Assembly (NCBI RefSeq): GCF_033954455.1
Contig: NZ_CP121473.1
Span: forward strand, 2,528,501-2,592,500
Direction of reading: 5' to 3'
Source of the DNA: Thiorhodovibrio litoralis
Lineage (GTDB): Bacteria > Pseudomonadota > Gammaproteobacteria > Chromatiales > Chromatiaceae
DNA: 64,000 bases
Within the stretch, counting starts at the first letter, position 1. Every line of letters starts with the position of its first letter. This document shows, piece after piece, positions 1 to 64,000 of this stretch. Under the pieces are notes generated by a model. It saw nothing but the letters and a program-made list of their open reading frames with translations. It had not been told where the DNA came from and did no database searches. Both the position numbers and the translations under genes were made by a program.

Positions 1-1247
1 TCGGAAACAAGGTCAGCATCATCACCGGCGGCCCTGGTGTCGGCAAGACCACGGTGGTCAATGCGCTGCTGCTGATGCTGCGCGCCAAGCGCATCAGCAT
101 TCGCCTGTGCGCGCCGACCGGCCGCGCAGCCAAGCGCCTGGCCGAGACGACCGGGCAGGAAGCCAAGACCATTCATCGCTTGTTGGAGTACGATCCGCGG
201 CGTCAGGGCTTCAAGCACGACGCGAGCGAGCCGCTGGACGCCAACCTGGTCGTCTGCGATGAGGCCTCCATGGTGGATGTGAGCCTGATGCACAAGCTGG
301 TGCAGGCGCTGCCTGATCATGCCGCGCTCTTGCTGGTGGGCGATGTCGATCAGCTGCCGTCGGTCGGCCCGGGTGCCGTGCTGGCCGATCTGATTGCCTC
401 GGGCGCCATTGCGACGGTGCGCCTGCGCGAGATTTTTCGTCAGGGCCAAAGCTCGCGCATCGTGCTGAATGCGCATCGGGTGAATGCGGGCCAGCTGCCC
501 GAGGTGCCCGAGCCTCAGCCGCCGGACGGAGATTTCTTTTTGATCCGTTGCGAAACGCCTGTGCAGATCGGCGAGCGACTGCTACGCACCGTGACCGAGC
601 GCATCCCGCAGCGCTTCGGGCTCGATCCGTTGCAAGACATTCAGGTGCTCACGCCGATGAATCGCGGCGATCTTGGCACCCGCGCGCTCAATGCCAGCCT
701 GCAGCGGGCGCTGAACGGCGCTGCCGAGCCGCGCGTCGAGCGCTTCGGCTGGGTGTTCGCCCCAGGGGATAAGGTGATACAGACGGTCAATAACTATGAT
801 AAAGAGGTGTTCAACGGCGATATCGGCCGGATTCTCAGCATCGACACCGACGCACGCGATCTGCGCGTGGCCTTCGACGGTCGGGTGCTGGTCTACGAAT
901 TTGGCGAGCTCGACGAGCTGGCGCTGGCCTATGCCATCAGCGTCCATAAAGCGCAAGGCTCGGAGTATCCCGCCGTGGTTATTCCGCTGTCGACCCAGCA
1001 TTTCATGATGCTCAGGCGCAACCTGCTCTACACCGGCATGACGCGTGGCAAACGCCTGGTGGTGCTGATCGCCCAGCCACAGGCGCTGAGCATGGCTGCT
1101 GAGCAGACCGGGGAGGCGCGCTTGACCCGCCTTGCCAAGCGCCTGACAGCTAAAGCCCCGGCTACCCCAGAAGACCAATTTGTGGAATTTTCACCCCCTG
1201 CCCAGCAAAGCAACCCAACTGGCGAATCGGGAGAATGCGTATCGTGA
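1..1247 (+). CDS. recD2: RecD2-like ATP-dependent DNA helicase, 5'-truncated by window edge
   Basis: Superfamily 1 5'-3' DNA helicase of the RecD/RecD2 type, acting in DNA repair or recombination. The open frame is continuous from base 3, so the N-terminal part lies outside the window. Visible motifs are a Walker A (GGPGVGKT, nt 27-50), the [10 protein letters not shown] motif, a Walker B-like VCDEASMVD (about nt 253-279), [13 protein letters not shown], and the C-terminal UvrD-like helicase block with [11 protein letters not shown] and LYTGMTRGK. The last 13 bases overlap the following queA frame, which suggests co-transcription. RecD2 rather than the RecBCD subunit is favoured because no recB or recC neighbour is visible, but the missing N-terminus prevents a firm subfamily call. 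Confidence 0.85.
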
Positions 1248-2395
1248 GCGGCCCCCATGCAATTGAGCCTGCTGCCGAGCCCGGCGAGCAACCAGTAGTC
1301 GCCGGGCCTTGGGATCGACCAGCGACTGAATCCGAAACCAGGCAGCGCCCGCTGCAGCGCTCCGACTTTCATTTCGATTTGCCGCCCGAGCTGATCGCCC
1401 AGCGCCCCTTGCCGGAGCGCGGTGCCAGCCGTCTGCTGGCGCTCGATGGCCAGACGGGCGCGCTGCGCGACCTGCACTTTGGCGATCTCCCGAGCCTACT
1501 GCGCGCTGGCGATCTGTTGGTGTTCAACAACACCCGCGTTATCCCGGCGCGGCTTTATGGGCAAAAGGAAACCGGCGGCAAGGTCGAGGTGCTGATCGAG
1601 CGCCTGACCGGCGTGCGCGAGGCCATCGCGCAGGTGCGCGCTAGCAAACCACCACGGCCCGGCACGCGCATCCGGCTCGCCGATGGCCAGACTCTCATTG
1701 TGAGCGCCCGCCAGGACAGCTTCTACCAGCTTCAAGCCGAGCAGGAAGACATCACCACGCTGCTCGCACGCCACGGCCATGTGCCGCTGCCGCCCTATAT
1801 CGAGCGCGCCGACGACACCAGCGACCTCGAACGCTATCAGACGGTCTACGCGCGTCGAGCCGGTGCCGTGGCGGCGCCGACCGCCGGGCTTCATTTTGAT
1901 GACGGGATGCTAAAGCAGCTTGAGGCCATGGGCGTCGACTTTGCCGAGCTGACACTGCATGTCGGTGCCGGCACCTTTCAACCGGTGCGGGTGGACAATC
2001 TCGACGAACATCAAATGCACGCCGAATGGCTTGAGGTCAGCAGCGAAGTGGTGGACGCGATCACCCGCGCCAAAGCCAGAGGCGGACGAGTAGTCGCGGT
2101 CGGCACCACCAGCGTGCGCAGCCTGGAAACTGCTGCCGCCGATGGCCAGCTCAGGCCCTTCTGCGGTGATAGCCGGCTCTTCATCCGCCCCGGCTATCGC
2201 TTCCGCGTTATCGATGCCATGGTGACCAACTTTCACCTGCCCGAGTCCACGCTGCTGATGCTGGTGTCCGCCTTTGCTGGATACCGGAATATTCTGGCCG
2301 CCTACCAGCACGCCGTCGCCGAGAGGTATCGGTTTTTCAGCTATGGGGATGCGATGTTTCTGACGCCACTGAGGCACTCGTCATCGTCATCCTGA
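1235..2395 (+). CDS. queA: S-adenosylmethionine:tRNA ribosyltransferase-isomerase QueA
   Basis: Transfers and isomerises the ribosyl moiety of S-adenosylmethionine onto 7-aminomethyl-7-deazaguanine in tRNA, giving epoxyqueuosine; cytoplasmic queuosine pathway. Family motifs are [46 protein letters not shown] and [17 protein letters not shown]. The protein is 386 aa from ATG 1235, with about 42 residues before the usual start region ([16 protein letters not shown]). The GGAG at 1230-1233 is too close to ATG 1235 but well spaced from the in-frame GTG at 1244, so 1244 may be the real start. The gene overlaps the upstream helicase end. The function is secure; the N-terminus is not. Confidence 0.93.
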
Positions 2396-2406
2396 AGCAT
2401 CTGCCG

Positions 2407-3474
2407 TTACTGACTTGCCGGTATCCAGCAGGCGTTCATCCATTGCCGCATTTCCTCGCGGGTGTTGCGCAAATTGGCCCTGGCATCCATGCGGGTGATC
2501 CGGCCATCGCCATTGACGTCTCCACAGGCCGCTCGGGGCAAGTAGCACTCTTGGATCCAGATGCGATGCTCGTTGATTCGTTCAGCTTTAAACGTGCTGA
2601 TGTCACTTGAATCGACTTGTCCGTCGCCGTTCACATCGGCGCAGGAAAAGTAGTCCATCGTGATCGTATTATCAATGAAGTCAAGGAAACTGCTCACGCG
2701 CGTGTAAACGCCGTACTTTCCGGGTTCGGCGCAGCCAATGCCCCAGCTGGTGATTCCTGCGAGCGTCCAATCGCTTCCCACAGGAATCATCAAGGGTCCG
2801 CCGCTGTCGCCTTGACAGGCATCCTTACCCCCGGCTGCGTAGCCCGCGCACAGATTGGACGCGACAATGTCCTCGCCGTAGTAGGCCCTCTGGCAAGTCT
2901 GGTTACTCACAACAGGCAATGCGACCTGTTGCAGAATGTCGGGATAAGAGGTGTTCCAATCCCGTGGGTTGGTATCTCCCCATCCGATAACCGTTGCCAT
3001 TGACCCCGCTGCGATTTCCGGTGCCTGGTAAAGCGGGAGCGCAGGGTAGCCGCTAGCAGGGGTTTCGAGCTCGATCAGAGCAATGTCATTGATGTCACCG
3101 TCGTAGTCAGGATGATTGACAATGCGTTTGGCGCCAATTCTGACCCCGATGCCCTGGCTGAGGTCTGTTCGCAGATTATCCACGCCTATAACGACGTCGA
3201 CCGTCGCCGGGGACTCGCCCTCCGTGCAGTGCGCGGCGGTGACCACCCAGTAGGGATCGATGAGAGTGCCGCCGCAGAAGGCGCCGTCGGCAGGGTTTGC
3301 ATCGGAAGCGGAGATCAGAGCGGCCATCCAGGGCCAGGTCCCGCGAGGTGCGTCCTGCCCCCCGATAATCCTTGTCTGTGCATTCTGACTGTTGGGTGGC
3401 GGATTGTTGGCCGCAGGTGCGGCCGCGGCCAGCGCAACAGAAGCCAAGAAAACCGATAAAGATATTTTCTTCAT
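2407..3474 (-). CDS. secreted trypsin-like serine protease (S1) with C-terminal dockerin-like repeats
   Basis: Predicted exported S1-family endopeptidase of 355 aa. The start at 3474 gives a good signal peptide (MKKISLSVFLASVALAAAAP); a longer frame to 3564 adds 30 unlikely residues. A zymogen-type cleavage site R/IIGGQ lies at residue 35. The triad is His82 (TAAHC), Asp130 (NDIALIEL) and Ser224 (GDSGGP). Asp218, six residues before the serine, predicts trypsin-like cleavage after Lys or Arg. The C-terminus carries two EF-hand-like loops, DVNGDGQVDSSD (near 280) and DVNGDGRITRMD (near 319), as in type I dockerins. No cohesin partner is visible, so the repeats may only bind calcium. Six or more cysteines fit an extracytoplasmic protein. 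Confidence 0.88.
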   Translation of the reverse strand: MKKISLSVFLASVALAAAAPAANNPPPNSQNAQTRIIGGQDAPRGTWPWMAALISASDANPADGAFCGGTLIDPYWVVTAAHCTEGESPATVDVVIGVDNLRTDLSQGIGVRIGAKRIVNHPDYDGDINDIALIELETPASGYPALPLYQAPEIAAGSMATVIGWGDTNPRDWNTSYPDILQQVALPVVSNQTCQRAYYGEDIVASNLCAGYAAGGKDACQGDSGGPLMIPVGSDWTLAGITSWGIGCAEPGKYGVYTRVSSFLDFIDNTITMDYFSCADVNGDGQVDSSDISTFKAERINEHRIWIQECYLPRAACGDVNGDGRITRMDARANLRNTREEMRQWMNACWIPASQ

Positions 3475-3888
3475 TTTGTGCCTACACATGTTCACGGTTG
3501 AGGCTAACGCGCACCTGGCAGTCAGGGCGACGATTGCGAAACGTACTGATTTGGGCCGACACACCGATGCGCAAGGTGGCCTAAGGCTCTTGCGCAGGCG
3601 TTTGCTCTTTGACTATAGCAGAAGCAGTTTGACTTTAGAGCTGAGGTTTCGTTCCTGCTCAATGCGCGGGTTGCACCGCATGCGCCTGAGGTGGATGCGC
3701 AGTCGAATCTCACGCGCAAGGCGAATATCATGCCATGCTTGCTATCGGGGAAGGCGCCCGCACCCTGGTGAGTGGCCACGTTGCCCGCCCTAAATTATCC
3801 ACACCCGAGCCCTCACCCAATCCAACCGCAAGAATTGCTTGCACACGGCGATTAACCGCTCAGATTCCTCGCGTCCACAGGCGTGTCT
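3475..3888. other. non-coding divergent intergenic region
   Basis: About 410 bases separate the minus-strand protease from the plus-strand efflux operon, so promoters for both should lie here. I see no convincing gene on either strand; the short frames present lack family features and good ribosome binding sites. Two TTGACT hexamers near 3608 and 3630 are possible -35-like elements but are not paired with a clear -10. Confidence 0.5.
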
Positions 3889-5154
3889 ATGACCATTTCT
3901 GTTAGAAAACTCGTGCCATTTCTGCTGCCGGTGCTCATCATCGGCCTGGCGCTCGGTCTGTTTCGCTTTCTCAAGGCGACCAAGCCCGCGCAGACGCCAC
4001 CGCAGGTGCAGGAGCGGGTGTGGCGGGTCGCGGTCGAGACGATCAACCCGGAGCCGCTCGCCCCCGAGTTGACGCTCTATGGCCAGGTGGGAACGCCCGA
4101 CCTGCTCAATTTGACCGCCTCCGCCACCGCCTGGGTGGAGCAGGTGGCAGTGCGCGACGGCGACCGGGTGCGCAAGGGCGATCTGCTGCTGGAGCTGGAT
4201 TCGCGCGACTTCCTGCCGCGCATCGAACAGGCGCGCTCGGAGATTCAGGGGCTCGACGCGGAGATCGAGAGCGAGAACAACCGCCACGAAACCGACCAGC
4301 TTGCGCTTGAGCAGGAGCAGGAGCTGCTGGAGCTGGCCGACCAGGGCGTTGCGCGCCAGCAGCGGCTAAAGACGCAAAAGGTCGGGGCCGAGCAGGCGCT
4401 CGACGATGCTAAGCAACAGCAGGCGCAGCAGGCGCTGGCGGTATCCAATCGCAAGATGAGCATCGCCGATCATCCCAGCCGTTTGCGCGGTTTGCAGGCC
4501 AGGTTGGCCAGCGCTAAGGCGAAGCTCGCGCAGCTTGAGCTGGAATACGAGCGTGCGAGCCTGAAAGCGCCTTACGATGGTGTGATCGCCGATGTGGAGG
4601 TGACCGCAGGAGATCAGGTTGCGCGCGGGGAAGTGCTGCTGACACTTTATGCCATTGGTAGTCTGGAGGTGCGTGCGCGCATCCCGGCGACCTATCAGGA
4701 GGAGATTCTCGCCGCTCTCAATGCGGGAGAGGTGCTCTCCGCGTCCTCCGAGGTCGCCGGGGCCGACGTTAGTCTGCGCCTTGCGCGGCTCGACGGCGAG
4801 GCGCAGGCAAGCGGCATCGACGGGCTCTTTAAGGTTGCGAATCATGCCGAGCTGCTGCGCATCGGTCAGCTCCTGACCCTTCGCATGGCGCGCGAGCCGC
4901 AGGCCGATGCAGTGGCTGTGCCCATGGCGGCGGTTTATGGCGGCGAGCGGGTCTATGAGATCGAGGAGAATAAGTCCCCTGAACCGGTGCTGCGCATGCG
5001 TGGCGTGGCGGTGGAGATGCTCGGCACCCGTCGCGAACCTGACGGCCGCGAGCTGGCCCTGGTGCGCTCCCCGGAGCTGACCGCGGGTGACCGTCTGGTT
5101 ATCACTCACCTGCCCAATGCCATCAATGGGCTGCGCGTGGAGGTTGTCGAGTGA
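3889..5154 (+). CDS. RND efflux periplasmic adaptor (membrane fusion protein)
   Basis: Periplasmic adaptor linking an inner-membrane RND pump to an outer-membrane channel. An N-terminal membrane anchor (LVPFLLPVLIIGLALGLF) is followed by a biotinyl-lipoyl-like half (AVRDGDRVRKGDLLLELD), a long Glu/Gln-rich coiled-coil hairpin (about nt 4220-4540), the second lipoyl half (LKAPYDGVIADVEVTAGDQV) and beta-barrel domains. The start is ATG 3889 or GTG 3883; neither has a strong ribosome binding site. The stop overlaps the GTG start of the pump gene by 4 bases (GTGA), so the two are translationally coupled. No local regulator or outer-membrane channel gene is present, so the substrate is unknown. 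Confidence 0.9.
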   Translation: MTISVRKLVPFLLPVLIIGLALGLFRFLKATKPAQTPPQVQERVWRVAVETINPEPLAPELTLYGQVGTPDLLNLTASATAWVEQVAVRDGDRVRKGDLLLELDSRDFLPRIEQARSEIQGLDAEIESENNRHETDQLALEQEQELLELADQGVARQQRLKTQKVGAEQALDDAKQQQAQQALAVSNRKMSIADHPSRLRGLQARLASAKAKLAQLELEYERASLKAPYDGVIADVEVTAGDQVARGEVLLTLYAIGSLEVRARIPATYQEEILAALNAGEVLSASSEVAGADVSLRLARLDGEAQASGIDGLFKVANHAELLRIGQLLTLRMAREPQADAVAVPMAAVYGGERVYEIEENKSPEPVLRMRGVAVEMLGTRREPDGRELALVRSPELTAGDRLVITHLPNAINGLRVEVVE

Positions 5155-8100
5155 GCGCCAGTGACCGGGCTGGACCCGCGGGTCGTCAGACCGTTGCGAA
5201 GGGGCCGGGTATGGGGCAGGCGATGGGGCATAAGTCAGACCTGATCGGCCTGTTTGCGCATCACAAGGTCGCGGCCAATCTGCTGATGGTCATCATGCTG
5301 ATGGCCGGTGCCTTTGCCATCGATCGGCTGAACGTGCAGTTCTTCCCGAGCTTCGATCTTGAGATCGTCACGGTGCGGGTGGTCTGGACCGGCGCCAGTG
5401 CCGAGGACATCGAAGACGGCATCACCAATCCGCTCGAGCAGCGACTGCGCACGCTCGACAATCTCGACAAGATGACCTCTACCTCCAGCCAGGGGTTGTC
5501 GTCGATCACGCTGGAATTCAAAGAAGACGCCGACCCACTGCTGGCGCTCGATCAAGTCCGTCGCTTTGTCGATGAGTTCCGCAACTTCCCGGCCGATGCC
5601 GAGAAGCCCCAAGTGGCGCTGGTCACCCGCTACGAGCAGGTCGCGCGGTTGCTGATTACCGGACCGGATTCGCCCGACGAGCTGCGCCAGTTAGCGCGCC
5701 AGCTCGAGACCGAGCTGATTGACCGTGGCATCGACAAGGTCGATATCAACGGGCTGCCGGACGAGGAGATCAGCATCGAGATCGACAACGCTCGGCTCGA
5801 GGAACTCGATCTCAGTCTCGGGCAGATCGGTGATCGGGTGGCGGCCTTCAGCCGCGACCTGCCAGCAGGCTCGGTTGGTCGCGGGGAGGGCGCGCGCGAG
5901 CTGCGCAGTCTCGACAAGCGGCGCGATCCGCTGGAGTTCGCCAGCCTGCCGGTGCAGACCCAGGCCGAGCTGCGGGTCAACCTCGGCGACATCGCTAAGG
6001 TAGAACGGCGCCCCAGCGACGGCAGCGTGGAGCTGAGCTACCGCGAGCAGCCGGCGGTGGAGCTGATCGTGCAGCGCGCCGAGACCGGCGACTCGCTAGC
6101 GGCGGCCAAGGTGTTTGACCAGTGGCTCAAGGATACCCGCCCGACGCTGCCGCCGGGCGTCGAGCTGCGGGCCTATGACCAGTCCTGGACCCTGATCCGC
6201 GATCGCATCATGCTGCTGGTCGGGAATGGACTCGGCGGTCTGGTGCTGGTGGTGGCCATTCTCTACCTGTTCCTGACGGGGCGGGTGGCCTTCTGGGTCG
6301 CTTGGGGTATTCCAGTGTCCTTTGCCGCGACCCTGTTCATCATGCTGCTGACCGGCGGCAGCATTAATATGATCAGCATGCTGGCGCTGATCATGGCGCT
6401 CGGCATCATCGTCGACGATGCCATCGTGGTCGGCGAGGACGCACTCGCTCATTACCAAATGGGCGAGGACCCACTATTGGCCGCCGAGGGCGGGGCGCGG
6501 CGCATGATGGCGCCGGTCATCGCCTCCTCACTCACCACCATCGCTGCCTTCCTGCCGCTGATGCTGGTCGGCGGGCGCATCGGCAATATCCTGATTGCCA
6601 TCCCCTCGGTGATCATTGCGGTGATCATCGCCTCCTTGATTGAGAGCTTTTTTGTCCTGCCCGGGCATCTACGCCATGCCTTCGTCCACTCGCACAAGGT
6701 GCAGCCGCATTCCATCCGCGCGCGGCTCGATCGCGCGTTCGATGATTTTCGCGACAGGATTTTCCGACCGCTGGCGACCTTTGCGGTGCATCAGCGCTTC
6801 GCGACCATCGCCAGTGCCCTGGCGTTGCTGATTCTCGCCGTCGGGCTGGTGGCCGGCGGCCGGGTGAGCTTTACTTTCTTTCCGACACCTGAGCCCCAGG
6901 TGCTATACGCCAACGCCACCTTCGCCGCCGGCACGCCGCGCGCGACTGTGGATCGCTTCCTGAACCACCTGGAGGAGCGCCTCTATCAAACCGAGCAGGA
7001 GTTCGATCAAGGCCAACTGATCAATCTGGCGGTGACCTATCACGGCTCCAAGGCCGGACCTGGTGGTGGTGCGGCCGATCAACTTGGCGCCATTCAGGTC
7101 GAGCTGCTTCCGCCGGACGAACGCTCGGTGCGCAACAACGAATTCATCCGCGATTGGCGCAAGAACCTGAAATTACCTGCCGGGCTTGAGCATCTGACGA
7201 TTACCTCGCGCCGTGTCGGCCCTCCGGGACGGGATCTGACCATCCGCCTCACCGGCCGCGGCGCAGAGCAGCTCAAGACCGCCGCGCTCGATTTGAGCGA
7301 AACCCTGTCCGGCGTCCCTGGCGTGCTCGAGGTCGAGGACGACATGGCCTATGGCCGCGAGCAGCTGATCTACTCCCTCACACCAGCCGGCGAGGCGCTC
7401 GGGCTCACGGTGGCTGATCTCGGTAACCAGTTGCGCACCGCCTACGACGGACGGCTGGTGCAGATCTTCCAGGACGGCGCGGATGAAGTCGAAGTGCGCG
7501 TGCGCTTGCCCGACGCCGAGCGCGACAGCCTGGCCAGCCTTTACCGGCTCAATATCCGCACCCCGGACGGGCAATCGGTGCCCCTGACCGCGGTAGCCAA
7601 ATGGCGCTCGCGCCAGGGCTTCGAGGTGCTGCGTCATGCTGACAGCAAGCTGGCGGTGGAAGTGACAGCTGATGTTGACACCAATCAGGCCAACACCGAC
7701 CGCATCATCGCCGCGCTGCAAGAAGGCCCGCTGCCGGAGCTGGAGCGCACCCACGGCATCAGCTATTCGTTCGAGGGACGCTCGGCCGACCAGCGCGACA
7801 CACTCTCCGACATGCGCAAGGGCGCACTCCTCGGGCTGACGCTGATCTACATCATCCTCGCCTGGGTGTTCGCCTCCTACGGCTGGCCGCTGGTGGTCAT
7901 GGCTGCCATTCCCTTCGGCATCAGCGGCGCTTTCTTCGGCCACTGGATCATGGGCATGGATCTCACCATCCTGTCCCTGTTCGGCATGTTCGGCCTGTCG
8001 GGTATTGTGGTGAACGACTCTATCATCCTGGTCAGCTTCTACCAGCGCTTGCGCGGCGAGGGTATGGCGGTGCGCGATGCGTTGATCGAAGCCTCCTGCC

Positions 8101-8339
8101 AACGCCTGCGCGCCGTGCTGCTCACCTCGCTGACCACCATCGCTGGCCTCACCCCGCTGCTGTTCGAGGACTCCTACCAAGCCCAATTCCTCATCCCCAT
8201 GGCGACCTCCATTGCCTTCGGCCTGGCCTTCTCCACCCTGCTGGTGCTGCTCGGCATCCCGGCGCTCCTGTCCCTGCACGAGAGCATCCACCACCGCCTG
8301 CTGTGGCTACGTGAGCGGTTGAGCGCCATGCTGGGTTGA
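5151..8339 (+). CDS. RND family efflux pump inner-membrane permease
   Basis: Proton-driven export pump of the AcrB/HAE superfamily, 1062 aa, close to the usual 1020-1050. It has the expected duplicated layout: TM1 (LLMVIMLMAGAFAID), a periplasmic porter loop, the TM2-6 block with the proton-relay motif GIIVDDAIVVGED near residue 415, a second periplasmic loop, and the TM8-12 block with GIVVNDSIILVSF. GTG 5151 overlaps the adaptor stop; in-frame ATGs at 5211 and 5223 are closer to the usual N-terminus (SDLIGLFAHHKVAANLL). The short N-terminus and VND motif resemble the poorly characterised environmental subgroup rather than AcrB or CusA. Substrate not predictable. Confidence 0.93.
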   Translation: MSASDRAGPAGRQTVAKGPGMGQAMGHKSDLIGLFAHHKVAANLLMVIMLMAGAFAIDRLNVQFFPSFDLEIVTVRVVWTGASAEDIEDGITNPLEQRLRTLDNLDKMTSTSSQGLSSITLEFKEDADPLLALDQVRRFVDEFRNFPADAEKPQVALVTRYEQVARLLITGPDSPDELRQLARQLETELIDRGIDKVDINGLPDEEISIEIDNARLEELDLSLGQIGDRVAAFSRDLPAGSVGRGEGARELRSLDKRRDPLEFASLPVQTQAELRVNLGDIAKVERRPSDGSVELSYREQPAVELIVQRAETGDSLAAAKVFDQWLKDTRPTLPPGVELRAYDQSWTLIRDRIMLLVGNGLGGLVLVVAILYLFLTGRVAFWVAWGIPVSFAATLFIMLLTGGSINMISMLALIMALGIIVDDAIVVGEDALAHYQMGEDPLLAAEGGARRMMAPVIASSLTTIAAFLPLMLVGGRIGNILIAIPSVIIAVIIASLIESFFVLPGHLRHAFVHSHKVQPHSIRARLDRAFDDFRDRIFRPLATFAVHQRFATIASALALLILAVGLVAGGRVSFTFFPTPEPQVLYANATFAAGTPRATVDRFLNHLEERLYQTEQEFDQGQLINLAVTYHGSKAGPGGGAADQLGAIQVELLPPDERSVRNNEFIRDWRKNLKLPAGLEHLTITSRRVGPPGRDLTIRLTGRGAEQLKTAALDLSETLSGVPGVLEVEDDMAYGREQLIYSLTPAGEALGLTVADLGNQLRTAYDGRLVQIFQDGADEVEVRVRLPDAERDSLASLYRLNIRTPDGQSVPLTAVAKWRSRQGFEVLRHADSKLAVEVTADVDTNQANTDRIIAALQEGPLPELERTHGISYSFEGRSADQRDTLSDMRKGALLGLTLIYIILAWVFASYGWPLVVMAAIPFGISGAFFGHWIMGMDLTILSLFGMFGLSGIVVNDSIILVSFYQRLRGEGMAVRDALIEASCQRLRAVLLTSLTTIAGLTPLLFEDSYQAQFLIPMATSIAFGLAFSTLLVLLGIPALLSLHESIHHRLLWLRERLSAMLG

Positions 8340-8341
8340 AG

Positions 8342-8399
8342 CCTACAAGGATGTATTCACGGCATCCCCCGCGAGCGTTACCCGGTCCAAAACCCGAAG
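8342..8399 (-). repeat. partial copy of an interspersed hairpin (REP-like) element
   Basis: Read on the minus strand, this segment contains GCCGTGAATACATCCTTG followed by TAGGC, preceded by CGCGGGGGA and an ACCGGGTAACG-type arm. It matches the core of the fuller element at 44222-44325 (GCCGTAAATACATCCCTG then TAGGC) at nearly every position. Only one half of the element is present here, between two convergently ending genes. Confidence 0.7.
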
Positions 8400-8413
8400 C
8401 TGATTTGGGCGGG

Positions 8414-9694
8414 CTAGCGAGTGGTGTTCACGTTTAGCTGGTAATCAACGCAGGGGTCGATGGCGGTTATCAGGAGTTGAGCCAGTCGTTTGATCTCGGC
8501 AGGATCATCATCCCTGGCGCTGGGCGGTAGGCTGGTTAGTGCCTGGGCGAGGCTGCCTTGGGGGTGGAAATTCCATTCGGTCGGTGCGAGCACCTGGTGT
8601 TGTTCGATGCGCGCTTCGCGCGCAACCAAGCGGTGCACTAGCAGTCCGCGCGCGGCGGGGACGGCGGCGATGCAGGTGTTGGGATTGGCGCGATGCGTCT
8701 GAACGGGTGGCGGTGCCTTGGTGCCGGTTGTCGCCAAGTCGGTTAGGGTTTGCGCGAGTTCGCTCAGCAGGGCGGTGAAGCGGGTCAGCAGGCCGTTGCC
8801 TTGGGTTTGGATCAGGTCGGCGACAAGCGGGTGGTCAGCCATGCGCGCGAGTGGGGTGGTTTCGTGACAGTGATTGGAGATGGTTGGAGTGGCGATGAAC
8901 GCCTCTGCGTCCTCGCCGCGCAGTTGCTGCTCGAAAGCGGCGAGATTGGGCGTGGTCAGAAAATGTGTCTGGGCGTGGCCGAGCCGGTCAATGCCTTGGT
9001 CCTGGATAATCCGTGAGAGTTTTGCGGCAGGAGCCTGGCTGTCGCGCATCCAGCGCTGCCAGCCAGCGATGGTTTCGCAGCTTGTAAGCCAGTCGGCGGC
9101 GGGCATGCCTAGGGTGGCCTGCTCGGCAAACGCGATGAGTTCGCGCGGCGCTTGTTCGCTGGCCTGGGATGGCGATGGAGATGGAGATGGGAAAGGGGAT
9201 GGGAAAGGGGATGGGAAAGGGGACGGAGAGATTGATGGGGAGGGGAGTGGCTGTATCGACCCTCCTAGGGTGAATGGATCGGCTCTCGCCCGCAGGCGGG
9301 CTTTTAACCGCTGATAGCTCTGCATGGCTTGGGCCATGCGGGCATCTTCGCGCGGCTGTTCGAGCAGTGGTGGCCAGTCGAGCAGCAAGCGCCATAGGTG
9401 CTCTTTGATCAGCTCCGCCTGCACGAGCTGCTGTCGGACATGTCGGGTGGCTGCATCGGGCGTGATGTTGAGAATCTGCTCGGCGGTGGTCGCAAAGGCC
9501 TGGGACTGCGCGGTGGCGCAAAGGCTGTAGAGCAAGGGGATCTGTCGGGCGACCTCGGTGACGGCCTTTCCGGTAAAGACCTGGGATGCCGTCAATGGGC
9601 GTGACGAGCGGATATCCACCTGCCAGCGCTCGCCGGTCCAGGCAAGCGCGATCTGCAGGCGTCCGGCAATTGTGTCCATGGCCATTTTGTCCAC
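8414..9694 (-). CDS. hupK: HupK-like [NiFe]-hydrogenase maturation protein (degenerate large-subunit homologue)
   Basis: Resembles the large subunit of uptake [NiFe] hydrogenases but lacks intact metal-binding motifs. In place of the N-terminal CxxC there is LYSLCATAQSQAFATTAEQ. The C-terminus has AIDPCVDYQLNV, keeping DPC without the second cysteine and without a cleavable tail. HupK proteins have this pattern and assist active-site cofactor assembly. Start is GTG 9694 or ATG 9685. A low-complexity PSPFPSPF stretch encoded by a G/A-rich tandem repeat (9172-9240) sits in the middle. No hyp, hup or structural hydrogenase gene is in the window, so the gene is an orphan here. Assignment rests on motifs only. 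Confidence 0.68.
   Translation of the reverse strand: MDKMAMDTIAGRLQIALAWTGERWQVDIRSSRPLTASQVFTGKAVTEVARQIPLLYSLCATAQSQAFATTAEQILNITPDAATRHVRQQLVQAELIKEHLWRLLLDWPPLLEQPREDARMAQAMQSYQRLKARLRARADPFTLGGSIQPLPSPSISPSPFPSPFPSPFPSPSPSPSQASEQAPRELIAFAEQATLGMPAADWLTSCETIAGWQRWMRDSQAPAAKLSRIIQDQGIDRLGHAQTHFLTTPNLAAFEQQLRGEDAEAFIATPTISNHCHETTPLARMADHPLVADLIQTQGNGLLTRFTALLSELAQTLTDLATTGTKAPPPVQTHRANPNTCIAAVPAARGLLVHRLVAREARIEQHQVLAPTEWNFHPQGSLAQALTSLPPSARDDDPAEIKRLAQLLITAIDPCVDYQLNVNTTR
9172..9240 (+). repeat. purine-rich tandem repeat within the HupK-like gene
   Basis: A 12-base unit of the form GGGAAAGGGGAT repeats about three times, flanked by GGAGAT repeats. It keeps the minus-strand frame and encodes repeating Pro-Ser-Pro-Phe. 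It looks like a replication-slippage expansion in a linker. Confidence 0.8.
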
Positions 9695-9815
9695 GTCAGT
9701 TGTGCTTTAGCCGCGATCGGGGTTTGGGTGTTGGTGCGCTCGCTTCGGTTGCGCGTTTGCCGGAAAACGGAAAGATCCTTCGAGCTGCGACGAGACCGGA
9801 TGGCGCGCGACGGGA

Positions 9816-11330
9816 TTAGAGTCGCACTCTGACTCGATAGGTCAGGGTGGTTTCGCCTTCTGCGGGGACTTCGAGTGTCCAGACTGCGGTGCGGGCGTTG
9901 CCTTTCTCGTGGGGTGCGCTTTCCTCAAGGATTTTCCAGTCGCCGGGGATGCTTTCCTGCAGGGTAACCTTGGCGGCTTCGGGTTTGGCGTTGCGCATGA
10001 CGATCTCGAAAGCGCTGTCATACTCATATTGCCAGGGACCGCTGCCGGAGCGCTTGCTGAACTCCGTCTGCTTGCGCTCGGCGGTGAGGTCGAACGACTG
10101 GCCGAGCAGGACCTTGACGGTTTCGTTCTTCGGCGTGTGGTCGATGTTGTCCTCGCCGATGAATTGCGCATTGCCTGCTGCGTCGCGCTTGTAGACGCGC
10201 AGGGTGCCGGCAGGCAGCGGCATGCCGAGATTGGACGCTTCATCATTGGTGAATTCGATAAAGACCTGCACGTCGAGGTCTTGCGCGAGCTCGCCAAGCG
10301 CGCGCTGGTAGGCGCCGGCACCGCCCTGAATTAACAGCTCTTTGCCGACTTTCGCGTCGGGCGCCGCGAGCAGACTGACTTGCTTGGACTGGTTGTCGGC
10401 AATGGTGGTCGGCTCCGCCAGACTATAGAGGTGATACTCGAACAGGGCCTCTTCCTGCATGGGCGGCGCGGCCGCGGCCACCATCCGTCGCTGCGCTAAC
10501 TGGGAGAATTCGGCGACCGGCTCGGGGGCGCGGTTTACATCGCCGGCAACCAGCTGCAACTGGGCGTCGTGGTAGCTGCTGCCGCTGCGGTTCTCGAGGG
10601 TGACCCAGCCGGTCAGGTCGAGCCGGGTCTCGTCGCTGCTGAGTTCGCCGACATAGTCCGCCTGCCAGCTTAAGCCCCCTGTCAGGTAGCTGAGCTCGAG
10701 GGTCTGCGGCGCGGTGACCTGGTTGTCCAGTCGCATCGACAGCGTCGGGCGGTCGCGCAGATTGCTCGGAATGTCACGATAGACGATGCGGTAGGGCAGG
10801 CTGCCGATGCGTCCGGTCTCGATGCGGTCGCCAAGCTTGAGCACCACGCCGTCGTTCGCGGCGAGCACGGTGGCGGTTTCCTCGGTTTCTTCGCCCGTGG
10901 TTGGATGGGTGCTGATCAGCCCGACCTCGCGGCCGACGTATTTCTCCAGCAGTTTGCCGGGGGTCAGCAGGTCGAAGTCGAAATTCTGCTCGATGACCCG
11001 CGGTGCCTGCTGGCCATCTTCGGTCGCCCGCAGCAGCGCGGTCTGGGGCTTGATCTGCGCGCTGACGTCGCGAAAGGCCAGGTCCAGCCGGCCCTCGGGC
11101 AGGCTGATCTGACGCTGGTCTTTGATAAGCGCCAGATTGCTGTTGTAGATGGTCACCGCCATGGCGGTCTGGTCGGCCAGGGTGGTGCTCACCTCGGGCA
11201 GGGCGGGGGCGGGCTGATTCGGGTTTTGTTGGGTGTCCGGTGGATTGGCCATGACCGCCTCCGCGAGTAAGAGTCCAAGAGCGGTGGTGAGAAACGGTCT
11301 GGGGGCCTTTCGGATGGTGGCTGCTGGCAT
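9816..11330 (-). CDS. DUF4139 domain-containing exported protein
   Basis: Protein of about 504 aa with a signal peptide (MPAATIRKAPRPFLTTALGLLLAEA). The start at 11330 has GGAG nine bases upstream; the longer frame to 11528 lacks secretion features. The body matches the DUF4139 pattern: VTIYNSNLALIKDQR near the N-terminus, LSYLTGGLSWQADYV mid-protein and a C-terminal beta-rich part ending TLTYRVRVRL. The biochemical role of the family is not established. It is divergent from the flippase gene. No catalytic motif is recognised. Confidence 0.8.
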   Translation of the reverse strand: MPAATIRKAPRPFLTTALGLLLAEAVMANPPDTQQNPNQPAPALPEVSTTLADQTAMAVTIYNSNLALIKDQRQISLPEGRLDLAFRDVSAQIKPQTALLRATEDGQQAPRVIEQNFDFDLLTPGKLLEKYVGREVGLISTHPTTGEETEETATVLAANDGVVLKLGDRIETGRIGSLPYRIVYRDIPSNLRDRPTLSMRLDNQVTAPQTLELSYLTGGLSWQADYVGELSSDETRLDLTGWVTLENRSGSSYHDAQLQLVAGDVNRAPEPVAEFSQLAQRRMVAAAAPPMQEEALFEYHLYSLAEPTTIADNQSKQVSLLAAPDAKVGKELLIQGGAGAYQRALGELAQDLDVQVFIEFTNDEASNLGMPLPAGTLRVYKRDAAGNAQFIGEDNIDHTPKNETVKVLLGQSFDLTAERKQTEFSKRSGSGPWQYEYDSAFEIVMRNAKPEAAKVTLQESIPGDWKILEESAPHEKGNARTAVWTLEVPAEGETTLTYRVRVRL

Positions 11331-11526
11331 TGAAGGAAGCTCCGGTCTGGGTGATGCTGCGATCAAGAGTGGCCTTTTCCGCCGGGGGAAGCAACTGTCA
11401 CATCGAGCATCATCAGCATGAATCTCATGCCTGCATACTCCGAGGTGGCCGGGACCATGGGCGTTCGGTTTAAGATGTCGTTTTTTCCGGCGGCGTTTTC
11501 TCGCTGCGTTACCTTGCCGATGGGTC

Positions 11527-13104
11527 ATGAATCCCCTTAAACGTCTTGCCGCGCAGACGGCGATCTATGGCGTCAGCAGCGTCTTCGGGCGCTTTCTGAA
11601 TTATCTGCTGGTGCCGCTCTTTACCTACAGCTTCGCGCCGGCGGAGTATGGCGTGGTGGCTGAGTTCTACGCCTACATGGGCTTTCTGGCGGTGCTGCTG
11701 GTGTTTGGCTTGGAGACGGGGTATTTCCGCTTCCGCGCCGATGATCCGGCCTCGGCTGCGTCGGTGTATGCGACTGTGGTCAGAGCCTTGTTGGTGGCAA
11801 ACGGGGCCTTTGTGCTGGCGGCCGTGGTTTGGCGCGAACCGGTGGCGGAGTTGCTGCGGCATGGGGCGCATCCGGAATACATCGTTTGGACGGCGGCCAT
11901 CCTGGCGCTGGACTCGCTTGGCGCGGCGGCCTTCGCCCGGCTGCGGGCGGAGAACCGGGCGATGCGCTTTGCGGTGATCAAGCTCATTGAGATCGGCGTC
12001 AATATCGGGCTGAATCTGTTTTTCATCGTGCTGTGCCGCCAGGCCTACCAGGCCGATCCGGGCTCCGCGCTCGGGCAGTTGTGGTTGCCGGAGATCGGCA
12101 TCGGCTACGTTTTTGTCGCCAATCTAGCGGCGAGCGGTTTGAAACTGCTGTTGCTCAGTCCGCAATTGCTCGGCGCGGTGCGCGGATTCGATCGGCATCT
12201 GCTCAAGCGGCTGCTGCGTTATTCACTGCCGTTGGTGGTGGTCGGAATGGCTGGTATCGTCAACGAGATGCTCGATCGCGCAGCGCTCAAGTATCTGCTA
12301 CCAGGGGACAATGCCGCGAACATGGCGCAGCTTGGCATCTACAGTGCTTGCTACAAGCTGTCGATTTTGATGACGCTGTTTATTCAGGCCTTTCGCTACG
12401 CCGGCGAGCCGTTCTTTTTCTCTTACGCCGGGCAGGAGGACGCGCGCGCGACCTATGCCTTGGTGTTGAACTGGTTTGTGGTGTTCTGCGTCGGCATCCT
12501 CTTGCTGGTGGGGCTGAATCTCGATATTTTTCAGTATTTTGTCGGCTCAGCGTATCGTGAGGGTCTAACCGTGGTCCCGGTGCTGCTGTTTGCGAATCTG
12601 CTGCTCGGCATCTATGTGAACCTTTCCATCTGGTATAAATTGACCGATCGGACGTTGCTCGGAGCAGGTGTGGCCTTGATCGGTGCCCTGGTCACTGTGT
12701 TCATGCTGCTCTGGCTGGTGCCGCGTTTTGGCTATCAGGGCGCCGCCTGGGCGCATCTGGCATGCTATACGGTGATGGTGCTGCTGTCTTATCTGCTCGG
12801 GCGGCGCTTTTATCCGGTACCCTATGACCTCAAGCGTGTGTTCGGCTATCCGCTGCTGGGGCTGGCCTTGCTTGCGCTCGACCGGGCGCTGTTCGGGCTC
12901 CCCCTGTCAGTTGGGCTGCCAGTTGGGCTTCCAGTTGGGCTAACAGCAGGGCCATCAGCCGGACTGGATCCGGGACACTGGCCGGTGGCGTTGTTTTGGC
13001 TCGGGCTTTTCGCGACCATTGTGATACTGGTGGACGGGCGCGGGCTCAAGAGCGCTCTGATGGCTGGGCGCCGCGGCCCGGCCCGGCCCGGCATGGATTG
13101 CTAA
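11527..13104 (+). CDS. Wzx-type polysaccharide/O-antigen flippase family protein
   Basis: Multi-spanning membrane protein (about 12-14 hydrophobic segments) of the MATE-like oligosaccharide flippase superfamily, which moves lipid-linked sugars across the inner membrane. The N-terminus, AAQTAIYGVSSVFGRFLNYL then LVPLFTYSFAPAEYG, is typical. Near the C-terminus a GLPVGLPVGL stretch comes from a short DNA tandem repeat (about 12905-12950), probably in the last loop. No glycosyltransferase genes are adjacent, so the transported glycan is unknown. Start ATG 11527 matches family length. Confidence 0.85.
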   Translation: MNPLKRLAAQTAIYGVSSVFGRFLNYLLVPLFTYSFAPAEYGVVAEFYAYMGFLAVLLVFGLETGYFRFRADDPASAASVYATVVRALLVANGAFVLAAVVWREPVAELLRHGAHPEYIVWTAAILALDSLGAAAFARLRAENRAMRFAVIKLIEIGVNIGLNLFFIVLCRQAYQADPGSALGQLWLPEIGIGYVFVANLAASGLKLLLLSPQLLGAVRGFDRHLLKRLLRYSLPLVVVGMAGIVNEMLDRAALKYLLPGDNAANMAQLGIYSACYKLSILMTLFIQAFRYAGEPFFFSYAGQEDARATYALVLNWFVVFCVGILLLVGLNLDIFQYFVGSAYREGLTVVPVLLFANLLLGIYVNLSIWYKLTDRTLLGAGVALIGALVTVFMLLWLVPRFGYQGAAWAHLACYTVMVLLSYLLGRRFYPVPYDLKRVFGYPLLGLALLALDRALFGLPLSVGLPVGLPVGLTAGPSAGLDPGHWPVALFWLGLFATIVILVDGRGLKSALMAGRRGPARPGMDC

Positions 13105-13134
13105 AAATGGCCGCTCGAAGCAGCGGACGTTTGA

Positions 13135-14925
<1,791 letters not shown>

Positions 14926-14938
14926 AGGAGCCGGGCCG

Positions 14939-17123
<2,185 letters not shown>

Positions 17124-17213
17124 GGCGACCAGCATGCGCGTTCGGCCCGGGATAAGCCGGCAATCCATGGTGCTGGGGCAGCGTCAAGCGCACCCATCAG
17201 GACGGGGTAGGCA

Positions 17214-17558
17214 ATGACGTCCATGCGCTGGTTTGTGCTGGGCCTGGTGCTCCTGCTCGGGGTGCTGCAGTATCGACTCTGGGTTGGCGAAGGCAGCCTG
17301 GCGCAGTTGCACACGCTCAAGCTCCAACTCGCCGATTCCGAGACGGAACTTGAACGCTTGCGAACGCGCAATCAGGCGCTGATTGCCGAGGTCGAAAGCC
17401 TGAAAACCGGCCTGGCCGCAATTGAGGAGCGCGCCCGTTTCGATCTCGGCATGATCCGTGACGGCGAGTTTTTCCTGCAGGTGATCGAGAAGCCGCCGGT
17501 CGAAGGTGGCCGTTCCCAATCTGGCTCCAAAACTGGCTCCAAATCGGGCGAGCCATGA
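17214..17558 (+). CDS. ftsB: cell division protein FtsB
   Basis: Small bitopic divisome protein that forms a complex with FtsQ and FtsL. The 114-residue sequence has a short cytoplasmic N-terminus, one TM helix (WFVLGLVLLLGVLQYRLW) and a leucine-zipper-like periplasmic coiled coil, ending in ERARFDLGMIRDGEFFLQVI, which is diagnostic. The tail is a Ser/Gly/Lys low-complexity stretch. ATG 17214 follows a GGGGTAGG ribosome site; ATG 17223 is an alternative. The stop overlaps the ispD ATG by 4 bases. Confidence 0.93.
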   Translation: MTSMRWFVLGLVLLLGVLQYRLWVGEGSLAQLHTLKLQLADSETELERLRTRNQALIAEVESLKTGLAAIEERARFDLGMIRDGEFFLQVIEKPPVEGGRSQSGSKTGSKSGEP

Positions 17559-18313
17559 TGTCCGCGCCCGGTGCCGATGCCAAGACTCGCACACGGCTAG
17601 ACTGCTGGGGGCTGATTCCCGCCGCGGGCGTCGGGCGCCGTTTCGGTGCCGCGGTGCCCAAGCAGTACCTAAAGCTTGATGGGCGCCGCGTCATTGATCA
17701 TGCGCTGGATCGGTTTCTCGCACATCCAGGCATTCGTGGCTGCGCCGTGGTGCTGCATCCGGATGACCCCTATTGGCCGGAAGGCCCGCACGCGTCCAAT
17801 CCGGCAGTGCTGCGCGCCGACGGCGGGGCAGAGCGCTGCCATTCGGTGCGCAACGGCCTGGACGCTTTGGCGGCGGTGGCCGATGAGCAGGACTGGGTGC
17901 TGGTGCATGATGCCGCGCGCCCCTGTCTCAGGCGCGCGGATCTCGACGCCCTGCTTGCCGTGCTGGCCGACGACGAGCCGGTTGGCGCCTTGCTCGCGGT
18001 TCCAGTGCATGACACCGTCAAACGGGCGAGGACTGCTGAAATGGCCGAACGCACCCTGGTGGCCGAGACGGTGCCGCGCGCCGATCTCTGGCGCGCCTAT
18101 ACACCTCAGGCGTTTCGGCTCGGGGAGCTGCGCGAGGCGCTCGATCGCGCACTCGAGAATGGCCAGCTGGTAACTGACGATGCCAGCGCCATGGAACTGC
18201 TCGGGCGCTCACCACGCCTGGTCGAAGGCCACAGTGACAACATCAAGATCACGCGCCCGGAGGATCTCGCCCTGGCGCGATTTTTTCTTTCTCAACAGGA
18301 GTCAGCATGCTGA
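17555..18313 (+). CDS. ispD: 2-C-methyl-D-erythritol 4-phosphate cytidylyltransferase
   Basis: Third step of the MEP isoprenoid pathway: joins CTP and MEP to give CDP-ME. The nucleotide-binding start [45 protein letters not shown] and the C-terminal [13 protein letters not shown] are all present. 252 aa, slightly longer than usual because of a short N-terminal extension. It overlaps ftsB by 4 bases and ispF by 7 bases, so this is a tightly coupled operon segment. Confidence 0.96.
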
Positions 18314-18795
18314 TTGGTCAGGGGATTGACGTGCACCGCTTCGCCTCCGGGAGGCGGCTGGTGCTGGGCGGGGTCGAGATTCCGCACGAGCTTGGGTTGG
18401 AGGCGCACTCCGACGGCGACGTGGTGATTCACGCGCTCTGCGACGCACTGCTCGGTGCTGGCGGCTTCGGCGACATCGGGCATCATTTCCCGGACAACGA
18501 TCCTGCCTTCAAGGACATCGACAGCCGCGTGCTGCTGCGTCGTGTGATGGCGACCCTTGCAGAGCATCAGCTGTCGCTGGTCAATGCCGATCTCACCATC
18601 GTCGCCCAAGCACCCAAGCTTGCGCCTCACATTCAGGCAATGCTCGAATGTCTTGCCGGCGACATCGGCTGCAAGCCCGCGCGGATCAATGTCAAGGCCA
18701 CCACCAGCGAGCGGCTGGGCTTCACCGGACGCGGGGAGGGGATCGCCACCTTCGCGGTAGTGCTGCTTGATCATCCGCCCGGATGGCTGGACTGA
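18307..18795 (+). CDS. ispF: 2-C-methyl-D-erythritol 2,4-cyclodiphosphate synthase
   Basis: Cyclises CDP-ME 2-phosphate to MEcPP in the MEP pathway. 162 aa with metal ligands in GQGIDVHRF (Asp and His) and the later [18 protein letters not shown] segment, plus the C-terminal [17 protein letters not shown] signature. It overlaps ispD at its start and truD at its end. Confidence 0.97.
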
Positions 18796-20000
18796 CACGC
18801 GCTGACAGCATGGACGGTCTCTCAGCTCAGCCAAGCGCCTCGGCGGAAACCCAGGATTTCGTCCGGGATTTCGTGCCCTTCGACGCCTTGCCGCGCGCGC
18901 ATGGCCCGGCGCTCGTGCAATGTCTGCTGCGCGCCGCGCCCGAGGACTTTCTCGTCGAGGAGACCCTGAGCTTCTCGCCCGACGACGAGGGTTCGCACTG
19001 GTTGCTGCAGGTGCGCAAGACGGGCGCTAATACCGAGTGGGTGGCGCGTCAACTGGCGCGGATCGCGGATGTGCCGGTTAGGGATATCGGCTACGCCGGC
19101 CTGAAGGACCGCCACGCGGTGGCCATCCAGTGGTTTTCCCTGCCCTTGGGCGAGGGGCCGGCGCCGGACTGGTCACCGTTGGTGGATGATGGCGTCGAGG
19201 TCCTTGGCTGTCACCGCCATGGGCGCAAGCTGCGTCGCGGGGCGATTGCCTCAAACAGCTTCGCGCTGCGCCTGCGCGAGTTATCCGGCGATGTAGCAGC
19301 TCTGGCAACGCAGCTGGAAGCCATCGCCCGCTACGGCGTGCCGAACTACTTCGGGCCCCAGCGCTTCGGTCGCGACGGCGGTAATCTGGCGGAAGCTGGG
19401 GCGCTCTTGGTTGGGACCGGAACTGGGACTGGAAGTAGGACCGCAACCGGGGCACGCGCCGGGATTGAAGCCGGAGCTTCGGGCGGCAAGGGCAGGGGAC
19501 GGCGCCTGTCCCGTCATCGCCGCGGTTTGTTGCTGTCTGCCGCGCGCTCGGCCTTGTTCAATCAGGTACTGGCGCGACGCGTCGCGCTTGGCAACTGGAA
19601 CCAGGCTTTACCGGGCGAACGACTACAGCTGGCGGGGAGTCATTCGCATTTTCTGGCGGAAACGCTTGATGAAACTATCATCGAGCGCCTTGCCAGTGGC
19701 GATATATCGCCCACCGGCCCGCTGTGCGGGGCAGGAGAATCCCTGACAACCGGCGTGGCCGCGGAGTTGGAAGCTCAAGCGCTGGCTCCGTGGACGGATT
19801 GGATCGATGGACTCGCGCGCGCGGGTTTGCGCGCGGAGCGCCGTGCGCTGATACTGAGGCCCCTGGACCTGACTCACCAGCTTGAGGCCGAAGACTGCCT
19901 GATGCTGCGGTTTCGGCTGCCGGCGGGTGCTTATGCGACCTCCGTGCTCAGAGAGTTGGCAGACTGGAGCGAGCCGGCGCCGATTGGGCGGGAGCAGTGA
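18783..20000 (+). CDS. truD: tRNA pseudouridine(13) synthase TruD
   Basis: Isomerises U13 of tRNA(Glu) to pseudouridine. The catalytic aspartate lies in [17 protein letters not shown] near residue 110, and [15 protein letters not shown] is a family signature. 405 aa is longer than the usual 340-350. The excess is an N-terminal tail of about 30 residues and a Gly/Thr/Arg-rich insert (about nt 19405-19510, including [17 protein letters not shown]) in the truD-specific region. The ATG at 18783 overlaps the ispF stop; ATG 18810 is an alternative. The core flanking the insert is intact, so activity is likely. Confidence 0.93.
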
Positions 20001-20073
20001 ACTCACTCGGGCAAGATCCCGGAGCCATGCTGGCTGACCTCCTGCACAAAGGCCGTTGGGATTGCCGGCGGGC

Positions 20074-20631
20074 TCAGCGATCACGCCCCCGGCGGCGCTG
20101 GGACTTGGCCGGGTTGCGCAGCAGCACATAGAGGGCGCCGGTGCCGCCATCGCGCTGGGGGGTGGAGCAGAAGGCCAGCACCTCTGGGCGCAGTCGCAGC
20201 CAGTAGTTGAGCTTGCGCTTCAGCACCGGCTGGCGATCTGGGGAGCGCGCGCCTTTGCCGTGGATGATCCGGGCGCAGCGCAGATGGCGCTCGCGGCAGT
20301 GGGCAAGAAATTCGCGCAGGATCGCTTCGGCGTGTGCGGCGGTCAGGCCATGGAGGTCAAGCTCCAGGTCGATGGCGATGCGCCCGCGTTGTAGTTCGGC
20401 CAGGACGCGGCGCTGCACCCCGGGCTGGGTGTAGAGCAAATAGTCAGGCGTTTCGACTTCGTGCTCAGAAAGCTTCCGCGGCGCGTCCTCGTCGATTTCC
20501 GGCGGGCGCGGTCGGGGGATTGGTGGTGGGCGCTCACGGTAATGGACCGGAGCCTCGAGCTCGAGCGGCTCGGCATCATCAACGGCTTGCCGAAAAAGCT
20601 CGGAATCAGACTCTTGAACCCTTTTTTTCAT
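20074..20631 (-). CDS. Smr-domain protein (SmrA/SmrB-like)
   Basis: A C-terminal Smr domain with [14 protein letters not shown] and RIIHGKG motifs follows a proline-rich N-terminal half ([10 protein letters not shown]). Smr domains bind nucleic acid and many are RNA or DNA nucleases; SmrB of E. coli acts on mRNA at collided ribosomes. Start chosen at 20631 ([17 protein letters not shown]), which matches family N-termini; the frame extends to 20709. Convergent with truD and divergent from surE. The split between SmrA and SmrB is uncertain. Confidence 0.87.
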
Positions 20632-20734
20632 CCAATGTGTGATAGATTGCAGCTCTCGGCTGGGGCAGTATAGCAAGGGACGCCAAAATGGCTCAGGCGC
20701 ATCCTGCATCAGGGTTCGCCGAAGATGTGTCTAC

Positions 20735-21517
20735 ATGAAGATTCTTCTCAGCAACGATGATGGTTATCGCTCGCCCGGCTTGCATGCGCTGGCCGGTGCG
20801 CTGTCGCGGTATGCCGAGGTTGTCGTGGTGGCGCCCGATCGGGACCGCAGCGGTGCCAGTCATTCGCTGACATTGGATACACCCATCCGCGCGGAGGAGG
20901 TCGAGCCTGGCCTGTACCGCGTCTTTGGCACCCCGACGGACTGCGTGCATCTGGCCTTGTCTGCCTTGCTCGATGCGGAGCCGGACCTGGTCGTGGCGGG
21001 GATCAATCACGGTCCCAATTTGGGCGATGATGTGATTTACTCTGGCACCGTGGCCGCCGCGACTGAAGGACGCTTTCTTGGCCTGCCGGCGGTGGCTGTG
21101 TCGAGCACCGCTTACGAGCCGCGACATCTGGACACCGCTGCCGATTTCGCTGCGCGCCTGGTGGTGCGGCTGTGCGAACGCCGGGGGGCGGACCAGACGG
21201 ATTTGCAAGCCGCGCTCTTCGCCGGTCAGATGATTTTGAACCTCAACATCCCGGATCTCCCGGAGGCCGACATTAAGGGCTTGCTCGCCACCCGACTCGG
21301 CAATCGCCATAAATCGGAGCCCGTGATCCCGGCCCAGGACCCGCGCGGGCGCCCGGTCTATTGGGTCGGGCCGCCAGGGCCGGAGCAGGACGCCGGAGAC
21401 GGGACGGATTTCGCCGCCGTGCGCGACGGTTATGTCTCGGTGACGCCTTTGCAGGTGGATTTGACCCGCCATGGCGCAGTTGCCGCGCTGGATGCGTGGC
21501 TGGAGGACATGCGGTAA
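20735..21517 (+). CDS. surE: 5'/3'-nucleotidase SurE
   Basis: Metal-dependent nucleotidase of the stationary-phase survival operon. The 260-aa protein starts [15 protein letters not shown] with the catalytic Asp pair, and carries [35 protein letters not shown]-like segments (here [10 protein letters not shown]) and the [11 protein letters not shown] motif. ATG 20735 is where homology begins; the frame runs upstream to 20639. Its stop shares a base with the pcm ATG (TAATG). surE-pcm-yqaA-nlpD-rpoS is a conserved order. Confidence 0.96.
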
Positions 21518-22185
21518 TGGGAACAAACATGGACACGGCATTCGAACGCGAGCCACTTGCATTGCGCGGACGTGAGCAACTGCTGACGCGCTTGGAGGAA
21601 AGCGGTATCAGCAACCCTGAGGTGCTCGCCGTGCTGGCGGAAATCCCGCGGCACCTGTTCATCGACGAGGCGCTGGGTACGCGCGCTTATGAGGATTCGG
21701 CGCTGCCGATCGGGCATGGACAGACCATCTCGCAGCCCTACATCGTGGCACGCATGACCGAGTTGTTGTTGCAGAGCGGTCCCTGCTCGACCGTTCTTGA
21801 GATCGGCACCGGCTCGGGGTTTCAGACCGCCGTGCTGGCCATGCTGGTGCGCCGGGTCTACACCATCGAGCGGCTCGGAGCGCTCTGGGGTCTGGCCGAG
21901 CCACGGCTGCGATCGCTCAAACTGCGTAATGTTCGCTACCGCCATGGCGACGGGCGTCTGGGTTGGCCGGAGATGGCGCCGTTCGACGGCATTCTCATCA
22001 CCGCCGCGTCCGAGGGCATCCCGCGCGGTCTTGCCGAGCAGTTAGCGCCTGGGGGGAGCATGCTGCTGCCGTTGGTAGTGGGGGCCGAGCAGCGATTGGT
22101 GCGTCTGACTCGAACACGGGGCGGTTTTCGTCATGAGGACTTGGAGCAGGTGATGTTTGTTCCCTTGCTTGGAGGTGTCGGCTGA
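21517..22185 (+). CDS. pcm: protein-L-isoaspartate O-methyltransferase
   Basis: Repairs isoaspartyl damage in proteins using S-adenosylmethionine. 222 aa with the family signature PIGHGQTISQPYIVARMTE, the SAM motif VLEIGTGSGFQTAVLA and DGILITAASEGIP. The start overlaps the surE stop by one base and the stop overlaps the next ATG by one base, which indicates translational coupling along the operon. Confidence 0.96.
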   Translation: MGTNMDTAFEREPLALRGREQLLTRLEESGISNPEVLAVLAEIPRHLFIDEALGTRAYEDSALPIGHGQTISQPYIVARMTELLLQSGPCSTVLEIGTGSGFQTAVLAMLVRRVYTIERLGALWGLAEPRLRSLKLRNVRYRHGDGRLGWPEMAPFDGILITAASEGIPRGLAEQLAPGGSMLLPLVVGAEQRLVRLTRTRGGFRHEDLEQVMFVPLLGGVG

Positions 22186-22763
22186 TGCGGCTGTTCTCGG
22201 CGCTTTACGACCGGGTGATCCGGTGGTCGGGACATCGACACGCACCCTGGTATCTTGGTGCCCTAAGTTTCGCGGAATCGTCCTTTTTTCCGATTCCGCC
22301 CGATGTCATGCTCGCGCCGATGTGCCTGACGCGCCCGCAGCGCGCCTGGTTTTTTGCAGGTCTGACGACGCTGACTTCGGTCGCCGGCGGTCTGCTCGGG
22401 TATCTGATCGGTCGCCTTGCGTTCGGTCTGGTCGAGCCCATCGTCGGCCCCGGCGGCCACTATGCCGAGGCCTTTGGCCAAGCGCGGGATTGGTTCGAGC
22501 ACTGGGGCATCTGGGCGGTATTCCTGGCCGGTTTCTCCCCCATTCCCTACAAGGTTTTCACCATTAGCGCAGGCGTGCTGGGGATGGCGTTGATTCCGTT
22601 CGTGCTCGCCTCGAGTATCGGACGAGGGATGCGGTTTTTTATGGTCGCGGGGCTAATGGTGTGGGGCGGGGCCCCGATGGAGGCGCAGCTGCGGCGCTAC
22701 GTCGATGTGATCGGCTGGCTGGTGGTGGCGGCGATTGCGGTCTTCGTGATTATCAAGGTCTGA
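22185..22763 (+). CDS. YqaA family membrane protein (DedA/SNARE-associated superfamily)
   Basis: 192-aa membrane protein with several TM segments and the DedA-like core FAESSFFPIPPDVMLAPM and FLAGFSPIPYKVFTISAG. DedA-superfamily members take part in membrane lipid handling and envelope homeostasis; the YqaA branch has no defined substrate. It starts on the pcm stop (TGATG) and sits in the conserved surE-to-rpoS cluster. Confidence 0.9.
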   Translation: MRLFSALYDRVIRWSGHRHAPWYLGALSFAESSFFPIPPDVMLAPMCLTRPQRAWFFAGLTTLTSVAGGLLGYLIGRLAFGLVEPIVGPGGHYAEAFGQARDWFEHWGIWAVFLAGFSPIPYKVFTISAGVLGMALIPFVLASSIGRGMRFFMVAGLMVWGGAPMEAQLRRYVDVIGWLVVAAIAVFVIIKV

Positions 22764-22766
22764 GTC

Positions 22767-23681
22767 ATGGCGCTGGTTGTTTGCGCAAAAGACAATGACA
22801 TCCTCGCTTCCCGCTGGGCCGTGAACTGGCGTGACCTCGCGTATTCTCGGCACTTCGCGGTACTGCGGATGCTTGGCCTGTTGTGCCTCGCGACCGGTGT
22901 TATCGGGCTGATGAGCGGTTGCGCGGGAGGAGTCCTTGCGCCGGTCGAGAGCCGCGATGGCTATGGACCGGCACCGCCCGGCTACTACCGCATTCTGCGT
23001 GGCGACACCCTGATGGCGGTCTCCCGACGCACCGGGCGTTCGGTCTCAACGCTGGCGGCCTGGAACAACTTGCGACCGCCTTATCAGATTTATTCCGGCA
23101 GTCTGCTGCGGGTGGCCCCGCCGCGCGGGGCGGGGAGGCGACCAACAGTGGCGCAAATAACCCCGGGCGGGAGCACGACGCCGGCGTCAGCGGACCGGGG
23201 CTCCCGCAGCGGGTCATCCGCCAAATCAACGACTGGACCATCCACCGGATCATCCAAGGCGGCGCCGGCAACCAAGGTGAGCTCAAGTGGTGGCAGTGCG
23301 CGTGCCGGCGGCGTGACCTGGCAATGGCCGGTGCAGGGCAAGGTGGAGCAGACCTACCGCTCGGGAGACCGCACCCGTCAGGGTATCCGAATTGCGACAT
23401 CCGCAGGCGCTAAGATTGAGGCAGCGGCCAAAGGCACAGTGGTTTATAGCGGCAGTGGACTCAAGGGCTATGGCAACCTTATTATCGTGAAGCACAACGA
23501 CCATTTCCTGAGCGTCTATGGCTTCAATCGCCAACTGCTTGCCAAACAGGGTGACAAGGTTCGCGCCGGGCAGGTAATTGCTGAGGCCGGGCAAATTCCC
23601 AATGGGAAGTATCTGCTGCATTTCGAAATCCGCCGCGACGGAGCCACCGTCGATCCACTCGGCTACTTGCCGAAGCGCTAA
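22767..23681 (+). CDS. nlpD: NlpD-like lipoprotein: LysM plus degenerate M23 (LytM) domain
   Basis: Outer-membrane lipoprotein expected to activate the septal amidase AmiC. A lipobox-like GLMSGC ends a hydrophobic leader, followed by LysM (YYRILRGDTLMAVSRRTGRSV), a Ser/Thr/Pro-rich linker (about nt 23150-23290) and a LytM/M23 fold. The zinc motifs are degenerate: the usual HKGIDI becomes RQGIRI, and HLHFE becomes LLHFE, as expected for a non-catalytic activator. Start is ATG 22767, or ATG 22869 just before the hydrophobic leader; neither has a strong ribosome site. In E. coli the main rpoS promoter is inside nlpD, and the same is plausible here. Confidence 0.92.
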   Translation: MALVVCAKDNDILASRWAVNWRDLAYSRHFAVLRMLGLLCLATGVIGLMSGCAGGVLAPVESRDGYGPAPPGYYRILRGDTLMAVSRRTGRSVSTLAAWNNLRPPYQIYSGSLLRVAPPRGAGRRPTVAQITPGGSTTPASADRGSRSGSSAKSTTGPSTGSSKAAPATKVSSSGGSARAGGVTWQWPVQGKVEQTYRSGDRTRQGIRIATSAGAKIEAAAKGTVVYSGSGLKGYGNLIIVKHNDHFLSVYGFNRQLLAKQGDKVRAGQVIAEAGQIPNGKYLLHFEIRRDGATVDPLGYLPKR

Positions 23682-23759
23682 GCCAGGCCGATGCTGACAG
23701 GGCATTCATGACTGCTCGGCAAACTCTATTGGTTCGTGATGTGGGCGCTGGAGGCCCCG

Positions 23760-24761
23760 ATGGTCGCAAAAAAAATCGAGGACGACTTTACCGAAGACAT
23801 CCCCGCGGGCGAGGACCAGGACGAGCTAATCGACGCGCAGGACGAAATGGAGGACGAGGATTTGCTCGTCGAAGACCAAAATAAGGGTGATGAGCCCAGC
23901 GGAAGCACTGGTTTCGCAGTGGGCGGCGGAGACTTCGACGCCACCCGGCTGTACCTGAATGAAATCGGCGGCTCGCGCCTGCTGACCGCCGAGGAAGAAA
24001 TTCACTACTCGCGCCTGGCCAATCAGGGCGACGAGGCCGCGCGCCGCTGCATGATCGTGAGCAATCTGCGGCTAGTGGTCAAAATCGCCCGCCGTTATCT
24101 CAATCGCGGCCTGCCGCTGCTCGATCTGATCGAAGAGGGCAATCTTGGCCTGATCCGGGCAGTGGAAAAGTTCGATCCCGAGCGCGGTTTTCGCTTCTCG
24201 ACCTATGCCACCTGGTGGATTCGCCAGACCATTGAGCGCGCGATCATGAATCAAACGCGCACCGTGCGTTTGCCGATTCATGTGGTCAAGGAGATCAACA
24301 TCTATCTGAAAGCCGCGCGGGTGCTCTCGCAACAACTCGACCACGAGCCGACCAACGAAGAGGTCGCCGACCTGCTCGACAAGCCCATTTTCGAGGTGAA
24401 GCGCATGCTTGGGCTGAACGAGCGCATTGCCTCGGTCGACACCCCGCTGGGCAAGGAGGCCGACAAGCCGCTAGTCGACATGCTGCAGGACGAGTCACTC
24501 GACGATCTCAGCGACTACATCCAGGACGACGACGTCCATGACAAGCTCGAGCGCTGGCTCGACAAGCTGACCGACAAGCAGCGCGAAGTGATCGAACGGC
24601 GCTTCGGCTTGCATGGCTACGATCACTCCACGCTCGAGCGGGTCGCGCAAGAACTCGGCGTGACGCGTGAGCGGGTGCGCCAAATTCAAATGGACGCCCT
24701 GCGCCGCCTGCGCCAGACGCTTGAGCGCGAAGGCTTCTCCTCCGAGGCCTTTTTTCGCTAA
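23760..24761 (+). CDS. rpoS: RNA polymerase sigma factor RpoS
   Basis: Stationary-phase/general stress sigma factor, 333 aa. A very acidic N-terminus precedes region 1.2 ([21 protein letters not shown]), region 2 ([20 protein letters not shown], and [20 protein letters not shown]), region 3 and the region 4 HTH ([17 protein letters not shown]). ATG 23760 is preceded by GGAG at ideal spacing; GTG 23736 and ATG 23739 are upstream alternatives. nlpD directly upstream distinguishes it from RpoD and RpoH. It is the last conserved gene before the accessory region. Confidence 0.96.
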
Positions 24762-24976
24762 CTGCCTATTTTCTCATCTCCATTTTTCTCGGTGCCGGGT
24801 CGTTTCCAGATGGCTTCGATGGGGTGCTATAGCAGCAGCGTGTCCGGGTTTCAATCTCCCTTCTGAAAATGATCGACATCGCGATCGACCGGGGCAGAAG
24901 AGGCATAGCCCCTTGAAAAAAAAGGATAAGGGATACGGATACGGATACGGACAGTCGAGCAGCACCGACAGATCGA
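24762..24976. other. convergent intergenic region with repeats
   Basis: Lies between rpoS and the oppositely oriented P-loop NTPase gene. It has lower GC than its surroundings, a run of A residues at 24916-24923, three GGATAC units at 24931-24948, and the left copy of an 18-bp direct repeat at 24902-24919. No credible gene was seen. Confidence 0.6.
24902..24919 (+). repeat. 18-bp exact direct repeat, left copy
   Basis: The sequence GGCATAGCCCCTTGAAAA occurs here and again at 30299-30316 in the same orientation. The two copies bracket the three-gene operon and the IS91-like remnants. The complementary strand reads TTTTCAAG before GGGCTATGCC; CAAG is a known IS91-family target tetranucleotide, so an element end is one possible origin. 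Confidence 0.75.
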
Positions 24977-26509
24977 TTATCGAATTGGTCGAACGCCGCC
25001 CCGGCGGCCAATGGCCGCCGCCACCCGGAACAGGTCCGGGATATCGACACGGTCGTCGTCGACACGACGAATCACGCCGATACGCTGCAACTCCTGGATC
25101 AGCGCCTTTTCGGGAGTATCGGAAGACCTGTCAGCCAGCGCATGCGGCGGAAGATAGAAGCGCTCGTCATCAATCTCTGCGCTGCCGAAAGGCTCCGGGG
25201 ACAGCGTCACCGTCCGATCACGCTCAATCGCCTGCACCGTGTGCGCATTCTCCCAGCGCTGCATGATGTCCTCGTCCCGGCAGGGCACAGTCTGACCATT
25301 CAGTGGCGTCAATACTGTCTGAATCCACGGATAATCCTCTCGCAGTTCCTGCACGCGAACCGATGAGGCGCTCTGCACACCGCGCTTGATGCCCTCCCAG
25401 TGCAACACCTCCCCGTGTCCCCTGGCCTGGGTTTCGCGCTGTGCATCGCGCACCGCGATCAAAAAGCTGCGCGGGCTGACCTGCCCCTTGGCATCCGCCA
25501 GGTGATTCGGCAGCCATGTATAGGTGCGTCCACGCCGCCGGTTGGCGCCCATGTAGCGGGTCGCCATGTCATGCAGCACCGCCTGTTGCAGGTCTTCGTC
25601 CTGGCGCAGCTTCGCCGGAATCGGGTAGACCTGCGCACCATCCGCCTCCGTTGCCGTGAAGGACAAGTGATGCTTCGATTGAAGCCAACGGCGATACATC
25701 TTGGCGCCTTCACCATGGTTGCACAGCCAATGCCACAACAGTCCATAAAGATCAGTCCGGCGCCATTCCAGGATGACGCGGCCGTGGTGCAGCTTGGACG
25801 AGTCCGGAAACTGCCAGATGGACCGATCCTCCCACATGTCCGGGCGGAGAAAGACCTTCGCCTGTATGCCCGTTTGTCCTTTCAGATCAAGGCAAACCTG
25901 AAGCAGTCCGCGCACCAACGCACGGATGGCTTTCCAGTCGGAGCCGGTGCGGTCCAGGGCATCGAAAATCACTAGGTGACGCTTCCCGTCCGCCGCAAGT
26001 CGGCCAGCGATTCGGCTCAGCAGCCGCTCCTCGCGCTCGGGGTTGTCCGCGACATAGGCCACGATCTCGGCCCAGTCCTTGCCAGGCAGTTCCTCGTCGT
26101 AACGGCTTGTGAGCTGGCGCAGCACCACCGCGCGCCAGATGTCCTCGGCAGCGTGGCTTCCGTGCAAACACTGAAGCACCCGCCGGGAGGGGTGATCGGC
26201 ATTGCGTGTAGACACCGAGAAGCCCCAGCTCGTCTCCACCCGATCCAGCTGCAGCCTGGGTAACTGGGCGTGGATCAGCGCCCGGGACACGGGGCTGTTG
26301 AGGGCTGCGCTCCAGAAGCTCTTGCCGCTACCGCGATCCCCGACAACGAGCGTACTGTTTGGGTCCAGCGCGCGCTCGTGGCCGAGCACCACGTATAGAT
26401 CGTTTGGGTCGGGCGGGTTGGTGCTCGCATCCATGGTATCCGGCAACTCGTCGAGGGAGCGCCGAACCTGATCGGTCGGGAAGGCTCCGTCTTTGATCTT
26501 AATCGGCAT
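24977..26509 (-). CDS. large P-loop NTPase, third gene of the KGGVGR operon
   Basis: 510-aa protein with Walker A VVGDRGSGKSF (Lys63) and Walker B LVIFDALDRTG (Asp183/Asp186), so it should bind and hydrolyse a nucleotide. The middle has no domain I can name; it is rich in Trp, Arg and His. The C-terminus (IQELQRIGVIRRVDDDRVDI then PDLFRVAAAIGRRGGV) looks like a small winged-helix-like end. ATG 26509 lies inside the last 11 bases of the ParA-like gene. The upstream in-frame start at 26551 would overlap further. AAA/STAND-like proteins in defence loci have this general size, but the function is unproven. Confidence 0.75.
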   Translation of the reverse strand: MPIKIKDGAFPTDQVRRSLDELPDTMDASTNPPDPNDLYVVLGHERALDPNSTLVVGDRGSGKSFWSAALNSPVSRALIHAQLPRLQLDRVETSWGFSVSTRNADHPSRRVLQCLHGSHAAEDIWRAVVLRQLTSRYDEELPGKDWAEIVAYVADNPEREERLLSRIAGRLAADGKRHLVIFDALDRTGSDWKAIRALVRGLLQVCLDLKGQTGIQAKVFLRPDMWEDRSIWQFPDSSKLHHGRVILEWRRTDLYGLLWHWLCNHGEGAKMYRRWLQSKHHLSFTATEADGAQVYPIPAKLRQDEDLQQAVLHDMATRYMGANRRRGRTYTWLPNHLADAKGQVSPRSFLIAVRDAQRETQARGHGEVLHWEGIKRGVQSASSVRVQELREDYPWIQTVLTPLNGQTVPCRDEDIMQRWENAHTVQAIERDRTVTLSPEPFGSAEIDDERFYLPPHALADRSSDTPEKALIQELQRIGVIRRVDDDRVDIPDLFRVAAAIGRRGGVRPIR

Positions 26510-27848
26510 GGTCGACGGCCTCGAGATCCTCGTTACCGAGAACGCGCTCATCCAGCGCTGCCATGAACGGCCCGAAGCTTGATGCGATGGCGGCGGCGCC
26601 CACGGTGCTCAGGTGTTCCAGCGGATTGAACTGCTCGAAGCGCGGGTCATTCAGGATCTGCAACGGGTAATGCGGCGCCGCATCATCCGTCTCGGCAAAG
26701 CTGAAGGCCTCCTCGGCGCCTCCGGCCGGCTGCTCGTCGTACAGGCCGTCGAGCCAGAGCTCATAGGCCCGCGAGCGGAAACCCTCCAGCGCACCCTGTT
26801 TCTCCGAAGCACGCGCGTAGACCATCTTTAGCCGCAGGCGCCAATCGTCGTCGCCCGCCGGATGGATATGCGCCATCTGCGCCAGTTGCGCCAAAAGATA
26901 GCGATACCCTTCCCAAACCGTGGGCTGGTCGGTGGCGAACAGCAGCACGTCCGCATCCAAGTGCAGGATGGCGGCCGCCGCCGTCTCGTGCAGACCGGCA
27001 CGGCTGTCGATGAGCACCAGGTCCGGCTCCAAGGCCCGCTCCAGCGTCCCCAGCAGCCGCCTCACCCTCACCGCGAAATCCTCGCCACCGCCGCGGTCAT
27101 TGTCCAGGTAGGCGCGTGCGAGCTTGGCGATGAAGCCGGCCGGATGCTGCGCAGTGCGCTTGCCCGTGGCCGGTGCCACGTACAGATAGCCCGGATCGGC
27201 CAGTGGTGATCTGGCCACCAGCATGCGCTCCACGAGCATTGCCTCCGCCATCGGGCTACCAACCAGATCCTCCGCCAGCCAATCGACAACGCCGAACTCC
27301 GGTCGGGCGTCGTCCGGCAGCAGTTGTGCGCCCAGCCCAGGCGCCTCCAGGTCCAGGTCCAGCAACAGCACCCGTTTTCCCTGTGCCGCCAGCTCGCGGC
27401 CCCAAAGGAATAAGGCCGTGCTGCGCCCAACGCCACCCTTGAGACTGAAGAAGGAAACCCGCGGCGGATGTACGACCGATGCACCCGCCTCGGTACCCGG
27501 TGCCAGCGCCCAGTCTTGTCCGACCACGCGGCGCTCGATCAGACGGATCAGCGTGCCATTGATGTCCTGTACCAGGAAGGGCTCGTCCATCAGCGCCCCA
27601 CCGAAGAGGGTATCGGAGAGGCGCACCAAACCGGTCTCCGAGCCGGGGCTGTAGGCTCCCAGCGCATCCGCGAGATGCGGACGCGCGGCGACCACCTCGG
27701 CTTGGTCTGCGGAGTCCGGCAGTACCAGATGCACCCGCCCGTTCATGTCGCGGATGAAACGGACATCGGCAAAGTCGATGCCGGCAAAGGTGCCTCGGAT
27801 CTGCTCCAGGGCGCGGGGCAGGGCGTCGTCGAAGGTGCATGGACTCAT
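26499..27848 (-). CDS. ParA/MinD-like ATPase with variant P-loop (KGGVGR)
   Basis: 449-aa protein. Residues 1-125 form an N-terminal domain I do not recognise. A deviant Walker A follows, FFSLKGGVGRSTA, in which the signature lysine (Lys137) is kept but the usual P-loop GK[ST] lysine is Arg142. RVLLLDLDLEAPGLG (Asp164) and LVLIDSRAGLHETA (Asp281) match the other ParA/MinD motifs. ATG 27848 begins two bases after the stop of the HEPN-like gene; the frame extends to 27890 inside that gene. No parB or parS partner is visible, so a partition role is unlikely. Arginine at this position probably alters ATP hydrolysis. Confidence 0.82.
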   Translation of the reverse strand: MSPCTFDDALPRALEQIRGTFAGIDFADVRFIRDMNGRVHLVLPDSADQAEVVAARPHLADALGAYSPGSETGLVRLSDTLFGGALMDEPFLVQDINGTLIRLIERRVVGQDWALAPGTEAGASVVHPPRVSFFSLKGGVGRSTALFLWGRELAAQGKRVLLLDLDLEAPGLGAQLLPDDARPEFGVVDWLAEDLVGSPMAEAMLVERMLVARSPLADPGYLYVAPATGKRTAQHPAGFIAKLARAYLDNDRGGGEDFAVRVRRLLGTLERALEPDLVLIDSRAGLHETAAAAILHLDADVLLFATDQPTVWEGYRYLLAQLAQMAHIHPAGDDDWRLRLKMVYARASEKQGALEGFRSRAYELWLDGLYDEQPAGGAEEAFSFAETDDAAPHYPLQILNDPRFEQFNPLEHLSTVGAAAIASSFGPFMAALDERVLGNEDLEAVDHAD

Positions 27849-27850
27849 AA

Positions 27851-28234
27851 TCAGTTCCCGAGGCTGGCCGCGCCCAACGTGCGCAAGCAATGACTTTGGT
27901 GCAGTTTACAGCGCTCCTCGGAGAACGCCGCGTCCGGCCAGTAGCGGTTGTCAATGCGCCAGCCAAGCATGTAGGAATCACTGTTCAGCAATTGCTGAAC
28001 AGCCCCATCCCGCCGACGACGCAAGGACTTCAATGCATGGTCGCGCAGCTCCGGCAGATGCGACAGCTTGACATCCGCCCCTTGGTGGCCCTCCAGCAAC
28101 AGCTTCAGCGCACACTCGGCACCCAGCCCAAAAAGATGACTGGCGTTGGCAAGACGCCCTTGCTCCAGCAGCAGCGTGCCGTCCTTGTGGCAGCGACGCG
28201 CCGCCGCCCGATAGTCCGGTTCTGATTCGGTCAT
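27851..28234 (-). CDS. small HEPN-like protein, first gene of the KGGVGR operon
   Basis: 127-aa, mostly helical protein. The segment DYRAAARRCHKDGTLLLEQG then RLANASHLFGLGAECALKLL resembles HEPN-superfamily helices. Arg27 and His33 (RLANASH) and RCKLHQSH near residue 108 both fit a loose R-x4-6-H spacing, but neither is flanked by the usual polar residue, so nuclease activity is uncertain. ATG 28234 follows AAGGA; the frame extends to 28378 without support. The next gene starts two bases after its stop. Fold assignment is from pattern recognition only. Confidence 0.6.
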   Translation of the reverse strand: MTESEPDYRAAARRCHKDGTLLLEQGRLANASHLFGLGAECALKLLLEGHQGADVKLSHLPELRDHALKSLRRRRDGAVQQLLNSDSYMLGWRIDNRYWPDAAFSEERCKLHQSHCLRTLGAASLGN

Positions 28235-28263
28235 CGGACTCGTGATCCTTGCATAGGCCAATC

Positions 28264-28383
28264 TCAGTTGTTGCGCCGCCGCCGTGTGACCGTCAGCGCC
28301 GAGGCGCGGATCTGGTCCGGGGTGATGCAGAGTTCGCGGGCTTCGTCGAGGACGAAGCTCGCCGGATAGCAAATCCAAGCCAC
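28264..28383 (-). pseudogene. 39-codon ORF or C-terminal gene remnant upstream of the HEPN-like gene
   Basis: From GTG 28383 the frame reads VAWICYPASFVLDEARELCI then TPDQIRASALTVTRRRRNN and stops 29 bases before the HEPN-like start. The composition looks like real protein, possibly the end of a longer gene cut off by the IS91 remnant. It could equally be a tiny first cistron. No family recognised. Confidence 0.35.
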
Positions 28384-28679
28384 CCTGAGGATCTAGAACA
28401 GGTGTCAGGGCGCAAGTTATCGGTTGTTGGGAGGGAGGTCAACGGCGGAAATACGCCTGCTCGACCATCGTGAGGAGCGCGGGACGGACTCAGTTGCGCG
28501 TTCTGAAGGAATTTGGGCGCGGACGGGCGAACTGAAGACAAACGCCCTTGGCACCGTGTCTGTCGGGAACAAGCGCGGCTTCCAAGCGACGCGTTGACCG
28601 AACTCCGGCTCCGGCTCCGGCTCCGGCTGATTAAAGTTGTCCCACTCCGGTGCCGCTGGACCGGGCGCTCTGGAATGCG

Positions 28680-29157
28680 CAATCAATCCCCGGCGGACAA
28701 ACCAGCGTATTACCCGCATGCGCACCCGCTCAGTGATGGTGGCGAGATCTTCGGCGCTCATTTAAGCGGCGGGGAGAAAACGCCGGAATCCCGTGGCTTC
28801 AGCGTCCTGCTCAAGCGGATCGAAGACGCCGTCGATGACACAGCAGTGGTAATGGACGTAACGATTGAGAGACGAGCCAAACCGGTGAATATAGCTCACC
28901 GCAACGAAACGTGCCTGAGCACTGACGGAACGGCCACTAACGGAACTGCTCTCACGCAGATGCAGCTCAATAATGCGCATGAGAATCCTGAGCACCGCGC
29001 TCGGCGCTCGCGGCACGCGCAGCGCATCCCAATCCTTCTTTCGTGCAAATGCGAGATAGGTCTCCAGATGCTGTTGCACGATCTGGTAGAGCGCGGTGTG
29101 CTCTGAACAGCGGAGACGATAGGCCTCCGTCGGGCAGCGAGACACGGCGACGGCCAT
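28680..29157 (-). pseudogene. IS91-family transposase remnant (copy A)
   Basis: Minus-strand fragments of an IS91-type rolling-circle transposase. The N-terminal zinc-binding region begins HTALYQIVQQHLETYLAFAR. After an internal deletion comes the diagnostic SYIHRFGSSLNRYVHYHCCV then IDGVFDP. A stop follows, and in the next frame LATITERVRMRVIRWFVRRG continues the family sequence. The downstream part has degenerated into an Glu-Pro repeat (28604-28632). It is not functional. The remnant lies just upstream of the three-gene operon. Confidence 0.8.
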
Positions 29158-30123
29158 GATGGAGTGCTGGTGGGTTCACGAACCAAGACTGTCTTTATAG
29201 ACAGTATCGTTGCAGTGTTGCGGAAGGATTGACAGCTGCAGACCAGCCGATGTGCGCCGACGGATTGTTGATCAGTCAATTTTTTTTGCGCATAGGTTGC
29301 CGCAGTAGAGGTGAAAAAATGCCGTATTCAGAAAACACAGGCTATTCAAGTAAAGCGCCTAACGTAGGCCACGTTGTGTTATATCTCGCCTAGCTTACGA
29401 GTTCATTTGTAGGGATTTTCCCTACAAGAAAACGCAATATTCTCGGATTTTTCCACAATACTAAATTGCGGTTTTCGGCCATATATACTCTAATGTGACC
29501 CTTATTCGCTTGGAAGTGTTCTAGTGATGTTCTAAACTCGGATTCTAGGCGGTCGCGCGGTGTCACACACAAGTCGGCTAGTAAGCACAATAGCCAGCAT
29601 TGAAATCAGGTAATTTCAAAAATGCCGCGGCAGCAAGGCACAGTCTTACCCTAAATTGAAGCATTTTCTGATCTATACGCACATTATGTTTACAACACGG
29701 CTCGCCACAGTTCGACAAGTCCGTCGCGGCGCGTCCTGGCCGTTGATGACGATCCGGTTAGCACGCTCATTATTGAGAATGCACTGGCTGACCAGTTTTT
29801 GGTCGATACGGCGCATAGTGGCGAAGAAACGCTGGAGCGCATTGAGCCTGTAATGCCCGACATTATTCTGCTCGATGTGGTTATAGGCGGAATGGATGGT
29901 TACGCGGTCTGCTCGGCGTTGCGCGCGCAGATCGCGGTCGCTTTTCCGCTCGACACGCTCAAGATCGACCGCTCCTTCGTGACCGCCCTAGGCACGGGTG
30001 CGACGGGCAAGAGCGTGGTGCACGCCATCGTCGCCCTGGTGCAGGGACTGAAACTCAAGGTGAGCGCCGAGGGCATCAAGACCCAAGCGCGGGCCGACAG
30101 GCTGCGGCGCAACGACAGGAAAT
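29010..30123 (+). repeat. segmental direct duplication, copy A (deleted and diverged)
   Basis: Aligns with 30357-33118: IS91-remnant 5' end, its upstream hairpin, about 500 bp of AT-richer non-coding DNA with two palindromes, and a REC-EAL gene. Long identical blocks alternate with diverged ones, including 40-base identical stretches in the REC coding part. Copy A has lost about 1.7 kb between the receiver and the EAL end. Confidence 0.85.
29158..29696. other. non-coding duplicated upstream region, copy A
   Basis: AT-richer than the rest of the window. It holds an 18-base hairpin at 29188-29205 (ACTGTCT/AGACAGT arms), a palindrome at 29407-29427 (TTGTAGGG/CCCTACAA, 5-base loop) and an inverted repeat at 29600-29619 (TTGAAAT/ATTTCAA). 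All three recur in copy B. The 66-codon minus-strand frame at 29390-29590 is not kept in copy B and is not called. Confidence 0.65.
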
Positions 30124-30125
30124 AG
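29697..30125 (+). pseudogene. broken REC-EAL gene (internal deletion fusion), copy A
   Basis: Paralogue of the gene at 31044. The start ATG has become ACG at 29697 and the AAGGAG ribosome site is lost. The receiver part runs in frame to CSALRAQ (about nt 29930) and then jumps to the EAL C-terminus (FPLDTLKIDRSFVTALGTG), removing roughly 1.7 kb of PAS, GGDEF and EAL sequence while keeping frame. The EAL motif EGIET has become EGIKT. A TTG at 29799 could in theory still start translation of 108 residues. It ends at TAG 30125. Confidence 0.85.
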
Positions 30126-30129
30126 AGAA

Positions 30130-30312
30130 ATGAAAGAAACATTTGCGTTTATTACAATCTTTGCCCTATCTATCATACTATTCAGCGGAATGATTGCAGT
30201 ATACGGATACAATAATCCTTATGAGGATTGCAAAAAATACGCTGGATCAATCCCAGCAGGCCAACGATATACCTGCGAACGGATGAACATTGACACTGGC
30301 ATAGCCCCTTGA
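30130..30312 (+). CDS. AT-rich small orphan membrane peptide, possibly truncated
   Basis: 60-aa frame beginning MKETFAFITIFALSIILFSG, a clear single TM or signal segment, followed by a short polar part with two cysteines. Codon and base use are AT-rich, unlike its neighbours. Its 3' end runs into the right copy of the 18-bp repeat and the IS91 remnant, so the natural C-terminus may be lost. Only a weak GAG precedes the ATG. No family recognised. Confidence 0.4.
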   Translation: MKETFAFITIFALSIILFSGMIAVYGYNNPYEDCKKYAGSIPAGQRYTCERMNIDTGIAP

Positions 30313-30316
30313 AAAC
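30299..30316 (+). repeat. 18-bp exact direct repeat, right copy
   Basis: Same sequence and orientation as 24902-24919. It coincides with the junction between the AT-rich small ORF and IS91 remnant B. Confidence 0.75.
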
Positions 30317-30319
30317 CGC

Positions 30320-30503
30320 ACTTCAAATAGCGGCGAAACTCCCGTTCCACATAAGTCGGCACGCGCGGTACCGCCCAGTCTTTCTCTCGTGCAAGAGCGA
30401 GATAGGTCTCAAGATGCTTCTTCACGATCTGGTAGAGCGCGGTGTGCTCTGGACAGCGGCGGCGACAGGCCACCGTCGGGCAGCGAGATACGGCGACGGG
30501 CAT
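30320..30503 (-). pseudogene. IS91-family transposase remnant (copy B)
   Basis: N-terminal fragment only: HTALYQIVKKHLETYLALAR, then RVPTYVEREFRRYLKCG, the family's zinc-binding region. It keeps the VPTYVEREFRRYL segment that copy A has deleted, so the two remnants decayed independently. After KCG the sequence no longer resembles IS91 transposases. Confidence 0.8.
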
Positions 30504-33118
30504 GATGGAGTGCTGGTGAGGTCACGACCCGGTACTGTACATATATACAGTATCGTTGCTGCATTGCGGAAGGATTGATAGCTGCAGACCAGCCGATGTG
30601 CGCCAGCGGAGTGTTGATCAGGCAAATATTTTTGCGCATACCTTGCCGCAGTGGAGTTGAAAAGTGGCCGTATTCACCAAACACAGACTCTTCAAGAAAA
30701 CTGCCTGCTGAAGGTCACGCAGTGATATATCCAGGCGGATTTTTGAGTCCGTTTGTAGGGAATTTCCCTACAAAACACGGTAATCGTCTCGGTTTTTTTC
30801 CACAATACTAAATTGCGAATTTTGGCTGAACCTACTCTAATGTGACCGATGCTCGCTGTTAAGTGCTCTAGTTATGTTCTAAACTCGGATTTCAAGCGGT
30901 CGTGCAGGGCCACACAAAAGACGGCTAGCAGCACAATAACCGGTATTGAAATCAGGTAATTTCAAAAATGCCGCGACAGCACGGCACAGCCTTACGCTAA
31001 CTTGAAGGATTTTTTGATCCGTGTGTATTAAGGAGTAGACAGCATGGCTCACCACGGTTCAACAAGTCCGCCGCGACGCGTCCTGGCCGTTGATGACGAT
31101 CCGGTTAGCACGCTCATTATTGAGAATGCACTGGCTGACCAGTTTTTGGTCGACACGGCGCATAGTGGCGAGGAAGCGCTGGAGCGCATTGAGCGTGTAA
31201 TGCCCGACATTATTCTGCTTGATGTGATTATGGGCGGAATGGATGGTTTCGCGGTCTGCTCGGCGTTGCGCGCGCAGCCGTGGGGCAGGACTCTGCCGGT
31301 GGTGATGCTGACCTCGCAGGACGATACGGCGTCCATCGCGGAGGCTTTTCGGGTCGGCACGACCGACTTTATCGGCAAGCCCATCAATGCGGCACTGCTG
31401 CCTTATCGGGTGAAGTGTCTGCTGCGAGCGTGGGATACGCTCCAAGCACTCGGCCTGCGCGAGCGTCAGTTGGCCGCCGCGCAGCGCATTGCCGAGCTCG
31501 GGCATTGGGAGATCAAGCCGGCGCAAGGGCGCTTTCAGCTCTCGGAGTCGGCGCGTGAGCTGCTGAAACTGCCCGACCCGCCCCAACGCCAGGCTGCCGA
31601 CCCCGCACTTGTGGCATCTCCCAAGCTGTCGTCCGAGCCATCAATCGAGCAGGTGCTAGCGGCTGTGCTCGATCAGGTGCTTGAGGAGGAGCGGGAGAGC
31701 GTTCAGCGCGTTTTCTCTGGCTTTTTTACCCAGGGTGGCAAGCCGACTCGCTTCGAGCATCGGCTGAGGGACGGACGCGTGCTGCGCCAATGCGCCGAAT
31801 ACTCGCGCGAAACCGGCGGCTGGCTGGGCACGGTGCAGGATGTCACGGCCATGCACCGCTCGGCCCAGCGCATCGTCAAGCTCGCCTACTATGATCAAGC
31901 CACCGGCCTGCCGAATCGGGATTTCCTCATCGAGTTCCTGCAGTGTCGGCTCGCTGAAGATCAGAGCGCGGAGATCAGCATTCTGGCGGTCGAGATCGAG
32001 GCGCTCAAACGTGTCGGCCGTGGCTGGGGACAGGCGGTCACCAAGCCCCTGGCGCGCGACCTTGCTGAGCGGCTGAGCGCCGCGACCGGGTTCCCCCGGC
32101 CCCAGCCTCCGTTCAAGTCCCCGCTGGACTGGACGGCCGACCAATCAGGGCTGCTGGCGTGCGTCAGCGACTCGGCCTTTGCCATCTTGACCGAGGCGGA
32201 CGCGGCACAAACCCTGGCGCTGGGCCAACGGCTGCTCGCAGATCTTGCGCAGCCAATCGAGGTCGCCGGTATCAAGTTGTCGATTAGAGCCGCCCTTGGT
32301 ATCGCGCATCGCTCAACTCCGCAGACAGAGGCCGAAGACCTGCTGCGCCATGCCCTGAGCGCAGCTGCGGCTTGTCCCGCGCCGGATCGGGTGCAGCGCT
32401 ACCAGCACCAGTTCGACACCGAGGAGCGTGATCGCCTGTCGCTTGAGGCCCGGCTGCGCCGCGCCATCGACCGGGACGAGCTCGAGCTTTGGTATCAGCC
32501 CAAGGTCGACAGCAATCGCAATACCCTGGTCGCGGCGGAGGGCCTGGTGCGGTGGCGCGATCCGCACGAAGGGCTGATTCCACCCGGGCGCTTTATTCCC
32601 TTGGCCGAGGAGACCGGCCTGATCGTGCCCCTAACCGACAGGGTTCTGGACATCGCTTGCAAGGATCTTCGGCGCATGCGCGCACCCGGTCTCACCCCAG
32701 TCGAGATCTCGGTCAACATCAGCGCCGCCCAGCTCGATGATAGGCGACTGCCGCAGGAAATCGCTGCACGCCTGAGCAAAGCCGGCCTGCCGCCGAGCTG
32801 CCTGGAGCTGGAAATCACCGAGCAGGCGCTGATGTCGCGCGTCGACAGCGTGATCGACACCCTCACCGAGCTGCACGCCTTGGGCATCAGCCTGTCCCTT
32901 GACGATTTCGGCACCGGCTACTCCTCTCTGGGTTATCTCGGTCGCTTTCCACTCGACACGCTCAAGATCGACCGCTCCTTCGTAACCGCCCTGGGCACGG
33001 GTGCGGCGGGCGAGAGCGTGGTGCACGCCATCGTCGCCCTGGCGCAGGGACTGAAGCTCAAGGTGATCGCCGAGGGCATCGAAACCCAAGCGCAGGCCGA
33101 CTGGCTACGGCGCAACGG
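30357..33118 (+). repeat. segmental direct duplication, copy B (intact)
   Basis: Counterpart of 29010-30123. It carries the complete REC-PAS-GGDEF-EAL gene and a matching upstream region. Copy A matches 30357 to about 31274 and then about 32935 to 33118. Confidence 0.85.
30504..31043 (+). promoter_or_regulatory. upstream region of the REC-EAL gene with conserved palindromes
   Basis: About 540 bp without a gene. It contains a hairpin at 30534-30551, a perfect palindrome at 30752-30774 (11-base arms TTTGTAGGGAA/TTCCCTACAAA, one central base) and an inverted repeat at 30946-30965 (TTGAAAT/ATTTCAA, 6-base spacer). All are conserved in the diverged copy A, which suggests function as operators or RNA structures. 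AAGGAG at 31030 serves the ATG at 31044. Confidence 0.55.
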
Positions 33119-33245
33119 CTGTAGCCTGCACCAAGGTTTCTTCTACTCCCGTCCGCTCGAGTTTGACGCCTTTCTGCGCCTGCTTGATACCCGCTCATCG
33201 CCACCCTGGAGGCCTTCGACATGTGTGCCGCAAGCCGTTTGTTAG
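31044..33245 (+). CDS. response regulator with PAS, degenerate GGDEF and EAL domains (c-di-GMP phosphodiesterase)
   Basis: 733 aa. The receiver (residues 14-130) has the DDD acidic pocket and phospho-acceptor Asp60 (IILLDVIMGG). A PAS-like region (about 145-275) ends WLGTVQDVTAMHRSAQR. The GGDEF domain (about 280-445) is degenerate, with CVSDSAF where GGDEF is expected, so it should not make c-di-GMP. The EAL domain (about 465-720) keeps AEGLVRW (EGL variant, near 499), SLDDFGTGYSSL and VIAEGIET, so phosphodiesterase activity is plausible. AAGGAG precedes ATG 31044. The next gene overlaps its end by 25 bases. It is likely controlled by the hybrid kinase downstream. Confidence 0.9.
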   Translation: MAHHGSTSPPRRVLAVDDDPVSTLIIENALADQFLVDTAHSGEEALERIERVMPDIILLDVIMGGMDGFAVCSALRAQPWGRTLPVVMLTSQDDTASIAEAFRVGTTDFIGKPINAALLPYRVKCLLRAWDTLQALGLRERQLAAAQRIAELGHWEIKPAQGRFQLSESARELLKLPDPPQRQAADPALVASPKLSSEPSIEQVLAAVLDQVLEEERESVQRVFSGFFTQGGKPTRFEHRLRDGRVLRQCAEYSRETGGWLGTVQDVTAMHRSAQRIVKLAYYDQATGLPNRDFLIEFLQCRLAEDQSAEISILAVEIEALKRVGRGWGQAVTKPLARDLAERLSAATGFPRPQPPFKSPLDWTADQSGLLACVSDSAFAILTEADAAQTLALGQRLLADLAQPIEVAGIKLSIRAALGIAHRSTPQTEAEDLLRHALSAAAACPAPDRVQRYQHQFDTEERDRLSLEARLRRAIDRDELELWYQPKVDSNRNTLVAAEGLVRWRDPHEGLIPPGRFIPLAEETGLIVPLTDRVLDIACKDLRRMRAPGLTPVEISVNISAAQLDDRRLPQEIAARLSKAGLPPSCLELEITEQALMSRVDSVIDTLTELHALGISLSLDDFGTGYSSLGYLGRFPLDTLKIDRSFVTALGTGAAGESVVHAIVALAQGLKLKVIAEGIETQAQADWLRRNGCSLHQGFFYSRPLEFDAFLRLLDTRSSPPWRPSTCVPQAVC

Positions 33246-34135
33246 TGGTCGACGATGATCCGGTAGATACCGAGATCATCCGCGAATTCCTGCACAACAC
33301 CCCCTATGAGGCGGACTATGCCGCCGATGGCGCCACCGCCTGGGCGCGGCTCAATGCCGATCCGGAGCACTTCGATGCCCTGATCCTGGACCGCATCATG
33401 CCCGAGCTGAGTGGCATAGATCTGCTGGCGCGTCTGGTAGCGGACAAGCGCTTTTTCGCCCTGCCAATCATCATGCAAACTGCGGCCAACACGCCCGACC
33501 AAGTCGCCGAGGGGCTGGCGGCTGGCGCCTGGTACTATCTGGCCAAGCCCTATAGCGGCGACAACCTACGCCAGATTGTGCACGCCGCGCTCAATGAGCG
33601 TTTCCACCGTCTAGAACTGCAACGGCTCGAACAGGAGCTTGATGCGACCTGGACCCTGTTGCACGAAGGCCATTTCCAGTTCCGCACCCCGGAGCAGGCG
33701 CGCTTGCTGTCGTCGCGCCTTGGTAGCTTCTGCGCGGAGCACTCGCCGGTGACCATGGGCCTGTCCGAGTTGATGCTCAATGCCGTGGAGCACGGCAATC
33801 TCGGCATCGGCTATGCCGCCAAGAGCGAGCTGCTCGCCGAAGGCCGGCTGCGCGAGGAGATCGAGGAAAGGCTGCGCACGCCCGAGCAACAGGAGCGCTG
33901 GGCGCAGGTGCGCTTTCAGCGCGATGCCAGCGAAATCCACTTCCACATCCAGGACTGCGGCGAGGGGTTCGACTGGCAGCGCTATCTGGACTTCGAACCT
34001 GAGCGCATGTTCGACGCCCACGGCCGCGGCATCGCCATGGCGCGGCAGATGGCCTTTACCCGGCTCGACTATCAGGGCCGCGGCAATTGCGTCGACGCCA
34101 GCGCCCGGCTGCACCAGCCTCCCAGTTCAGAGTAG
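33221..34135 (+). CDS. response regulator with RsbW-like ATPase (HATPase) output domain
   Basis: 304 aa. The receiver has DDDPVDTEII and phospho-acceptor Asp57 (LILDRIM). The C-terminal half has a histidine-kinase-like ATP-binding fold: N-box ELMLNAVEHGNLGIG (about 184) and G1-like IQDCGEGFDWQRYL (about 244), with GRGIAMARQM. There is no HisKA domain, so it resembles anti-sigma kinases such as RsbW rather than a sensor kinase. The start lies inside the upstream gene. A phosphorylation-controlled partner-switch output is an inference. Confidence 0.82.
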   Translation: MCAASRLLVVDDDPVDTEIIREFLHNTPYEADYAADGATAWARLNADPEHFDALILDRIMPELSGIDLLARLVADKRFFALPIIMQTAANTPDQVAEGLAAGAWYYLAKPYSGDNLRQIVHAALNERFHRLELQRLEQELDATWTLLHEGHFQFRTPEQARLLSSRLGSFCAEHSPVTMGLSELMLNAVEHGNLGIGYAAKSELLAEGRLREEIEERLRTPEQQERWAQVRFQRDASEIHFHIQDCGEGFDWQRYLDFEPERMFDAHGRGIAMARQMAFTRLDYQGRGNCVDASARLHQPPSSE

Positions 34136-34196
34136 GCCCAAGTTAGACGCAAAGGAGACCCGGAAGAGTCCCGGGCGGCAAGTATCGCCTTGAGTC

Positions 34197-38957
<4,761 letters not shown>

Positions 38958-39332
38958 CAAGGATGAGGCGCGGGTTCTTTCGCCTCCTTGCTGCGGCGGC
39001 AGTACTACCAGCACGGCACGCGCGCCAATCGGGCGATCCCTGAAAGCTTGAGTATTTGACTCGAGTATCTTGACTTTCAGGCGCTGATGAATTGTCATTG
39101 CAGCGGCTGAAAATGCGCGGCATGGCTCTGGGTGGCGGGTCATTGGGGGCAGGGGTGGCAGGTCATTGCCCAGCGGTTGATCCCATATGCGACAATTCCG
39201 TCGCGCTCCTTCAGCGTCCGACTGGTGATCCCGATGGGGGCTGCGCCAGTCGGTTCCAACCAGTCGGCCCGGCCCCGTTTCGCTGCTGCGGCTTGGCTGT
39301 CGTGGCTCGTGTAGCAGTCAGTGGAGGAGTCT
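38958..39332. other. intergenic region upstream of ccoN
   Basis: About 375 bases without a gene. An imperfect tandem repeat, GAGTATTTGACTC then GAGTATCTTGACT, lies at 39050-39076 and could be an operator. A TTGAT half-site near 39178 is not followed by a good ATCAA, so an FNR box cannot be claimed. GGAGG at 39324-39328 serves the ccoN ATG. Confidence 0.5.
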
Positions 39333-40784
39333 ATGGAAGTAACGGCGGATAGCGCCGCGGAGCGCAAGTACGACTTCGATGTCGTGCGCTGGTTTACCAT
39401 CATGGCGGTGGTCTATCTGGTGTTTGGCGCCTCGGTCGGCGTCTATATCGCATCGGAACTCGCCTGGCCCTTTCTGAATTTCGATAATCCCTACATCTCC
39501 TTCGGACGGCTGCGTCCGGTCCATACCAACGCTGTCATCTTTGCGTTTGGCGGCTGTACCCTGATGGGCACGGCCTTCTACACGGTGCAGCGCACCTGCG
39601 GCGTACCGCTGTGGAGCAACAAGCTCGCCTGGTATACCTTCTGGGGCTGGAACCTGGTCATCGTCCTGGCGGTGCTGACGCTGCCCTTTGGCTTTACTCA
39701 GTCCAAAGAATACGCAGAGCTGGAATGGCCGATCGATATCCTGATTGCCGCGGTCTGGCTGGCGTTCACCTTCAATTTCATCATGACCATCGCGCATCGC
39801 AAGAGCTCGCACATCTATGTGTCGAACTGGTTCTTTCTCGGCATGATGGTGATGATCGTCTACCTGCATGTGGTCAACAGCCTGGCCATTCCGGTGGGGC
39901 TGTTTAAGTCCTACAGCCTGTTCTCCGGCGTGCAGGACGCCATGATCCAATGGTGGTGGGGGCACAATGCGGTCGGCTTTTACCTCACCGCCGGGTTCCT
40001 CGGCATCATGTACTACTTTGTGCCCAAACAGGCGAACCGGCCGGTTTACTCGTACCGGCTGTCGGTCATTCACTTTTGGGCGCTGATGTTCGGCTACGTC
40101 TGGCTCGGCGCGCACCATCTGCAATACACCGCGTTGCCGGACTGGACCGGCTCGCTGGGCGCGGCCGTATCCATCGCCATGATCATCCCCTCCTGGGGCG
40201 GGGCGGTGAATGGGATGATGACGCTCTCGGGTGCCTGGGACAAACTGCGCACCGACTATGTGCTGCGGTTTTTGATCATCGCGCTGGCCTTCTATGCCAT
40301 GTCGACCTTCGAGGGACCGGTGATGGCACTGAAGACGGTCAATGCCCTGTCGCACTACACCGACTGGACCATTGGGCATGTGCACTCAGGTGCGCTTGGC
40401 TGGGTCGCGGGTATTTCCATCGGCGCCATCTATCACCTGATGACACGCCTGTGGCATACCAAGATGTGGTCAGAATCCCTGGTGAATGTCCATTTCTGGG
40501 CCGCTACCATCGGCACGGTCATTTACATCGTGGCCATGTGGGTGGCCGGCATCATGCAAGGGCTGATGTGGCGCGCCTACGACGAATACGGCACCCTGGC
40601 CTACACCTTTGTCGAGTCAGTCGCGGCCATGCATCCCTACTATGCGATGCGCGCGGTTGGCGGCGGGATTTTCCTGTTCGGCGCCGTGGTGATGCTCTTT
40701 AATGTGCTGATGACGGTGTGGAAGTCCGCCTCCGAGGGCAGCCTGCGCGAGGCGCGCGGGCCAATGGTTCCGGTGGCAGTGTGA
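39333..40784 (+). CDS. ccoN: cbb3-type cytochrome c oxidase subunit I
   Basis: Catalytic heme-copper subunit of the high-affinity terminal oxidase in the inner membrane. 483 aa with about 12 TM segments and the expected histidine-containing segments, e.g. [29 protein letters not shown] and [15 protein letters not shown]-like sequence (here [14 protein letters not shown]). ATG 39333 has a near-perfect GGAGG. First gene of the cco cluster. Confidence 0.97.
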
Positions 40785-40811
40785 GCGCGGCCCCGAGCAG
40801 GAGAGACCAAC

Positions 40812-41552
40812 ATGGCTGATACCAAAGCGCGCGGCGTGCAGGACTTTCTCGAGCGCAACATCTGGGGCCTGCTGATCATGACGGCCATTGTGCTGTCGAT
40901 TGGTGGCATCGTGGAGATCGTGCCGCTGTTTTATCTCAAGAGTACCGAGGAGTCGAACCGCTTCCCGGAGATCGTCTGGGATCAGGCAGGGCAGACGCCC
41001 ATCGTCTCCGTGGATGACAGCGGCAAGGAGGTCTGGAACTGGAAGGCGGGCGACGGCATTCGTCCCTACACGGCGCTCGAGCTGGCCGGGCGCGATATCT
41101 ACCAGCGCGAGGGCTGCTATCTGTGCCACTCCCAGCAGGTGCGCCCGTTCCGCGACGAGCGCGAGCGCTACGGGCATTACTCGCTGGCGTCCGAGTCCAT
41201 GTTTGACCACCCCTTCCAATGGGGTTCCAAGCGCACCGGGCCGGACTTGGCAAGGGTCGGCGCCAAATACTCCGATGCATGGCAGCGCCAGCATTTGCAT
41301 GATCCGCGTTCGGTGGTGCCTGAGTCCATCATGCCGAGCTATCCCTGGCTTGAGGAGCGTCTGGTCAATGGCAAACGCCAGGCCTTTCGCATGCGCGGGC
41401 TTAGGCTGATTGGCGTGCCCTACGCAGACGCGGACATCGAAACGGCTCCTGCGCTGACCGCCGAGAAAACCGAAATGGATGCCTTGGTGGCCTATCTGCA
41501 GGTGCTTGGCACCATGGCCAATCTGCAGCCGGGAGTGGATTACCGTGAATAG
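40812..41552 (+). CDS. ccoO: cbb3-type cytochrome c oxidase subunit II (mono-heme)
   Basis: Membrane-anchored mono-heme cytochrome c of the cbb3 oxidase, 246 aa. The N-terminal TM anchor is [20 protein letters not shown], and the single heme site is CYLCH near residue 102 in [15 protein letters not shown], a CcoO signature. AGGAG precedes ATG 40812. Its stop overlaps the ccoQ start. Confidence 0.97.
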
Positions 41553-41769
41553 CCTTGCCGAGTATTTTCATACCGACTGGGCTGCGATGACGGCGGCCGA
41601 TTGGTTCGGAACCCTGCTCACGGTTGCCATCACGGTGCTCATGGCGCTGGCCTATTTTCTGGTATTCAGGCCCAAGAACCGCGACGCGCTGGAAGCGAGA
41701 AAACACATTCTCTTTGAAGAAGACCCGAGCGACGCGAACGGCGATCGCAACGGAGGTGGGCATGGCTGA
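41545..41769 (+). CDS. ccoQ: cbb3-type cytochrome c oxidase subunit CcoQ
   Basis: 74-aa single-TM protein ([18 protein letters not shown]) with the FRPKN then [14 protein letters not shown] tail, typical of CcoQ, which stabilises the oxidase. It starts with GTG 41545, overlapping the ccoO stop, and its stop overlaps the ccoP ATG by 8 bases. Confidence 0.92.
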
Positions 41770-42688
41770 CGAAAATCCTTTCCCGGGCGAGAACAACACC
41801 GGCCACTTCTGGGACGATAACATCCGCGAGCTGAAGAATCCGCCGCCGCGCTGGTGGATGATCGCCTTTTGGTTGTCGATTGCCTGGTGGGTGCTCTATG
41901 GGTTGCTCTATCCAATGTGGCCGGCGCCACCCTGGGAGACAGACAAGACCGACCAGGAATTTACCAAAGGAGTGCTCGACTGGACCTCCATCAAGGAGTT
42001 TGAGCAAGGCATGGCACAGGTCGACGCGGTGCGCGCCAAGTACGAGGATCGCATCGCTCAGATGTCCGCGGAGGAGATTCTTGCTGATCCTGGCCTGCTC
42101 CAGTACACCCTGGCCTCGTCCAAGGTGGTGTTTGGCGACTATTGCGCAGCCTGCCACGGCAGTGGCGGGCAGGGAAATCCCGGCTACCCGGTGCTGGCCG
42201 ACAACGCCTGGTTGTGGGGCGGTTCGCTCGGGAAGATCGCTGAAACCATCACCGGCGGGCGCAAGGGCAACATGATTGCGCATCAAAATATCTTGAGCAA
42301 GCAGGAGGTGGACACCCTGGCCCAGTTCGCCGTTGACCTAAGCGAGGGCAAGGAGGGCAGCCCCGAGGGCTGGAATCTGTTCAATACCAAGGGCTGCTCA
42401 GGCTGCCATGGCCCGCAGGCGAATGGCACGCTTGGCACCCTGCCCAATGGGGACCCGATCACCGTCGGCGCGGCCAATCTGACCGATACCCTGTGGCGCT
42501 TTCGCCCGGGCGGCTTTGAGAGCGCCAAGCACACCATTCTTTATGGTGTGAATCAGTCCGGGGTCGAGCAAACGCGCAATGCCGTGATGCCGCGGTTTGG
42601 CGGCGCGGGCAGCGCGGAGGGCCGGCTTGATGAGCAGCAGATCAAAAAGCTCGCCATCTATGTGCATGAGCTCGGTGGCGGTCAGTAG
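41762..42688 (+). CDS. ccoP: cbb3-type cytochrome c oxidase subunit III (di-heme)
   Basis: Di-heme membrane-anchored cytochrome c, 308 aa. The N-terminal GHFWDDNIRELKNPPPRWW and TM segment are standard for CcoP. Heme sites are CAACH (near 128) and CSGCH (near 211). It receives electrons from soluble cytochrome c and passes them to CcoO and CcoN. ATG 41762 lies inside ccoQ. Confidence 0.97.
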   Translation: MADENPFPGENNTGHFWDDNIRELKNPPPRWWMIAFWLSIAWWVLYGLLYPMWPAPPWETDKTDQEFTKGVLDWTSIKEFEQGMAQVDAVRAKYEDRIAQMSAEEILADPGLLQYTLASSKVVFGDYCAACHGSGGQGNPGYPVLADNAWLWGGSLGKIAETITGGRKGNMIAHQNILSKQEVDTLAQFAVDLSEGKEGSPEGWNLFNTKGCSGCHGPQANGTLGTLPNGDPITVGAANLTDTLWRFRPGGFESAKHTILYGVNQSGVEQTRNAVMPRFGGAGSAEGRLDEQQIKKLAIYVHELGGGQ

Positions 42689-42709
42689 CCCCGTGACGGA
42701 ACCCTGTCC

Positions 42710-44170
42710 TTGACTGATCCCACCAGCAGCGCGCCGGTTGTCGATGGGCTCGATGACCTTTATGCCGAGTCCGAGCACTGGCAGGTCAACGACGGCGGCG
42801 AGACTATTCATGCCAAGCGTCTGCCCGGGCGCTGGCGGCGCATCAAATGGTGGGCCGCCTCGGTCTGGCTGATCTTCTTCCTCGGGCCCTATGTCCGTTG
42901 GAACGGGGGTCAGGCGGTGCTGTTTGATATTCCCAATCGGCAGTATCACCTCTTTGGCGCCACCGTGCTGCCGCAGGACTTCTGGATGCTGTCCCTGCTG
43001 CTACTGTTCTTTGCGATTCTGCTTGCCGTCGCCACGGCGCTGGCTGGGCGGGTCTATTGCGGATTTTTCTGCTTTCAGACGGTCTGGACGGATATCTTCA
43101 CGCTGATCGAGGAATGGCTCGAGGGCAACCCGCGCGAGCGGCGGTTGCTGGAGCGCGCGCCCTGGACGCCGCGCAAGCTCGGTATCAAGAGCGTCAAGCA
43201 TCTGTTGTGGATGCTAATTGGCTTTGCCACTGGCTGGAGCTTTGTTGCCTGGTTCTATGGTGTCTTCCCGCTGTGGCGGGATTTCTTCACCGCTCAGGCC
43301 AATGGCGCGGTCTATGCCTTTGTGGCGCTCTTTACCGTGGGCACCTATGTACTCGCAGGCTGGCTGCGCGAGCAGGTGTGCTTCTGGCTCTGTCCTTACG
43401 CGCGTATTCAGGGGGTGATGCTGGACCGCACCACGCTGGTCCCTGCTTATGATTTGTTGCGCGGTGAGCCGCGCGGGCGCCTTCACAAGGGTGCGGATGC
43501 CCGATCGGATGCTGGCTTGGATGCTGGGGCGCAGAAGCAGGGCGATTGTATCGACTGCAATCAATGTGTTGCTGTTTGTCCGACCGGTATCGATATCCGC
43601 GCCGGCCAGCAGGAGGGTTGCATCACTTGCGCGCTTTGTATCGATGCCTGTGATCAGGTCATGGACAAGGTCAACCGACCGCGCGGTTTGATTCGCTATG
43701 CTTCGCTGGATGAGATCGAGGGCAGGGGGGCGAAGGCGTTACTGAAGCGCGTGCGTGTCTGGGTCTATTTCGCCATCCTGGCGCTCTCGCTGGTGGGTAT
43801 TGTCTATGGCTTTTCGACGCTGACCAATATTGAGCTTAAAGTCCTGCATGAGCGCTCGCCCTTGTTTGTGCAGTTGAGCGATGGCTCGATTCAGAACAAG
43901 TACACGCTAAAGGTGCTGAACAAGGCTAACGATGATTTGACGGCTGAGGTGGCGGTGCGTGCCGATGTGCCGATTGAGGTAAAGGGGATTGAGCATCGCC
44001 TTCGCATCAAGCATGGGGAAGTGACGCCGATGATCGTGTTCGTGCGCATTGAGCCTGAGCATTTGACTGGGGAGACGATTCCGATTTTCTTTTCGGCGCG
44101 GGCGACTTTGGCCAATGGGACTGAGGCGACGGCTGAGCGTGAGAGTGCGTTTTTTGCTGAGCGGCGTTGA
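42710..44170 (+). CDS. ccoG: CcoG (FixG/RdxA) family Fe-S protein, cbb3 oxidase assembly
   Basis: 486-aa membrane protein that reduces copper for cbb3 assembly. It has several TM segments, CGFFCFQTVWTD, WLCPYARIQGVMLDRTTLVP, and two ferredoxin-type 4Fe-4S motifs (CIDCNQCVAVCPTGI near 279 and CITCALCIDACDQVM near 303). The only sensible start is TTG 42710; an upstream stop limits extension. A short Asp/Ala-rich insert (SDAGLDAGAQ, nt 43500-43535) precedes the first cluster. Confidence 0.94.
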   Translation: MTDPTSSAPVVDGLDDLYAESEHWQVNDGGETIHAKRLPGRWRRIKWWAASVWLIFFLGPYVRWNGGQAVLFDIPNRQYHLFGATVLPQDFWMLSLLLLFFAILLAVATALAGRVYCGFFCFQTVWTDIFTLIEEWLEGNPRERRLLERAPWTPRKLGIKSVKHLLWMLIGFATGWSFVAWFYGVFPLWRDFFTAQANGAVYAFVALFTVGTYVLAGWLREQVCFWLCPYARIQGVMLDRTTLVPAYDLLRGEPRGRLHKGADARSDAGLDAGAQKQGDCIDCNQCVAVCPTGIDIRAGQQEGCITCALCIDACDQVMDKVNRPRGLIRYASLDEIEGRGAKALLKRVRVWVYFAILALSLVGIVYGFSTLTNIELKVLHERSPLFVQLSDGSIQNKYTLKVLNKANDDLTAEVAVRADVPIEVKGIEHRLRIKHGEVTPMIVFVRIEPEHLTGETIPIFFSARATLANGTEATAERESAFFAERR

Positions 44171-44221
44171 GGTTAGGTTGGCGAGTTTGGTGGGACTTAT
44201 CTTCGAGAGTGCGGGGGTTGT

Positions 44222-44325
44222 TCTGGGCCGAGTGACGGTCGCGGGGGACGCCGTAAATACATCCCTGTAGGCTTCCCAGCGGCGTCCTGCCGCTGGAGAC
44301 CCCCGCGCCCGTCACCCGGCCCAGA
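44222..44325 (+). repeat. interspersed hairpin (REP-like) element
   Basis: Large imperfect inverted repeat: 25-base arms at 44222-44246 and 44301-44325 differ at two positions. Inside is a perfect 8-bp hairpin, CCAGCGGC/GCCGCTGG (44276-44283, 44289-44296, 5-base loop), and the core GCCGTAAATACATCCCTG. A half copy is at 8342-8399 on the other strand. It sits between ccoG and fixH and may affect mRNA stability or termination. Confidence 0.8.
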
Positions 44326-44426
44326 ACCCGAACAGAACCCCGAACAGAACCCGAAGTTCATCTCTGCTGCTGAATTGCCGGAATCCATTTGTCGTTGTGC
44401 GAAGGCTGCATGGAGGAAATTGACTG

Positions 44427-44966
44427 ATGACTGAGATTGCTTCCGTGGCTTCGGGGTCAGCCCAGGGCGCGCAACCGACGCCGGCTTGGCGCAGCCCTTG
44501 GGTGCGCGGGTGGATTGGTCTGGTTGTTGTGGTCCTGCTGGTCAACATCACCATGGTCACCCTGGCCTTTGTCACCAGTCCGGGTCTGGTGGTGGATGAC
44601 TACTATGAGCGCGGCCGGGCGATGGAGGAGAGTATTCGCTCGCGTGCGGCGGCAACGCCGAACTGGATGCTCTCAAGCGATATTCCGGCGGATCTCAGGG
44701 TTGGAGAGCCTGTGACTGTGCGCTTCTTTGCGGTCGATAAGGCCGGTCAGCCGGTTACGCCCGATGCGGTGACCTTCTTTGCTTATCGTCCGTCGGATGC
44801 AGGGCGGGACTTCTCTGTCCCGATGGTGGAGGAAGCGCCGGGGCGCTATCGCGCTGAGCTGAGTTTTTCGCTGCCCGGCTTGTGGGACAGCCTGATCGCT
44901 GTGCGCGATGGCGAGGCTGAGTACCAGCTCGACCAGCGTCTGCATGTCGATCGGGCGCGGCGTTGA
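44427..44966 (+). CDS. fixH: FixH family protein
   Basis: 179-aa membrane-anchored protein with one TM segment (GWIGLVVVVLLVNITMVTLA) followed by VVDDYYERGRAMEE, a FixH hallmark, and a periplasmic beta domain. FixH/CcoH supports maturation of the cbb3 oxidase, working with CcoI. GGAGG precedes the ATG. Its position between ccoG and ccoI is standard. Confidence 0.9.
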   Translation: MTEIASVASGSAQGAQPTPAWRSPWVRGWIGLVVVVLLVNITMVTLAFVTSPGLVVDDYYERGRAMEESIRSRAAATPNWMLSSDIPADLRVGEPVTVRFFAVDKAGQPVTPDAVTFFAYRPSDAGRDFSVPMVEEAPGRYRAELSFSLPGLWDSLIAVRDGEAEYQLDQRLHVDRARR

Positions 44967-44996
44967 TGCGCCGCCCTTGATGCAACAGCGATTCGG

Positions 44997-47555
44997 ATGA
45001 TCGAACAGCCGTCGCGGTGCTTTCACTGCGGCCTTCCTGTCACGCCTGCTACTGTCGTCCATTCCCAGATAGGGGATCAGGCGCGCGATTTCTGCTGCCA
45101 TGGCTGCGAAGCGGTATGCCAGGCGATTCATCGCGCCGGGCTTGAGGGCTTCTATCAGCGCACGCCGGATGGCGAGGTGTTCGGCCCGCCGCCGGAGCTG
45201 CCGCGTCAGCTCGACTTCTATGATCTTGATGAGGTGCAGCAGGAGTTTGCCCAGGTCTCGGGCGATGCGCGCGAGGCGCAGCTTTCGGTTGAGGGTATCC
45301 ATTGTGCTGCCTGCGTCTGGCTAATCGAGAACGGTCTCGGCGCCATGCCGGGTGTCGCCGAGTCGCGCGTTAATCTGACCGGGCGGCGGCTGACGCTGCG
45401 CTGGGATAACGCCCGCCTGCGCTTGTCGCAAATCCTTCGGCGCCTAGGCGAGCTTGGCTATGCCGCGGTGCCCTTCGATCCGCGCTCGGCCGAACTGGGG
45501 CTCAAGCGGCGCAATCGCACGCTGCTGTATCGCATGGCCTTCGCTGGTTTCGCGGCCATGAACTTGATGTGGATCTCCATCGCCCTCTATGCCGGGGCGG
45601 ACCGGGGTGAGTTCCGCGAGCTGTTCCATTGGATTGGCTGCCTGCTCGCCACGCCTGTGCTGATCTACTCGGGCTGGCCCTTCTTTACCGGCGCCTGGCG
45701 CGGCTTGCGCCGCGGTCATCTGGACATGGACCTGCCGATCGCTATCGGCGCTGGCATCACCTATCTCTATTCGCTTATCGTGACCCTGACAGGGCAGGGG
45801 GATGTCTACTGGGATACGGTAGTCAACTTTCTGTTTGTGATTCTGCTCGGCCGCTATCTGGAGGCCATGTCGCGGCGCCATGCGGTTTCGGCCACTCAGC
45901 GCCTGCTCGATCTTCAACCCAAGGCGGCGACTCTACTGCGCGATGGTGAGGAGGCACTGGTGCCGATTCGCGCGTTGCGGCCCGGCGATTTGATTCTTAT
46001 CCGCCCGGGCGAGGCGGTGCCGGCGGATGGAACGGTCGAGCGCGGCGACAGCCAGCTAGATGAGGCCTTGCTGACTGGTGAATCCAAGCCGGTCGTGCGC
46101 GGCCCAGGGCAGTCGGTCGCCGCCGGCACCATGAACGGCGCCGGAGCGCTACAGGTCAGGGTCGCGGGCGTGCTGCGCGACACCCAGCTCGGGCGCATCC
46201 TGCATTTGGTCGAGGAGGCCCAGGCCAGCAAAGCGCCGATTCAAAGTCTGGCGGACCGGGTGGTGCCCTGGTTTGTCGGCGCGACTCTGCTGCTGGCGTT
46301 GCTGACGGCGCTGCTGTGGTGGCCGGCCGACCCGGCCACCGCCGTGCTGGCGGCGACCTCGGTGCTGATCATTACCTGTCCCTGCGCCTTCGGGTTGGCC
46401 ACGCCCATGGCTATTGCGGTGGCAACCGGCAGCGCCGCGCGGCAGGGGATATTGATCAAAAACGGCGCCGTGCTCGAGCGGCTCTCCGGTGCCACCCAAG
46501 TGGTGTTCGATAAGACCGGCACCCTGACGCTCGGCCAGCCGACCCTTGTCGCGTTAGTGGATAATCTTGGACTCTGGCGCGCCGATGATGCCGCTGGTGA
46601 ATTCGGTCAACAGGAGGCCCGAGACCGCGCCCGACACTACTCCAGTCCGCTGACCGAGCAACAGCAGCAGTGGCTCGCCGCGGTCGCCGCGCTTGAGCAG
46701 CTCTCCGAACACCCACTCGCCCGAGCGCTGACTCGCTTCGTACGCGAGCAGCAACTCGGGTTTGGCGGCTTGACCGTCGAGCAAGTGCGAATTCAGCCCG
46801 GACGCGGTCTGGCCGGCGTGGTGGATGGACAATCCCTGGTCCTCGGCTCGGCCGACTGGCTGCGTGAGCAAGGCATTGCGCTGGCAAAAGACATCGAGAC
46901 CCCGCCCGACTGGCCCGGAGCCACGGTCCTGCATCTGGCCGTTGCGGGCACCGAAGTCGCACGCTTGCTGCTGAGTGACGACCTGCGCCAGGATGCGCAA
47001 GCGACGGTGAATGCGTTGCTCGCTCGAGGCTTGCAGGTCTCCCTGCTCAGCGGCGACCGACAGCAAGCCGCCGTCGCAATCGCACAAAGACTGGGCAACA
47101 TACAGGCCATCGCCGAAGTTCTACCCGAGGGCAAGGCCGAGGTCATCGCTAAGCTGCGCGCGGCCGGGCAGCGGGTCGTCATGGTCGGCGACGGCGTCAA
47201 CGACGCCCCGGCCCTGGTCAGCGCCGACATCGGTATGGCGCTTGGCAGCGGCACCGACGTCTCCATGGCCAGCGCCGACATCATTCTCACCCGCAACGAG
47301 CTAACCCGTGTGCCCCAGGCACTGGCGCTAGCACAACGCACCCTAACAGCCATCCGCCAGAATATCGGCCTGTCGATCGTCTACAATTTGATCATGGTTC
47401 CGCTGGCAATGGCCGCGATGATCACCCCACTTGTCGCAGCCATCGCCATGCCCCTAAGCTCCCTTGCCGTCATCGGCAACTCGGCAAGGATTGCTTCAGT
47501 GCTGAAAAAGCAGGGCGGTGGGGGTGGTGCGACGACCAACTCGGCCAAGATCTGA
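44997..47555 (+). CDS. ccoI: copper-translocating P-type ATPase CcoI/FixI
   Basis: 852-aa P1B ATPase that delivers copper for the cbb3 oxidase. The N-terminus has CFHCGLPV and CCHGCEAVCQAIH, then a metal-binding domain with GIHCAACVWLIENGL. The membrane metal site is CPCAFGLATP, the phosphorylation site is DKTGTLTLGQP, and the hinge is GDGVNDAPALVSADIG. The CCHGCEAV N-terminus separates FixI from CopA. A Gly-rich tail ends the protein. The expected next gene, ccoS, is displaced by a reversed gene. Confidence 0.95.
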   Translation: MIEQPSRCFHCGLPVTPATVVHSQIGDQARDFCCHGCEAVCQAIHRAGLEGFYQRTPDGEVFGPPPELPRQLDFYDLDEVQQEFAQVSGDAREAQLSVEGIHCAACVWLIENGLGAMPGVAESRVNLTGRRLTLRWDNARLRLSQILRRLGELGYAAVPFDPRSAELGLKRRNRTLLYRMAFAGFAAMNLMWISIALYAGADRGEFRELFHWIGCLLATPVLIYSGWPFFTGAWRGLRRGHLDMDLPIAIGAGITYLYSLIVTLTGQGDVYWDTVVNFLFVILLGRYLEAMSRRHAVSATQRLLDLQPKAATLLRDGEEALVPIRALRPGDLILIRPGEAVPADGTVERGDSQLDEALLTGESKPVVRGPGQSVAAGTMNGAGALQVRVAGVLRDTQLGRILHLVEEAQASKAPIQSLADRVVPWFVGATLLLALLTALLWWPADPATAVLAATSVLIITCPCAFGLATPMAIAVATGSAARQGILIKNGAVLERLSGATQVVFDKTGTLTLGQPTLVALVDNLGLWRADDAAGEFGQQEARDRARHYSSPLTEQQQQWLAAVAALEQLSEHPLARALTRFVREQQLGFGGLTVEQVRIQPGRGLAGVVDGQSLVLGSADWLREQGIALAKDIETPPDWPGATVLHLAVAGTEVARLLLSDDLRQDAQATVNALLARGLQVSLLSGDRQQAAVAIAQRLGNIQAIAEVLPEGKAEVIAKLRAAGQRVVMVGDGVNDAPALVSADIGMALGSGTDVSMASADIILTRNELTRVPQALALAQRTLTAIRQNIGLSIVYNLIMVPLAMAAMITPLVAAIAMPLSSLAVIGNSARIASVLKKQGGGGGATTNSAKI

Positions 47556-47585
47556 TATGGCCTGGACTAGCCGCTGGCACATGAA

Positions 47586-48554
47586 CTATTCCACCGACTT
47601 GGCCTCAAGCTGCGTGAAGGTGCGACTGATATTGGTGCGATGCCAGTTGTCGAAGTGCTCAAGGTTCTTGAAGCCTGGGGCATCCGAAAGGCGCTCGACG
47701 GTGGCCTGCAGGTCGTCGAAATTCTCCACTGCTGCGCTGGTTTCGGTAACCAGAAAGTCCAGATAGTCGCCGGTTTGCGCGCGCGCCTGCGCCAAGTCTG
47801 TTGCCTGCCCGTGGCCTGGAACGATGTAGCTTGGCTCAAGGGATTCCATGGCGTGAAACGCATCGCGCCACGCTGTTACGTCTGACCATGGGTGAATTCC
47901 CAACATACGATCAACATAGACCATGTCGCCGGTGAAGAGCACCTCCTGCGCGGGTAGCCAGACCACGACATCACCGGGGAAGTGGGCGTCGCCAAACCAG
48001 ATGAGCTCGAAGCTCAGGCCGCCGATCTCGATCGTCAGGCGGTCACCGTCGGCCGGTGCTTGCGCGTAGTCCGGTTCCGTCCCCGCGAGTCCGTCGCCAA
48101 GTACCTGGCGCAAGCTGTCAAGGTGCTGTTCGGCAAACTGCTTTTGCGTCTTCGCCGTGCGCGCGAGCGCGATGATCTGCGCGCCTTGATCGCGGAAGTA
48201 ACCATTGCCAAGCCAACGGTGATCCTGACTGCCAGTGTTGATCACATGAGTCACCGGCTTGTCGGTCACTTGGTCGATGGCGGCGTCGATCTTTTCGGCT
48301 CCTCGTCGCGACGCGCCCGAATCGATCAGGACCACGCCCGCGTCGGTCACGACAAAGCCGAGATTGTTGTTGAGCGCGTCGTTCTCGGCCGTGCGGCCGG
48401 AGGTTGGACCGATAATGGCATAGACGTTATCTACCACGCGGGTGGCTTTCGGCTCGTAGGCCTGCGCAGCGCAGGAAATGCCGGCAACGAGCACGGCCAA
48501 TAGATACACCAGAGTGGTCTTTACTGGGCGTGTCTGTGCTAGGGTTGTCTTCAT
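47586..48554 (-). CDS. exported MBL-fold metallohydrolase-like protein with altered zinc motif
   Basis: 322 aa with a signal peptide (TTLVYLLAVLVAGISCAAQA). Metallo-beta-lactamase-fold landmarks include GVVLIDSG, GDAHFPGDVVVWLP, LFTGDMVY and VPGHGQ. The usual HxHxDH is GSQDH at 108-112, so the first two histidines are Gly and Gln and only the DH pair remains. It may bind one metal ion or use another chemistry. AAGGA lies eight bases before the ATG. It is convergent with ccoI and divergent from ccoS, splitting the oxidase locus. Substrate unknown. Confidence 0.85.
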   Translation of the reverse strand: MKTTLAQTRPVKTTLVYLLAVLVAGISCAAQAYEPKATRVVDNVYAIIGPTSGRTAENDALNNNLGFVVTDAGVVLIDSGASRRGAEKIDAAIDQVTDKPVTHVINTGSQDHRWLGNGYFRDQGAQIIALARTAKTQKQFAEQHLDSLRQVLGDGLAGTEPDYAQAPADGDRLTIEIGGLSFELIWFGDAHFPGDVVVWLPAQEVLFTGDMVYVDRMLGIHPWSDVTAWRDAFHAMESLEPSYIVPGHGQATDLAQARAQTGDYLDFLVTETSAAVENFDDLQATVERLSDAPGFKNLEHFDNWHRTNISRTFTQLEAKSVE

Positions 48555-48652
48555 CGGAAAATTCCTTGGTGCTCTGCACTCATTTGAGAGAGTCCCGGTG
48601 CGCGCGATTTAATGTTTTCACTCTCCGCAGACATTCTGCCCAAAACAAAGTT

Positions 48653-48844
48653 ATGGAAGTCATCTACGGTCTGATCCCCGGCATGCTGCTACTTGGGCTT
48701 GCCGCCGTTGTGGTGCTGTTCTGGGCCGCGCGCAGCGGGCAGTTTGACGATCTCGAGGGAGACGGGCAGCGTATTTTGATGGATGACGATATCAAGCCGT
48801 CCGATCCGCGGCGCTTTCCCGGCGCGGATGTGGATGACGATTGA
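48653..48844 (+). CDS. ccoS: cbb3 oxidase maturation protein CcoS
   Basis: 63-aa peptide with one TM segment (GLIPGMLLLGLAAVVVLFWA), followed by RSGQFDDLEGDGQRILMDDD, the diagnostic CcoS tail. CcoS is needed for cofactor insertion into cbb3 oxidase. ATG 48653 has a weak ribosome site. It is separated from ccoI by the reversed MBL gene, so it needs its own promoter in the 98-bp divergent gap. Confidence 0.92.
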   Translation: MEVIYGLIPGMLLLGLAAVVVLFWAARSGQFDDLEGDGQRILMDDDIKPSDPRRFPGADVDDD

Positions 48845-48896
48845 TTGGCGTGATTCGCTCGGATGTTAACGCCTTATCCCTCCCGGTGCGGGCTTC

Positions 48897-49361
48897 TTAT
48901 AGGGACTGCACCAGCTCAAGCATCCGTTGCGCGTGCCCCTTGGGCTTGACGTCGTAGAGCGCGTGGCGGATGCGACCGCCTTTTTCGATGATGAAGGTGG
49001 TGCGCAGGATGCCCTGGCGGCTGACACCGTTGACGACTTTCTCTCGCAGCACATCGTAGGCGGCGCAAACTTCGGCGTCGGTGTCCGCCAGCAAGAGCAG
49101 GCTGAGGCCGTATTTGTCGCGAAAGGCACCGTGGCTGGCGCAGTTGTCGCGGCTGATACCGGCAATGTTGGTGCCGGCTGCCTCGAATTCCGGGTGCAGG
49201 TCGGTGAATTCTAGCGCTTCCATGGTGCAGCCGGGGGTGTCGTCCTTGGGGTAGAAGCACAGGATGAGATGCTGGTCGGCCCAGAGCTTGGCGCTCTTGA
49301 CCACATCCATGTCGGCGTCGGGGAGGGAAAAATCAGGGGCAATGTCGCCAGCTTGCAACAT
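48897..49361 (-). CDS. peroxiredoxin, Bcp/PrxQ-like
   Basis: 154-aa thioredoxin-fold peroxidase reducing hydroperoxides. YPKDDTPGCTMEALEFTD holds the peroxidatic Cys45. Classical Bcp has a resolving cysteine five residues later; here that position is Leu50. Cys74 and Cys99 are present instead, so it is either a 1-Cys enzyme or uses an unusual resolving cysteine. Start 49361 has GGAG ten bases upstream; the frame extends to 49391. Confidence 0.9.
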   Translation of the reverse strand: MLQAGDIAPDFSLPDADMDVVKSAKLWADQHLILCFYPKDDTPGCTMEALEFTDLHPEFEAAGTNIAGISRDNCASHGAFRDKYGLSLLLLADTDAEVCAAYDVLREKVVNGVSRQGILRTTFIIEKGGRIRHALYDVKPKGHAQRMLELVQSL

Positions 49362-49537
49362 GAACGAAAGGCTCCGGTGGTTTGATGCCATCGCCGCAGC
49401 ACAGCCTGCAAAAGTCGCTGCGGCGGAGAGTCAGGCGGACAGAGTGGCGCGCGGTGAGAGACCGGCGCTGGAGTCCGCGGCAGGCTGATTGTAGTGTTTC
49501 CTGCTGGAGCGGAATTTAGGGTGCCTGGTGGCGCGCG

Positions 49538-50989
49538 TCAACCGTCTTCGGTGGTGGATTTTGTATCACCGGAACGCGCTGGGACCCCATGGGCCCCATG
49601 GTTGCGTTGGGGAATGCGCTCGGGGATGCGTGCGTGGGAATCGCTCTTGGGCGGAACTGGAAGCGGCTCGCCGCTTTCTTCTGGCGGTTTGAGCAGGATG
49701 CTGGCGATGGTGCCGCCGCCAGGTCGGGTGCGGAGATGGATCTCGATGTCATTGGCCACGGCGAGCTGGCGCGCTACCGCCAGACCCAGGCCGGTGCCGC
49801 CGGTGCCGCGATTGCGCGATTGCTCCAGGCGATAGAACGGACGGAAGACGGCGTCCAGCGACTCATCGGGGATACCGGGGCCGCGATCAAGCACCTGAAT
49901 CTCGACGCTTTCGGCGCAGCCTTGCAGGTCGACCTCCACCAGGTGGTCGCTATAGCGCAGCGCGTTTTCGATCAGGTTGCCGAGAATTCGCCGAAGTGCC
50001 ATGGGGTTGACATGGGCGGGGCAGGGCGCGGCCAGACGGCAGCGAATGCGCTGACGCTGGCCGACGACCTCCCTGATCAGGACGCTCACCTCAAGATTTT
50101 GCTGCTCGCCTGCGCCCAGACTCTGGCCCAGCTCGACGGCGTGGCGAATGAGCTCGTCCATTTCTTCGATATCTTGCGTCATGCGCGCGCGCTGAGCGTC
50201 ACTGACTGGCTCGGGCAGCATTTCGACCGCCAGACGCAGGCGTGTCAGCGGCGTGCGCAGGTCGTGGGAGATACCGGCGAGAAGCACGGTGCGATCGGCC
50301 AACAGCTCGCGCACCTGCTGACTGGTCTCATTAAATCGCCGCGCGAGATTGGCCAGCTCCAGCGGGCCAGTTTCGGGCAGGGGCTCGGGTGAGCGTCCGC
50401 GCGCGACTTCCTCTGCAGCGCGCGAGAGGCGTGTCAGTGGGGTGGTGACGCGTCGGGCCAGAATGGTGGCCGTGAGCAGAATCAGCACCAGCGCCATGAC
50501 CGAGACCAGGGCCACGCCCTGGAGCGGTTTGGTGTTGATGCGGCTGCGCGGAAACCCGACCCAGACCGGGCCGCGCTCGGTATCCATGCGCATCCAGAAC
50601 CAGCGTTCCCCGTCCACCAGACTGCTTTCGACCTTGATCCGGTGCCCGAGCTGGTTGGCGATGGATTTTGCCAGGCGGTTGGTGTAGGGGAAGAAATAGG
50701 GCTCGAGGTTTTCTGGTTGCTCCGGATGCGGTCTCAGCTCGAGTTGGTACTCCTCGCGCAGTCGCTCGCGGTATTCGGCGCGCAGCGGCGCGGGCAACTT
50801 GACCAGGGTGCGAGCCGAAAGGTCCATCAGGGCGGCCAGGTCGCTGGTAGCGCGTTCGACCACCGGAAAGAGCGCATAGTGCAGGATGGCGAAAAATGTC
50901 ACCAGCGCGAAGCTGCCGAAGGTCAGCACCAGTGTCAGCAGTGCGCGGCTGAACAGCGAGCTTGGCAGCCAGCGCCGGCGTCGGGTCAT
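49538..50989 (-). CDS. envZ: EnvZ-like sensor histidine kinase
   Basis: 483-aa two-TM sensor kinase. TM1 (LLTLVLTFGSFALVTFFAIL), a periplasmic domain, TM2 (LVSVMALVLILLTATIL), HAMP, the HisKA motif AGISHDLRTPLTRLRLA, and HATPase motifs NLIENALRYS, DRGPGIPDE and GTGLGLAVA are all present. The sequence around the histidine is typical of EnvZ. It overlaps the OmpR gene by 4 bases. The C-terminus has a Pro/Arg-rich tail of about 40 residues beyond the ATPase domain. Confidence 0.9.
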   Translation of the reverse strand: MTRRRRWLPSSLFSRALLTLVLTFGSFALVTFFAILHYALFPVVERATSDLAALMDLSARTLVKLPAPLRAEYRERLREEYQLELRPHPEQPENLEPYFFPYTNRLAKSIANQLGHRIKVESSLVDGERWFWMRMDTERGPVWVGFPRSRINTKPLQGVALVSVMALVLILLTATILARRVTTPLTRLSRAAEEVARGRSPEPLPETGPLELANLARRFNETSQQVRELLADRTVLLAGISHDLRTPLTRLRLAVEMLPEPVSDAQRARMTQDIEEMDELIRHAVELGQSLGAGEQQNLEVSVLIREVVGQRQRIRCRLAAPCPAHVNPMALRRILGNLIENALRYSDHLVEVDLQGCAESVEIQVLDRGPGIPDESLDAVFRPFYRLEQSRNRGTGGTGLGLAVARQLAVANDIEIHLRTRPGGGTIASILLKPPEESGEPLPVPPKSDSHARIPERIPQRNHGAHGVPARSGDTKSTTEDG

Positions 50990-51723
50990 GCCTGGCCCTT
51001 GGGCGTGAAGATGTAGCCGCGGCCCCAGACGGTGCGGATGTAGCGCGGGTTTTTCTTATCGGGCTCGATCTTGGCGCGCAGGCGCGCGACCTGCACGTCG
51101 ATGCTGCGATCGAAGGGGTTGCGCTCGTAGCCCTTGAGCAGGTCCAGCAGCTGGTCGCGGTGGAGCAGGCGGTTGGGGTGCTCGCAAAAGACGCACAGCA
51201 AGTCGAACTCGCCCGAGGTCAGGCTGATTGGCTCGCCGTCGCGCGTGAGCTGACGCATGTCGATATCCAGCCGATAGGGGCCGAAGCTGAGGGTGTCGTT
51301 CGCCTCCTCTGCGGGTTCCTCTGCAGGACTGGGGCTTTGGCGGCGCAACACCGCGCGGATTCGGGCAAGCAGCTCGCGCGGATTGAACGGCTTGGGCAGA
51401 TAGTCATCGGCGCCGACCTCAAGTCCAACGATGCGGTCAACCTCATCTCCGCGCGCCGAGAGCATGATGATCGGCGTGCTGTGGCTTTGGCGCAACCGCC
51501 GCGCCAGGCTGAGTCCGTCCTCGCCTGGCAGCATCAGGTCAAGAATGATGATGTCGGGGGATTCTGCCTCAAGATGCCGGAACATCTGCTCGCCATCCTC
51601 CACGCCCGCCACCTCAAAGCCTTCGCGTTCCAGATAGTCGAGCAGCAGATCGCGTAGACCCTGGTCATCGTCAACGACCAGTACCTGGGCCTTATCGGCG
51701 GATTTGGATGCGGTGATGTCCAT
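50986..51723 (-). CDS. ompR: OmpR-like winged-helix response regulator
   Basis: 245-aa response regulator. The receiver has VLVVDDDQGLRDLL and phospho-acceptor Asp in IIILDLMLPGEDG. A winged-helix DNA-binding domain ends RSIDVQVARLRAKIE then RYIRTVWGRGYIF. Start taken at 51723 by family length; the frame extends to 51825. It is co-transcribed with the EnvZ-like kinase (ATGA overlap). Targets cannot be predicted from the window. Confidence 0.92.
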   Translation of the reverse strand: MDITASKSADKAQVLVVDDDQGLRDLLLDYLEREGFEVAGVEDGEQMFRHLEAESPDIIILDLMLPGEDGLSLARRLRQSHSTPIIMLSARGDEVDRIVGLEVGADDYLPKPFNPRELLARIRAVLRRQSPSPAEEPAEEANDTLSFGPYRLDIDMRQLTRDGEPISLTSGEFDLLCVFCEHPNRLLHRDQLLDLLKGYERNPFDRSIDVQVARLRAKIEPDKKNPRYIRTVWGRGYIFTPKGQA

Positions 51724-52079
51724 GGTGGGGGAGCCGTCTGCTTGGTGGTGGCGGAATGTCAGGTGCCAGACGCCGCGGTTTTGCGGGCCGGTAAGCGACG
51801 GATGTTTTGCATTGCGAATAATCAATTAGTTTTCGATGTTGCGAAAATGTGATTTTGTTCTCGCATATTGGTTACAAGTTGTTACAATATTAGTATATAA
51901 GGAAATAACAGAGTAACCTGTTTCTCGCACAATAACGACCATCAGCTGAAGGTGATCAATCGCTCTGTTCCAGTGCCTGCGCAGTGCTTAACCGGTTGTT
52001 GCACGGTGCTTGGAAGTCTCGAACGCATCTTTGGCCAGGCTTTTTGAATCATTTGCCGAACCAACTCGGAGGAACGAGC
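51724..52079. other. AT-rich divergent intergenic region
   Basis: About 355 bases between ompR and the small membrane-peptide gene. It has a marked AT-rich core at 51825-51910 with GTTACAA repeated (GGTTACAAGTTGTTACAAT), a short direct or inverted motif that could be an operator. Promoters for both flanking genes should be here. No gene seen. Confidence 0.5.
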
Positions 52080-52217
52080 ATGATCTTTGACGCTTTAACC
52101 ATCAGCGGTTTGTTGGTTGCGATTGTGTCCGGCGGCTTCCTCGTCGGCGTCGTCAGTCATAACGGTGCGCAGACGCGGGGGACGCGCCGCGGCTCTGCGG
52201 TGAAACCCCAGGCGTGA
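52080..52217 (+). CDS. 45-residue single-TM peptide
   Basis: Reads MIFDALTISGLLVAIVSGGF then LVGVVSHNG and a basic tail rich in Arg and Lys. A strong GGAGGA ribosome site lies eight bases upstream, which is better than most genes in the window. One TM helix with a positive C-terminus predicts a small inner-membrane protein. No family recognised; accessory-subunit or stress peptides have this form. Confidence 0.6.
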   Translation: MIFDALTISGLLVAIVSGGFLVGVVSHNGAQTRGTRRGSAVKPQA

Positions 52218-52420
52218 GCCTCCCGGGTTTGAGCCCCAGTTTTGAGGCCCCTGGCGTGAAAACCGGGCCTCAAACTCAGCACCTCAAACTGAGGATTAAC
52301 AATCCTCGGGCCTGAAGCCCGGGCTTGGGACCCCCAAGCCTGCGGCCCAGCCCTGAAAACAGGCGAGATATTGGGCCCGATTTGTCGGGCCAGTGCCTGC
52401 ATCGCTTTGGTGCGGTGATT
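52218..52420. repeat. serial hairpin region
   Basis: At least three inverted repeats follow each other: GCTTGGG/CCCAAGC around 52321-52340, GAGGATT/AATCCTC around 52290-52307, and GGCCCGA/TCGGGCC around 52375-52392 with a 4-base loop. The strand asymmetry (GGGCCTGAAGCCCGGG and similar) suggests a structured RNA or a decayed repeat element. No gene. Confidence 0.55.
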
Positions 52421-52589
52421 TCTGCAGCTCGGCTTCTACCCAGACGCGTTGCTTGACGATGCCTGATTTTCGGGCGTCGCCTGACTATTGCGCATCGCCT
52501 GACTTTAGCCGTCGTGCCTCGGTGGCGCCATCGGGGCTCTGAGCGGTTGTTTTGTGCTTGCGGGTTTTCTTTAGGGTAGCAAGCCTCTT

Positions 52590-52632
52590 CGCCGTCCCAG
52601 CGGTTTTCGAACCGGTGCGACGGCGTTTTTTT
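52590..52632 (+). terminator. Rho-independent terminator with UUCG loop
   Basis: Outer stem CGCCGTC/GACGGCG (52590-52596, 52619-52625), inner stem CGGTT/AACCG closed by TTCG, then seven T residues. It ends a plus-strand transcript about 130 bases before the next gene. The source could be the 45-residue peptide mRNA or an unannotated small RNA. Confidence 0.8.
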
Positions 52633-52659
52633 GTTTCAGCGCCTAGCCTTTGATCTCAG

Positions 52660-52665
52660 TATAAT
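52660..52665 (+). promoter_or_regulatory. candidate -10 box for the SLC13-type gene
   Basis: A perfect TATAAT lies about 100 bases before the ATG at 52765 and just after the terminator. No convincing -35 element sits 16-18 bases upstream, so the call is tentative. Confidence 0.35.
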
Positions 52666-52764
52666 GCGCGCATTTTTGCGGTTTGTCGCCAGCCGGATTG
52701 GTCCCATAGCATGCCGAGCCGGGGCCTACCGCAACAGAGACCGATCCGCCCCACGGAAGTTTCC

Positions 52765-54723
52765 ATGCGCGCTTTCTCATCGCTGATTTCCCCACGGACT
52801 CTGGCGGCGCTCTTCTTCACAGGCGTTGCCCTCTATCTCGCGACCCTGGTGCCGACGCGCGAGATCGCCTGGGTCATGGTCTTTTTGGTATTGACCATCT
52901 TCCTGTTCGCGTTTGAGGTGGTTGCGGTCGACGTTGCGGCCGTGACCGTTATGCTGCTATTGGGCCTGACTAGCCTGCTGGCGCCGCTGATGGGGCTGGA
53001 TACCGGGCTGGTACCGGTCGAGTCCCTGTTCGACGGCTTCGCCTCGAATGCCGTGATTTCCATTATCGCGGTCATGATCATCGGCGCCGGGCTGGATCGC
53101 ACTGGCATCATGTCCAGGGTGGCGGTCTTCATCATGCGCATCGGCGGTAAGACCGAGGCGCGCATCATCCCGCTGATCTCGGGCACCGTAGGGGTCATTT
53201 CCTCCTTCATGCAGAATGTGGGCGCGGCGGCACTCTTTCTGCCGGTGGTCAGCCGCATCTCCGCGCGCACCGGGCTGCCGATGTCGCGGCTGCTGATGCC
53301 CATGGGCTTCTGCGCCATTCTCGGCGGCACTATCACGATGGTCGGCTCGAGTCCGCTGATCTTGCTCAATGACCTGATTTTGACCACCAATGAGTCCCTG
53401 GCGCCGGAGCAGCGCATGGAGACCTTCAGCCTGTTCTCGGTCGCGCCTATTGGCCTTGCGCTGGTCACAACAGGCATTTTGTATTTCGTGATCGCTGGCC
53501 GCTTGGTGCTGCCGGCGCGGGGGACAGATCACCTTGAGGGGCATGATCCCATGGCCTACTTCGCTGACACCTATGGCTTCAGCGATTTCTCGGTTTATGA
53601 GGCGGTGGTGCCTGAGGACGGCCCTCTAGTTGGCGTCAGTGTCGATGAGCTTGAACAGCGCTGGCGGGTGCGGGTTATCGCGATGGAGAAGGGTGATGGT
53701 GTGCGCCTGGGCTCGGATGGCGTCGATCGCAGTCTGGGCGTGGCGGCCGGCAGTCGGCTCGGGCTGATCGCACCGGCTGAGACCTTCGCCGAGTTTGTCA
53801 GCCAGACCCGGATCGCCGTCAAGCCGGAGCTTGAGCTGTTTGCCGAGACGCTTTCCGCTGGCAAGGCCGGTATTGCCGAGATCGTCATCCCTCCCGGCTC
53901 CGCTCTGCTTGGCAAGACGGCGCGCGACCTGTGGATGCGCAAGACATACGGTCTGTCGCTGCTAGCGGTTCGCCGCGGCGATGAGACCCTGACCTACCGC
54001 ACCGGTGGTGTGCGTAATTTGCCGTTCAAGCCGGGCGATACCCTGGTGGTGCATACCACCTGGGCGGACCTGCATCGACTGGAGAGCGACCGCAACTTCG
54101 TCGTGGTCACCACCGAGTATCCGCACGAGCAGTTGCGCCCGCACAAGGTGCCGGCGGCACTGCTGTTTTTTGTCCTGACCCTGGCTCTGGTGCTGGTGAC
54201 CGATCTGCGCCTGTCGGTGGCTTTGCTCACCGGAGCGGTTGGCATGGTGCTCTCCGGGGTGCTGAGCATCGAAGAGGCCTATGAGGCGGTGAGTTGGAAA
54301 ACGGTGTTTTTGCTCGCCTCCCTGATTCCGCTCGGCATGGCGGTCGAGAGCTCGGGCGCGGCGGCCTGGATTGCTTACGAGAGCCTGCGGCTGCTGGGGG
54401 ATTTGCCGATCTGGGGCATACAGGCGGCGATCGCGGTGCTGGCGACTTTCTTCACCCTAGTGATGTCGAATGTCGGCGCCACCGTGCTGTTGGTGCCCTT
54501 GGCGGTGAATATCGCGCTTGGGGCCGGTGCTAACCCGGCCATCTTCGCGCTGACTGTGGCCATTGCCACATCGAATTCTTTCCTGATTCCAACGCATCAG
54601 GTCAATGCCCTGATCATGGGACCCGGCGGCTACCGGGTGCCGGATTATCTGCGCGCCGGTGGCATTATGACGGTGCTCTTCCTGGTGGTCTCACTGACGG
54701 TGCTCAATGCGCTTTATGAGTAA
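52765..54723 (+). CDS. SLC13-family permease with TrkA-C (RCK_C) domains
   Basis: 652-aa inner-membrane transporter. Two hydrophobic halves flank a soluble middle with two RCK_C/TrkA-C-like domains (about nt 53570-53830 and 53850-54110, e.g. VIPPGSALLGKTARDLWMRK). Conserved loops include ITMVGSSPLILLND and SNSFLIPTHQVNALIMGPGG. Relatives carry sulfate, di- or tricarboxylates with Na+. In a sulfur-oxidising bacterium sulfate export or import is plausible but unproven. GGAAG precedes ATG 52765; the frame extends to 52711. Confidence 0.88.
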   Translation: MRAFSSLISPRTLAALFFTGVALYLATLVPTREIAWVMVFLVLTIFLFAFEVVAVDVAAVTVMLLLGLTSLLAPLMGLDTGLVPVESLFDGFASNAVISIIAVMIIGAGLDRTGIMSRVAVFIMRIGGKTEARIIPLISGTVGVISSFMQNVGAAALFLPVVSRISARTGLPMSRLLMPMGFCAILGGTITMVGSSPLILLNDLILTTNESLAPEQRMETFSLFSVAPIGLALVTTGILYFVIAGRLVLPARGTDHLEGHDPMAYFADTYGFSDFSVYEAVVPEDGPLVGVSVDELEQRWRVRVIAMEKGDGVRLGSDGVDRSLGVAAGSRLGLIAPAETFAEFVSQTRIAVKPELELFAETLSAGKAGIAEIVIPPGSALLGKTARDLWMRKTYGLSLLAVRRGDETLTYRTGGVRNLPFKPGDTLVVHTTWADLHRLESDRNFVVVTTEYPHEQLRPHKVPAALLFFVLTLALVLVTDLRLSVALLTGAVGMVLSGVLSIEEAYEAVSWKTVFLLASLIPLGMAVESSGAAAWIAYESLRLLGDLPIWGIQAAIAVLATFFTLVMSNVGATVLLVPLAVNIALGAGANPAIFALTVAIATSNSFLIPTHQVNALIMGPGGYRVPDYLRAGGIMTVLFLVVSLTVLNALYE

Positions 54724-54821
54724 AGCCGAGCTGATGAATCAGGCGGACCCGATGAATCATGCCGAACGTTCTCAGCGGCGCGCGCGGCCAGTGTGGGATG
54801 TTATCGATAGGAGAGCCACGG

Positions 54822-56288
54822 ATGCACGCTAATACCCAGCGACAGCCATTGTTTTCGGTTGCGCATCCGGCGCTTCGGTTGCTCGTGACAGCCGCGTTGC
54901 TGTTATGCACGCCCCTCGCGATGGCCTCGGCCGGTGCGGCACCCGAACCGCAATGGCTGGACTTGACCAGCCACAAGGTCGGCTACGCGGCGCTGATTGT
55001 CTTTTTCCTCGCCTATGCCCTGGTCATGGCCGAGGAGTTCCTGCATTTGCGCAAGTCCAAGCCCGTTATCATCGCTGCCGGGCTGATCTGGGGCATGATC
55101 GGCTATGTCTATGCGCAGGAGGGGCTGAATCACGCCGCCGAGGAGGCGGTGCGGCACAATCTGCTTGAATACGCCGAGCTGATGCTGTTCCTGCTGGTGG
55201 CCATGTCCTATATCAACGCCATGCAGGAGCGCAAGGTCTTCGATGCCCTGCGTGCCTTCTTGATTCGCCGTGGTTTCGGCTTTCGCACCCTGTTTCTGAT
55301 GACCGGGGGGCTGTCGTTTTTGATCTCGCCCTTGGCGGATAACCTGACAACCGCGCTGCTGATGTGCGCGGTGGTGCTGGCCGTCGGTGCCGGCAACCGG
55401 ACCTTTATTTCATTGGCCTGTATTAATATCGTGGTGGCGGCCAATGCGGGTGGGGCCTTCAGCCCGTTTGGCGACATTACCACCCTGATGGTGTGGCAGT
55501 CAGGGCAGCTCGAGTTCTTTGCCTTCTTCGCGCTGGTGGTACCGTCGGTGGTCAATTACGCCATTCCCGCCGCGTTCATGTATCGCGCGGTGCCCGACGC
55601 GCATCCGCAAACCGAGTCCGAGCGCGTCGCCATGAAGCGCGGCGCCAAGCGCATCATTGTGCTGTTTCTGCTCACCATTGCCACGGCGGTCAGTTTCCAT
55701 CACCACCTGCATTTGCCGCCTGTCATCGGCATGCTGACGGGGCTTGGTTTGCTGAAATTATTCGGCTTTTACCTGCGCATGACACACCACGGGTGGGAGT
55801 CCAGAAACTCGGCGCGGGCGCGGGAAATCGGCGACCTGGTGCCCTTTGATGTCTTTCAGAACGTCGCGCGGGCGGAATGGGACACCCTGCTGTTTTTCTA
55901 CGGCGTGGTGCTGTGCGTCGGCGGGCTGGGTTTCATCGGCTACCTGGGACTGTTGTCGGAGGCCATGTATACCGGCTGGGGGCCGACGCTGGCCAATATT
56001 CTGGTGGGTATGATCTCGGCGATCGTCGATAACATCCCGGTGATGTTCGCGGTGCTGACAATGAGTCCGGAGATGTCCAATGCACAGTGGCTGCTGGTGA
56101 CGCTGACCGCTGGCGTGGGCGGCTCGCTGCTGTCAATCGGCTCGGCGGCCGGGGTAGCGCTGATGGGGCAGGCGCGCGGTGCTTACACCTTCTTTACGCA
56201 TCTGCGCTGGACGCCGGTGATCGCGCTCGGCTATTTCGCCAGCATACTGATTCACCTGATCATCCAGTTTTTTGCCGGGCTGTTTTAA
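54822..56288 (+). CDS. nhaD: NhaD-type Na+/H+ antiporter
   Basis: 488-aa membrane protein. A signal-like leader (LLVTAALLLCTPLAMASAGA) is followed by about 12 TM segments and the family core PLADNLTTALLMCAVV, NAGGAFSPFGDITTLMVW and SAIVDNIPVMFAVLTM. It exchanges Na+ or Li+ for H+ and fits a halotolerant lifestyle. AGGAG lies eight bases before ATG 54822. It follows the SLC13-type permease, which often depends on Na+. Confidence 0.92.
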   Translation: MHANTQRQPLFSVAHPALRLLVTAALLLCTPLAMASAGAAPEPQWLDLTSHKVGYAALIVFFLAYALVMAEEFLHLRKSKPVIIAAGLIWGMIGYVYAQEGLNHAAEEAVRHNLLEYAELMLFLLVAMSYINAMQERKVFDALRAFLIRRGFGFRTLFLMTGGLSFLISPLADNLTTALLMCAVVLAVGAGNRTFISLACINIVVAANAGGAFSPFGDITTLMVWQSGQLEFFAFFALVVPSVVNYAIPAAFMYRAVPDAHPQTESERVAMKRGAKRIIVLFLLTIATAVSFHHHLHLPPVIGMLTGLGLLKLFGFYLRMTHHGWESRNSARAREIGDLVPFDVFQNVARAEWDTLLFFYGVVLCVGGLGFIGYLGLLSEAMYTGWGPTLANILVGMISAIVDNIPVMFAVLTMSPEMSNAQWLLVTLTAGVGGSLLSIGSAAGVALMGQARGAYTFFTHLRWTPVIALGYFASILIHLIIQFFAGLF

Positions 56289-56456
56289 GTTCGGCCGTTC
56301 CGAATCGGGCCGTTTGGAGTCCGGCAAGGGCGCGACCCTCATATACCGGAGGATATAACCAGCGCGCAAATGTCTGCACTTGGTGGGCGAGCGACCCGAA
56401 GAATCCTGAATTCGCTCATTTTCAAGAAGGATAAACCAATGAGGGGGCGATTTGGT

Positions 56457-59297
56457 TCACGCTCGGTTCGGCCGCCTGTTGAGCCTCCACTGGGAGCGCC
56501 TCCAAGCCTGACGCAGATACTTGTCGGCCTCAATCGCCAGCAGGCTCGGCAGGAAGCACAGCAGGATCAGCGGCCACCACAGGATGGGAAAATCGGCCGT
56601 CTTAAACCAGCTTGAGGTCGCCGGCGCGAAGGTCGGAATCAGCCGGATGGCGATGCTTAAACCCACGCCAGCGAGCAGCCATTTGTTGCTGAAGGGGCTG
56701 AAGCTGAACACCGACTGGTCGATGGATCGCGCCGAGAAGACATAGCCAAAATGGGCGAATAAAATAGCCCAAAAGGCGGCGGTCTGGGCCTGCGTCAGCA
56801 ACAGCGGGTTGATGAGTTCGCCATTGGCCAGGGCGGGAGCTCCAAACAGGTAATAGATACCGAAGCCGGGCAGAGAAATGGCGATGCCAAGCAAAATCAC
56901 GCGCTGAATGAAAAGCCCGTCGATAATGTTCGCCTTTGAGTCGCGGGGCGGATGCGTCAGCAAGCCGCGTTCTTTGGGTTCCATCATCAACGGCAAGGTC
57001 AGTAACAGCGAGTCGAGCAGGTTGATCCACAGAATCTGAATAGGCTCGAGCACAAAGCGCTCGCCAAATAGGGGGACGAACGCGGCCATCAGAATGGCCC
57101 CCATGATCAACAGCGCCTGGGCGGCATTGGTTGGCAGGGTGTAGAGAATCGCCTTTTGCAGATTCTTCCAGGCATGGCGGCCTTCTTCGACCGCCGTGAC
57201 GATGGTGGCGAAGTTGTCATCGGCCAGCACCATGTCGGCGGCCTGACGTGCCACCTCAGTGCCTTCCTGACCCATGGCCACGCCGATGTCGGCCTGCTTG
57301 AGCGCCGGGGCATCATTCACGCCATCGCCAGTCATGGCGACAACATGGCCGTTGGCTTGGAAGGCCGCGGCGATTTGCTGCTTGTGCTCAGGCGCGACCC
57401 GGGCGAAGACCGAGACTTCTTCGACTTCCCGGCGCAGGCGCTCTGAGTCCATGTCATTGAGTTCGGTGCCGGCGAGCACCCGCTCGGCCGGAATGCCAAG
57501 CTGGCCGGCCACCGCCTGGGCGGTCAGCGGATGATCGCCGGTCACCATCACGGTGCGAATCCCGGCCGACTTGCAGTTGGCAACCGCCTGCTTCGCACTT
57601 TCCTTAGGCGGGTCGATCATGCCCTGCAGGCCGGCAAAGCAGAGATCATGCAGATCCTCGTGCAGCAGATCGGCGTGATCATTCGCCACCCGCTTGAAGG
57701 CAAAGCCCAGGGTTCGCAGCGCCTGCCGGGCGAAGGTCCTGGCGGCCTCAAGGTAGGCCTCGCGGTTCAGATCGGTCTCTTTCGCCTTGGCATCCGTGGC
57801 GCTGGCGCACATTTCCAGCAGGATCTCCGGTGCGCCTTTAACAAAGATATAGCGCTCCCCCTCATAGTCAGCCAGCACCGCCATGTACTTGGTGCTCGAG
57901 TCGAAGGGGATTTCCTCAATGCGCTGCTGCCGGTCTTTGTTCAGAGCCGCCTTGGCGCCGGAAATCAACAGGGCGATCTCAGTCGGGTCGCCGATGCTGT
58001 GGCCCTCATCGTTTAAGTGGGCGTTGTTGCAGAAGAAGCCGATTTCCAGCATTCGGCGCAGTGCTGGATTGGCGGCGGCATCAATGGGCGCACCGTCTTG
58101 AGAGAACTGGCCGTGCAGGTCATAGCCAACACCTGACACACCGAAGGCCTGACCGGCGGCGAAAACATCGGTCACCGTCATGCGGTTTTCGGTCAGGGTG
58201 CCGGTTTTATCCGAGCAAATGACCGAGGTGGCGCCCAGGGTCTCGGCGGCTGGCAGGTTGGCGACAATGGCGTTCTGGCGCGCCATGGCATTGCCGGACT
58301 TGGCCAGCACGGCGGTGACCAGCGCCGGGAGCATTTCCGGAATCGCGGCCACCACCAGCGAGATGGCGCCGAGCAGACTGTAGGAAATCTCGTAGCCAAG
58401 GTAGATGCCAACCACGAAATTCACCGTGCCGATGCTCATGATGGCAATGATCAGCGTCTTGATGAAGCGCGCGAGCTTGCGTTGCAGCGGGGTGGAGTGC
58501 GCGGCGGCGGCTTTGACCATGCCAGCGATCTCGCCAAAGACCGTTTTGTCGCCAATCTCCACCACCACCGCCTTGGCGGTGCCCTGAGTCAGGTAGGTGC
58601 CGGAAAAGCCCATGTTTTTCTGATCACCGGGCACCACCTGATCGCCTTCGATCGCGTTGGTGGTTTTGGTAACGGGCACCGATTCGCCGGTCAGGGAGGA
58701 TTCATCAACCTGGGCGTTGTGCAACCGGATAAAGCGCACATCGGCGGGGATCTTGTCGCCGCCTTCGAGTTCAACGATGTCGCCGGGCACCAGACCCTTG
58801 GAGGGAATCCGCACCAGACCCTGGTCGCGCAGCACCATGCACTCGGGCACCATCATGGACTTGAGTGCCTCAATGGCGTTTTCGGCCTTGCCTTCCAGAT
58901 AGAAGCCGACACAGGCATTGAGCACCACCACGGAGAGAATCACCATGGTGTCCGGCAGCAGATGGGCGCCAAACAGGGTGAGCAGGCCGGTGACCATGGC
59001 CGTGGCCAGCAGGATCAGCGACATGGGGTCCTTGAATTGTTTCAGGAACCGCTCCCAGGCGGGCGTCTTGCGCACGCTGATGGCATTCTCGCCCCAGGTG
59101 GCCTGGCGTTTAGTCGCCTCGGCCGATGACAGGCCCTGGTCGTCGGTCTCGAGGGTGGACAGTACGTCTTCTGGTGGGAGTTGATACCAAAGCACCTGTG
59201 CAATCTCCTGAAATGGCTGAAGGCTGGATTTCGCGCACCCCACGCGCAGTGCCTTTCGTTGCAGAACGCCCCGGACCTTGACGTGGCGGACTTTCAT
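56457..59297 (-). CDS. P-type cation-transporting ATPase (P2-like)
   Basis: 946-aa ATPase with an N-terminal cation ATPase domain (LETDDQGLSSAEATKRQ), phosphorylation site ICSDKTGTLTENRM, hinge MTGDGVNDAPALKQADIGVA and ten or so TM segments. The overall layout is like Ca2+- or Na+-type P2 ATPases, but the TM4 motif is AAIPEMLPALVTAVLA, where P2A pumps have PEGLP; PEMLP is typical of the Mg2+ transporters MgtA/B. Ion specificity is therefore open. It is convergent with the Na+/H+ antiporter gene. Confidence 0.9.
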   Translation of the reverse strand: MKVRHVKVRGVLQRKALRVGCAKSSLQPFQEIAQVLWYQLPPEDVLSTLETDDQGLSSAEATKRQATWGENAISVRKTPAWERFLKQFKDPMSLILLATAMVTGLLTLFGAHLLPDTMVILSVVVLNACVGFYLEGKAENAIEALKSMMVPECMVLRDQGLVRIPSKGLVPGDIVELEGGDKIPADVRFIRLHNAQVDESSLTGESVPVTKTTNAIEGDQVVPGDQKNMGFSGTYLTQGTAKAVVVEIGDKTVFGEIAGMVKAAAAHSTPLQRKLARFIKTLIIAIMSIGTVNFVVGIYLGYEISYSLLGAISLVVAAIPEMLPALVTAVLAKSGNAMARQNAIVANLPAAETLGATSVICSDKTGTLTENRMTVTDVFAAGQAFGVSGVGYDLHGQFSQDGAPIDAAANPALRRMLEIGFFCNNAHLNDEGHSIGDPTEIALLISGAKAALNKDRQQRIEEIPFDSSTKYMAVLADYEGERYIFVKGAPEILLEMCASATDAKAKETDLNREAYLEAARTFARQALRTLGFAFKRVANDHADLLHEDLHDLCFAGLQGMIDPPKESAKQAVANCKSAGIRTVMVTGDHPLTAQAVAGQLGIPAERVLAGTELNDMDSERLRREVEEVSVFARVAPEHKQQIAAAFQANGHVVAMTGDGVNDAPALKQADIGVAMGQEGTEVARQAADMVLADDNFATIVTAVEEGRHAWKNLQKAILYTLPTNAAQALLIMGAILMAAFVPLFGERFVLEPIQILWINLLDSLLLTLPLMMEPKERGLLTHPPRDSKANIIDGLFIQRVILLGIAISLPGFGIYYLFGAPALANGELINPLLLTQAQTAAFWAILFAHFGYVFSARSIDQSVFSFSPFSNKWLLAGVGLSIAIRLIPTFAPATSSWFKTADFPILWWPLILLCFLPSLLAIEADKYLRQAWRRSQWRLNRRPNRA

Positions 59298-59370
59298 TGA
59301 CTCGCATCGCGGTTCAACAACACGCTGTCCTGCTCGGGTGGGTTGGCAATTCCAATTGGTAGCGGCAGCG

Positions 59371-60066
59371 TCAGGTTGAGAGGTCGCAGATCAGCCGTGC
59401 CTTGCCACCGTCGATGACAAGGTCGGTGGTGGCATCCAGGGTGTTGTCCGGGTCCTCTGACATGGCGAGCTTGGAACGGGTGACCAGTGGCTCAAAGACC
59501 ACGCGGGCCTGTTGCGGGGGGGCGGCGAATTCTACCAGCAGCACATGGATACCGTTTCCCTTGCCCAACCCGAATTGAATCTGACTGACCGGCACCTGGC
59601 GCCAGGTTCCACGCACCGGGATTGAGTACATCCGGAAATCCGCTTCGTCGGTGACCTGGATGTCGCCAATTGCGCCCAGCAACTCTTGGTTAAGCACGCC
59701 GAGCGCTTTTTCTGGTTCCGAAAGGTTGCGCCAGAAGCGCTCGAGCAGGTCGTTGTATCGGCATTGTTGCTCGACACCGTCAAGCAGAATGCCGAGATCA
59801 ACGCTCGCATCCGCGATTGCAAGCTGAGTTTGCGCGGACGCAGTTTGGGCTGCCTGAGTTTGGGCGGATTCAGTTGGAGCCGGCTGAGTTTGAGCCGCCT
59901 GAGTTTGAGCCGGCTGCATCTGGGCAGGCTGGCGTTGATCGGCCGTGCTCGGTTGGGCAAGGGGAGGCTCGGCAAGCGCAAGCGGCGCGACCACTGCGAG
60001 TGCGCTGGTGCACCGGATCATTCGGGTTGCCGATAAGCGGATCGCGGAATCTTGCTTCAGCTTCAT
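59371..60066 (-). CDS. secreted protein with Gln/Thr/Ala repeats, function unknown
   Basis: 231 aa with a signal peptide (TSALAVVAPLALA). It is followed by a low-complexity region built of AQTQ-type units (about nt 59815-59935) and a C-terminal domain with two cysteines that may pair (QQCRYND and ARLICDLST). No family recognised. It lies between a P-type ATPase and photolyase without obvious operon structure. Confidence 0.7.
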   Translation of the reverse strand: MKLKQDSAIRLSATRMIRCTSALAVVAPLALAEPPLAQPSTADQRQPAQMQPAQTQAAQTQPAPTESAQTQAAQTASAQTQLAIADASVDLGILLDGVEQQCRYNDLLERFWRNLSEPEKALGVLNQELLGAIGDIQVTDEADFRMYSIPVRGTWRQVPVSQIQFGLGKGNGIHVLLVEFAAPPQQARVVFEPLVTRSKLAMSEDPDNTLDATTDLVIDGGKARLICDLST

Positions 60067-60129
60067 AGTGTTTGCCGGCGGCAGTTGGCGAGGTGACAGT
60101 CATTACCATTTCTACAACGGTGTATCAGT

Positions 60130-61608
60130 TTACGCTAAATCTGCTCGAATGTCAGCAGTACGCAACTGTTGCCAAAATGCCAAGGCTTCGCGCCGGGTAT
60201 CTGCAAGATCGACGATAGGGCGAGGATAGTTGGTGCCGAGTTCGATGCCAGCCTGTTGTAATATTGCAACCGGCGCCTTCCAGGGTTGGTGCAGATGGCG
60301 CTTTGGCAGCTGGGCAAGCTCGGGGCACCAGCGGCGGATGTAGTCACCATCGGGGTCGAAGCGCTCGCCCTGACGCACGGGATTGAAGATGCGAAAGTAG
60401 GGCGCTGCATCGGCACCGCAGCCGGCGGTCCACTGCCAGCCCTGCGTGTTGTTGGCCAGATCGGCATCCACCAGGGTGTCCCAGAACCAACGTGCGCCGA
60501 CTTGCCAGGGAATGCGCAGGTTTTTGGTGAGAAAGGAGGCGACGATCATCCGTACCCGGTTATGCATCCAACCGCTGTGCCAGAGCTCGCGCATGCCGGC
60601 ATCGACCAGCGGGATTCCCGTTTGGCCGCGTTGCCATGCACGCAAGAGCTCGCTCGGAACCGGGTCGCGCCAGGGGAATGCCTCAAACAGAGGATTCAAT
60701 GGTTCATCTGCCGTGTGCGGAAAATGATACAGCAGACTGGCGCTGAACTCGCGCCAGCCGAGTTGGCGCACAAAGGCTTGGGTGTCGTCGCTTGCGGCCT
60801 TGGCGATGGCTAGGATCTGACGCGGTCCGATCTCGCCAAAATGCAGGTGTGGTGAGATTCTCGCCGTGCCGAGGACAGCCGGCAGGTCGCGCGCCTGAGC
60901 GTAGTCGGCTGCGGCCTGATCAATAAAGCGGCGAAGCTGAGCTTGAGCACCCGCAGCACCTGGCTGCCATTGGTCGGGAAAGGCGGCATCCCAGCCGATG
61001 CGCGGCAGCAGGTCCAATGCATCAAGCGGCTGTTCATGTTCAAGCACGCCGAATGCGGCGGACGGCAGTGCAACCGGCTCTAGTCGCTCGGGTGCCGGCT
61101 TTGGTGGGGGCATCTTCGAGAGCCGGGGCTGACAGCGTCGCCAGTAGGCCGTGAAGACCTTGAACGGTTGATCCGCGCCGGTTTTTACGTCCCAGGGCTC
61201 GAACAGCAAGCTGGCATTGTGGCTTTCGCAGCGGATGCCATCGGCCCTGAGCTGTTGCTTGATGCGGCTGTCGCGGGCCACCGTGGCCGGCTCGTAGCAG
61301 CGATTCCAGAACACTGCGCTTGCCCCGTTCGCCCCGATCTCATTGATGAGCGCGCGCAGGCAGCCGAGGGGGGCGCCGCGCATGATAAGCAATCGCGAAC
61401 CGCGCTCGCGCAGGCTTTGATCGAGCGCGCTTAGGCTATGGTGTAACCACCAGTTGGAGGCCGCGCCGGGCGCCCAGGGCGCTTCTTCCTCGGGAGCGTG
61501 AATATAAAGTGGCAGGATGCGTTCGAAGTGATCAATCGCGGCCATGAGTGCTGGATTGTCTTCCAGACGCAGGTCGCGGCGGAACCACAGGATCGCTGTC
61601 GTGGGCAC
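60130..61608 (-). CDS. phrB: deoxyribodipyrimidine photo-lyase
   Basis: Light-driven repair of cyclobutane pyrimidine dimers, 492 aa. The N-terminal antenna domain starts TAILWFRRDLRLEDNPAL. The FAD-binding C-terminal half includes GEIGPRQILA, LGWREFSASLLYHFP, GIPLVDAGMRELWHSGWMHN and WQWTAGCGADAAPYFRIFNP, all typical of class I photolyases. Complete. A cryptochrome role is less likely given these signatures. UV repair suits a phototroph. Confidence 0.95.
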   Translation of the reverse strand: MPTTAILWFRRDLRLEDNPALMAAIDHFERILPLYIHAPEEEAPWAPGAASNWWLHHSLSALDQSLRERGSRLLIMRGAPLGCLRALINEIGANGASAVFWNRCYEPATVARDSRIKQQLRADGIRCESHNASLLFEPWDVKTGADQPFKVFTAYWRRCQPRLSKMPPPKPAPERLEPVALPSAAFGVLEHEQPLDALDLLPRIGWDAAFPDQWQPGAAGAQAQLRRFIDQAAADYAQARDLPAVLGTARISPHLHFGEIGPRQILAIAKAASDDTQAFVRQLGWREFSASLLYHFPHTADEPLNPLFEAFPWRDPVPSELLRAWQRGQTGIPLVDAGMRELWHSGWMHNRVRMIVASFLTKNLRIPWQVGARWFWDTLVDADLANNTQGWQWTAGCGADAAPYFRIFNPVRQGERFDPDGDYIRRWCPELAQLPKRHLHQPWKAPVAILQQAGIELGTNYPRPIVDLADTRREALAFWQQLRTADIRADLA

Positions 61609-61697
61609 GGGCGTCTCCCGGCGCTGAGATTGGGTTTTAGCCGCAGCGCGTCACGGTGGACGCGCTGGCAGGGAGTCGTCGGTCCGGCAATCAGGCA

Positions 61698-62527
61698 TCA
61701 ATCGGCGAAGACTTCGTTGAGGAAATCCTGCATCAGCGCCCAGGAACGCTGGTCAGCTTTGGCGTTGTAGGCAACCATCTCGATGCCGTATTCATCCGCA
61801 TTCGGATTGGTGAAGGCGTGGCGGGCGCCGCTGTAGGCGACGAATTCCCAATCCGCGTTGATGGCATCAAGCGATTTCTGGAAGGCGGCGACCTTTTCGG
61901 GTGACACAAAACCGTCGGCTGCGCCATGGGCGGCCAGCACGCTGGGCTTCAGCGTCTCAAGGCCCTCGGGGGCCGCGGCAGGGAGCCGTGGAAGCTCACC
62001 ACGCCGTCCAGATCAGCGCCAGCGTAGGCCATTTGCATCACGGTCGCACCGCCGAAGCAGTAGCCAACGGCGGCGAGCTTGTCCGCGTCGACGGCCGGGT
62101 CGGCGGCCAGTATTTCCAGCCCTTTCAGCGCGCGTGCTTGCCAGGCATCGACATGCTCGGTGATCTGCTGCATCCAGCCCTTGGCATCGGGAGCATGGGA
62201 GGTGACCTTGTCATCGCCGTACATATCGATGGCGAAGGCGACATAGCCGAGTTCGGCCAGCATTTGTGCGCGCTTCTTGGCATAGTCGTTCAGCCCCCAC
62301 CACTCATGTACAACAATGATGCCGGGGCGACGCCCTTCGGTCCCTTCGGGGTAATACAGGTAGCCGGTCAACTCGGTATCACCGTCCTGGTAACGGACGG
62401 TCTTGCTTTCGATCTTGGAGGTTCCGGTCTCCGTACTCGTGTTCTCGGATTGATCAGTGGCCGCCTGGGCGTTGACTGCCAGGGCCGAGAGTACGAGGGC
62501 GGTCAGCAGGAGTTGGGGCATGCGCAT
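61698..62527 (-). pseudogene. dienelactone hydrolase family gene split by a frameshift
   Basis: Two frames together make one alpha/beta hydrolase. The first (62527 down to about 61970) has a signal peptide (LLLTALVLSALAVNAQA), HEWWGLNDYAKKRAQ and the nucleophile Cys in GYCFGGATVM. The second (down to 61698) carries the Asp (HGAADGFVSPEKV) and His (GARHAFTNPNADEY). Reading frame is lost near 61966-61981 in a GC-rich run, where one base appears to be missing. It may be a true pseudogene or a sequencing error. Confidence 0.88.
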
Positions 62528-62615
62528 AGCGTAATCCTTCGTGGTTGTTTTGGCCTGGATTAGGAAACCAATTGGCCCTGTGCCTGATTTCAGTGCCTCA
62601 TTTCAATGTCGGGTT

Positions 62616-64000
62616 TCATCGGCTGGTGGTACACGAATTTCCCCATTCGACATTGTTGAGCACGATCCACCCATCCTCAAGGGTTCCTGCGGCGACATTG
62701 CAGACTAAATCCCAATTTGGTGGATTCAGGATGAACACCTCTTCTGACTGATGCACCCGCACGGCAGTGACACTCGGCGTCCCATCGATGGCATCGTCTA
62801 GCGTGGCCAGCGGGCTGCCGTTCTGTACCACCTTCAGGCGCATATCGGCGTAGTTTTTGACGGTGATCTGAATGCTTTCCCCAGGCTCGGGGACAACCGG
62901 GTTGAAGTTGGTCGGGCAGTCCACGGTGGCCGGATTAGCGCTTGGCATGGGCACGCTCATGGTGCTTGCCTGCGCGAACTCGCTGCCCAGGGCCTGAGCG
63001 CCGCCCCAGGGTGTTTCGGTCAGGCCCGCGTCCTCGGTGTAGAGCCCGAAATTATTGGGCTCGTTGAAGAATTCGTAACCCACCTCTCCCGATAGATTGT
63101 CGATGAGCAGTGATCTAGTGTAATTCTGGCCGACGATTTTCCAATCGCGCGTTGTGGGGTTGTTGCTGTTCCCGACAGCACCGGATTCCGTCAGATAGAC
63201 AGGGATCGGAAAGGCCGCGACTTCCTGTGCGATTCCGTCATAAGAACTCATTGGGCCACCCGGTACATAGCGGTAAGAATTCAGGCCGATGTAGTCCGCC
63301 CGCTCGCTCGCGATGCCGCAGGCGTAGTACTGAGCGACGACGTCGGTGCCGATCAAGCCGGGGGGAGTCAGACTGGCTTCCGGCGAATCCTGCATGGCGA
63401 CACCGACGGGAGTGCTTAAGCCTTTGCTCTGCAAGTGGGCTTTGGCATCGCGGATCACGGCTTTGATCACGGATGCGTCATGCTTTTCAAGATTGACGGC
63501 GCGCTCGATACACTCTCGCTGAGTTGAGCATTCGGGTGGTGATTCGATATTGGTGACATAATCGTAAATATTGCCGGGGAAAACGACCTCGTTGCCGACT
63601 GAATAGCCGAGGATGTTCTCGTATCCCGAGAAGGCATCGATCACGTCAGTGATGCGCTCCCGCAGTGTGATTGAATAATTCGGATCGACGCGATTGACAT
63701 TGACTTGCTCCGAGGCCATGCCGATCAAGGCGTAAATACCATTTTGCTTCAGCAGATTCATCGTCGCGTCATGTCCCTGGGACAAATCGACGCTGTAAAC
63801 CCGCACCGCATTCACATTCAGCTCAAGCAGGCGCGGCAGAATTTTCTGGGCGAAGTAGTCATGCTCGCTATCGCCGAGCAGATCCTTATTGTGGTTATTC
63901 GAAGCCAGGGCCACGCCCCGAACGATAAACCTAGCCTGGTCGCTGGCTGTTATCAGAGCTTTGCCCTGGGTGGCGATTGGGCCACGGAAGTCTGCCGCAA
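62616..64000 (-). CDS. GH72-like beta-1,3-glucanosyltransferase, N-terminus beyond window
   Basis: The frame is open to the window end (FIVRGVALASNN precedes 63914), so the 5' end is missing. It resembles Gas/Gel glucanosyltransferases: NAVRVYSVD, the acid/base Glu in YSVGNEVVF (about nt 63590), YIGLNSYRYVP, and the nucleophile Glu in YLTESGAVGNS (about nt 63185). GYEFFNEPNNFGLY also fits. The C-terminal 100 residues form a small extra domain with cysteines. The family is best known from fungi; a bacterial member may act on glucan or exopolysaccharide. Likely secreted. Confidence 0.75.
   Translation of the reverse strand, partial: AADFRGPIATQGKALITASDQARFIVRGVALASNNHNKDLLGDSEHDYFAQKILPRLLELNVNAVRVYSVDLSQGHDATMNLLKQNGIYALIGMASEQVNVNRVDPNYSITLRERITDVIDAFSGYENILGYSVGNEVVFPGNIYDYVTNIESPPECSTQRECIERAVNLEKHDASVIKAVIRDAKAHLQSKGLSTPVGVAMQDSPEASLTPPGLIGTDVVAQYYACGIASERADYIGLNSYRYVPGGPMSSYDGIAQEVAAFPIPVYLTESGAVGNSNNPTTRDWKIVGQNYTRSLLIDNLSGEVGYEFFNEPNNFGLYTEDAGLTETPWGGAQALGSEFAQASTMSVPMPSANPATVDCPTNFNPVVPEPGESIQITVKNYADMRLKVVQNGSPLATLDDAIDGTPSVTAVRVHQSEEVFILNPPNWDLVCNVAAGTLEDGWIVLNNVEWGNSCTTSR

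Follow-up and report, generated by a model that had tools for sequence, protein, structure and literature searches.

Within the window, by which we mean the whole 64,000-nucleotide stretch of the Thiorhodovibrio litoralis genome that was analysed, three open reading frames lie head-to-tail on the minus strand: gene A (27851-28234), encoding a 127-aa protein of predicted HEPN fold (PDC-M28A); gene B (26499-27848, ATG start), encoding a 449-aa ParA/ArsA-like ATPase with a KGGVGR P-loop (PDC-M28B); and gene C (24977-26509, ATG start), encoding a 510-aa STAND/ORC-Cdc6-like P-loop NTPase (PDC-M28C). All three frames are open, with a 2-base gap between the stop of A and the start of B and an 11-base overlap between the stop of B and the start of C, so the coordinates bear out the single-strand, three-gene operon described in the first-pass annotation. 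Its placement just 3′ of rpoS (23736-24761) is also correct, as the two are convergent, with 215 bases between the ends of C and rpoS. The A-B-C operon is real and more than a chance arrangement: in 103 of 123 loci its homologues are also neighbours, and dN/dS of the window genes is 0.15-0.25 against the two nearest named relatives.

The site that holds the trio is variable within the genus, in keeping with the variability of the rpoS 3′ side in other gammaproteobacteria. From rpoS to the next shared gene on this side the distance is ∼0.1 kb in the congener G454, 2.5 kb in the congener G453 and 14.3 kb in the window, where the stretch at 24762-39042 is missing at this place in G454; that genome lacks the trio, and its rpoS 3′ site is nearly empty. 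The 14.3-kb insert also carries response-regulator/EAL-type ORFs and a 1586-aa sensor-kinase-like ORF, with domains assigned by eye. A minus-strand block at 24954-28400 is shared with Thiorhodococcus mannitoliphagus (28400-24954), T. minor (28378-24954) and G453 (28396-24969), and in G453 it is 98.5% identical and occupies another chromosomal place, away from rpoS. Upstream of the trio lie two copies, 83% alike, of a ∼760-bp repeat (29131-29882 and 30470-31229), and G453 has a further copy, 79-89% alike, likewise upstream of its trio. This possibly IS91-like repeat may have helped move the trio. When an Enterobacter plasmid trio was compared with E. coli, the 20 matches listed showed only one of 143-147 bases under an integrase, and no place covered 80%.

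Standing alone in this way, the trio is under purifying selection. The dN/dS values of window A, B and C against the two nearest named relatives (L044 and L045) are the 0.15-0.25 given above, and against three further relatives (L046-L048) they are 0.29-0.48 for A and 0.08-0.20 for B and C, making A the fastest-changing of the three proteins.

All three proteins match the models of a candidate type already held in PADLOC-DB 2.0.0, PDC-M28, with scores of 78 bits for A, 381 for B and 521 for C. By these matches the window locus is a member of PDC-M28, and we regard it as a further representative of a catalogued, apparently unvalidated type; no difference was seen at the level of the models, and what sets the window copy apart is its position outside any BREX operon. 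Literature searches for the name PDC-M28 and for KGGVGR found no paper. The kind of system is not new; the mechanism proposed below, a fused subtype and the scar of an exit from BREX are.

The recurrence of the trio was assessed in 123 loci, made up of 12 from searches of the genome itself and its class (including the window copy), 10 from plasmids, 21 from viral contigs and 80 from genome contigs. The genome contigs were searched with B, because no part of the C alignment was conserved enough to serve as a query, and a locus was counted as a trio when A, B and C followed one another on a single strand within 600 bases, with starts picked by rule. The first-pass annotation had let its reading hinge on the homologues being neighbours elsewhere, and they are: the A-B-C order is found in 103 of the 123 loci, the window copy among them, representing 99 distinct B proteins (an identical B is shared in four pairs of loci). 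By source, trios were found in 6/12 own-genome and class loci, 9/10 plasmid loci, 13/21 viral-contig loci and 75/80 genome-contig loci, the last rate being biased upward and valid for close relatives because these 80 are the best of 413 by similarity of B. The genes are tightly packed, with a median intergenic gap of -4 at both junctions under rule-picked starts, a gap of exactly -4 in 52/103 and 44/103 trios at the two junctions, and both gaps within 15 bases in 91/103; in 11 of the trios at least one of the genes is short or cut. Judged from genome labels and plasmid records, the trios span at least 11 phyla. Of 210 genomes of the order, 28 have C, as do two of the three in the genus and 20 of 72,556 plasmid records. 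No sign of the other alternative raised at the outset, a housekeeping complex, was seen.

Some loci depart from this arrangement. A plasmid locus (L021) holds C alone, and at L056 (9983-12815) B and C are present with A undetectable; the frames upstream of that B-C pair are broken, and one begins PIN-like by eye. Among less similar relatives of B, five loci (L009, L010, L039, L042 and L043) are without the trio. The B relative of L009 is joined to TPRs (Pfam) and that of L042 to a NACHT domain, and those of L009 and L010 are without the exact KGGVGR motif.

The small protein, A, had been called HEPN-like from its sequence, and structure prediction agrees, giving a HEPN helical fold whose helices include residues 28-48 and 62-70 (best Foldseek E = 0.038). 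Five residues (E40, K44, H59, R97 and Y98) are invariant in 88/88 homologues. Their arrangement, with E40 in helix 2, H59 between helices 2 and 3 and R97 at the motif position in all 88, is of the AbiV/AF0298 type, for which passages of PMC3710099 propose an alternative HEPN active site of E-K-H-R pattern. The canonical Rx4-6H motif is not what R97, at the end of helix 3, belongs to, since a histidine follows at +5 to +7 in just 7/88 homologues; an Rx5H-type match at R27-H33, present in 50/88 including the window copy, is N-terminal and off the canonical place. AbiV (by the title of PDB entry 9bj6, an RNase belonging to a two-component antiphage system) and HEPN-T (PF05168) proteins such as AF0298 have the fold in common with window A, and resemble it in the histidine between helices 2 and 3, the arginine without Rx4-6H and the acidic residue in helix 2. 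They differ in that window A has no Pfam match at E values up to 1 and is partnered by two NTPases. Among the 88 homologues, 18 match Pfam HEPN_AbiV (best 2.7e-5) and 12 match Pfam HEPN (best 4.9e-5) at E values up to 0.1, window A matching neither. A PDB sequence search with A returned nothing credible. A related gene arrangement is the MAE_18760 HEPN and ParA/Soj dyad of PMC3710099, in which a HEPN gene likewise adjoins a ParA-like ATPase gene; however, a table in that paper gives the MAE_18760 family as keeping Rx4-6H, and the window system adds a third gene, C. In a family scan of A, MAE_18760 HEPN was not among the 16 families matched, the presence of its model in the library being unconfirmed.

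Protein B matches the NCBIfam family AAA_KGGVGR (NF047398) with 180 bits against a cutoff of 90, and a profile search of the PDB gave ArsA, ParA and MinD as its relatives. The motifs KGGVGR and D-x-D-x-E-x-PG are nearly invariant. Compared with the deviant Walker A motif KGGxGK of ParA, MinD and ArsA, B keeps the first lysine and has an arginine in place of the second, so that the P-loop lysine is arginine in 102/102 B proteins (a count that excludes one B under 380 aa). From this substitution we infer that B may have altered ATPase activity.

Protein C falls just below the cutoff of NCBIfam ATPase_Sll1717 (72 bits against 75), a model that a Calothrix C matches with 95.9 bits; neither this family nor AAA_KGGVGR has a role named in its description. 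The predicted fold of C is of STAND/ORC type, which supports the first-pass reading of the large NTPase, and matches BrxC, ORC/Cdc6, CED-4 and NLR proteins, with low Foldseek TM-scores (0.31 for BrxC). Its Walker A motif, GxRGxGK, is present in 97/97 homologues, and the columns of its Walker B motif, FDALD, are conserved in 85-97 of 97. Although BrxC and other STAND/ORC-Cdc6 ATPases have the predicted fold in common with C, identity is 8-17% among the VIA matches listed, and a C-terminal repeat sensor of the TPR, WD or LRR kind was not found in C, for which Pfam gave no repeat family at E values up to 1. We do not read a family's being missing from the VIA lists as its exclusion. At curated Pfam cut-offs none of A, B and C has a match, no Pfam nuclease or membrane domain was found in window B or C, and a PDB sequence search with C gave nothing credible. 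In a Magnetococcales MAG (L094:10606-15978), C continues into metallophosphoesterase and NACHT domains.

In six loci (L011, L035, L037, L038, L040 and L041) B and C are joined in one ORF, and both P-loops are kept, with the first lysine of KGGVGR changed to arginine in L011. An A-like HEPN gene lies directly upstream of the fusion in five of the six, the sixth (L037) starting at a contig end. These A-like genes give weak profile matches (E 1.4e-15 to 0.0011), and all five of their proteins have ECxxK, H and RY, some of the histidines being left unaligned in the small alignment. The fusions speak for direct contact between B and C in their action, and the A-like gene with its B-C fusion is, as judged from sequence, a two-gene subtype of the trio.

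The trio is also embedded in BREX-2 operons. Genes of BREX-2 flank it in 6/123 loci (L013, L019, L046, L067, L068 and L077), two of which, L013 and L019, supplied the search queries; the other 117 have no BREX-2 component in the stretch examined, some stretches being short. In L019 the trio stands between pglW and pglX, and in the other five it follows pglX, at a distance of 1.4 kb from pglX to A in L046; in L067 and L068 the start of A and the pglX stop share 4 bases. By our visual reading of the C tree, the six loci occupy no fewer than three positions, with rows that carry no BREX label between them (the count made by the tree program takes in labelled rows alone). In the order, a PglX match was found in 13/28 genomes with C and in 9/182 without it (Fisher p 6e-8, uncorrected for kinship or genome size and with few PglX candidates scored per genome). 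The two genes lie less than 10 kb apart on one contig in three genomes (G419, G422 and G426), of which G422 and G426 appear to repeat the L013 and L046 cases.

A trace of such an embedding survives in the window. At 28264-28362 on the minus strand, 29 bases upstream of A, lies a remnant of a BREX-2 methyltransferase gene, its final 32 codons with the stop, which translates as ASFVLDEARELCITPDQIRASALTVTRRRRNN-stop and corresponds to the end of PglX. This pglX scar is 63% identical over 35 residues to the PglX of L046 (E 2.6e-6; E 7e-16 at the DNA level), and is also present in Thiorhodococcus mannitoliphagus, T. minor and the congener G453. The scar indicates that the module of the window formerly stood behind an L046-type pglX in a BREX-2 operon, and then left. 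The genome has a BREX-2 system of its own ∼133 kb from the trio (L127/L128, G000:C1 about 2412035-2431566), in which the frames of pglW, pglX, pglY, pglZ and brxD are open and followed by a 741-aa ORF. Its pglX was considered as the source of the scar and ruled out, there being no DNA match. The trio is not part of the obligate core of BREX type 2, as the genome's own BREX-2 is without it.

Viral contigs provide a second context. The surroundings of 12 viral-contig trios (IMG/VR), out of 13, comprise 135 ORFs, and the 25 families listed for these include four integrases, four repressors, three endolysins and two terminases; NinB, NinG and a Q-like gene lie near the trio of L027, and a terminase near that of L034. 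Neither B nor C has a match in 50,697 phage records. A PADLOC scan at a threshold of 1e-20 covered 111 of 336 neighbour ORFs (from 58 of 72 loci) and, as a control, 111 of the 127 ORFs found in 17 arbitrarily chosen stretches of class genomes. The neighbours matched 56 models and the control 97, some of the ORFs in both sets being possibly spurious antisense frames, and the control exceeded the neighbours because it contained BREX and R-M genes. The first-pass annotation had proposed a defence or conflict system, and this is partly supported by the PDC-M28 matches, the BREX-2 embedding and the prophage-type contigs; the PADLOC neighbours do not rise above the control.

We consider it likely that the trio is an anti-phage defence system, and probably one of the abortive type. 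For its working we propose a relay from C through B to A, with A as an RNase, a scheme to which we give roughly even chances. In it, C, as a STAND/ORC-Cdc6-type ATPase with a short C-terminal part resembling a winged helix, would sense an infection signal and change its nucleotide state; B, of ParA/ArsA type, would pass the signal onward and, with arginine in place of the P-loop lysine, would probably be a slow switch or clamp; and A, with its alternative E-K-H-R site of AbiV/AF0298 type, would be released or activated to cut RNA. Computation shows the unity of the operon, the predicted folds of A and C, the motifs, the B-C fusions and the embedding in and exit from BREX-2; the direction of signalling, the RNase activity of A and the trigger by phage are the points that we infer.

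The catalytic role of A is where a different reading enters. As a non-catalytic adaptor or sensor, A would bind RNA or a phage product and leave the effector step to B-C, which would suit the scarcity of a histidine after R97 (7/88), the resemblance of C to BrxC and ORC/Cdc6 and the one C that runs into metallophosphoesterase and NACHT domains; the fast change of A would also suit such a sensor role. Nevertheless, a set of E, K, H, R and Y residues that is invariant in 88/88 homologues and returns in 5/5 fusion-locus relatives speaks against it, as does the finding of no Pfam nuclease or membrane domain in window B and C, and we find this reading unlikely. It is less likely again that the trio serves mobile elements as a toxin-antitoxin or maintenance module with no real anti-phage role, as was postulated for the HEPN and ParA/Soj pair in passages of PMC3710099. 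Two large NTPases, embedding in BREX-2 and selection at solo sites would be unusual for a simple pair, even though A has the size of a toxin, C occurs in 20 of 72,556 plasmid records, and trios are found in prophage-type contigs and at differing chromosomal sites within one genus.

An accessory of BREX-2, functional solely together with it, would suit the overlap of pglX and A in L067 and L068, the scar in the window, the intact BREX-2 ∼133 kb away in the same genome and the PglX matches in 13 of the 28 order genomes with C. Against this dependence, which we judge slightly more doubtful than the maintenance module, stand the 117 of 123 loci with no BREX-2 component (some in short stretches) and the 15 of 28 genomes with C that have no PglX match. 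A housekeeping or partition system, to which the likeness of B to ParA, MinD and ArsA might point, is highly improbable given the patchy distribution of C (28/210 order genomes), the arginine in place of the P-loop lysine and the HEPN partner.

Taking the relay from C through B to A as the preferred reading, we suggest tentatively, and with clearly less confidence than the relay itself, that the trio might represent a separate class of RNase immunity gated by NTPases, in which a ParA relative with an Arg P-loop gates a STAND-type sensor that controls a non-Rx4-6H HEPN RNase; such a system would join BREX-2 operons through translational coupling as a back-up and leave them as a free module, with the two-gene form carrying the B-C fusion as a second subtype. 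PrrC backs up a restriction system, and the trio in BREX-2 may be likened to it.

PDC-M28, catalogued and apparently untested, gains from this analysis a concrete proposed mechanism with named residues, predicted folds for A and C and a fused subtype. The trio of the window would be a defence module caught after its exit from a BREX operon, with the scar still legible, which is relevant to the way back-up modules enter and leave defence operons.
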